In this document: piece after piece, positions 1 through 35,297 of the stretch | Position numbering within the stretch: the first letter of the stretch is position 1 | How the letters are laid out: each line of letters begins with the position of its first letter | DNA from: Lawsonibacter sp. | GTDB lineage: Bacteria > Bacillota > Clostridia > Oscillospirales > Oscillospiraceae | DNA length: 35,297 bases | Assembly: GCA_022796195.1 (NCBI GenBank) | Contig: JAAWIE010000015.1 | Span: forward strand, 1 to 35,297 | Direction: 5' to 3' | Translations under genes and position numbers: made by a program | The notes under the pieces: generated by a model | Told to the model about the DNA's origin: nothing | Seen by the model: only the letters and a program-made list of their open reading frames with translations | The model's database searches: none

Positions 1-625
1 CACCACCCTGCGCAACATCATCGGCGACCTGGAGCTGGACCAGACCCTCACCAGCCGGGACCACATCAACACCAAGATGCGCGCCCTTCTGGACGAGGCT
101 ACCGACCCCTGGGGCATCAAGGTCAACCGGGTAGAGCTGAAAAACATCATGCCGCCCCGGGATATTCAAGAGTCGATGGAGAAACAAATGCGGGCTGAGC
201 GGGAACGCCGGGAATCCATCCTCCAGGCCGAGGGGCAGAAGCAGTCTCAGATTCTGGTGGCTGAGGGCGAAAAGCAGGCCGCTATCCTCCGGGCCGACGC
301 CGCCAAGCAGGCCGCGGTACTCCAGGCCGAGGGCGCCAAACAGGCCAAGATTCTGGAGGCCGAGGCTGAGGCCGAGGCCATCATGAAGGTCCAGCAGGCC
401 ACTGCCGACGCCATCCGTCTCATCAACGAAGCCGCCCCCGGACAGGGTGTGCTGACCATTAAGGCGCTGGAGGCATTTACTGCCGCCGCCAACGGCAAGG
501 CCACCAAGATCATCATTCCCAGCGAGCTCCAGGGCATTGCCGGTCTGGCCGCCGCCGCCAAAACCGTCTTTGACACAGAGGACCCCAAAGCCACCATTAC
601 GAAAACGGTGCCCAAAACGTTATAA
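1..625 (+). CDS. SPFH/band-7 domain membrane-scaffold protein (5' partial)
   Basis: The frame is open from base 2, so the N-terminus (membrane anchor and most of the SPFH domain) lies outside the window. The visible part starts in the late SPFH domain (TTLRNIIGDLELDQTLTSRD, then GIKVNRVELKNIMPP), typical of QmcA/stomatin-type proteins. It continues into a charged Ala/Gln-rich coiled coil with about five 11-residue repeats of the type xILxAEGxKQA, and ends in a conserved segment with GVLTIKALEAF and KIIIPSEL. Family members oligomerise at the membrane and organise membrane microdomains or protease complexes; the specific role here is unknown. An NfeD partner often lies upstream in this family and cannot be checked here. 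The assignment to the SPFH family is firm and the subfamily is inferred. Confidence 0.88.
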   Translation, partial: TTLRNIIGDLELDQTLTSRDHINTKMRALLDEATDPWGIKVNRVELKNIMPPRDIQESMEKQMRAERERRESILQAEGQKQSQILVAEGEKQAAILRADAAKQAAVLQAEGAKQAKILEAEAEAEAIMKVQQATADAIRLINEAAPGQGVLTIKALEAFTAAANGKATKIIIPSELQGIAGLAAAAKTVFDTEDPKATITKTVPKTL

Positions 626-631
626 GCACAC

Positions 632-675
632 AAAAGCGCCGCCCCTTCCGGTCTGGACAGGGGCGGCGCTTTTTC
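632..675. terminator. Bidirectional intrinsic terminator
   Basis: A perfect 14-bp stem pairs 632-645 (AAAAGCGCCGCCCC) with 660-673 (GGGGCGGCGCTTTT) around a 14-nt loop. T runs follow on both strands because the A run on the left arm is the T run of the other strand. It sits between the convergent SPFH gene (stop at 625) and araD (stop at 681), so it can end both transcripts. Confidence 0.9.
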
Positions 676-680
676 TTGTC

Positions 681-1379
681 TCAGCTTTGGCCGTAGTAGG
701 CGCTGGGGCCGTGTTTGCGGAAATAGTGCTTATCCTGAATTCTCTGAGGGGCAGGTCCGGCGGAGGGGCGAATCTGCCGGGTAAGGATTGCCATTCTGGC
801 CACCTCCTCCATCACTACCGCATGATTCACCGCCTGAGCCGCATCCTTACCCCAGGTAAAGGGGCCGTGGCTGGCACAGATCACACCGGGAACGGCGGTA
901 GGCTCAATGCAGCGTTCCTGGAAGGTTTCCACAATGATCTTACCGGTGTTTTTTTCATAGTCCTCCTCCAGCTCCACCAGAGACAGGTGGCGCGCACAGG
1001 GGATGGAGCCGTAGAAATAGTCGGCGTGCGTGGTGCCAAAGCAGGGGATATCCTCCCCAGCCTGGGCCCAGGCCACCGCATGGGGGCTGTGAGTATGGAC
1101 TACGCCGCCCACTCCAGGAAAGGCGCGGTACAGCTCCAGATGAGTCTTGGTGTCGCTGGAGGGCCTCCACTTGCCCTCCACTGTCTCTCCGGTCTCCAGA
1201 CTGACCACCACCATATCTTCTGCGGTCATGCCGTCGTAGTCCAGGCCGGAGGGTTTAATCACCATCAGGTTCTTGTCCCGGTCCAAGCCGGACACGTTGC
1301 CCCAGGTAAAGGTGACCAGTCCATATTTGGGAAGCAGGAGATTAGCCTCTAAGACCTGTTGTTTGAGTTCTTCTAGCAT
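681..1379 (-). CDS. araD: L-ribulose-5-phosphate 4-epimerase
   Basis: Class II aldolase/epimerase of about 232 residues, the usual AraD length. It converts L-ribulose 5-phosphate to D-xylulose 5-phosphate, the last step of bacterial arabinose breakdown, in the cytoplasm. Visible family motifs are WGNVSG and KPSG (phosphate binding), the zinc-ligand motif [17 protein letters not shown], and the C-terminal zinc histidine in [10 protein letters not shown]. The ATG at 1379 is preferred to one 11 codons upstream because AGAGAGG lies 7 nt before it and the family starts at MLEELK. It is the last gene of the minus-strand ara operon, after araA. A small palindromic repeat separates the two genes. Confidence 0.95.
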
Positions 1380-1418
1380 AATGTTACCTCTCTTATCTGT
1401 GCGGGGACACACATAATG

Positions 1419-1448
1419 CGCCCGCGGGCGAAAGGCGCCCGCCCCTAC
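1419..1448 (-). repeat. REP-like palindromic repeat overlapping the araA stop codon
   Basis: Read on the minus strand this is GTAGGGGCGGGCGCC, then TTTCGCCCGCGGGCG. It is a GC-rich imperfect palindrome opening with GTAGGGGCGG, like the other repeats in this window. The TAG of araA (1445-1447) lies inside the conserved GTAGGGG end, so the element abuts or overlaps the coding end. Confidence 0.6.
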
Positions 1449-2902
1449 TTCAGCTTCCAGGCCAGGTCAGACAGGAACAGCTCATGCTCCAGACGCTCCA
1501 CCGTGGTATCCTTTGTAATGTGGACAAATTCAATCTCCATCATGGCACACCAATCCTTCATCTGCTCCGCCGTAACGTCGTAGCTGAGAACGGTGTGGTG
1601 GGCTCCGCCTGCGGTAATCCAGCACTCTACACCGGTAGTGAGAGAGGGCTCCGCCTGCCACATCACCCGGGCCACAGGCAGGTTTGGCATGGGGAGGATG
1701 GGCTTGACACAGTGGATATCCTGACAGATGAGACGCAGGCGTCCCCCCATATCGATGAGCGAGACCACAATAGCGTCCCCCTCTCTGCCCTCAAAGACCA
1801 GACGGGCGGGGTCCTTTTCGTTCATGCCGATTCCCAGGTGGTGGGTCTCAATGCGGGGCCTGCCGGCGGCGCAGCAGGGGCAGACCTCCAGCATGTGGGC
1901 CCCCAAAGAGTACTCCGCCCCCTCCGCCAGATGGTAAGTGTAGTCCTCCATAAACAGGGAACAGCCGTTTTCGCCCATAGCCTTCATGATGGCGGTCATG
2001 GCAGCCACTTTCCAGTCCCCTTCGCCGCCGTAGCCGTAGCCCTGGGCCATCAGGTGCTGCGAAGCCAGGCCGGGCAGCTGCTCCATGCCATACAGGTCCT
2101 GGAAGGTGTTGGAGAACGCCTTGCATCCCTCGGCGTCCAGCATCTTTTTCATGGCGATTTCTTCCCTGGCCTGATAGCGTATGGCGTCCACATTTTCGGT
2201 AGCAATGTCGTAATTGGCCTTATAAGTATCCATCAGCGCGTCGATCTCAGCGTCGGTGACCGCGTTCATCACCTTAACCAGGTCTCCCACGGCCCAGGTG
2301 TTCACCTGCCAGCCCAGCTTGGCCTGGACTTCCACCTTATCGCCCTCTGTGACGGCTACCTCTCTCATATTATCACCAAAGCGCATGACTTTCAAGCCCC
2401 TGGACACAGAAACACCCACAGCGGCCCGCATCCAGCCGGCAATTCGCTTCCGCACAGCGGGGTCCTGCCAGTGGCCGGCGATGATCTTCCGCGGCATGCG
2501 CAGGCGGGCAGCAATAAACCCATGCTCCCGGTCGCCGTGGGCGGCCTGGTTCAGGTTCATAAAGTCCATGTCGATCTCTTCGTTGGGGATCTCCCGGTTG
2601 TACTGAGTGGCAAAATGACAGTAGGGCTTTTGCAGGCTGGCAAAGCCGTTGATCCACATTTTGGAGGGGCTGAAGGTATGGCACCAGGTAATAATCCCGG
2701 CGCAGGCGTCATCATAGTTGGCCTCTTTAACCACATCGGCAATCTCTTTGTTGGTCTTGGCAGTCACCTTGTAGAGCAGGGGAAAGGGGAGCGCCTTACT
2801 CAGCTCCTCCGCCATCTCCTGCGCCCGGGCGGCCACCGTCTCCAACACCTCGGGACCGTACAGAAACTGACTGCCCACCACAAACCAGAATGAATACTTC
2901 AT
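1445..2902 (-). CDS. araA: L-arabinose isomerase
   Basis: This 485-residue protein interconverts L-arabinose and L-ribulose. It starts [20 protein letters not shown], the standard AraA opening. Further family blocks are [37 protein letters not shown] and FMEDYTYH (two catalytic/metal glutamates), GAHMLEVCP, and the C-terminal GGAHHTVLS with the metal histidine. Length is slightly below the roughly 496-500 of the Bacillus and E. coli enzymes. The ATG at 2902 is chosen because AAGGAGG lies 7 nt upstream; a start 10 codons earlier lacks this. It is second-last in the operon. The 97-bp gap to the kinase gene upstream carries two palindromic repeats. Confidence 0.97.
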
Positions 2903-2920
2903 AAAAATTCCTCCTTGTGC

Positions 2921-2940
2921 AGGGCGGAGCACATCCGCCC
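2921..2940. repeat. Small palindromic repeat, copy 1 (araB-araA gap)
   Basis: A 7-bp stem GGGCGGA (2922-2928) pairs with TCCGCCC (2934-2940) around the loop GCACA. It is nearly identical to the copy at 2964-2983, differing by one base in the loop. It lies just upstream of the araA ribosome site. Confidence 0.65.
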
Positions 2941-2963
2941 ATAAAAATCAGAAACAGAACCGG

Positions 2964-2983
2964 AGGGCGGAGCGCATCCGCCC
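2964..2983. repeat. Small palindromic repeat, copy 2 (araB-araA gap)
   Basis: GGGCGGA (2965-2971) pairs with TCCGCCC (2977-2983) around GCGCA. It is in the same orientation as the copy 43 nt away, making a tandem pair inside the operon. Confidence 0.65.
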
Positions 2984-2998
2984 CCCACAGGCGGCGTT

Positions 2999-4525
2999 TT
3001 ACAAAACCGGCACAGCTGTCCGCTCCACCTCAAGCAGAGCTTGGAACCGGCGGATATAGGCATTGAACCCCTCCACTACGGCCGGGTCCGGCCGGATTGT
3101 GGCGCCGGTCGTTCCGGCAAAGACTTTTTGGGCCAGATAGTCCTCCAGGCGCTCCTCAGGCCCCCGGTTCAAACGGTAAGCGGCCAGCAGGGCCATACCA
3201 TAAGGTCCTCCATCCCCAGCAGTCTCCATACAGGTTACAGGGGCGTTGCAGGCGGCAGCCAGATAGCTCTGCCCCACCACGGGGGTCAGAAACAGCCCGC
3301 CGTGGCCGGTGAGGGAGTCAATAGCCACCTGTTCTGCCGCCAGAATATCCATGCCGATTTTCAAGGTGGCCATGGTGGAGTAGAGCTGGGCGCGGAAAAA
3401 GTTTGCCAATGTAAATCTGGTCTCCGGGGTACGGGCCACCAGGGGGCGGCCCGCGTCCATGTGGGTCACGCCCTCTCCGGCCAGATAGTTGCACACCAGC
3501 ACGCCGCCGCAGTCCACTTCTCCCTCCATGCTCTTTTCATAGAGCTTGGTGTACAGCTCCCCTGCCTCCGGGTTTGCTCCGAAAAGACGGACCGCCTCTC
3601 CCAGAACCTCCACCCAGGCGTTGGTGTCGTTGGTGCAATTATTGCAGTGGACCATAGCCACTGGAGCCCCGGTGGGAGTCGTCACCAAGTCGATCTCCGG
3701 GTAGACCTTCTCCAAGGGACGCTCCAGCACCACCATGGAGAAGATAGAGGTCCCGGCGGACACATTGCCGGTCCGGGGCGCCACCGCGTTAGTAGCCGTC
3801 ATGCCGGTGCCCGCGTCCCCCTCGGCAGGGGCAAAGGGTGTGCCCGCAGGAAGCAGGCCGTCCAGCAGGGCGGCGCCCTCCTCTGTAAGGACGCCTGCAT
3901 CCGCTCCCGCCGTTAACACCTTGGGCAGCAGCTCTTCCAGCTTCCAGGGCAGCTCTAGGGGGGAGATAAACGCATTAAACTGCTCCACCATCCTCTTGTT
4001 ATAGTCCAGTGTTCCGCTGTCAATGGGGAACATGCCGCTGGCCTCGCCCACACCTACCGCGTGAACGCCAGTGAGCTTATAGTGGACATATCCGGCCAGT
4101 GTGGTCAGGTGGGCAATCTGGGACACATGGGCTTCTCCGTTTAAAATGGCCTGATACAGGTGGGCAATGGACCACCGCTGAGGGATATTGAACCCAAACC
4201 GTTCGGTCAGCTCCGCTGCGGCGGGACCGGTGTTGGTATTCTGCCAAGTGCGGAAGGGGGTAAGCAGATTCCAGTCCTGGTCAAAGGCCAGATAGCCGTG
4301 CATCATGGCAGATACACCGGCAGCCGCGATTGCATCCCGGTCATTCACCTGGGACAGAGCGGTTTTCAGTCCCGTCCATACCTCATCCAGGGGATAGGTC
4401 CATATGCCGTTCTCGTACCGGGACGCCCAGGTATAGTCCCCCGATGAGACGGGCTTGAAGCCTTCGTCAATGGCAATGGCTTTGATCCGGGTGGACCCCA
4501 GTTCAATGCCCAAACAGGTCTTCAT
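2999..4525 (-). CDS. FGGY-family carbohydrate kinase, probable L-ribulokinase
   Basis: This 508-residue FGGY kinase starts with the phosphate-binding loop LGIELGSTRIKAIAID and contains the C-terminal signature region GHGGLFLTPVVGQSYLAAAC, then TAGDGGPYGMALLAAY. It lies directly between the sugar transporter and araA-araD. ATP-dependent phosphorylation of L-ribulose is therefore the expected step, and no other kinase is in the operon. It is shorter than and unlike the classical AraB of about 560 residues, and closer to the xylulokinase-like branch seen with araA/araD in Clostridia, so the symbol is left blank. TAAGGAGGG sits before the ATG. The gap to the upstream permease gene is 12 nt, consistent with one transcript. 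Family is certain; substrate is inferred from context. Confidence 0.88.
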   Translation of the reverse strand: MKTCLGIELGSTRIKAIAIDEGFKPVSSGDYTWASRYENGIWTYPLDEVWTGLKTALSQVNDRDAIAAAGVSAMMHGYLAFDQDWNLLTPFRTWQNTNTGPAAAELTERFGFNIPQRWSIAHLYQAILNGEAHVSQIAHLTTLAGYVHYKLTGVHAVGVGEASGMFPIDSGTLDYNKRMVEQFNAFISPLELPWKLEELLPKVLTAGADAGVLTEEGAALLDGLLPAGTPFAPAEGDAGTGMTATNAVAPRTGNVSAGTSIFSMVVLERPLEKVYPEIDLVTTPTGAPVAMVHCNNCTNDTNAWVEVLGEAVRLFGANPEAGELYTKLYEKSMEGEVDCGGVLVCNYLAGEGVTHMDAGRPLVARTPETRFTLANFFRAQLYSTMATLKIGMDILAAEQVAIDSLTGHGGLFLTPVVGQSYLAAACNAPVTCMETAGDGGPYGMALLAAYRLNRGPEERLEDYLAQKVFAGTTGATIRPDPAVVEGFNAYIRRFQALLEVERTAVPVL

Positions 4526-4537
4526 AGCGTTCCCTCC

Positions 4538-5581
4538 TTATTTTTTGTTCTTCCGCAGCAGAACAATACTCTGAACCACTAGGAACAGGCAGAGCATGGC
4601 CGCCACGGTGATATTGGACCACCACGCCTCGTCAAAACCCAGAGAGGAGACGATGCGCTTGATGGTGTTCAGGCTGAGCACTCCAAAGAAGGTTCCCGCC
4701 ACATTGCCAACTCCGCCGGTAAGCAGGGTACCGCCGATAATCGAGGAGGCGATGGCATTCATCTCATCCCCTGCGCCGTTGGCAACGTCGCCGCTGCCCA
4801 CATGGAGGAAATAGAGAATACCGCCCAAACCGGCCAGCAGCCCGCACAGCACATGGGCCAGGAACTTGGTCCGGCGCACATTGATACCTAGCATATTGGC
4901 GCTTTGGCTGTTGCCGCCCACAGCGTAGAAATTCCGGCCCAGCTTGGTCCAGCGCAGCAGGCAGAACAGAAGCGCCACCACCAGCAGGGCGATAATCACG
5001 CCCACCTCCACATAGGCGGGGATATACTGGCCCAGTTTGTTGTTAGCGCCCAGCCCTGGGACAAAGATACGGGTTTCCTTTACGGCCAGAAAGCCCTCGT
5101 TGGTCACCCGAACCGGCTCTTTGCTGACCATGGTCGTCATACCTTTGGCAAAGAACATGCCAGCCAGCGAGACAATAAAGGGCTGAATCCCCAGATGGGC
5201 CACCAGGAAGCCCTGGACCATGCCAAAGGCCAAGCCAATGCCCAAACCAATAAGGATCACAGTCAGCATACTTCCGCCCTGGCGTTCCAGGTTCACCGCG
5301 CAGGTCATGCACACCAGACAGGTAACCGCGCCCACACTGATGTCAATGCCGCCGGTAATCATGACGATGCTCATACCACAGGACAGGACGATGAGGGAGG
5401 CATTGTTATTCAAGATGTTGAGGAAGTTCTGCGGTTTGGTAAAGCCTCCGCCCAGAAAGAGAACGGCGGACAGATATAGAATAAAGAAGACCACCACCGT
5501 AATGGTGAGCAGCAGATTGGTGTCGCTCATAGAAACGCCTTTCAGGCGTCCCTGTCTGTCAAGCGTAATTTCCTTCGGCAT
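4538..5581 (-). CDS. Sugar ABC transporter permease (YjfF-like)
   Basis: This 347-residue polytopic permease of the RbsC/BPD_transp_2 family has about 8-10 hydrophobic segments. It carries the conserved loop GMSIVMITGGIDISVG and the coupling segment YAVGGNSQSANMLGIN, which contacts the ATPase. It is the second of two non-identical permeases. The start overlaps the end of the first permease region (stop at 5583, ATG at 5581), with AAGGGGG upstream, so translation is probably coupled. Two distinct permeases plus a double ATPase and a lipoprotein match the E. coli YtfQ-YtfR-YtfT-YjfF galactofuranose importer and the related Shewanella arabinose system. It therefore likely forms half of the membrane channel for L-arabinose. 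Confidence 0.9.
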   Translation of the reverse strand: MPKEITLDRQGRLKGVSMSDTNLLLTITVVVFFILYLSAVLFLGGGFTKPQNFLNILNNNASLIVLSCGMSIVMITGGIDISVGAVTCLVCMTCAVNLERQGGSMLTVILIGLGIGLAFGMVQGFLVAHLGIQPFIVSLAGMFFAKGMTTMVSKEPVRVTNEGFLAVKETRIFVPGLGANNKLGQYIPAYVEVGVIIALLVVALLFCLLRWTKLGRNFYAVGGNSQSANMLGINVRRTKFLAHVLCGLLAGLGGILYFLHVGSGDVANGAGDEMNAIASSIIGGTLLTGGVGNVAGTFFGVLSLNTIKRIVSSLGFDEAWWSNITVAAMLCLFLVVQSIVLLRKNKK

Positions 5582-5582
5582 A

Positions 5583-6692
5583 TCAGGATACCCCCTTTGC
5601 CGTCTTGGCGGGCGCTTTCTTCATACCCGCCAGCTTCTCCCGCACCACCGGGGCGCTGAGCACCACCAGCAGAATCACCACCACCGCCTTATAGGCGGGC
5701 AGGGCAGTGGAGGGCACCTCATACTTGTAGAGGGTAGTGGTGAGAAACTGAATCACATAGGCGCCCAGGATGGAGCCATAGATGTTGAACTTGCCGCCGG
5801 ACAGGGCGTTTCCGCCCAGGGCAACCGCAAGAATCGCATCCATTTCGATGTTCTCCGCAATGCGGGAATAGTTGATGGACCCGCTGCGGCTGACCCGAAT
5901 AAAACCAGCAACCGCCACACATACACCAAGAATCACATAGGTAAGGAGCTTAATCATCTTGGGGTCCAGGCCGTTGAGGCGGGAGGAATTGGCGTTAATC
6001 CCCACCGACTGAGTATAAAGCCCCAAAGTGGTAAATTTCAGCACCAGCCAAAATGCCGCAACCACCAAGAGGGTAATAAAGATGGGCGTGGGCACGGGGA
6101 TACCAGGGAGAAAGGTTCCCGCGTACTTGAAGGACAGGTCGTTGATAATGGGCAACTGGTTGTTGTTGATCCAGGCGGCAATGGAGCGCCCAGCTGTGTA
6201 CATGATGAGGGTAGCCACCATGGGCTGGATATTGAAGTAGGCCACCATCGCGCCGTTAAATGCGCCGAAAATCATGGTCGCGCCGATGCCGATGAGCACC
6301 GCCAGAAACAGGTTCATCTGCATCGTGTCCGCAGTAACCTGCCCGCCGCAGACCATCCGGAGAATTACGCTGCCGGCAATGGCCATGGTCGCACCCACCG
6401 AGATATCCTGTCCACCGGAGGAGGCGGTCACTAAGGTCATGCCGATGGCCAGGATGACCAGTTCTGAGGCGTTATCCAGCACAGAAATTATATTTCCGCT
6501 GAGTACCGGATTGCCCAAGCTGTTCTCTTTTACGGTAACGGCAAAGAACTTCGGGTCGGCGATCAGGTTAAACAGCACCAGCAGCGTCAGCGCCGCGATG
6601 GGGATAAACAGCTGCTGGCGGGTGAGCCGCTTCCACAGCCCCTCGTCGGGCCGTTTCAGCTTGGACTCGGGGTTTTTTACGGGGGTCGTCAT
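5583..6692 (-). CDS. Sugar ABC transporter permease (YtfT-like)
   Basis: This 369-residue RbsC-family permease has a cytoplasmic N-tail of about 28 residues, multiple hydrophobic helices, the signature GMTLVTASSGGQDISVGA and the coupling motif SVGINANSSRLNGLD. The extended SGGQDISVG loop resembles YtfT rather than RbsC. Its first four bases overlap the end of the ATPase gene (ATGA junction at 6689-6692), so the genes are translationally coupled. It should pair with the second permease as a heterodimer. Substrate (arabinose, perhaps its furanose form) is inferred from operon context. Confidence 0.9.
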   Translation of the reverse strand: MTTPVKNPESKLKRPDEGLWKRLTRQQLFIPIAALTLLVLFNLIADPKFFAVTVKENSLGNPVLSGNIISVLDNASELVILAIGMTLVTASSGGQDISVGATMAIAGSVILRMVCGGQVTADTMQMNLFLAVLIGIGATMIFGAFNGAMVAYFNIQPMVATLIMYTAGRSIAAWINNNQLPIINDLSFKYAGTFLPGIPVPTPIFITLLVVAAFWLVLKFTTLGLYTQSVGINANSSRLNGLDPKMIKLLTYVILGVCVAVAGFIRVSRSGSINYSRIAENIEMDAILAVALGGNALSGGKFNIYGSILGAYVIQFLTTTLYKYEVPSTALPAYKAVVVILLVVLSAPVVREKLAGMKKAPAKTAKGVS

Positions 6693-8206
6693 GCCTCGTC
6701 ACCTCCTGCAATGGTAGCCATAATCCTGCTCTGTGTCAGCTCCTCACCGGTCAGCTCACCCACTGCTTTCCGGTCCCGCATCACAATCAGCCGGGAACAG
6801 GTACGCAGCATCTCGTCAATTTCTGACGAGATGAAGGTGATGCTTGCACCCTTCTCCGCCAGACGGAGGACCAGCTTCTGAATTTCGATTTTCGTACCAA
6901 TATCGATGCCTCGGGTGGGTTCGTCCAGGATCAAATATTTGGGGTCGGTGAGCAGCCACCGGGCCAGAATACATTTTTGCTGGTTTCCGCCGGACAGGGA
7001 CTTGATGGGGGTGTCAGAGGAGGCGGTTTTAATTTCCAGCAGTTGGATGTAGTTGTCGGCAAATGCTTCGGCCTGGGCCCTGGAGATGGGACGGAAGAAG
7101 CCCTTTTTTACCTGATAAGCCAGAATAATGTTCTCCCGGACGGACAGATCGCCTACAATGCCATCGCCCTTCCGGTCCTCCGGCAGGTAGCCGATGCCCT
7201 GCTTCATGGCGTCCAGAGGCTTTTTAATCTTGACCTCTCTGCCGTCCATTTTGACGGCGCCGCCGGTGACATGATCCGCACCGAAAATAGCCCGGACACA
7301 CTCGCTCCGACCGGAGCCCAGAAGGCCGGTAAAGCCGTTGACCTCCCCCTTACGGATAGAGAAGTCAAAGGGCTTGATGCCTGCACTGCTGCACAGGCCC
7401 CTGGCCTCCAATACAGGGGCGCCCTCCTGGTGGATGGCCGCACCCCCCGACTCCCCCTTGATGTCGGCCATGTCGTCCAGCTCCTTGCCCAGCATCTTGC
7501 TGACCAGCTGAACGCGGGGCAGGTCCTCGATGACGTATTCGCCTACCAGTTGGCCGTCCCGGAGGACAGTAATCCGGTCGCAGATCTCATAAACCTGTTC
7601 CAGGAAGTGGGTGACGAAGATAATGCCTACGCCTTTGGCTTTCAGGTCCCGCATCAGGCCAAAGAGCTTCACCACCTCCTGCTCGTCCAGGGATGAGGTT
7701 GGTTCGTCCAAAATCAGCACTTTACATTCCATATCCACCGCCCGGGCGATGGCCACCATCTGCTGGACGGCGATGGAACAGGTGCCCAGCTGCTGGGTTG
7801 GGCTGGCAGGGACGCCCAGCGACTTCAAAATCTTCCCTGCGCCGCTGTTCATCGCTTTCCAATTGGTCACAGCCCCCTTTGTACGCCCAATATACATGTT
7901 TTCCGCCACACTCAGGTTGGGGCAAAGGGTGATCTCCTGATAAACGGTGCTGATGCCTGCGTTCTGTGCGTCCTGGGGGGAGCGGATCACCGCCGCGCCC
8001 TCAATACCCTGGATGTGGACCTCACCGCCGTCTTTGGGATACACGCCGGTGAGGACCTTGATGAGGGTGGACTTGCCTGCGCCGTTCTCCCCCATCAGGG
8101 CATGGACCTCTCCCTCCCGCAGGGTAAAATCCACATCCTGAAGGGCGCGCACGCCGGGGAAGTATTTGCAGATGCCGCGCATTTCTAACACTACGCCGTC
8201 CTGCAT
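6689..8206 (-). CDS. Sugar ABC transporter ATP-binding protein, double NBD (YtfR-like)
   Basis: This 505-residue protein has two ATP-binding domains. Domain 1 has Walker A GENGAGKST (residues 39-47), a relaxed signature CSIAVQQMVAIARAV and Walker B VLILDEPTSSLD. Domain 2, as usual for monosaccharide CUT2 ATPases, has a degenerate Walker A (GLLGSGRSE), an intact LSGGNQQK signature and YLILDEPTRGIDIG. It powers sugar import with the two permeases encoded immediately downstream. Start: ATG at 8206 with a purine-rich GGAGGCG upstream. A strong hairpin lies between this gene and the binding-protein gene, which probably lowers its expression relative to the binding protein. Confidence 0.95.
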   Translation of the reverse strand: MQDGVVLEMRGICKYFPGVRALQDVDFTLREGEVHALMGENGAGKSTLIKVLTGVYPKDGGEVHIQGIEGAAVIRSPQDAQNAGISTVYQEITLCPNLSVAENMYIGRTKGAVTNWKAMNSGAGKILKSLGVPASPTQQLGTCSIAVQQMVAIARAVDMECKVLILDEPTSSLDEQEVVKLFGLMRDLKAKGVGIIFVTHFLEQVYEICDRITVLRDGQLVGEYVIEDLPRVQLVSKMLGKELDDMADIKGESGGAAIHQEGAPVLEARGLCSSAGIKPFDFSIRKGEVNGFTGLLGSGRSECVRAIFGADHVTGGAVKMDGREVKIKKPLDAMKQGIGYLPEDRKGDGIVGDLSVRENIILAYQVKKGFFRPISRAQAEAFADNYIQLLEIKTASSDTPIKSLSGGNQQKCILARWLLTDPKYLILDEPTRGIDIGTKIEIQKLVLRLAEKGASITFISSEIDEMLRTCSRLIVMRDRKAVGELTGEELTQSRIMATIAGGDEA

Positions 8207-8237
8207 AGGGATACGCCTCCATTCTTCTCATGATGAA

Positions 8238-8271
8238 ACACGCGGCGCGGCTGACATGCCGCGCCGCGTGT
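8238..8271 (-). terminator. Intercistronic hairpin / partial terminator
   Basis: A perfect 14-bp stem pairs 8238-8251 (ACACGCGGCGCGGC) with 8258-8271 around TGACAT. On the transcribed minus strand it is followed by only TTTCATC, so it is a weak terminator at best. Placed between the binding-protein gene and the ATPase gene, it fits the known pattern in which a hairpin protects the upstream mRNA and cuts downstream expression. Confidence 0.7.
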
Positions 8272-8302
8272 CGGTCACGTAATACGATTCATTCTCTTTG
8301 GC

Positions 8303-9349
8303 TCAGGTGCCGTAGGTAGCAACATCTTCGGGTGTGAGAGTAGCCGCATCGAAGCCCTGCTCCGGGGTGTAAATGATCTTCTGAGCGGGGGCCTTGCCAG
8401 CTACCAGGTCCTTAATAATGCTGTCAACGGTCTCGGCCTGCAAGGGGTTGCACAGACCCATATAGTTCCAGCGGCCAGCCAGAACCTCTTCAAAGGCCCA
8501 CTTATCGCTGTCGAAGCCCATGACGATCACATCGCCGTCCTTGCCGTGGGTAATTCCGGCGGCGTCCAGCGCGGCCACAGCGCCCCGGGCCATACCGTTG
8601 TTTTCGGCATAAATCACGTTGAAGGGCTTGCCCGAGTCAATCACAGACTGAGTGATGGTGCGGGCGGTCGCCTCGTCCCAGTCCGCAGTCTGCTGGGTGA
8701 CGTAAGTCCAGTTGGCCTCAGCGGCCACCTTCTCATCCAGAGCGCCGGTACGGCCCAGCTGAGCGTCAGAGCCCATGTGGCCCTGGATATGGATGATATT
8801 GTACTCGTCCAGACCCTGGGCGGCCAGCCAATCCACGGCGGTCTTGCCCTCGGCGGGCATGTCGGAGACGACAGCAGCGACATACATGCTCTCGTCCGCT
8901 TCCAGCATACGGTCGAAGAGGATAACCTGAGTGCCGGCGGCCTGGGCGTCTTGAAGTACGGTGTCCCAGCCGGTGGTGGAGGCGGGGGAGAGCAGGAGGA
9001 AATCCACCTCATCCTGCACCATCTGCTGCGCCTCAGCGATCTGCTGGGCGGCGTCATTGTTGTTATAGAAGTTGGCCTTATAGCCGTTTTCCTCGGTAAA
9101 GGTCGCCCGCATGGCCGCATCGTTGGCGGTGCGGTAGCCGGACTCGTTGGGGTCGTTATTGATGACTCCCACCGTAATCAAATCATTGCTGGGGGCCGAC
9201 GTAGGGGTGCTGGTCCCGGCACTGGTTCCGGCGCTGGTGTTGCCAGCCGGAGGAGTGGTGCTGGACTTTTCTGCGGGCGGGTTGCTGCTGCAGGCGGCAA
9301 GAGACAGAGACAGAGCTGCAGCCAGCGCAATGCTAAGAATCTTTTTCAT
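8303..9349 (-). CDS. Sugar-binding lipoprotein of ABC importer (YtfQ/periplasmic-binding type)
   Basis: This 348-residue secreted lipoprotein has the signal MKKILSIALAAALSLSL followed by lipobox LAAC with lipidated Cys20. A Ser/Thr/Pro/Gly-rich tether spans roughly residues 21-54, followed by a type I periplasmic-binding fold beginning LITVGVINNDPNESGYRT. Blocks FNVIYAENNGMARGAVAALD and VIVMGFDSDKWAFEEV are typical of the galactofuranose-binding YtfQ group. It would capture the sugar outside the cell and deliver it to the two permeases. It is the first gene of the operon, behind a clear promoter. Ribosome site GTGAGGAAC precedes the ATG. Confidence 0.92.
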   Translation of the reverse strand: MKKILSIALAAALSLSLAACSSNPPAEKSSTTPPAGNTSAGTSAGTSTPTSAPSNDLITVGVINNDPNESGYRTANDAAMRATFTEENGYKANFYNNNDAAQQIAEAQQMVQDEVDFLLLSPASTTGWDTVLQDAQAAGTQVILFDRMLEADESMYVAAVVSDMPAEGKTAVDWLAAQGLDEYNIIHIQGHMGSDAQLGRTGALDEKVAAEANWTYVTQQTADWDEATARTITQSVIDSGKPFNVIYAENNGMARGAVAALDAAGITHGKDGDVIVMGFDSDKWAFEEVLAGRWNYMGLCNPLQAETVDSIIKDLVAGKAPAQKIIYTPEQGFDAATLTPEDVATYGT

Positions 9350-9399
9350 TTTAGTTCCTCACTTTCTAAAATTGAATACAAGAAGGTTTAGCTGTTTGC

Positions 9400-9428
9400 A
9401 GTATAGCATTTGTATGTCTTTTCGTCAA
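9400..9428 (-). promoter_or_regulatory. Sigma-A promoter of the arabinose operon
   Basis: On the minus strand, -35 TTGACG (9423-9428) and -10 TATACT (9400-9405) are separated by exactly 17 nt. Transcription would start near 9393, giving a leader of about 44 nt before the binding-protein ATG. An AraR-like half site (ATTTGTATGT, 9408-9417) lies in the spacer, so repressor binding would block polymerase. Confidence 0.85.
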
Positions 9429-9446
9429 TAATTTGTATGTATAATT
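9408..9446. promoter_or_regulatory. Two AraR-like operators on the ara operon promoter
   Basis: ATTTGTATGT occurs at 9408-9417 and 9431-9440, 23 bp apart. The second extends to ATTTGTATGTATAATT (9431-9446), matching 13 of 16 positions of the Bacillus subtilis AraR palindrome ATTTGTACGTACAAAT. One site sits between -10 and -35 and the other just upstream of -35. Confidence 0.7.
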
Positions 9447-9460
9447 TTCAATTTCCAAGA

Positions 9461-9511
9461 AATGAACAATACAAATTTAGGGCATATCTTCTTGATCTAA
9501 AATACAAATTT
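9461..9511. promoter_or_regulatory. Two inverted AraR-like half sites
   Basis: AATACAAATTT occurs at 9468-9478 and 9501-9511, exactly 33 bp (about three helical turns) apart. Each is the reverse complement of the ATTTGTAT half sites over the ara promoter. Their other half sites are poor, so they are auxiliary at best. Confidence 0.45.
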
Positions 9512-9704
9512 CAGTTTTTTTTAGAAATCAGCCGTTTCTTAGAAGAATCAAATTGTTGTCTTCACTTTTTTCGCTTATTTTTAAAATTTTACTGCTCACT
9601 TCTCAATTCTGTGAGTCGTCAATTCACACAAAAACGCCCTATCTTTTTTATATTTTTTCGACCCACTCGCAAGATGACCTGGTTTTTCAAATTTCGCCCG
9701 CTCT

Positions 9705-9720
9705 TTTTGTACATAAAAGC
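9705..9720. promoter_or_regulatory. AraR-like operator upstream of araR
   Basis: TTTTGTACATAAAAGC matches 11 of 16 positions of the AraR consensus. It shares TTGTACATA with the site at 9789, 84 bp (about eight helical turns) away, a spacing that would allow looping. Confidence 0.5.
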
Positions 9721-9788
9721 CACTCAATTCTCAGAGCTTTTCTCAAATCCCCGGTAAAGCCCCAACAAAATACAGACAAATTATTTTT

Positions 9789-9804
9789 AGTTGTACATAC
9801 CTCT
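9789..9804. promoter_or_regulatory. AraR-like operator overlapping the araR -35
   Basis: AGTTGTACATACCTCT contains the core TTGTACATAC and matches 11 of 16 AraR consensus positions. It covers the -35 region of the regulator gene, which suggests autorepression. Confidence 0.55.
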
Positions 9805-9819
9805 GCATTATGGTATAAT
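9791..9819 (+). promoter_or_regulatory. Promoter of the AraR-type regulator
   Basis: A perfect -10 TATAAT (9814-9819), preceded by TGG, lies 17 nt from -35 TTGTAC (9791-9796). Ribosome site AAGGAGG (9843-9849) and ATG at 9859 follow. Confidence 0.75.
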
Positions 9820-9858
9820 CAACGCAAATTTTCCTTTCCTCCAAGGAGGTCCCCCGCC

Positions 9859-10926
9859 ATGGCACCCAAATATCAGTCTGTCGCCAACTCCCTGCGTCTG
9901 GAAATTGAAAACGGTTTATATAACAGCAAGCAGCTGCTCCCTACGGAGCAGCTGCTCTGTCAGCGTTTTAAAATCAGCCGGCAGACGGTCCGCCGGGCCC
10001 TCTCTGTGCTGGAAGACGAGGGTCTGATTACCCGCCGGCAGGGCAGCGGCTCCCATCTGCGGGAAACAATGGAACCCGAAGTCCTTCTCAACTGCACCAT
10101 TGCCGTTGTCACCACCTACATCAATGATTATATCTTCCCTGGTATTCTCCAGGGTATGGAGCGGGTGTTAACCGCCAACAGCAGCGCCCCGCTCCTTTTC
10201 GCCACCCAGAACCAGGTCTCCACCGAGCGAAAAATCCTACAAACCCTCCTCACAATGAAGGAATTGGACGGTATATTGGTGGAGGGGAGCAAAACCGCCC
10301 TGCCCAATCCTAACTTAGACCTGTATCAAAAACTAATTCAGCGCGGGATTCGCCTAGTCTTCATCAACGGCGCCTACCCGGAATTGGCGGACACACCCTC
10401 TGTATTGGCGGACAACTACGGGGGCGGACGGCAGCTGGTGGAATACCTCTATCAGAAGGGACACCGAAACATCGCTGGAATTTTCAAAAATGACGACATC
10501 CAGGGCACCCTGCGCTACGCCGGTTATACGGAAGCACTCCGTGACCTGGGTCTTCCCTTTGAGGATGAGTGGGTCTTCTGGTACAACACCGAGCGTCGGA
10601 AAGCCTTCCGCTCCGAATCCTTCGTGGATTCTGTGGTAGAGGGCTTCGCCGGGTGCTCCGCCATTGTATGCTATAACGACGAGGTCGCCATCCGCATTGT
10701 CTCCCGCCTCCAGAAACGGGGGATTGACATTCCTTCCCAGATGGCGGTGGTCAGCTTTGACAACAGCCAATACAGTGAGTTAGCCCCTGTACGTCTCACC
10801 TCGCTGTCCCACGGGGGCCGGGACCTGGGGGAATTGTCTGCCACACTGATGCTCCACCTGCTCCGGGGGGACGCCTGTCAATCTGTGGTTGTCCCTTGGC
10901 ATTTGGTGGAACGGGAGAGCGGCTGA
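9859..10926 (+). CDS. araR: AraR-type transcriptional repressor (GntR wHTH + LacI effector domain)
   Basis: This 355-residue chimeric regulator has a GntR winged helix in residues 1-70 (LPTEQLLCQRFKISRQTVRR, then GLITRRQGSGSHL). A LacI/periplasmic-binding-like effector domain follows from about residue 75 (IAVVTTYINDYIFPGILQGM, KGHRNIAGIFK, DIPSQMAVVSFDNSQ). This domain order is diagnostic of Firmicutes AraR, which binds L-arabinose and releases DNA. The ATG at 9859 has AAGGAGG 9 nt upstream; the frame is open further upstream through AT-rich DNA, but that part does not look coding. It is divergent from the ara operon, with AraR-like operators at both promoters. The symbol rests on architecture, operators and context. 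Confidence 0.88.
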   Translation: MAPKYQSVANSLRLEIENGLYNSKQLLPTEQLLCQRFKISRQTVRRALSVLEDEGLITRRQGSGSHLRETMEPEVLLNCTIAVVTTYINDYIFPGILQGMERVLTANSSAPLLFATQNQVSTERKILQTLLTMKELDGILVEGSKTALPNPNLDLYQKLIQRGIRLVFINGAYPELADTPSVLADNYGGGRQLVEYLYQKGHRNIAGIFKNDDIQGTLRYAGYTEALRDLGLPFEDEWVFWYNTERRKAFRSESFVDSVVEGFAGCSAIVCYNDEVAIRIVSRLQKRGIDIPSQMAVVSFDNSQYSELAPVRLTSLSHGGRDLGELSATLMLHLLRGDACQSVVVPWHLVERESG

Positions 10927-11225
10927 TCAGACCGTTCAACGTCCGCATCTGTCTGGACAGCTCCTTTGAGGCCAGGGCGCTTTTCTCCGCCGTATAACCG
11001 GCAGCCTTATCTAGCGCTGGCCCTGGCATCTTTGGACAAATCGCCGCGCATACAACGCCTGCCACAAGCCGCACTGTGCGACCGGGCGGTATACTTCAGC
11101 GGCGTTCTCCTATGGCGCGCCGCTATCCCCGCAAAAATCGGATGCCCTCTCTTGGTGAAACCGCCAAAAAGCCGCCGTTGAAATTGTCCATTCAGTAGAA
11201 TCTGCATCGCTTCCGCAATCTGTTC
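10927..11225. other. Intergenic region without a recognised gene
   Basis: No supported gene is seen. The araR frame stays open for 85 codons after its TGA (to 11181), but the translation (YNRQPYLALALASLDKSPRI and so on) matches nothing I recognise and has no ribosome site. A GCCAGGGC / GCCCTGGC inverted pair (10971-10978 and 11020-11027) has a 41-nt loop and no T run, so it is a poor terminator. It may be decayed coding sequence. Confidence 0.4.
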
Positions 11226-11254
11226 TTGACTTCCTTCTCCCGTAAAGTTATGAT
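11226..11254 (+). promoter_or_regulatory. Promoter of the antiterminator-PTS operon
   Basis: -35 TTGACT (11226-11231), a 17-nt spacer and -10 TATGAT (11249-11254). The predicted start near 11261 puts the RAT element about 10 nt into the leader, as expected for BglG/LicT-type control. Confidence 0.8.
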
Positions 11255-11271
11255 GGTTGCAAATTAATGTT

Positions 11272-11300
11272 GGAATGTTACCGGTCCGCCGGGCTTGACC
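11272..11300 (+). promoter_or_regulatory. Ribonucleic antiterminator (RAT) 1, upstream of the antiterminator gene
   Basis: This 29-nt element begins GGAATGTTACCGG and ends CGGGCTTGACC. It has the same length and block order as the LicT/SacY RAT consensus (GGATTGTTACTG ... GGCAGGCAAAACC). An outer TTGG/CCAA stem (11270-11273 and 11299-11302) and an inner CCGG/CCGG stem with a TCCG loop flank two asymmetric internal loops, as in known RATs. Its 3' end is the 5' arm of the following terminator, so the two folds exclude each other. Confidence 0.8.
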
Positions 11301-11363
11301 AACTCTGTCTGTGTTTACCTGTGCGCTTCGCGCACGGAGCGAAGGCGGGGTTGGTCTATTTTT
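11297..11363 (+). terminator. Conditional terminator 1 (leader of the antiterminator gene)
   Basis: GACCAACTCTG (11297-11307) pairs with CGGGGTTGGTC (11346-11356) with two G-U pairs, followed by TATTTTTG. An inner hairpin GTGCGC-TTC-GCGCAC (11321-11335) gives a branched terminator. It shares bases 11297-11300 with RAT 1 and precedes the TTG start at 11379. Confidence 0.8.
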
Positions 11364-11378
11364 GAGGGGGCAGAGGAT

Positions 11379-12221
11379 TTGCGCATCAAAAAGGTCATCA
11401 ACAACAACATCCTCTGCGTGGTGGACGAAACAGGGGGCGAAATGATCGTCACAGGCAAGGGTCTGGGCTTCAAGCGGAAAATCGGCGAGCGGATTGACCC
11501 CGGACTTTTTGAGAAAACCTACCACATGGAGGGCAAGGCGGAACAGCGTAAGCTGCGCGAACTGTGCGCCCAAATCCCTCTGGAGCACCTCCGGCTGACT
11601 CAGGACTTGATCGAGTTCATCAAGAGCCAGATTTCCGCCCCTCTAAACGAATCCCTGCTGATTACACTGGCCGACCACATCAGTTTCGCCATTGAGCGCA
11701 AGGCAAACGGCGTGGAATTCACCAACCCGCTGGAAGGAGCCATTATGGGGTATTACCCCACCGAATATCATTTGGGCCAGCACTGCCTGCGGGTCATTCA
11801 GGAGCAGACCCAGGTAGAGCTGAATTCCAGCGAGGCGGCCTTTATCGCCCTACATATCGTCAACGCGGAGCTGAACACCAGCATGAGCGTGATGTACGAT
11901 ATCACCCAACTCATCGAAGGGACGCTGGAGGTGGTGGAGCGTTTTTACCAGCGCACGTTTGACCGGGAGGCCTTGGACTTCACCCGTTTTCTGGTCCATT
12001 TGCGCTACTTTGCCCAGCGTCTGCTCCAGTCGGCTCCGGCCCGGAGCCGTGAATTTGACGCAGACTTCCACGAAATGATTCTCCGGAGCTGCCCCCAGCA
12101 CTATTCCTGCGCCCAGCGCATCGGCGAGTACATCCAGAACGCCTGTCAAAAAGAAATTCCACAGGACGAGCTGATTTACCTCACCCTCCACCTGAAACGC
12201 ATCAACCTGAACCAAATATAG
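11379..12221 (+). CDS. BglG-family transcriptional antiterminator (LicT/GlcT-like)
   Basis: This 280-residue protein matches LicT in length. Residues 1-55 form the CAT RNA-binding domain (RIKKVINNNILCVVDETGGE, KGLGFKRKIGE); two PRD domains follow. All four PRD phosphorylation histidines are in the expected places: H100 (ADHISF), H159 (ALHIVNAEL), H207 (LVHLRYF) and H271 (LTLHLKRI). The protein would bind the RAT elements at 11272 and 12224 and prevent termination, with activity set by PTS phosphorylation. The start is a TTG: GAGGGGG lies 8 nt upstream and the family starts at MxIKKVxNNN; an ATG-like frame extension upstream runs through the terminator. The operon position before EIIBA-HPr-EI resembles glcT-ptsGHI of Bacillus, but sugar specificity cannot be read from sequence. 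Confidence 0.92.
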   Translation: MRIKKVINNNILCVVDETGGEMIVTGKGLGFKRKIGERIDPGLFEKTYHMEGKAEQRKLRELCAQIPLEHLRLTQDLIEFIKSQISAPLNESLLITLADHISFAIERKANGVEFTNPLEGAIMGYYPTEYHLGQHCLRVIQEQTQVELNSSEAAFIALHIVNAELNTSMSVMYDITQLIEGTLEVVERFYQRTFDREALDFTRFLVHLRYFAQRLLQSAPARSREFDADFHEMILRSCPQHYSCAQRIGEYIQNACQKEIPQDELIYLTLHLKRINLNQI

Positions 12222-12223
12222 CG

Positions 12224-12252
12224 GGATCGTGACCGGTCAAGCGGGCGAAACC
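12224..12252 (+). promoter_or_regulatory. Ribonucleic antiterminator (RAT) 2, upstream of EIIBA
   Basis: This 29-nt element begins GGATCGTGACCGG and ends GCGGGCGAAACC, starting two bases after the antiterminator stop codon. It matches the classical RAT closely and shares ACCGGTC and CGGGC with RAT 1. Its last five bases are the 5' arm of terminator 2. Confidence 0.85.
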
Positions 12253-12300
12253 CATATGGCGTGTACCAACGAACTGGTATGCGTTGTATGGGTTTTTCCT
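12248..12300 (+). terminator. Conditional terminator 2 (before EIIBA)
   Basis: AAACCCATA (12248-12256) pairs with TATGGGTTT (12287-12295). The stem continues inward through G-U pairs to TACCA/TGGTA (12264-12268 and 12275-12279), closing a 6-nt loop, about 21 pairs in all. TTTTTCCTTTT follows. Mutually exclusive with RAT 2. Confidence 0.88.
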
Positions 12301-12403
12301 TTTCCGCAAAGACTAGAACCTGTATGCCGCCCATCGCATCCAGGCGGCAGGGCCTTTTCCCATCGTTCCAAGGGTTCGGCCCCAGCAAAAAGGAGAGAGT
12401 TTT

Positions 12404-13183
12404 ATGTATGGCAAATTGCTCGGTTCATTGCCGCGGGCAGGCCCTGGCGTCTCGGCCCTGATCCTCGAAGGGCTGGGCGGCGCAGCCAATCTGTTGGATG
12501 TGGACTGCTGCGCCACCCGCCTCCGGGTCACCGTCGCTGACCCGGACCGAGTGGACGACGCACTATTGGAGCAGTCCGGTGCCTCCGGCGTCCTCCGCAG
12601 AGGCCCCGGCATCCAAGTGGTCTACGGCCCGCAGGCGGCGGTTCACAAGTCCAATCTGCTGGATTTTATCGCCTCCCCGCAATCCGGACCGGGCCGCTTG
12701 TCCCCTCCCGCGCCCACCCGGGTCAAACGCAGCGCCGTGATGGCCGCCCACATGAACGGCACAGTCGTCCCCATGTGTCAGGTCCAGGATGCAGCATTTT
12801 CCTCCTGCGCACTGGGGGATGGGGCGGCCATTGAGCCCGACGACGGCTGTCTATACGCTCCAGCCGACGGGGAAATCAACAACCTCTTCGACACCTGTCA
12901 CGCCATCGGTCTGGTGACGCAGGAGGGAGTGGAGGTTTTCCTGCACATCGGAATCAATACGGTGGAACTGGGCGGCAAATATTTTCAGGCCCATGCTGCC
13001 GTGGGGCAGAAGGTGACGAAAGGAACCCTGCTCCTCTCCTTCGATCTCGCCGCCGTAAAAGCGGCCGGCTACCTATGCACCACTCCCATGATTATCTGCA
13101 ACACAGACGACTGTCAAAGCGTCACCCCTGTGACGGCGGGTCGGATTCAGGCCGGCGCACCCCTGCTGGAAGTAACCGTTTGA
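12404..13183 (+). CDS. PTS EIIB-EIIA fusion, glucose-family, without EIIC
   Basis: This 259-residue soluble protein has residues 1-80 as an EIIB of the glucose/sucrose family, with the phospho-cysteine motif CCATRLRVTV (Cys36 is the expected site; Cys35 adjoins it). After a Pro-rich linker (about 88-108), residues 110-259 form an EIIA-Glc (Crr-like) domain: HMNGTVVPMCQV, H166 in DTCHAIG and phospho-His181 in VFLHIGINTVELGG, with the 15-residue spacing seen in E. coli Crr. It would accept phosphate from HPr and pass it to a sugar through a separate EIIC, or to the PRDs of the antiterminator. AAGGAGAG precedes the ATG. No transmembrane segment is present and no EIIC is encoded in the window. 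That is unusual, because EIIB of this family is normally fused to EIIC. Confidence 0.9.
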   Translation: MYGKLLGSLPRAGPGVSALILEGLGGAANLLDVDCCATRLRVTVADPDRVDDALLEQSGASGVLRRGPGIQVVYGPQAAVHKSNLLDFIASPQSGPGRLSPPAPTRVKRSAVMAAHMNGTVVPMCQVQDAAFSSCALGDGAAIEPDDGCLYAPADGEINNLFDTCHAIGLVTQEGVEVFLHIGINTVELGGKYFQAHAAVGQKVTKGTLLLSFDLAAVKAAGYLCTTPMIICNTDDCQSVTPVTAGRIQAGAPLLEVTV

Positions 13184-13287
13184 GCCCCCTGCGTCAAGGG
13201 CGTTTTCCGCTCAAGACGTTTTACACCATATCTGTCCATGGACTGCCCGGGGCGGCGGTCCCCCAAAAAAGAAAGGAAGTATTGATT

Positions 13288-13551
13288 ATGAAACAGTTTA
13301 CCTACACCATCTCTGACCCCGTCGGCATCCACGCCCGTCCCGCCGGACTCCTGGCCAAAGCCGCCAAGGGACTGGACAGCACCATCACCATCACCAAGGC
13401 CGACGGCAGCAAGTCCGCCGCCGCCACCAAGCTCATGGCTCTGATGGGTATGGGCGTGAAGACCGGCGAGACAGTTACCGTGACCATCGAGGGCGGTAAC
13501 GAGGAGGCCAACGCCGCCGCCATGGAGCAGTTCTTCCAAGAGAATCTGTAA
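13288..13551 (+). CDS. ptsH: Phosphocarrier protein HPr
   Basis: This 87-residue HPr has phospho-His15 in DPVGIHARPAGLL. It transfers phosphate from enzyme I to EIIA domains. The segment around the usual regulatory Ser46 reads TKLMALMGMGVK where Bacillus HPr has KSIMGVMSLGIA, so lysine replaces the serine that HPr kinase phosphorylates; CcpA-type signalling through this copy is doubtful. The ATG at 13288 has AAAGGAAG upstream and fits the family N-terminus; the longer open frame is spurious. The 104-nt gap from EIIBA contains a small hairpin (13240-13261). The downstream gap to ptsI contains a stronger hairpin. Confidence 0.95.
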   Translation: MKQFTYTISDPVGIHARPAGLLAKAAKGLDSTITITKADGSKSAAATKLMALMGMGVKTGETVTVTIEGGNEEANAAAMEQFFQENL

Positions 13552-13587
13552 TCTATGCGCTCCTCGTTCGGGGCACAGCGCAGATAT

Positions 13588-13611
13588 GTCCGCCCCCTTT
13601 CGGGGGCGGAC
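13588..13611 (+). terminator. Intercistronic hairpin between ptsH and ptsI
   Basis: GTCCGCCCCC (13588-13597) pairs perfectly with GGGGGCGGAC (13602-13611) around TTTC. No T run follows (TTCCAAAAA), so it is more likely an mRNA-stabilising or attenuating element that sets the HPr to enzyme I ratio than a true terminator. Confidence 0.6.
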
Positions 13612-13641
13612 TTCCAAAAACATCGGTAAGGAGGATTTCCC

Positions 13642-15267
13642 ATGAAGGTCGCAACCGGAAAATCCATTTTAAACGGCATCGCCATCGGCCCTCTGCGCAT
13701 CTACAAGAAGGCGAAAACCCAGACCAGCCAGACCTCCAGCCTCACCCCCGCCCAGGAGTGGGCCCGCTTCGAGGAGGCCAGCGAGAAGGCAAAAGAGCAG
13801 CTGGCCGAACTTTATGAAAAGGCTTTGGAGGAGGTGGGGGAGGACAATGCCGCCATCTTCGAAATCCACCAGATGATGCTGGAGGACGATGACTATCTGG
13901 AGGCCATCAAAGGCATTATTGACACCCAGGGCGCCACTGCCGAGTACGCCACCGAGACCACCGGCGAGAACTTCTCCGCCGCCTTCGCCGCCATGGACGA
14001 CGAATACATGCGGGCCCGGGCCACCGACGTGAAAGATATCTCCCGCCGGGTGGTCAACGTTCTCACCGGCCAGGACGAGGGGGACGCCCTCTCCGGCCAG
14101 CCCGCCATTCTGGTCGCAGACGACCTGACCCCCAGCGAGACGGTCCAGCTGGACAAAAGCAAACTGCTGGGTTTTATCACCCGCTACGGCTCTTCCAACA
14201 GCCACACCGCCATCTTGGCCCGCACCATGAACATTCCCGCCCTCATTGGCGTGGACTTTGACGACAGCTGGGACGGTAAGCCCGCCGTGCTGGACGGCTA
14301 TAACCACTGTGTCTACATCGACCCGGCCCAAGAACTGCTGACCGCTATGGAGGAAAAGCGCAAAGCGGACCTGAAGCAGGAGGCTCTGCTTCAGACTTTG
14401 AAGAAAAAGCCAAATGTCACGCTGGACGGCAGGGAGATTAAGGTATATGCCAATATCGGCAACGCCGGCGACGTGGGTCTGGTTCTGCAAAACGACGCCC
14501 AGGGCATTGGCCTGTTCCGCAGTGAATTTATCTATCTGGACTCGGCGGATTACCCCAGCGAAGATCACCAGTTCACCATCTATAAGCGGGTGGTGGAAAC
14601 CATGGCCGGGAAAAAGGTCATCATCCGTACTCTGGACATCGGGGCCGACAAGCAGGCGGACTATTTTGAATTGGATCAGGAGGAAAATCCTGCGCTGGGC
14701 TATCGGGCCATCCGCATCTGCCTGACCCGAAAGGATATTTTCAAGCAGCAGCTCCGTGCCATTCTCCGGGCCAGCGCCTTTGGCACCGTCTCCATCATGT
14801 TCCCCATGGTCATCTCCGTTCGAGAGGTGCGGGATGCCAAAGAACTGCTGGAGGAGTGCCGTACTGAGCTGAAAGAGCGTGGAGTCGCCGTAGGCGAAGT
14901 GGAGACCGGCGTCATGATCGAAACTCCCGCCGCCGTCATGATCGCCGACGAGCTGGCCGCCGAGGTGGATTTCTTCTCCCTGGGCACCAACGACCTGAGC
15001 CAGTACACGCTGGCCATCGACCGGCAGAACCCCAAACTGGACAACTTCTACGACCCCCACCACCCCGCCATCCTGCGGATGATCAAGCACACCGTTCAGG
15101 CCGGACACCGCCACGGCTGCTGGGTGGGCATCTGCGGCGAACTGGGGGCGGACCAGAAACTCACCGAGACCTTCCTTCGGATGGGCGTGGATGAGCTGTC
15201 CGTCTCTCCCTCCGCCGTACTGCCCCTGCGCAAGCTGATCCGCAGTTTGGACCTGAGCCAGGAGTAA
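13642..15267 (+). CDS. ptsI: PTS enzyme I (phosphoenolpyruvate-protein phosphotransferase)
   Basis: This 541-residue enzyme takes phosphate from PEP and passes it to HPr. Domain order is the N-terminal HPr-binding/phosphohistidine region (residues about 1-225), with phospho-His188 in GSSNSHTAILAR where E. coli has GGRTSHTSIMAR. The C-terminal PEP-binding TIM barrel follows: GIGLFRSEF, ALGYRAIRICL, TGVMIETPAAV, FFSLGTNDLSQY and catalytic Cys498 in GICGELGAD. Length is slightly short of the usual 570. AAGGAGG lies before the ATG. It is the last gene of the PTS cassette, ending at a strong terminator. Confidence 0.96.
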   Translation: MKVATGKSILNGIAIGPLRIYKKAKTQTSQTSSLTPAQEWARFEEASEKAKEQLAELYEKALEEVGEDNAAIFEIHQMMLEDDDYLEAIKGIIDTQGATAEYATETTGENFSAAFAAMDDEYMRARATDVKDISRRVVNVLTGQDEGDALSGQPAILVADDLTPSETVQLDKSKLLGFITRYGSSNSHTAILARTMNIPALIGVDFDDSWDGKPAVLDGYNHCVYIDPAQELLTAMEEKRKADLKQEALLQTLKKKPNVTLDGREIKVYANIGNAGDVGLVLQNDAQGIGLFRSEFIYLDSADYPSEDHQFTIYKRVVETMAGKKVIIRTLDIGADKQADYFELDQEENPALGYRAIRICLTRKDIFKQQLRAILRASAFGTVSIMFPMVISVREVRDAKELLEECRTELKERGVAVGEVETGVMIETPAAVMIADELAAEVDFFSLGTNDLSQYTLAIDRQNPKLDNFYDPHHPAILRMIKHTVQAGHRHGCWVGICGELGADQKLTETFLRMGVDELSVSPSAVLPLRKLIRSLDLSQE

Positions 15268-15316
15268 GCGCCGCCGGCGCTTCTGTCCCGCTTCCAACAG
15301 GTCGTATGTTCAAAAC

Positions 15317-15363
15317 AATAACTCAGGCTGTCCGAACCGTTTGCGGACAGCCTGAGTTATTTT
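15317..15363. terminator. Bidirectional terminator between ptsI and the hybrid kinase
   Basis: A perfect 18-bp stem: AATAACTCAGGCTGTCCG (15317-15334) pairs with 15344-15361 around AACCGTTTG. TTTT-type ends lie on both sides (GTTATTTTATG on plus, GTTTTG on minus). It begins directly after the kinase TAA (15362-15364) on the minus strand. Confidence 0.88.
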
Positions 15364-18300
15364 ATGCTTCCTGGGTACGCTTACTCTCCAGCACCTCCCG
15401 GATGGTTTCCTTCAGCTGGTCCAATACCACCGGCTTGGCGATATGGGCGTCCATCCCGGAGGCCAGTGCATCCCGGATATCCTCCACAAAGGCGTTGGCT
15501 GTCATGGCGATGATGGCCACAGATTTGGCGCAGGGGTGGGCGCTGGCCCGGATGGACCGGGTCGCCTCATATCCGTTCATAACCGGCATTTGGACGTCCA
15601 TGAGAATCAGGTCGTACTGTCCAGCCTGAGACGCCTCAAATTTCCGTACCGCAGCGTGGCCGTTCTCCGCCTCTTCGCAGACCGCCCCCAGGGTGGTCAA
15701 AATTTTGACTAAAATCATGCGGTTTACATCGATATCGTCCACCACCAGGATTCGTTTTCCGGACACAACGCTCGTCCCGCCATCGGAGAGGGAGGCGTGT
15801 TGTTCCGCGCCCATCATCCGGCGAATGGTGTTTTTAAAGCTGCTCAGGAAGAAGGGTTTGGGCATAAAGTGCTCAATCCCCACTTCCAGCGCCTCCTGCT
15901 CAATGTCCACCCAGTCGTAGGCGGTAAAGAGGAGAATGGGCACCTTATCCGAAAAATCCTGCCGCAGCCGCCGTGCGGTCTCCAGCCCGTCTAAATCGGG
16001 CATCTTCCAGTCCAGCAAAATCAGGTCATAGGGCTCACCCCGCTCCCAGGCGGTGCGCACCATTTTCAGCGCCTGATTTCCGTGGGTAGCGTAGCGAATC
16101 ACCACCCCGGCCTTGGACATCTTTTTCACAATGTCCTGGCAGACGTCCTCGTCGTCATCGGCCACAATCATGCGCCGGATCCCGTTCCGGCCCCAGAAGC
16201 CGGGGTCCTCCTCCTGTTCCTGAATCCTCAATTCCAGTTCCACCGTGAAGGTACTGCCCTTTCCCAGCCGGCTGTCCACCCAGATGGCGCCTCCCATCAG
16301 GTCCACCAGATTCTTGGTAATTGCCATGCCCAGGCCGGTGCCTTGAATTTGCCCCCGGGAGGTTTCGTGTTCCCGGGTAAAGGGGTCGAAAATTACCTTC
16401 TGATAGGCTTCGCTCATCCCCTGTCCGTTGTCGCTGACCACAAACTGAATCCGGCTGTAGCTCTGGTCCACCTGGGGCAGTTCGCTGATCCTCATCTCAA
16501 TCCTGCCGCCGTTGGGGGTGTATTTCACCGCGTTGGACAAAATGTTAATCATAATCTGATTGATACGCAGTTTATCCCCCAACAGACGTTCGCAGTTCAG
16601 AGAATCGGTGTGGATCTCAAACGTCTGGTCCTTGCTTCGGGCCTGGGGGCGAATGATGGTGTTCAGCTCACTGATCACCTCCGCCAAGTCCAGCTCAGAG
16701 ATGTTCAGCACCGCACTGCCGCTCTCGATTTTATTCATATCCAGCACATCGTTAATCAGTCCCAGCAGATGCTGGCTGGCGGCGTCGATCTTCTGGGTAT
16801 ACTCCTTCACCCGCTCCGGGTTGCCGGCCTCCTCCCGCAGCAGGGTAACAAAGCCCATAATTGCGTTCATGGGGGTGCGGATATCGTGGCTGACGTTGCT
16901 TAGGAACGTGCTCTTGGCCTTGTTGGCGACCTGGGCCATCTCCAGCGCCTGGGTCAGGGTGTCCTGGGTTCTGCGCTCCCGGGTCCGGTCGGAGATGTAG
17001 ACGACAATCTTCTTCTCCCCCTGAAGGGAGACACAGTACACACTCTCCTGAAACCACTTATGCTCCCCAGTCCGCTGGTTAACCCGCTCGGTCTCCATCC
17101 GCTCCAGCGACATCCCTGGTTCCATCCCCGCCAGCTCATCACAGTTCACCTCTCCGCCGGCGGTATAGCTGGCCCGGCCCAGCCGCGCCAGGTCCTCCAT
17201 CACCGCCTCCCGTGAAACGCCCAGCACCCGCTCCACATTGGGGCTGATAAAGTCGGCCCGCTCGCCCCGTTCGTCCAGCATCATGTAGATGTCATCCACA
17301 TTATCGGAAAGATAGGCGGAAAAGATCTCAAAGACCCGCTCCTGATACCGCAGCTCCCAGTCTTTTTTTGCCCACTGCTCCTTTTCCCGCAGCTTCTGGT
17401 CGGTAAAGTCCAGTAAAAAACGCTGATAAAACCGCTCTCCGCCTTCTTCCAGCAGCTTCACATTACCCAGGATATACACCAGCGTTCCGTCCTTGTGACG
17501 CACGCGGTACTCTGTACTAACGCTGTCCCCCGGCTTTTCCAGCGAGGTAATGCACTCCCTCAGCCTGGGCTTATCCTCTTCCTCCGCAGACTGTGCCACC
17601 AGGTCAAAGCCGTCTTTCAGCAGTTCTTCCTTCGACTGGTAACCCAGAAGCCGCAGTGCCGCCTGATTGACACTGATGACCCGCTTTCCGTCCAGCGAGT
17701 GGCACATGACGCCGCAGTCCATGGTGGCAAAGAGCATCTCCAGCGTCCGGTTCTTCTCCACAATCTCCTGCTGATAGGCCCGCTCTCTGGTCACATCGAT
17801 GGCCACTCCCACCGTGCCAATGACGCTCCCGTCCAAGTCGTACAGCGGAGACTTATAGGTCGTCAGCAGGCGCTGTCCGCGGCCCGTCTGGACCATCTCA
17901 TCGGAGACACAGGTCTCTCTTCTCCGCATGACCTCCCGCTCCGACTCAATGCAGGCCGGGTCGTCCTGTTCCACATCCCAGATATAGGCGTGGGTGCGCC
18001 CCTCTACCTGCTGCTTTGTTTTGTTCACAATACTGCAAAAGCTGTCATTCACCTTTTTGTGAATTCCATCCTTGTCTTTAATCCAAATCAGGTTGGGGGA
18101 ACCGTTGATGCAGGCGTCCAGCAACTGTTCGGCCTGCCAGCGGTCTTTTCCCTGCTTGCAGCCCTGCTGCCACCGCAGAAACCGAAAGCGCACCTCCCGC
18201 TCCGGCATTGCGGCGGGCCAGATATCGTGGAGCCGGTCCAGGTCCTCCACCGGGCCGCCGGATCTCTCCCGGCCGGCCAGCAGAATAATCTGAGCCTCCT

Positions 18301-18508
18301 CCTTCAGCTGTCCCGCCATGGCCCGCAGAGCCTTCCACTGCGCCCGGCAGACCAGAATCAGGTCCGCCTGCGCGGCTAATTCCGCCCGAGCCACGGCGCT
18401 CTCGGAAAATCCGTGGGTAAAATGCTCCAGCGGGGGCATGGTGCGAATCAGTTTTGTAATTTCATTGGGTATCCCGATCAAGTAAAGCTGAATATGACAA
18501 TGGTACAT
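15362..18508 (-). CDS. Cytosolic hybrid histidine kinase: PAS repeats, HisKA, HATPase, two receivers
   Basis: This 1048-residue protein has no transmembrane segment. An N-terminal segment of about 115 residues (YLIGIPNEITKLI..., AQADLILVCRAQ) is not recognised and may be a degenerate receiver. Three PAS-like domains follow (about 120-245, 250-370, 385-505), the first with SPNLIWIKDKDG. Next come HisKA with His541 (SNVSHDIRTPMNAIMGF), HATPase (NILSNAVKYTPNGG, SDNGQGM, GTGLGMAI), REC1 (about 777-895, phospho-Asp833 in LLDWKMP) and REC2 (about 918-1040, Asp971 in LMDVQMP). It probably autophosphorylates and passes phosphate via its receivers to the HPt protein encoded just upstream. The ATG at 18508 is chosen over one 29 codons earlier because AGGTGG precedes it and the earlier stretch is Arg-rich and non-conserved in appearance. 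No output regulator adjoins. Confidence 0.9.
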   Translation of the reverse strand: MYHCHIQLYLIGIPNEITKLIRTMPPLEHFTHGFSESAVARAELAAQADLILVCRAQWKALRAMAGQLKEEAQIILLAGRERSGGPVEDLDRLHDIWPAAMPEREVRFRFLRWQQGCKQGKDRWQAEQLLDACINGSPNLIWIKDKDGIHKKVNDSFCSIVNKTKQQVEGRTHAYIWDVEQDDPACIESEREVMRRRETCVSDEMVQTGRGQRLLTTYKSPLYDLDGSVIGTVGVAIDVTRERAYQQEIVEKNRTLEMLFATMDCGVMCHSLDGKRVISVNQAALRLLGYQSKEELLKDGFDLVAQSAEEEDKPRLRECITSLEKPGDSVSTEYRVRHKDGTLVYILGNVKLLEEGGERFYQRFLLDFTDQKLREKEQWAKKDWELRYQERVFEIFSAYLSDNVDDIYMMLDERGERADFISPNVERVLGVSREAVMEDLARLGRASYTAGGEVNCDELAGMEPGMSLERMETERVNQRTGEHKWFQESVYCVSLQGEKKIVVYISDRTRERRTQDTLTQALEMAQVANKAKSTFLSNVSHDIRTPMNAIMGFVTLLREEAGNPERVKEYTQKIDAASQHLLGLINDVLDMNKIESGSAVLNISELDLAEVISELNTIIRPQARSKDQTFEIHTDSLNCERLLGDKLRINQIMINILSNAVKYTPNGGRIEMRISELPQVDQSYSRIQFVVSDNGQGMSEAYQKVIFDPFTREHETSRGQIQGTGLGMAITKNLVDLMGGAIWVDSRLGKGSTFTVELELRIQEQEEDPGFWGRNGIRRMIVADDDEDVCQDIVKKMSKAGVVIRYATHGNQALKMVRTAWERGEPYDLILLDWKMPDLDGLETARRLRQDFSDKVPILLFTAYDWVDIEQEALEVGIEHFMPKPFFLSSFKNTIRRMMGAEQHASLSDGGTSVVSGKRILVVDDIDVNRMILVKILTTLGAVCEEAENGHAAVRKFEASQAGQYDLILMDVQMPVMNGYEATRSIRASAHPCAKSVAIIAMTANAFVEDIRDALASGMDAHIAKPVVLDQLKETIREVLESKRTQEA

Positions 18509-18599
18509 ATTACGATCCCACCTACTATCCTTTTCAACCTGCCGCGGTGTCCCAGCGCCCCTGCGCCTCCGGGACGTCCGGCCCCGGCTGAACACAGGT

Positions 18600-18953
18600 T
18601 TACAGCGCGCTTTTTTTGATGCAGTCCATCAGCTTCTCCTGAACCGGCCGCATCGCCTCAAATTCTGCCCGGGCCTTGCCGGGCTGTCCCTCCCGCAGAA
18701 GCTCCAGCGTTCGGTTATAGCCGTTGAATATGGGGGTAAGGGACAGGTTTCCCGCCGTGCCCTTCAGCATATGAACCTTCTCAATCAGCGGCTCCAGCCC
18801 GCCGTCGAATTCCTCTGGCGCAATGGTGGTGGTACGCACGGTGTCTGCAAACATGCCCAGCATCATCGTATACAGAGAGCGGTCTCCCATCGCTCGCTCC
18901 AGACCTCCGTCCACATCAACGCCCAAACCCTTCAGTTCCTCAAAAACAGACAT
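18600..18953 (-). CDS. Histidine phosphotransfer (HPt) protein
   Basis: This 117-residue all-helical protein has the HPt motif KVHMLKGTAGNLS; His61 is the expected phospho-site. It lies 91 nt upstream of the hybrid kinase gene on the same strand, consistent with one operon and a His-Asp-His relay. AAGGAGAG precedes the ATG at 18953. HPt domains are usually the C-terminal part of such kinases; here it is a separate gene. Confidence 0.88.
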   Translation of the reverse strand: MSVFEELKGLGVDVDGGLERAMGDRSLYTMMLGMFADTVRTTTIAPEEFDGGLEPLIEKVHMLKGTAGNLSLTPIFNGYNRTLELLREGQPGKARAEFEAMRPVQEKLMDCIKKSAL

Positions 18954-19291
18954 CTTTCACAACTCTCTCCTTACATTGCGGCCTCACCGCGCCGCCGGAG
19001 CGGTGAGGCCGGCCTGTTTCCTCAGGGAAAACCGGCGGCAGGGCATGCCCCGCCGCCGGCAGAAGCCGGTATGTCTCAGTATATCCGAATAAATGGAAAA
19101 ATGCAAGTCATTTATATCCAATTCCTGCCCCTTTTCCCGCCCTGCGCTCCCCCTTCCGAAACTTCCCAGAGCCCTGGCTTCGGGCCGCCGGCGGATGAAA
19201 AAATTTCGGAAAAATTTAGAATCGGCGGCTGATTTATTTACAAATACAGACTATAATAAATGATACATTTGAGTCATTGGGAGGGAAGGTT
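18954..19291. other. Divergent intergenic region with two strong hairpins and a candidate promoter
   Basis: No gene is seen in this 338-nt gap. It holds two GC-rich inverted repeats. One has an 11-bp stem, GGCCTCACCGC (18980-18990) with 19000-19010. The other has CCGGCGGC (19032-19039) pairing with GCCGCCGG (19052-19059) plus inner GGG/CCC. Both would lie in the 5' leader of the HPt transcript. The right part is AT-rich and carries a TATAAT (19252-19257) suited to the plus-strand kinase at 19292, though its -35 (CTGATT, 19229-19234) is weak. Confidence 0.5.
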
Positions 19292-20515
19292 ATGCGGATC
19301 CGGCGGCACCTCTTTCTTTACAACACCATATCGGTGCTGGTCGCTTTGGTCGCCATGCTGGCCGTAAACGGCGCGGCAACTCACGGCATCGGGCGGCACT
19401 ACCAGCGGCAGGCAGAGGAAATGTTTCACGCCCTCCCCGCCGACCGCCTGCCTGCGGAAGGGACTCTCTGGGTGGAACGGGACAGCGGACGGCTGGAGCT
19501 GGTAGGCACGGTCTTCCCAGCCCATCCTAAGGAGGCAGGTCCGCGCCGCCCCCAGTCGGAGGTGCTGATGCTCTCGCTGCTTCTCAGTGGCTGCGCGGCC
19601 ATCATAGCCATCCTTCTGCTGAACACCCTGTTCACCCGATATCAGCTCCGAAAGCTGCTCCAGCCTGTAGACGCCCTGGCCCAGGCCGCAGGCCGGGTAG
19701 AAGCGGGGGATTTTACCCAACCAGTGGAGTACCAAGACCGGGACGAGTTCTCCCCGGTGTGCGCCGCCTTCAACCGTATGCAGGAACATCTGTTGAAGGA
19801 GCAGGAACGCAGCGCCGCTTATGATCAGGCCCGCACTGAGCTGGTGGCCGGCATCTCCCACGATCTGCGCACCCCCCTCACCAGTGTGAAGGGCTACCTC
19901 AAGGGCCTGCGGGACGGGGTGGCCCAGACTCCGGAGCGGCAGCGGCAGTATTTGGATATCGCCTACCGCCGGGCCTGCGATATGGATGTGCTCCTTCAGC
20001 GGCTGTTCTACTTCTCCCGGCTGGAGACCGGCAGCCTGCCCCTGTTCCTCCAGTCCGCTTGTCTGGGAGAATTTGCCGCCCGCTTCGCGGCGCAGGCCGG
20101 GCCTGAGTTGGAACCGGGCCGCTTTCAGCTGAACCTCTCTCCCGGCCCCCACCCGGTCTCCCTTGATGAGGAACAGTTCTACCGGGTGCTGAGCAACTTG
20201 AAGGACAACGCCCTGCGCTATGCCAGCGCCCGCCCCCTGGTGATCACCCTGACGGTGGAACGCCGGGAGGGACAGGAGTGCATCCGCTTTGCCGACAACG
20301 GCCAGGGGGTCCCCGAGGAGGCTTTGCCCCGCCTGTTCGACCAGTTCTGGCGGTTGGACCAGGCCCGGAGCGCCCAGAATGGCGAAGGGACCGGTCTGGG
20401 GCTGTACATCGTCAAATACATCGTGGAGGCCCATGGCGGAACCATTCAGGCGGAAAGCGACGGGGGATTGGCCTTTACCATCCTTCTCCCCCGAAAGGAG
20501 GACAGCTATGACTAA
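19292..20515 (+). CDS. Membrane sensor histidine kinase (two-component)
   Basis: This 407-residue kinase has TM1 in about residues 9-30 (NTISVLVALVAMLAVNGA) and a short extracellular loop of about 55 residues. TM2 (MLSLLLSGCAAIIAILLLNT), a HAMP-like linker (LRKLLQPVDALAQAAGRVEA), HisKA with His190 (GISHDLRTPLTSVKGYL) and HATPase (LSNLKDNALRYA, FADNGQGVPEEAL, GTGLGLYIVKYIVEAHGG) follow. The ATG at 19292 has GGGAGGGAAGG upstream; a TTG five codons earlier is inside the ribosome site. The end overlaps the regulator gene by 8 nt. The signal is unknown; the small sensor loop resembles envelope-stress kinases, but that is only a resemblance. Confidence 0.93.
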   Translation: MRIRRHLFLYNTISVLVALVAMLAVNGAATHGIGRHYQRQAEEMFHALPADRLPAEGTLWVERDSGRLELVGTVFPAHPKEAGPRRPQSEVLMLSLLLSGCAAIIAILLLNTLFTRYQLRKLLQPVDALAQAAGRVEAGDFTQPVEYQDRDEFSPVCAAFNRMQEHLLKEQERSAAYDQARTELVAGISHDLRTPLTSVKGYLKGLRDGVAQTPERQRQYLDIAYRRACDMDVLLQRLFYFSRLETGSLPLFLQSACLGEFAARFAAQAGPELEPGRFQLNLSPGPHPVSLDEEQFYRVLSNLKDNALRYASARPLVITLTVERREGQECIRFADNGQGVPEEALPRLFDQFWRLDQARSAQNGEGTGLGLYIVKYIVEAHGGTIQAESDGGLAFTILLPRKEDSYD

Positions 20516-21218
20516 ACTGTTGATTGCGGAGGACGATCTGGAGATCGCCATGCTGGAACGGGACTATCTGGAGCTGGAAGGCTATCAGGTCTCCCTTGTG
20601 GACAACGGCCAGCAGGCCGTTACTCAGGCGCTGAACGGCGGCTATGACCTGATTCTTCTGGATCTGATGCTTCCGGGATGCAGCGGCTGCGACGTATGCC
20701 GCCTCATTCGGGATAAAATCGACGTGCCTATCCTTATGGTCACCGCCCGGTCAGAACCGGTGGATAAAATTCGGGGGCTGGGCCTGGGAGCGGACGACTA
20801 CATCGCCAAGCCCTTCGATCCGGCGGAACTGGTAGCCCGGGTCAAGGCCCATCTCCGCCGCTACGCCCGCCTCACCGGTGGAGGGCCGGCAGAAGCGGAG
20901 GTAATTCAGTTGGGCAGTCTGCAAATTTTCCCCCAGAGCTGGCGGGTGGTGAAAAACGGCCAGGAGATTAAAATGCCCAACCGGGAATTTGCGCTGCTCA
21001 AGTATCTGGCGGAGCACCCCAACTTGGTCCTCTCCAAGGAAAAGCTCTTTGAGGCCATCTGGGGGTACGACTATGTGGGGGACAGCGCAACCGTCACCGT
21101 CCATATCGGCCGTGTTCGGGACAAGGTGGAAGACGATCCCTCCCATCCTACTCTGATCGAGACCGTCTGGGGAGCGGGTTACCGGCTCAACCGGCCACAG
21201 TCAGCCCCGTTCGTCTAA
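20508..21218 (+). CDS. OmpR/PhoB-family response regulator
   Basis: This 236-residue regulator has a receiver in residues 1-120 with acidic pocket AEDD, phospho-Asp52 (LILLDLMLPG), TARSEP and the lysine in DYIAKPFDP. The winged-helix DNA-binding domain has MPNREFALLKYLAEHPN, VTVHIGRVRDKVE and WGAGYRL. AAAGGAGG lies before the ATG, which overlaps the kinase stop by 8 nt, so kinase and regulator are translationally coupled partners. Target genes are not evident; rpoN begins 155 nt downstream on the same strand. Confidence 0.95.
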   Translation: MTKLLIAEDDLEIAMLERDYLELEGYQVSLVDNGQQAVTQALNGGYDLILLDLMLPGCSGCDVCRLIRDKIDVPILMVTARSEPVDKIRGLGLGADDYIAKPFDPAELVARVKAHLRRYARLTGGGPAEAEVIQLGSLQIFPQSWRVVKNGQEIKMPNREFALLKYLAEHPNLVLSKEKLFEAIWGYDYVGDSATVTVHIGRVRDKVEDDPSHPTLIETVWGAGYRLNRPQSAPFV

Positions 21219-21373
21219 CCGGCCCCCAGTTCCTAAAAAAACAAATTATTTGTCGGATTTTGCTTGCGAAATCAAGGAAAATGTATTAAGCTATACCTGT
21301 CAACCGCTTTTCGCCCTTGAGCAAGGGGTAACCACCATCCCGCGCCCTGCGGAAATGTCAGGAGAGCTTTGTC

Positions 21374-22726
21374 ATGGAATTGATGCAAACCCAGTCTCAG
21401 CAGTTGAATTATCAGCAGCTCCAGGGGGTGGCCCTGCTGCAAATGGGCTCTCTGGAGCTGGAGCAGTATCTGCGGGAGCTGGCCCAGGACAACCCCATGG
21501 TAGACCTGGAGGCGGAAGCCCCCGTTCATGAGGGGGAGGACCGTCTGCTCCAGTGCCTGCGGTGGCTGGAGGACAACGACCGGCAGAACCTCTACTACCA
21601 GCAGATGAGCGAAGAGGAGCTGGACCCGCTCTCTCGGGTGGGAAACGAGGGCGGTTTGGAAGAAACCTTGTTTCGCTTTCTCTCCCGCCAACTCTACCCC
21701 ATGGAGCTGGATGAGAGTACCGCCAACGCGGTGCGCTATCTGGCCTCCTGTCTGGACGGACGGGGCTATCTCTCCGCCCCTCTGGCGGAGCTGGCAGAGA
21801 GCAGCCGCATCCCGCTTCCCCGGCTGGAGTGTGCGCTGGAGATCCTCCGGGGGCTGGAACCAGCGGGAGTAGGGGCAGAGACCCTGTCCCAGTGCCTGGA
21901 ATTGCAGCTGCGGCGCATTCGGGAGGAGGGTCCCGCCCTGGAGATTGTCCGCCACCACCTGGAGCTGCTGGCCAAACGGCACTACCCCTCCATCGCGGCC
22001 AAGCTGAGCATCTCGGTGGAACAGGTCAAAGCCGCCGAGGCAATCATTCGGGAGCTGGATCCCCGGCCCGGGGCCGTCTTTGAGCGCGCAGAACAGATCC
22101 CCTACATCCTACCGGACATTTTTGTGGAGGAGGAGGACGGAGTGTATATCGCCCGGGCCAGAAAGCCCGCCCGTCCCCCTTTCCAGATCAACGGATATTA
22201 CCGCCGCCTCCTTCTGCAATCCCAGGACCCGCAGGTCAAGGAGTATTTAAAGGAAAAGCTCCAGCAGGCCGAAGGGGTTCTTCGGGCGGTGGAGCAGCGT
22301 GAGAGTACCCTCCTGCGGTGTGCCCAGGCCATTGTGGACGCCCAGAGGGAGTTCTTCCGTTCCGGCCCCCAGGCGCTGTTCCCCCTGCGCATGGCCGACG
22401 TAGCCGCATCACTGGAGCTTCATGAATCCACCGTCAGCCGTGCGGTGCGGGAAAAGCACATCCAGTGCGCCCAGGGGGTATATCCCATGAGCTATTTCTT
22501 TTCCCGCAGTGCAGCCGTAAAGAAGAGCGGGGCCCGCGTCGCGGGAACTGCCGCCCGGCTGATGTTGAAGCAGCTGATTGACCAGGAGGACCAGCGCAGC
22601 CCCCTGTCTGACCAGAAGCTGTCCACCCTTCTGGAACAGGCCGGCTGTCCCATATCCCGGCGCACAGTCGCAAAATACCGGGGTGAGCTGAACATTCCCG
22701 ACCAGTCCGGCCGCCGGCTCCGCTAA
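21374..22726 (+). CDS. rpoN: RNA polymerase sigma-54 factor
   Basis: This 450-residue protein has region I rich in Gln/Leu at the N-terminus (QSQQLNYQQLQGVALLQM, LREL), which receives activator contact. The acidic/linker region and core-binding domain follow (LRGLEPAGVGAETLSQCL, RELDPRPGAVF). A helix-turn-helix (SLELHESTVSRAVREKHIQC, YFFS) and the C-terminal RpoN box (SRRTVAKYR) recognise the -12 and -24 elements. Length is at the short end for the family. AGGAGAG precedes the ATG. A near-perfect sigma-54 promoter lies downstream before iadA, and a sigma-54 activator is encoded four kilobases further on, so the window contains a self-contained sigma-54 circuit. Confidence 0.96.
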   Translation: MELMQTQSQQLNYQQLQGVALLQMGSLELEQYLRELAQDNPMVDLEAEAPVHEGEDRLLQCLRWLEDNDRQNLYYQQMSEEELDPLSRVGNEGGLEETLFRFLSRQLYPMELDESTANAVRYLASCLDGRGYLSAPLAELAESSRIPLPRLECALEILRGLEPAGVGAETLSQCLELQLRRIREEGPALEIVRHHLELLAKRHYPSIAAKLSISVEQVKAAEAIIRELDPRPGAVFERAEQIPYILPDIFVEEEDGVYIARARKPARPPFQINGYYRRLLLQSQDPQVKEYLKEKLQQAEGVLRAVEQRESTLLRCAQAIVDAQREFFRSGPQALFPLRMADVAASLELHESTVSRAVREKHIQCAQGVYPMSYFFSRSAAVKKSGARVAGTAARLMLKQLIDQEDQRSPLSDQKLSTLLEQAGCPISRRTVAKYRGELNIPDQSGRRLR

Positions 22727-22806
22727 GGGCCGCCAACCGCCCAGGCGGCGCGGCGTTCCCCGCAGAGCCTCCGTCCCTTTCCCGGGAAATTTCTTTGGCG
22801 ATCATT

Positions 22807-22843
22807 ATGGCGAATATCGGCCATCTTGGCTGATATTCGCCAT
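22807..22843. promoter_or_regulatory. 37-nt palindrome: candidate activator site or rpoN terminator
   Basis: ATGGCGAATATC (22807-22818) and GATATTCGCCAT (22832-22843) are perfect inverted repeats. Four more pairs inside, one of them G-U, leave the loop ATCTT. The centre lies about 136 bp upstream of the sigma-54 -12 element, a normal enhancer distance. The tail TTTCCTT on the plus strand also permits a weak terminator for rpoN, which ended 80 nt before. Confidence 0.6.
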
Positions 22844-22947
22844 TTCCTTGTGCCGCCGTCCCTGTAAAGCAGTCTATATCCACTGTAAATCTGCGGATAG
22901 GCGGTCTTTTCGCGAACTTTTTCGCCTGTTTTCCCAGGCTTTCAAAA

Positions 22948-22963
22948 TGGCACAATATTTGCT
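22948..22963 (+). promoter_or_regulatory. Sigma-54 (-24/-12) promoter of iadA
   Basis: TGGCAC (22948-22953), five bases, then TTGCT (22959-22963), with the invariant GG and GC exactly 10 nt apart. It fits the sigma-54 consensus TGGCAC-N5-TTGCW at every position. Transcription would start near 22974, about 39 nt before the iadA ATG. Confidence 0.88.
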
Positions 22964-23012
22964 AATACTATATGTCAGAAAAACTCCAGCGATGGAGAAA
23001 GGAGAAGCGATT

Positions 23013-24179
23013 ATGCTGTTAATTAAAAACGCCTCTGTCTACGCGCCGGATCCCCTGGGCGTCAAGGATGTATTCCTGGCTGGCGGAAAAATCTGCGCCA
23101 TTCAGGATTCCATCACCCCCGGTCCCGGTCTGCCGGTGGAGGTCATCGACGCCTCTGGCCAGCTGCTTCTGCCCGGCTTGATCGACAGCCACGTCCACAT
23201 CCTGGGCGGCGGCGGCGAGGGCGGATACCGCACCCGCACCCCGGAGGTCAAACTCTCCGACATGATCTGCGGGGGCACCACCACTGTGGTGGGCTGTATT
23301 GGGACGGACGGGGTCACCCGCCGGATGGAAAACCTGATTGCCAAGGCCAAGCAGCTCAAGGATGAGGGCGTGAGCTGTTACATCTATACCGGCTCTTACG
23401 ACGTCCCCGTGCGCACCTTCCTGGCGGATATCCGCTCCGACCTGCTGTTTATCGACGAGGTAATCGGGGTGGGCGAGATTGCCATTGCCGACCACCGCTC
23501 TTCCCAGCCCACTTTTGAAGAGTTTGTCCGCATTGTGGCCGATGCCCGAGTGGGCGGGATGCTCTCCGGCAAAGGGGGAATCGTCAACATCCACATGGGG
23601 GATGACGGGCAGATGCTGGACTATCTGGAACGCCTCAAAGCGGAGACCCCGCTGCCCGCTTATCATATGCTCCCCACCCACATGAACCGCAATCCCCGCC
23701 TTTTCCAACGGGGGATCGCCTACGCCAAGGACGGGGGATTTGTGGACTTCACCACCAGCAGCTACGGCTGTTTCAAGGACAAGGGAGAAGTAAAGCCCAG
23801 CGCCGCTCTGAAACAGATGCTGGACGCCGGAGTATCGGTGGACCACATCACCTTCTCCTCAGACGGCCAAGGTTCCCTCCCCGTCTTTGACGAGTCCGGG
23901 GCACTGGCCAGCCTCCAGGCCGCCCGTTTGGACAGCCTCTATCAGGAGATGGCAGACGCGGTCCAACAGGAGAACATCCCCCTGGAAACCGCCCTGCGGG
24001 CGGTCACCTCCAACAGCGCCGACCGGCTGAAGCTGTCCGGCAAGGGCCGCATTCAGGAGGGCTGCGACGCCGACCTGGTACTGGTCACCCCGGACACCTT
24101 GGACATTCAGACGGTAATCTGTCTGGGACAGGTTATGATGCGGGATCAGGAACTGCTGGTTAAGGGCAGTTTTGAATAA
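23013..24179 (+). CDS. iadA: Isoaspartyl dipeptidase (beta-aspartyl peptidase), amidohydrolase family
   Basis: This 388-residue cytoplasmic metallohydrolase cleaves beta-aspartyl dipeptides left by damaged proteins. Metal ligands visible: H60/H62 in GLIDSHVHILGGGGEGG, a histidine in IVNIHMGDDG, one in LPTHMNRNP, and the Asp in TFSSDGQGS. RTRTPEVKLSD and DHRSSQPTFEEF are family blocks. Compared with E. coli IadA as I recall it (IGVKCAISDHRS), the bridging-lysine region reads IGVGEIAIADHRS, with Glu155 near the lysine position. The ATG at 23013 has AAAGGAGAAG upstream. It is the first gene of a sigma-54-driven pair with the antiporter gene 33 nt downstream. Confidence 0.93.
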   Translation: MLLIKNASVYAPDPLGVKDVFLAGGKICAIQDSITPGPGLPVEVIDASGQLLLPGLIDSHVHILGGGGEGGYRTRTPEVKLSDMICGGTTTVVGCIGTDGVTRRMENLIAKAKQLKDEGVSCYIYTGSYDVPVRTFLADIRSDLLFIDEVIGVGEIAIADHRSSQPTFEEFVRIVADARVGGMLSGKGGIVNIHMGDDGQMLDYLERLKAETPLPAYHMLPTHMNRNPRLFQRGIAYAKDGGFVDFTTSSYGCFKDKGEVKPSAALKQMLDAGVSVDHITFSSDGQGSLPVFDESGALASLQAARLDSLYQEMADAVQQENIPLETALRAVTSNSADRLKLSGKGRIQEGCDADLVLVTPDTLDIQTVICLGQVMMRDQELLVKGSFE

Positions 24180-24212
24180 AACTTGTTTACCGTTCAGAAA
24201 GGAGACGACAAG

Positions 24213-25658
24213 ATGAATCCGAAAAAAACGAGAACCAAACGAGCCCCCACTTTCCTTGAGGCGGTCATTCCCATTGTCGCCATGTTGTTGATCCTGACCA
24301 TCGGCAAGGGTGTTTTGGGCTACAGTACTGAGCCGCTGTTGATTATGGTGGCCGGAGTGGCGGCGTTCATCGCCTTCCGGGTGGGCTGTACCTGGGACGA
24401 AATGATGGACGAAATCTGCCAGAAAATAGCCAAAGGCATGCCCGCCATCCTGATTCTGACCACCGTTGGCGCTATGGTAGGCACCTGGATGTCCTCCGGC
24501 ACCATTCCGATGATGATCTACTACGGCATTCAGATTGTCAGCCCCCGGCTGCTGCTGGTCACCGCCTTCCTCATCACCGCCGTAGTCTCCGTCGTTACCG
24601 GCACCTCCTGGGGTTCGGTGGCTACCATGGGCGTGGCCCTGATGGGCATTGCCAGCGCACTGGGCGTATCCCTCCCCGCCACCGCCGGCGCGGTCATCGC
24701 CGGCAGCTACTTCGGCGACAAAATCTCCCCCATGTCGGAAACCACCAACCTGGCCCCCATGGCCGCAGGCAGCGAGCTCTATGAGCATATTGTGCATATG
24801 CTCTACACCACAGTCCCCGCCACCATTGTCTCCCTGATTGTCTATGCGGTGGTAGGTCTGAGCGCCGACGTGACGGCAAGCACCTCCTCCGAAACCGTCA
24901 CCACGCTGATGACCCAGCTGGATATTATGTACAACTGGAATCCGCTGATTCTTCTGCCCGTGATCATCGTCCTGTCCGGCTCCCTGCTCCGCATGCCCAC
25001 CATTCCGGTGATGCTGGCCAGCTGTCTGGTGGCCGGTGCGGAGGGCGTTTTCCTCCAGGGTGTCTCCCTGAAAAATGTACTCAGCTCCACGGTAAACGGC
25101 TTCAATGTCACCATGATCGAGCGGAGCGGCTTCGACGCCGCCAACGCCGCGGAAAGCGTGACCAAGCTGATCAACCGGGGCGGCATGATGAGCATTATGA
25201 CCACCACACTGCTGGTGTTTTGCGCCTTCTGTTTTGCCGGCATCATGAGCCGGGCAGGCTGTCTGGACGTGGTGCTCCAAAAGATCCTGACGGTTGCCAA
25301 GAGCACCGGCTCCCTGATTCTGGCCACTGTGGTCTCCTGCCTGACCATGGCCCTTTGTACCGGAAACTCCTACCTGTCCATCTTGATCCCCGGCGAGATG
25401 TTCCAGGACGCCTATCGGGAGCGGGGTCTTGCCGCCAAGAACCTGTCCCGCACGCTGGAGGACGCGGGCACCGTCTTCGTCCCCCTGATCCCCTGGTCCG
25501 CCGCCGGCGCTTACATGGCCGCCACCCTGGGGGTGGAGACGCTGGACTACTTGCCCTGGGCGGTTCTGTGCTACACAGGCTTCCTCTTTGCCATCCTCTG
25601 GGGCTACACCGGCTTCGGCATCGCCAAGCTGAGCGACAGCGAAAAAGCCGCCAAGTAA
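24213..25658 (+). CDS. NhaC-family Na+/H+ antiporter-type transporter
   Basis: This 481-residue polytopic membrane protein has about 10-12 hydrophobic segments. The NhaC family signature SYFGDKISPMSETTNLAP is intact, as is GTSWGSVATMGVALMGIA. Family members exchange Na+ for protons, and some exchange organic acids (malate/lactate, MleN). AAAGGAGACG precedes the ATG. Cotranscription with iadA under sigma-54 suggests a role tied to isoaspartyl peptides or aspartate, such as export or uptake of a product, rather than general pH control; this is inference. A hairpin lies 22 nt after the stop. Confidence 0.9.
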   Translation: MNPKKTRTKRAPTFLEAVIPIVAMLLILTIGKGVLGYSTEPLLIMVAGVAAFIAFRVGCTWDEMMDEICQKIAKGMPAILILTTVGAMVGTWMSSGTIPMMIYYGIQIVSPRLLLVTAFLITAVVSVVTGTSWGSVATMGVALMGIASALGVSLPATAGAVIAGSYFGDKISPMSETTNLAPMAAGSELYEHIVHMLYTTVPATIVSLIVYAVVGLSADVTASTSSETVTTLMTQLDIMYNWNPLILLPVIIVLSGSLLRMPTIPVMLASCLVAGAEGVFLQGVSLKNVLSSTVNGFNVTMIERSGFDAANAAESVTKLINRGGMMSIMTTTLLVFCAFCFAGIMSRAGCLDVVLQKILTVAKSTGSLILATVVSCLTMALCTGNSYLSILIPGEMFQDAYRERGLAAKNLSRTLEDAGTVFVPLIPWSAAGAYMAATLGVETLDYLPWAVLCYTGFLFAILWGYTGFGIAKLSDSEKAAK

Positions 25659-25679
25659 CCCCCTCTCTCCCTTAACACA

Positions 25680-25711
25680 GGCGCCGCAAGGATTCTTCTC
25701 CTTGCGGCGCC
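25680..25711 (+). terminator. Hairpin after the antiporter gene
   Basis: GGCGCCGCAAGG (25680-25691) pairs perfectly with 25700-25711 around ATTCTTCT. The tail (CGTGTCATTT) has no continuous T run, so termination may be incomplete and allow some read-through into the activator gene. Confidence 0.65.
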
Positions 25712-25731
25712 CGTGTCATTTATGGTAAAAT
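25702..25731 (+). promoter_or_regulatory. Candidate promoter of the sigma-54 activator
   Basis: TTGCGG (25702-25707), 18 nt, TAAAAT (25726-25731), preceded by TATGG. The -35 overlaps the terminator stem. Plausible but not strong. Confidence 0.4.
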
Positions 25732-25761
25732 CGTTACAGTTTAAATTGGGAGGGGTTACTA

Positions 25762-27732
25762 TTGAAGCATATTTTAGTCGTCAGCATCGGCACCCCCACC
25801 GGCGCCGCCATCGCGGAGGAGCTGAGCGCCGTTTTTCAAGGCTGGGCCCAGGTGAAATACTGCCTGTGCCACCAGTTCCGGGACGAGGTTCCGGGACAGG
25901 ATGTGGTCCTGTTCTCCTCCAAATACTGCCAAGCCCTGTGCCGGGATGAACCGCCTCCCCCCGCCGCCCTCCCAGCTCAGCGGGTCATCAACTACCGCAA
26001 CCTTCAGGAGGTGATTGAGCTGGAGGCGGGCAGCCGGGTACTGCTGGTCAACGATGACAAGGACACCACCTCCGAGGCCATCGACCAGCTTATGGAAATC
26101 GGCCTTACCGACCTGTGTTACATCCCCTGCTTTCCAGGCAGCCCCAGCCACCCGGAGATTACCACCGCCATCACTCCCGGAGAGCGGGCCTGCATCCCGG
26201 AGCATGTCACCCGGATCATTGACATCGGGGTCCGGACTCTGGATATCCGCACCATATACGACCTTGCCCATCTGCTGGAGGCGGAACATCTGCTCAACCA
26301 GAGCCTGGTGGCCCGGTACCTCAGCCAGATTGTCACCGTCTCCAAGTCCCTCTCCCACAGCCGGCGGCAGGCGGAACGAACCGAACGGCTTCTCTCCGGC
26401 ATCTTTGACCATGTGGACAGCGGCATCGCCTACGTAGGACCAGACTTAAAACTGGTCCGCACCAATCCTTTATTTGAGAGCATTTTGGGACAGGATCAGA
26501 ACCACCTGCTGGGCCGGAGGCTGGAAGATCTCTTTGGACCCAAATTTCGCCGCCCAGAGGAGGGCAGTTTTGTGGTGCCCGTCCGAGCCCGAACTGTACT
26601 TTTACGGATCAAAGCCCTGGAGGACTCGGAACGCGCCCACTCCTTTCTGGTCACTGCGGACTACACGGATACCATCCATAAGCTAAACCGCCGCATCCGT
26701 CAAGACAGCGCCCCAGCCCAGCGCCGCCGGCTGTATACCTTTTCTGACTACCTCACCTGGGACCAAAACTGCCGGAACATGCTGGCTCTCGCGGAAAAAT
26801 TTACCCGCACCGGGGGCGCGGTCCTGATTCAGGGCGAGAGCGGCACCGGCAAAGAGATTTTGGCCCAAAGTATTCACAGCGGTTCCGCCCGGAGGAGGGC
26901 CCCGTTTATCCCTGTCAACATCACCTCGCTCACCTCCACCCTGGCTGAGAGCGAACTGTTCGGCTACGAAGACGCCTCCTTCACCGGGGCAAAAAAGGGG
27001 GGCAGGGCGGGCATTTTCGAGCTGGCGGACTGCGGAACCGTCTTCATTGACGAGATCGGCGACGCCTCGCTAGAACTTCAGGCCAAACTGCTCCGGGCCC
27101 TGGAACAGCGGTCAATCCGCCGGGTGGGCGGCGCGGAGGAAATTCCCATCCGGGCCTCCGTCATCGCCGCCACCAACCGGGACCTGTCCGCCATGCTCCG
27201 GGATGGAAACTTTCGGAAAGATCTGTTTTTCCGCCTGAACATGTTCCCTCTGGCCACCATCCCTCTGCGAAAGCGGCCGGGAGATATTTTGTCCCTGCTG
27301 GAACACTTCCTCACCCAGACCCTGGCCCCGGAACTGGTCCAGACCCTTCTGGGCCCGGAAATCCGCAGCTTTTTCCTCCGCTACCACTGGCCCGGCAATG
27401 TGCGGGAACTGATGAACGCCGCAGAGTATATCAAACTCACCCACGAGGGCCGGCCGCTCACCCCTCAGGACCTGCCCGCCTACATGCTCGCCCCTGGCGA
27501 CTCCCAGGACCGGGTCTTTCTCGCTCAGACAGAGTACCAGCTGCTGTCTGCGGTGGAGGCCAACCGAGGAATTGGACGCAACCGCCTGCACGCCCTCCTG
27601 GCCCAAGAGGGCGTGGACCTGGGCGTAGGAAAAATCCGCGCGCTCTTGAAGTCCCTGGAGGAACGGGGGCTGGTCTGTCAGGAGTCCAGCGGATGTACCA
27701 TTACCGAACAGGGGCGGACCGCTCTGCGGTAA
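25762..27732 (+). CDS. Sigma-54-dependent transcriptional activator (sensor, PAS, AAA+, winged helix)
   Basis: This 656-residue protein has an N-terminal unrecognised sensor region (about 1-200, KHILVVSIGTPTGAAIAEEL, reminiscent of PrpR-type input domains). A PAS-like domain (about 215-310, IFDHVDSGIAYVGPDLKLVR) and an AAA+ domain follow: Walker A GESGTGKE (358-365), the sigma-54-contacting loop ASFTGA (405-410, usual form GAFTGA), Walker B TVFIDEIGD and NVRELMNA. The C-terminus is a winged-helix-like domain (about 585-656) in place of the usual Fis helix-turn-helix. The start is TTG at 25762 with GGGAGGGG upstream. It most likely activates the iadA promoter through the palindrome at 22807; this link is inference from position. 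Confidence 0.92.
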   Translation: MKHILVVSIGTPTGAAIAEELSAVFQGWAQVKYCLCHQFRDEVPGQDVVLFSSKYCQALCRDEPPPPAALPAQRVINYRNLQEVIELEAGSRVLLVNDDKDTTSEAIDQLMEIGLTDLCYIPCFPGSPSHPEITTAITPGERACIPEHVTRIIDIGVRTLDIRTIYDLAHLLEAEHLLNQSLVARYLSQIVTVSKSLSHSRRQAERTERLLSGIFDHVDSGIAYVGPDLKLVRTNPLFESILGQDQNHLLGRRLEDLFGPKFRRPEEGSFVVPVRARTVLLRIKALEDSERAHSFLVTADYTDTIHKLNRRIRQDSAPAQRRRLYTFSDYLTWDQNCRNMLALAEKFTRTGGAVLIQGESGTGKEILAQSIHSGSARRRAPFIPVNITSLTSTLAESELFGYEDASFTGAKKGGRAGIFELADCGTVFIDEIGDASLELQAKLLRALEQRSIRRVGGAEEIPIRASVIAATNRDLSAMLRDGNFRKDLFFRLNMFPLATIPLRKRPGDILSLLEHFLTQTLAPELVQTLLGPEIRSFFLRYHWPGNVRELMNAAEYIKLTHEGRPLTPQDLPAYMLAPGDSQDRVFLAQTEYQLLSAVEANRGIGRNRLHALLAQEGVDLGVGKIRALLKSLEERGLVCQESSGCTITEQGRTALR

Positions 27733-27792
27733 TTCTCTGTCCTGTTCCGAATTTGCTTCTCAGAAAGGGGCGTTTCAACTGGGAGGCAGAGG

Positions 27793-29640
27793 TCAGTCCG
27801 GCGTCGCAATAATGATGCGGAGCCGCCCCCCGGCAGAATGTTCCTGGTCGTCATACCAGCCGGTCAGTTTGTAATCCTCCCCGTTTACCTGGGACAAATC
27901 GGTTCGGTAATAGCCTTGACTGCTGGTGCTGTCCCGAAGCAGAACCTGAACATTTTCAGCAATTTTATACTCTTTGCCGCCGCCCATGGCACTGAGGGCA
28001 GACAGGCTGTCCAGGCTGACCGAGGCCAGCTGGCGCATCCCTTTTAAGCTTCCCTTTTCATAGACCAGCATGGCCCCGCCGGATTTTATGGCATACTTTG
28101 CCCCGCCGCTGAGATTTTGAACCGTTCCATTCTGAACATAGGAGTAGTTGACCGAGATGTTCAGTTCGCTGGAGTTGTCATCAATTCCGATGATATAAAC
28201 ATAGGGTTGGGTGTCGCCAGTGACTTCCCGAAGCACCATGCGGTCAATGTTTCCGCTGGCGTCCAAGGTGTAGTAGCGCACGTCGTCTCCAGACAGCTTG
28301 ACGCCTGCCAGCCGCGAGGGGTAGATCCGGGCGCAGCCGCCATTTCCGTCCGTGTCCAGCAGCTGTACCCCAGCGGCAAACTCATAGCCGGCAAACCCGG
28401 TTCCGTCCTTGCTTACCGTCCCTTCCAGCTTTTTTACAGGCAGGCTGCGTACTTGGGTCCCCGACTGGGTGGTGGATACCGTGACCAGACTTCCGGTCGA
28501 AAAAGGCGCCCCGCTGTGATAGAAGGTGCGCACCACTCCGTCGGTGCAGGTGATCTGGGTGGTCACCTGGGCGGAAGCGATGGCGGAGCTGGTGGTGGAA
28601 CCGGTGGAGGCTGCTTTCGCGCTGGACACCACTGAGCCGTAGTAGACAGCCTCGCTTTCCAGTGCGTCAATGGCCTGGACCGCCTCGCCGTTCATACCCA
28701 GCAGCAGGGTAAGCATGTCTCCCTCCTGAAAGCGGCCTTGGCTGGAGAGCTGGTAAGCGGCCTCTGCTGTTCCGATTTGATAGCTCACCCCGGCTACCGT
28801 GATGGAGGTGGGGGCGGTCTGGCTGGGCGACAACCCGGTAAGGGTACCCGTCACCCGGTCGTGATAGACCCAAACGGTATTCAAATTTGCGTTGTAGTAG
28901 TACACGTCGTACTTCTGTACCGCTTTTAAGGCGGAGACCGCACCGTTATAGTAGACGGTACTGGGGGTGAAGGGCAGAGACAGGGAGGCGTTTTCTGCCA
29001 CATAGGGCCCCTTGGTGTTGGCGGAAACCAGGGCGGAATAGTCCACCTGACCGTTGGTAATGGAATACCCCAGCGATGTCCCATACACGGTCCCTGTGCT
29101 GGTCTGGGCGGTAAGCAGATTGTAAAACAGGTGGACACAGTCCTGTTGGGTCAGCTTACTGCCCCGGCTGGCGGATACGCCGTCCAGCAGGCCGATGGAG
29201 CTGGCCTTGGACAGCTGAGCGGAGGGGTAGGCCCCCTTCAGTGTGCTTGCGTCGTATCCCAGCGCCTTTAACAGGGCGGCGCAGCCCTCCTCCAGGGTAA
29301 CGGCCTGGTCAGGACGGAAGGTTCCGTCCACATATCCGCTCATCCACCCCTGTTCAATGGCAATACGGACATATCCGCTGGCCCAGTGGTCCCCTTTCAA
29401 ATCCTGGAACAGGGAACTGCCGTAGCCCTCCGCCGAGTCCTTGTAGGCGGATGCGGCCACCAGCATCCGGGCAAACTGCGCCCGGGTGACCCGGCCTGTC
29501 GGATCGGCCTCTTCGGAGAGAATGCCCAGCGCCTGAACCGTCTCCTGTTTGACGCTGGAGCTGGCGGCTCCCGTCCCAATACACAGCAGGGAGAACGAGA
29601 GGCAGATGGTAAGGGCCGCGGAAATAATACGTTTCATCAT
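27793..29640 (-). CDS. Secreted S-layer homology (SLH) domain protein
   Basis: This 615-residue exported protein has a signal peptide in about residues 1-26 (KRIISAALTICLSFSLLCIG). Three SLH-type repeats in about 35-185 are clearest at FQDLKGDHWASGYVRIAIEQ with GWMSGYVDGTFRPDQAVTLE. SLH repeats bind pyruvylated cell-wall polymers, so the protein should sit on the cell surface. The remaining 430 residues are Ser/Thr/Gly-rich beta-type sequence with no recognised catalytic motif. Two start codons stand in tandem (29640 and 29637) behind AAGGAAGGGA. It follows the ABC efflux genes on the same strand but is separated by a repeat-bearing gap of 102 nt. Confidence 0.88.
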   Translation of the reverse strand: MMKRIISAALTICLSFSLLCIGTGAASSSVKQETVQALGILSEEADPTGRVTRAQFARMLVAASAYKDSAEGYGSSLFQDLKGDHWASGYVRIAIEQGWMSGYVDGTFRPDQAVTLEEGCAALLKALGYDASTLKGAYPSAQLSKASSIGLLDGVSASRGSKLTQQDCVHLFYNLLTAQTSTGTVYGTSLGYSITNGQVDYSALVSANTKGPYVAENASLSLPFTPSTVYYNGAVSALKAVQKYDVYYYNANLNTVWVYHDRVTGTLTGLSPSQTAPTSITVAGVSYQIGTAEAAYQLSSQGRFQEGDMLTLLLGMNGEAVQAIDALESEAVYYGSVVSSAKAASTGSTTSSAIASAQVTTQITCTDGVVRTFYHSGAPFSTGSLVTVSTTQSGTQVRSLPVKKLEGTVSKDGTGFAGYEFAAGVQLLDTDGNGGCARIYPSRLAGVKLSGDDVRYYTLDASGNIDRMVLREVTGDTQPYVYIIGIDDNSSELNISVNYSYVQNGTVQNLSGGAKYAIKSGGAMLVYEKGSLKGMRQLASVSLDSLSALSAMGGGKEYKIAENVQVLLRDSTSSQGYYRTDLSQVNGEDYKLTGWYDDQEHSAGGRLRIIIATPD

Positions 29641-29658
29641 AGAATCCCTTCCTTTTCA

Positions 29659-29729
29659 TGCAGGGGCGCGGATTGTGCGCCCCTCATTTGCACATTCGAT
29701 TTTGCGGACGCATATTGCACGCCCCTGCA
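29659..29729. repeat. Composite inverted pair of REP-like repeats
   Basis: TGCAGGGGCG (29659-29668) and CGCCCCTGCA (29720-29729) are perfect 10-bp inverted repeats bounding 71 nt. Each end is itself palindromic: GGGGCGC/GCGCCCC (29663-29683) on the left, an imperfect GGACG/CGCCC pair on the right. The motif AGGGGCG resembles the repeats in the ara operon. Confidence 0.6.
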
Positions 29730-29742
29730 CAACCAAACAGCT

Positions 29743-30933
29743 TTAGTCGTAATGCAGCGCGTCGATGGGATTGAGCCGCGCCGCCTTTTTGGCGGGGAGA
29801 TAGCCAAAAAGAACTCCAATGCCCGCCGAAATACCAAAGGCCATGAGGACCGCGAAAGCGGTTGGAGCCACGGTGAGGGCCTCCCCCATGAGCCGGGCCA
29901 CCACCGCAGTGGCCGCCGCTGAGAGCAGGTAGCCCAGCCCGATGCCGATCAGCCCGCCTAGGGCGCTGGTGACCGCCGCCTCGATGACAAACTGCTCCAT
30001 AATATACCGCTCCTTGGCGCCCAAAGACTTTCGCACCCCAATCTCTCGCGTCCGTTCGGTGACCGAGACCAGCATGATATTCATGATCCCAATGCCTCCT
30101 ACCACAAGGGAAATGGCGGCAATCCCGGCCAGCACCCCCACTAGAATGTCAATCATTCCCGTCATGGTGTCCACCAGTTCGGACATGGTAAGGATGGAAT
30201 AGTAGTCGTCGCTGCCAAAGAAATCGGTTAACGACCGCTCCAGCACGGCCTGGCTCTGCGTCATCCGCTCCTCGTCCGTCATGGTGACCACATAGCTGGA
30301 AACCCTGCTGCCCCCCAGGCGGGCGGCGGTGGAGTAGGGGAGATAGAGGCAGTCGTCGCTGCCGCCCTCCTCCATGGAGTCCTCCCGCTGCTCCAGCACC
30401 CCCACGATGGTCAGGGCCTGCCCGCCAACCCGGAGCGTCTGACCCACGGCGTTTCCGCCAAAATAGGCCCGGTTTACATAAGCCCCCACCACACACACCT
30501 TGGCCCGCGCGGCAATGTCGCTGTATTGCAGGCCCCGGCCTTGGGCAATGGTGTAGCCATAGATATGGTTGTAGTCCTCGCTCACCCCAGAGGCCGAGGT
30601 GGAGGTGGTCTCTGACCCAATCTTCACCCCGCTCATCATGGAGACGGTGGGGGAACACAGCTCCAGTTCCTGGGGATGCTCAGCTACAATCTGGTACATA
30701 TCCTCCACCTCCATAGTCCGGGTGGCTCCCCGGGCCTGAACGGAGACGGTGAGGGTATTGGTGCCCATGCTGGAAAAGCTGTCGGCGATGTAGTGTTCCA
30801 GTCCGCTGCCCAGCCCCACAATGACGATTACCGCCGCCACGCCGATAATGATGCCCAGCATGGTAAGCAGGGTTCGGACCTTGCTGGAGACGATGTTCTT
30901 CACCGCCAACGCAATGGATTCGGTAATACTCAC
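29743..30933 (-). CDS. MacB/FtsX-type ABC transporter permease
   Basis: This 396-residue permease has TM1 in about residues 20-45 (LLTMLGIIIGVAAVIVIVGLG), a large extracellular MacB-PCD-like domain (about 50-265), then three C-terminal TMs beginning GIAAISLVVGGIGIMNIMLV. The conserved cytoplasmic motif SVTERTREIGVRKSLGA contacts the ATPase. The C-terminal ARLNPIDALHYD is family-typical. The ATG overlaps the ATPase stop by 4 nt (ATGA), so it is coupled to it. With the ATPase and fusion protein it should form a tripartite-like exporter of a peptide, antibiotic or lipid; substrate unknown. Confidence 0.94.
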   Translation of the reverse strand: MSITESIALAVKNIVSSKVRTLLTMLGIIIGVAAVIVIVGLGSGLEHYIADSFSSMGTNTLTVSVQARGATRTMEVEDMYQIVAEHPQELELCSPTVSMMSGVKIGSETTSTSASGVSEDYNHIYGYTIAQGRGLQYSDIAARAKVCVVGAYVNRAYFGGNAVGQTLRVGGQALTIVGVLEQREDSMEEGGSDDCLYLPYSTAARLGGSRVSSYVVTMTDEERMTQSQAVLERSLTDFFGSDDYYSILTMSELVDTMTGMIDILVGVLAGIAAISLVVGGIGIMNIMLVSVTERTREIGVRKSLGAKERYIMEQFVIEAAVTSALGGLIGIGLGYLLSAAATAVVARLMGEALTVAPTAFAVLMAFGISAGIGVLFGYLPAKKAARLNPIDALHYD

Positions 30934-31673
30934 CTATCTTCGCCCCCTCTCGTTCCGGCAGCTCTGGGGGTGACCACCGCCTCTGGTGCGCCAGCGGGAC
31001 CGTCGTACACCACGCGGCCGTCCTCCAAACGGATGATTCGCTGGGCCTGGACCGCGATGGAGTTGTCATGGGTGATAAGGACCACCGTATGTCCCTGGTT
31101 GTGGAGGTCCTGGAGCATAGAGAGCACCTCCCGGCCGGTACGGGAGTCCAGCGCACCGGTGGGCTCGTCAGCCAAGATAACCGAGGGCCTGCCCACCAGC
31201 GCCCGGGCAATGGATACCCGCTGCTGCTGTCCGCCGGACAACTCCATGGGCTTATGCCGCCACTTGTCCCCCAGGCCCACCCGTTCCAGAGCGGCCCTGG
31301 CCCGCTCCCGGCGCTCCCCTCTGGAAACGCCGGCATACATCAGGGGAACTTCCACATTTTCTAATAAATTCAGCTTGGGCAGCAAGTTATACTGCTGAAA
31401 GATGAACCCTAAAAGCTCGTTCCGCACTTCCGCCAACTGATTTTTGTTCATCCGGCCCACCTCCTGGCCGTTGAGGAGATAGCTCCCTTCCGAGGGCACA
31501 TCCAGACAGCCGATAATGTTCATGCAGGTGGATTTCCCCGAACCGGAGGAGCCCACAATGGCGGTGAACTCCCCAGACTCGATTGAAAAGGAGATGTGGT
31601 CCGCAGCAACCACAGTACTGTCCCCCATGGGGTAGTACTTGCACACATCCTGAAACGTAATAAGTGCCGCCAT
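30930..31673 (-). CDS. MacB-type ABC transporter ATP-binding protein
   Basis: This 247-residue ATPase has Walker A GSSGSGKST (41-49), Q-loop FQQYNLLP, signature LSGGQQQR and Walker B VILADEPTGALD, all intact. It is of the LolD/MacB class that powers mechanotransmission exporters. The ATG at 31673 lies one base after the fusion-protein stop, with GGGGAGGG upstream; longer frames run into the upstream gene and are not used. Cotranscribed with the fusion-protein and permease genes. Confidence 0.95.
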   Translation of the reverse strand: MAALITFQDVCKYYPMGDSTVVAADHISFSIESGEFTAIVGSSGSGKSTCMNIIGCLDVPSEGSYLLNGQEVGRMNKNQLAEVRNELLGFIFQQYNLLPKLNLLENVEVPLMYAGVSRGERRERARAALERVGLGDKWRHKPMELSGGQQQRVSIARALVGRPSVILADEPTGALDSRTGREVLSMLQDLHNQGHTVVLITHDNSIAVQAQRIIRLEDGRVVYDGPAGAPEAVVTPRAAGTRGGEDR

Positions 31674-31674
31674 G

Positions 31675-33396
31675 TCAGGACCCTCCCCGTCCGCCGCCGT
31701 GGCCGCCACCCGAGGGTATTGCACCGCCGCTGGGAATGGCCCCATTGCTGAACGGCACTCCGCCGCCCATGCCGCCGGGCATCATCGTCATAGTAAAGCC
31801 GCCGGAGGAAGCGGCCGGAACATAAGCCACGGTGTCCCCCTCCTGAAGGCCGGAAACAATCTCAATGTAGCCGCTGTCGCTGGCGCCGGTCTCTACGGGA
31901 ACGGAATAGTACGCCTCCTCTCCGTTTTCCACCAAAGTTCCCTTGGATGCGCTGGGAGAACCAGCGGTAACCAAAACTGTGTTCCCCCGGTTCAGCGCCC
32001 CAGAGGGGATGGCCAGCACGCCGCTGGCGCTTTGCAGGGTGATGGCGGCGTCTGCGTTCATTCCGGGGAGCAGGCCCTCTGTCTCGTCTATGCGGACGGT
32101 AACCGGGTAAGTAGTGGTCCCGCCGGAGGAGGTCCCTGCCACACTCACCTTGGTAACCACTCCGGCATAGGTTTTGCCCTCCACTGCGTCGGCGGTAATA
32201 CGAACCTTCTGACCCACAGCGATATCGGATATGTCCAGTTCATCCACGTTCAGGGTCATGGTCAGATAGCTCAGGTCGTAGATGGAGCAAAGAACTTTGC
32301 CCGCCTCACTAGTCTCCCCCGCCTTGTAATTCTTGTCGATCACGGTCCCTTGGATGGGGGAGGTAATGGTATAGTTGTCCAGCTGGTCCTGCCGGTTTTC
32401 CAGGGACAGTTCCGCGTTGCGCAGCGAATCGGCGGCGCTTTGCAGGTTGTCGTCCACACTGTCGCTGGTCAGGGTAAGGATGACGCCGTCCTTGTTTACC
32501 CAGCTTCCCTCCTGGGCTTGGATGGATGCCACCCAGCCGGAGACCTCCGCTGCTATGATTTCCTCTGCCGCGTAGTCAAACGCGGCGCTCCCAGAACTGG
32601 CGCAGCCGTCAATTTCGGCGGAACCGGTGTGCTCGGTGGACAGAGCGCCAGGGTTGGACACTTCTACTGTTACATAACGGACAATCATGTTGCCCTCCAG
32701 CACGGTACTCGACGGCTCCACCTTGGAAACCGAACCCTCCAGGGTCTCGAAGGTGCTCTCCAGGGTCACAGAAGCACTCTGACCCACAGAAAAGCCCGCC
32801 GCCTCGTCCGCAAGAAATGGAACCTTCAGGGTCATGGTATCCCAGTTCCGCAGGGTGGCCAGCGTCTGTCCAACGGACACTTCGTCCCCCGCCTCCACCT
32901 CCAGGGAGAACACCCGCCCCGCCTTGGGCGCTGTCACTGACAGCTTTTCCAGCTCCTTCAGCCGGTTGTTGTAGGTGCGCTGGGCCTGGTCCAAGGAGAT
33001 TTGCGCCTGCTCCAGAGAACTGGACAGGTCGGAGGCGTCAATGGTATACAGCACGGTCCCTTCCTCCACTTGGTCTCCCTCCTCGAACCCGGCGGTAAGG
33101 ATGCTGCCCTCCACCAGGGAGGTGACGGAGTAGGAGTTTGCCGCCTCCAGCGCACCGCTGCCGGTGATCTGTGCAGTGATATCCCGCCGCTCTACAGGGG
33201 CGGTGGTATAGGACAGGCCGGCTGCGGAGACGGACTGTCCGCCTCCGGCCAGCCGCAGCGCAAAGGCGCCAGCCAATACGCAGGCCAAAACGGGAATGAC
33301 CACCCGTTTGCGCAGCAGTTTGCGGGCGATTAGCCCAAGACTCTGGCAGGATTTCTCCTGTTCCGCAGAGTTTTGGCTGAGTACAGGAAGTTTCAT
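31675..33396 (-). CDS. MacA/HlyD-like periplasmic-adaptor (membrane fusion) protein with duplicated lipoyl units
   Basis: This 573-residue protein has a cytoplasmic tail, one TM helix (about 32-50, VVIPVLACVLAGAFALRLA) and an extracellular part. Two lipoyl-hairpin units are visible. The first (about 88-185) has VEGSILTAGFEEGDQVEEGT, a coiled coil, then APKAGRVFSLEVEAGDEV. The second (about 285-385) has VSGWVASIQAQEGSWVNKDG, a coiled coil, then SPIQGTVIDKNYKAGETSEA. A beta-barrel/MP domain follows. The C-terminus is Gly/Ser-rich (GGMGGGVPFSNG ... GGGHGGGRGGS). Normal MacA-like adaptors have one unit and about 380-420 residues, so this one is enlarged. It is first in the exporter operon; AAGGGAAAGGA precedes the ATG. 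Confidence 0.9.
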   Translation of the reverse strand: MKLPVLSQNSAEQEKSCQSLGLIARKLLRKRVVIPVLACVLAGAFALRLAGGGQSVSAAGLSYTTAPVERRDITAQITGSGALEAANSYSVTSLVEGSILTAGFEEGDQVEEGTVLYTIDASDLSSSLEQAQISLDQAQRTYNNRLKELEKLSVTAPKAGRVFSLEVEAGDEVSVGQTLATLRNWDTMTLKVPFLADEAAGFSVGQSASVTLESTFETLEGSVSKVEPSSTVLEGNMIVRYVTVEVSNPGALSTEHTGSAEIDGCASSGSAAFDYAAEEIIAAEVSGWVASIQAQEGSWVNKDGVILTLTSDSVDDNLQSAADSLRNAELSLENRQDQLDNYTITSPIQGTVIDKNYKAGETSEAGKVLCSIYDLSYLTMTLNVDELDISDIAVGQKVRITADAVEGKTYAGVVTKVSVAGTSSGGTTTYPVTVRIDETEGLLPGMNADAAITLQSASGVLAIPSGALNRGNTVLVTAGSPSASKGTLVENGEEAYYSVPVETGASDSGYIEIVSGLQEGDTVAYVPAASSGGFTMTMMPGGMGGGVPFSNGAIPSGGAIPSGGGHGGGRGGS

Positions 33397-33489
33397 AGCG
33401 GAAATCGTCCTTTCCCTTTCAGATTGTCCCCCATCCTACCAGGAAAATTTGAACAACCAAAAGAGAAACTCGAAACAAAAACGAAACAA

Positions 33490-33530
33490 ATTACAAACAA
33501 TTCCTCCCCGCCTGAGCGCGGGGAGGAATT
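33490..33530 (-). terminator. Terminator of the VWA operon
   Basis: AATTCCTCCCCGC (33499-33511) pairs perfectly with GCGGGGAGGAATT (33518-33530) around a 6-nt loop. On the minus strand the tail is TTGTTTGTAATTTGTTT. It ends the VWA transcript (stop at 33591) before the efflux operon. The AT-rich 33400-33498 beyond it must hold the efflux promoter, but no convincing -35/-10 pair was found. Confidence 0.8.
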
Positions 33531-33590
33531 CAGAGCCGGTCCGGCCAATTGATGATAAAGGTCGATGCGCAAAGGGGTAAGATCAGACGT

Positions 33591-34724
33591 TTACAGCCGT
33601 CCAGTCAGCGCCTGTTCCAGCAGTTCAGGCAGCTTTTCCGGCGCACAGGCAAAGCAGGGGATGTCCAAAGCCGCGACCCGCTGGGCGGTCTGGGCGTCAT
33701 AGTAGGGCTTTCCTCCGTCGGCAATGGCCAGCAGGACAACTACGGTAACGCCGGATGTTTTCAGCTCCTCCAGCCGCCGCAGGAGAGCCGCCCGGTTGCC
33801 CCCCTCGTCCAGGTCGGAAATGAGGAAAAACAGCGTTTTGGCAGGGGCGTCCACCAAGTTCTGGCAGTAAGCGATGGACTTGGCGATATCCGTCCCGCCC
33901 CCCATTTGAAAGCCGAAGAGCAGGTCCACCGGGTCGGCGCACAGCGCAGTCAGGTCCATAATCTGGGTATCGAACGCCACCACGCTGGTCCGGACCGCGG
34001 ACATAGAGGCCAGCACACAGGCCATAACCGAGGAGTAGAGGATGGACTGCCCCATGGACCCGCTCTGGTCAATATCCAGAATTACATGCCACCGGTTGAC
34101 TCGGCTGGAGCGGTCGAAAAACCACACGCGTTCCGGGATAACCGCCCCCAGCTCCGGGTTATAATTCTTCAAATTTCTACGAATTGTATAGGGAAAATCC
34201 AGGGCTGAGGCGGAGGGCAGCGGAGCGTGGGCGCGGCGGTTCAAGGCCGCCGTCACCGCCCGGCGCACATCGTTTTCCAGCATTTTGTTGATCTCATCTA
34301 CAATTTTACGGATGAACCTCCGAGCGGACTCCTTGGACTTTTTGGGGATCTGATCCTTGAGCATCAGCAGGGTAGAGGCCATATTCAGATCCGGTTCCAG
34401 GCCGTCCAGCAGCTCCGGCTCCAGAAGCAGCTGCTTTAACCCCTTGCGCTCAATGGCGTCGTTCTGCACCACCGCCACCGTCTCCGGATCAAAGAGGGAA
34501 CGCAGATCCCCTAGCCATTTGGAGATCAGCGGGGAAGACGGCCCCTTCCCTCCGCCGGGGCCGCCGCCAAAGCTCTCCCCCGGTCCGCCGTAGATGGCCC
34601 CCAGGGCAGAGTCCATCAGCAGTTCATCTTGGGACAGTCCGCCCCCACCCATCCCCGTAAACGCTTCCTGGGTCTCCGAACCCAAAATCAGCCGCCAGCG
34701 GGTAAGCTGTTCTGTTTGTGACAT
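33591..34724 (-). CDS. VWA domain-containing protein (CoxE-like)
   Basis: This 377-residue protein has an N-terminal Gly-rich stretch (GGPGESFGGGPGGGKGP) and a helical middle region. The C-terminal von Willebrand A domain has an intact metal-ion-dependent adhesion motif, DIDQSGSMGQS (Asp219, Ser221, Ser223), plus GGGTDIAKSI (the conserved Thr) and FLISDLDEGG. The ATG at 34724 has GAGGTGG upstream; the frame extends 41 codons further but that part is not conserved in appearance. Downstream of a DUF5682-like gene, it matches the known MoxR-ATPase / SWIM / DUF5682 / VWA clusters, thought to act as metal-dependent chaperone-like systems; the exact function is not established. Confidence 0.9.
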   Translation of the reverse strand: MSQTEQLTRWRLILGSETQEAFTGMGGGGLSQDELLMDSALGAIYGGPGESFGGGPGGGKGPSSPLISKWLGDLRSLFDPETVAVVQNDAIERKGLKQLLLEPELLDGLEPDLNMASTLLMLKDQIPKKSKESARRFIRKIVDEINKMLENDVRRAVTAALNRRAHAPLPSASALDFPYTIRRNLKNYNPELGAVIPERVWFFDRSSRVNRWHVILDIDQSGSMGQSILYSSVMACVLASMSAVRTSVVAFDTQIMDLTALCADPVDLLFGFQMGGGTDIAKSIAYCQNLVDAPAKTLFFLISDLDEGGNRAALLRRLEELKTSGVTVVVLLAIADGGKPYYDAQTAQRVAALDIPCFACAPEKLPELLEQALTGRL

Positions 34725-34827
34725 AAGAACCACCTCGCAATGCCGCCCGTCGGGAGGCAGATGTCGTTCGCTGGGGCGGGCACGGGTTCCCGGCTCGTTT
34801 CCGTCATGCCGGCACGCCCAATCCCGC

Positions 34828-35297
34828 TTAAATATCGTCAAAGTCAAAGTCGGCCAGGCTGTCCAGCACCGCCTGCTCGGCCTCCGTCGTCTCGTTCATC
34901 AGCAGTTCCGCCGTCTGCTGGGGGTTTATGCCCCAGATTTCGCCCAAATTTTCCGCAATATCGTTTTTCTCGCTGGGCGAGAAGCCAGAAAAGGCCCGGC
35001 GGAGAAAGACCAGGGCCCGGCGGAAACCGGACTCGTCCAAACCGGAGAGGTAGCCGTCCAGCTGCCGCCACAGGGAGAGCCGGGCGATGAGCGCATAGCG
35101 GTTTTTTCCCGCCAGCCCCTCAAACCACCCCGCCCCCAAATCGGCGGGGACACCAGGGGACAGCCGCCGGGCCACTTCCCGGGCCAGCAGAGCTTCGTCC
35201 GCTCCGCCCCGCTCCAGCAGAATCGCCATTGCAAAGCCGGAGCACCGCGTATTCAAGTCGTCCCGGTCTGAGATCTCTTCCAACAGGGAGACCCATC
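34828..35297 (-). CDS. DUF5682-family-like protein (C-terminal part, runs off the window)
   Basis: The frame is open through the window edge, so only about the last 156 residues are seen. The helical segment RYALIARLSLWRQLDGYLSG, then FRRALVFLRRAFSGFSPSEK, resembles the C-terminal region of DUF5682 proteins encoded next to CoxE-like VWA genes. The tail is acidic (SLADFDFDDI). The gap to the VWA start is 103 nt on the same strand, consistent with an operon. Family assignment rests on memory of the motif and on context. Confidence 0.65.
   Translation of the reverse strand, partial: WVSLLEEISDRDDLNTRCSGFAMAILLERGGADEALLAREVARRLSPGVPADLGAGWFEGLAGKNRYALIARLSLWRQLDGYLSGLDESGFRRALVFLRRAFSGFSPSEKNDIAENLGEIWGINPQQTAELLMNETTEAEQAVLDSLADFDFDDI

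Follow-up and report, generated by a model that had tools for sequence, protein, structure and literature searches.

Analysis of a 35,297-nucleotide contig of a Lawsonibacter sp. (hereafter the window) points to a licT-ptsG′-ptsH-ptsI operon controlled by a double gate of the bgl type, in which LicT most likely follows the phosphorylation of the general PTS, a reading that we favour with moderate confidence. The window is the entire contig C79, one of the 197 contigs of a 2.68 Mb assembly (90.9% complete, 7.9% contaminated). The operon spans 11226–15267 on the forward strand and comprises a promoter, an antiterminator element (RAT1) with terminator 1, licT, a further such element (RAT2) with terminator 2, a gene for joined EIIB and EIIA domains, ptsH and ptsI. 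In itself the double gate is nothing out of the ordinary, being the known bgl arrangement; the unusual part is the permease-less ptsG downstream of it, seen once.

A start of transcription near 11261 would be expected from the promoter at 11226–11254 (TTGACT-17 nt-TATGAT), which agrees with the consensus at 10 of 12 positions, as the original prediction had proposed for the region ahead of RAT1. It is one of two such promoters among the six matches between 10000 and 15500, where 2.4 were expected, and it is kept in an alignment of relatives, with TTGAC(T/A) in 15 of 15 rows and a TA-rich −10 hexamer that stays in register while varying by row. The same scan returned no match at its threshold on the forward strand from 12404 to 13642, and ptsH and ptsI may thus lean on the gates more than they do in B. 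subtilis. Upstream of the operon, a frame at 9553–10926 fuses a GntR DNA-binding domain to a LacI-type sugar-binding domain; it adjoins an opposite-strand sugar ABC transporter that resembles YtfQ/YtfR at scores below their cut-offs.

The two predicted 29-nt RATs, at 11272–11300 and 12224–12252, are the only matches to a strict RAT pattern on both strands of the 35 kb, and dinucleotide-preserving shuffles (n = 200) yielded a mean of 0.035 such matches, with two or more in none. A covariance model built from 38 RATs of other genomes, out of the 41 distinct strings collected and with both window strings excluded, scored RAT1 at 45.7 bits (E = 1.4e-13) and RAT2 at 38.9 bits (E = 3.4e-11), the next match in the window reaching 11.5 bits. 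The RAT1 29-mer recurs unchanged in three relatives (L055, L058 and L073) and that of RAT2 in one (L067). RAT2 begins two bases past the licT stop, which ends at 12221, just as had been claimed. A looser pattern was discarded as evidence within the window since shuffled windows give an average of 7.3 chance matches to it. Elsewhere in the assembly, no further credible RAT was found among the 150 of 1657 first-look candidates that were scored with the covariance model: two on contig C162 were rejected, one of 23.9 bits lying within an open frame of 1015 codons, where a 95-nt fold showed no evident terminator, the other of 16.3 bits within a 409-codon open frame. An Rfam search, suggested as a check on the elements, failed to support them, with no match at the gathering threshold; the best, RF03530 over RAT2, reached 20.1 bits of the 80 needed (E = 0.99), and as that model has 137 positions, the sub-threshold score weighs on the Rfam label more than on the identification as a RAT.

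Comparison of the leaders with those of relatives bore the prediction out, in that promoter, RATs and terminators all recur and the RAT pairs covary. A three-sequence LicT alignment was searched against one genome per species, giving 77 loci (78 with the window), mostly from Oscillospirales, plus Intestinibacter and a few others. By pattern, RAT1 is present in 76 of the 78 loci, RAT2 in 46 and both in 45, with no RAT2 found by pattern in 32; the covariance model, applied to 71 of the 77 loci, added a RAT2 in L088 and L094. Across 41 distinct 29-mers, covariation was seen in 25 both-side cells vs 8.1 in shuffles (0/500 as high), and sliding the pair partners abolished the signal. Pair 4–25 is A-U in 29 rows and U-A in 12, and pair 11–20 is C-G in 36 and U-A in five; pairs 5–24 and 13–18 are mostly unformed (unpaired in 36/41 and 27/41 rows). 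These counts refer to 29-nt RATs, other lengths occurring in 9 of 76 RAT1 and 38 of 46 RAT2 elements, and because the collecting pattern fixed several positions (4–25 and 12–19 were free, 11–20 half free), invariant RAT pairs prove nothing. Within one locus, the inner helix often differs between RAT1 and RAT2. In the window, both are presumably read by the single CAT-domain protein detected in the assembly.

Folded alone, the RAT hairpins are of ordinary stability (z = −1.19 for RAT1 and −0.85 for RAT2, with 25 and 38 of 200 shuffles equally stable), so that RAT folding is in itself no evidence for RATs, a protein-held antiterminator being allowed to be weak. RAT2 alone prefers a non-RAT structure, which is expected only if protein holds the RAT fold. 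The strong terminators proposed after both RATs are well supported by folding. Terminator 1 (11297–11363; stem 11297–11356 plus U tract) reaches −38.0 kcal/mol over 11290–11365 (z = −5.35), and terminator 2 (12248–12302; a 20-pair stem at about 12248–12295 plus U tract) reaches −33.8 kcal/mol over 12244–12302 (z = −7.43), with none of 200 shuffles as stable in either case. A simple terminator scan listed terminator 2 and missed terminator 1, in a total of five sites vs 5.8 expected. In both switches the 3′ foot of the RAT is also the start of the terminator stem, and the two folds are therefore mutually exclusive. An overlap of this kind had been predicted at four to five bases; the overlap stands, but its size does not for RAT1, whose hairpin runs below the canonical 29-mer through a GUUGG/CCAAC pairing and so shares more with the terminator. 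This lower helix is kept in the clade (GTTGG in 15/15 and CCAAC in 14/15 alignment rows).

Across the 78 loci, a U-tract terminator with its stem rooted in the RAT foot accompanies 76 of 76 RAT1 and 42 of 46 RAT2 elements, with mean energies of −27.8 and −33.7 kcal/mol. Shuffled downstream sequence gave a hairpin rooted in the RAT foot in 105/228 (RAT1) and 59/138 (RAT2) cases, at a mean of about −15 kcal/mol; with hairpins in nearly half of the shuffles, the mere presence of one counts for little and its stability tells more. In four Intestinibacter-type loci (L119, L120, L121 and L128) the locus's own RAT1 and RAT2 are identical 29-mers, and the test used found no RAT2-rooted terminator. A stretch of about 70 nt past terminator 2 in the window (12318–12390) holds a small GC hairpin and then CCTTTTCC, of ordinary stability (z = −1.27); this insert is missing in 13 of 14 aligned relatives, and L057 carries a different one.

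The antiterminator gene (11379–12221, TTG start) encodes a CAT domain followed by PRD1 and PRD2 (CAT_RBD, 69.3 bits; PRD, 130 bits in two stretches). Its product exceeds the NCBIfam cut-off for LicT (315.1 vs 300 bits) and falls below that for GlcT (233 vs 320), for which reason a GlcT label was dropped; the antiterminators preceding ptsG in three relatives are likewise LicT-type, all three below the GlcT cut-off. The nearest solved sequences are also of LicT (PRDs, 1tlv and 1h99; CAT, 1l1c, E = 3.5e-10). H100, H159, H207 and H271, which we take to be the PRD regulatory histidines, are all present, in agreement with the original prediction. The protein is changed at 5 of 117 sites that are invariant in 22 relatives, against none to three in nine relatives tested alike. 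All five changes fall in PRD2 (5/40 sites vs 0/72 in CAT and PRD1), and regulation of LicT may accordingly have shifted or loosened.

RAT1 and RAT2 flank licT in the same manner in Flintibacter muris (L052), Pseudoflavonifractor (L067), Gemmiger (L089) and I. bartlettii (L121), whose LicT proteins are 81, 78, 66 and 41% identical to that of the window; unlike the window, these loci carry a full EIICBA. Full-length EIICBA follows licT in 68 of the 72 loci that are long enough (68 of 71 other than the window; 6 of 78 were too short and set aside). In the three relatives' proteins so scored, the best match was to the glucose-type model, below its cut-off (525–545 vs 591.8). Besides the window, three loci lack an IIC match: in L122 (Enterococcus italicus) an EIIB match lies 1.2 kb before an EIIA match and probably belongs to another type of EII, in L123 (Treponema) EIIA-HPr-EI follows licT, and in L124 the licT match is in two pieces with no PTS domain matches. 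A second gate on the general PTS genes had been foreseen, and it is present here; in relatives the second gate belongs to ptsG, and it falls on the general PTS genes in the window because IIC is deleted from ptsG and ptsHI lies behind. Nor does a doubled gate seem to be the rule for general PTS genes, as nine loci of the same family (L034–L042) have a single RAT only, before licT and an EIIA gene. In these loci, ptsI and ptsH come next in eight of nine, and an EIIB-bearing frame is also found downstream in all nine (EIICB in L034). Two other arrangements were observed: L025 (1299–1377 and 2317–2346, on the strand of its antiterminator gene) has two RAT-like elements before that gene and one after it, and in L043, L044 and L045 the gene for a distant LicT has a full ptsG upstream and ptsH downstream, joined in the two longer loci by ptsI, and the patterns used detected no RAT next to licT.

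The gene behind terminator 2 (12404–13183, 259 aa) encodes IIB and IIA only, where a PtsG EIICBA unites IIC, IIB and IIA in one protein, and its product aligns to the relatives' ptsG products across IIB and IIA. Its first 41 bases resemble the start of the relatives' ptsG and then run into the start of IIB; in the 38 nt past the ATG, 21–24 are identical to those of 22 relatives (binomial p ~3e-6 for the best). Because the ptsG start is joined to the IIB start, ptsG appears to have lost about 440–450 codons in frame, and we regard this gene, as read from its alignment, as a ptsG from which the IIC domain has been deleted in frame. The same deletion was found in no second genome among the 64 genus genomes, 400 family genomes and 78 loci examined. 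In nine of the genus genomes, the window's included, a single stretch matches both domains, and the eight besides the window have frames of 709–769 aa vs 288; in the family survey, which overlaps the genus sample and in which the best six or fewer candidates per genome were scored, at least 13 genomes including the window's have such a stretch, the other 12 in frames of 702–744 vs 288. Searches of an open-access library turned up no relevant report of an EIIBA lacking EIIC, nor of a Faecalibacterium ptsG antiterminator.

The first 13 codons of the gene (12404–12442) are what remains of the lost IIC domain. Measured against nine close relatives out of the 22 aligned, codons 2–13 of this single genome have a pN/pS of 1.04, where the relatives' own pN is 0.008, and 6 of 10 relative-invariant residues are changed. 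The corresponding pN/pS values are 0.33 for IIB (relatives, 0.10) and 0.30 for IIA (relatives, 0.26), with 8 of 53 and 3 of 51 invariant sites changed (Fisher vs the remnant, p = 0.006 and 0.0003); in IIB, the nine other loci show none or one such change. We read this as an old deletion, after which the useless IIC start has drifted neutrally while IIA has remained under ordinary constraint and IIB has been partly released, the last probably because its partner IIC is gone. Part of the IIBA divergence may be older than the deletion. In a tree of 23 IIBA rows, no terminal branch is longer than that of the window (0.38, vs 0.03–0.16 for 20 others and 0.27 for the two most distant). The gene is nonetheless an intact frame of 259 codons with a ribosome-binding site, and it retains the active-site motifs CCATRLR at 35, H166 and H181, the IIB Cys and IIA His of which we take to be phosphorylation sites.

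The remaining genes of the operon are ptsH (HPr) at 13288–13551 and ptsI (enzyme I) at 13642–15267. The operon HPr reads ATKLMALMG and lacks a serine at position 46, presumably the regulatory site that is typical of HPr. A second HPr, on contig C25, reads KSLLGVLSLG and adjoins a gene that we take to be uvrC, and an HPr kinase domain is found on C152; with a serine-less HPr in the operon, the two HPrs may divide transport and catabolite signalling between them. The gap between ptsH and ptsI (13552–13625) holds a very stable pair of hairpins (−36.7 kcal/mol, z = −5.16) with no U tract, where processing or attenuation may fix the ratio of HPr to EI. Another HPr/EI pair, at 1–3626 of C106, is in pieces, with an internal stop and several frames, and is either an old broken copy or on a contaminant contig. 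No glucose-family EIIC was found in the 197 contigs, which are 90.9% complete and so fragmented that they may have missed an IIC gene located elsewhere. The sole PF02378 EIIC above cut-off lies in an EIIC-IIB-EIIA_2 protein on C125, which by its domain order we read as mannitol-type, and C127 encodes a mannose/sorbose-type IIC.

The window combines bgl-type gates with a ptsGHI-type gene order. As in E. coli bglGFB, where bglG sits between two terminators and induction lets transcription past both (PMC9499468, the main text of which does without the term RAT), the antiterminator gene comes first with a terminator on either side; there the second gate serves a whole beta-glucoside permease, whereas here it serves an IIC-less EIIBA, ptsH and ptsI. 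Clostridium acetobutylicum bglGTH likewise has a RAT before both the antiterminator gene and the EII gene, bglT (consensus GGATTGTTACTG-N6/7-CAGGCGAGACC, both reporter-tested; PMC12628678), but there the EII is a beta-glucoside one with all domains and the general PTS genes are absent. The order antiterminator gene, RAT/terminator, ptsG, ptsH, ptsI is that of B. subtilis glcT-ptsGHI, in which glcT and ptsHI are expressed constitutively from promoters of their own and ptsG alone is gated, unphosphorylated GlcT reading through and EII-Glc~P inactivating it via PRD1 until glucose gives relief (PMC12445079). The window differs from that system in gating licT too, in the LicT type of its protein and in a ptsG without IIC. 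An autoregulated BglG/SacY-type antiterminator also precedes a PTS permease in Enterococcus faecalis nagY-nagE; the portion of PMC9981650 consulted reports RATs before nagY and hylA and none between nagY and nagE.

On the reading that we favour, transcription would get past terminator 1 only with LicT bound to RAT1 on the nascent RNA, and polymerase that has read on through licT would face that choice again at RAT2/terminator 2, ahead of the genes for EIIBA, HPr and EI. With antitermination working as it does in the known family, LicT would set its own level and then, a second time, the level of the PTS proteins. Feed-forward was the original name for this design; self-gating and a second gate are still what we predict, but a strict feed-forward is not, since a single transcript carries both gates, one after the other, and we have replaced the label by series gating with positive autoregulation. 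HPr~P acts on PRD2 in regulators of this family and would do so in LicT, and EIIB~P would inactivate LicT via PRD1. EIIBA~P without IIC would have no sugar of its own as phosphate acceptor and could equilibrate with HPr; unable to phosphorylate its own sugar, it would leave LicT tracking the balance between phosphorylation fed by PEP and its drain through other PTS routes, for which the mannitol-type (C125) and mannose/sorbose-type (C127) systems would be candidates. The resulting circuit would fit general PTS supply to PTS load. A fuller version, to which we give only tentative credence, is that sugar-specific antitermination has come to regulate general PTS capacity independently of any one sugar, with soluble EIIBA reporting PTS phosphorylation, LicT controlling itself, EIIBA, HPr and EI via two serial RATs, and the load-supply loop thereby closed.

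The main rival is that the operon is decaying: glucose-type PTS uptake would have been abandoned, ptsG would have lost IIC and its stub would be kept only by lying before ptsH and ptsI, with RATs and LicT as leftovers that still gate ptsHI, LicT mainly answering HPr. The unusual changes at relative-invariant sites in IIB and in PRD2 of LicT, the long branch of the window in the IIBA tree and the want of a glucose-family EIIC in the assembly all suit such an account, which nevertheless seems to us unlikely given the intact EIIBA frame with its ribosome-binding site and active-site motifs, its pN/pS of about 0.3 next to remnant codons at 1.04, and the identity of RAT2 with that of L067.

A permease in two pieces, with EIIBA as soluble phosphate donor to an EIIC encoded elsewhere, would draw on the incompleteness of the assembly and on B. 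subtilis, where transporters without an EIIA make use of the one in PtsG (PMC6148471). That EIIC would have to be found beside a PF02378 protein that has its own IIB and IIA and a mannose/sorbose-type EIIC, and we consider the arrangement improbable. The same paper records that splitting EIIBA from EIIC in engineered B. subtilis gave no growth on glucose, a result that bears on transport and not on control of GlcT. Least probable by far is an assembly artefact hiding an ordinary licT-ptsG-ptsH-ptsI operon: the assembly is fragmented and the case is single, but the junction is in frame, and a fresh assembly error would leave relative-like sequence in the remnant, where six of ten relative-invariant residues are changed.

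Conservation and covariation together place a double RAT gate on ptsG of the glucose type in many gut bacteria of the Oscillospirales, under an antiterminator of LicT rather than GlcT type. In the window, an apparent natural domain deletion removes the sugar sensor from this circuit while the phosphotransfer domains stay constrained. If confirmed, this would show a route by which a sugar-specific switch comes to sense the state of the general PTS, and the window provides a natural setting in which to ask what PRD regulators respond to without an attached permease.
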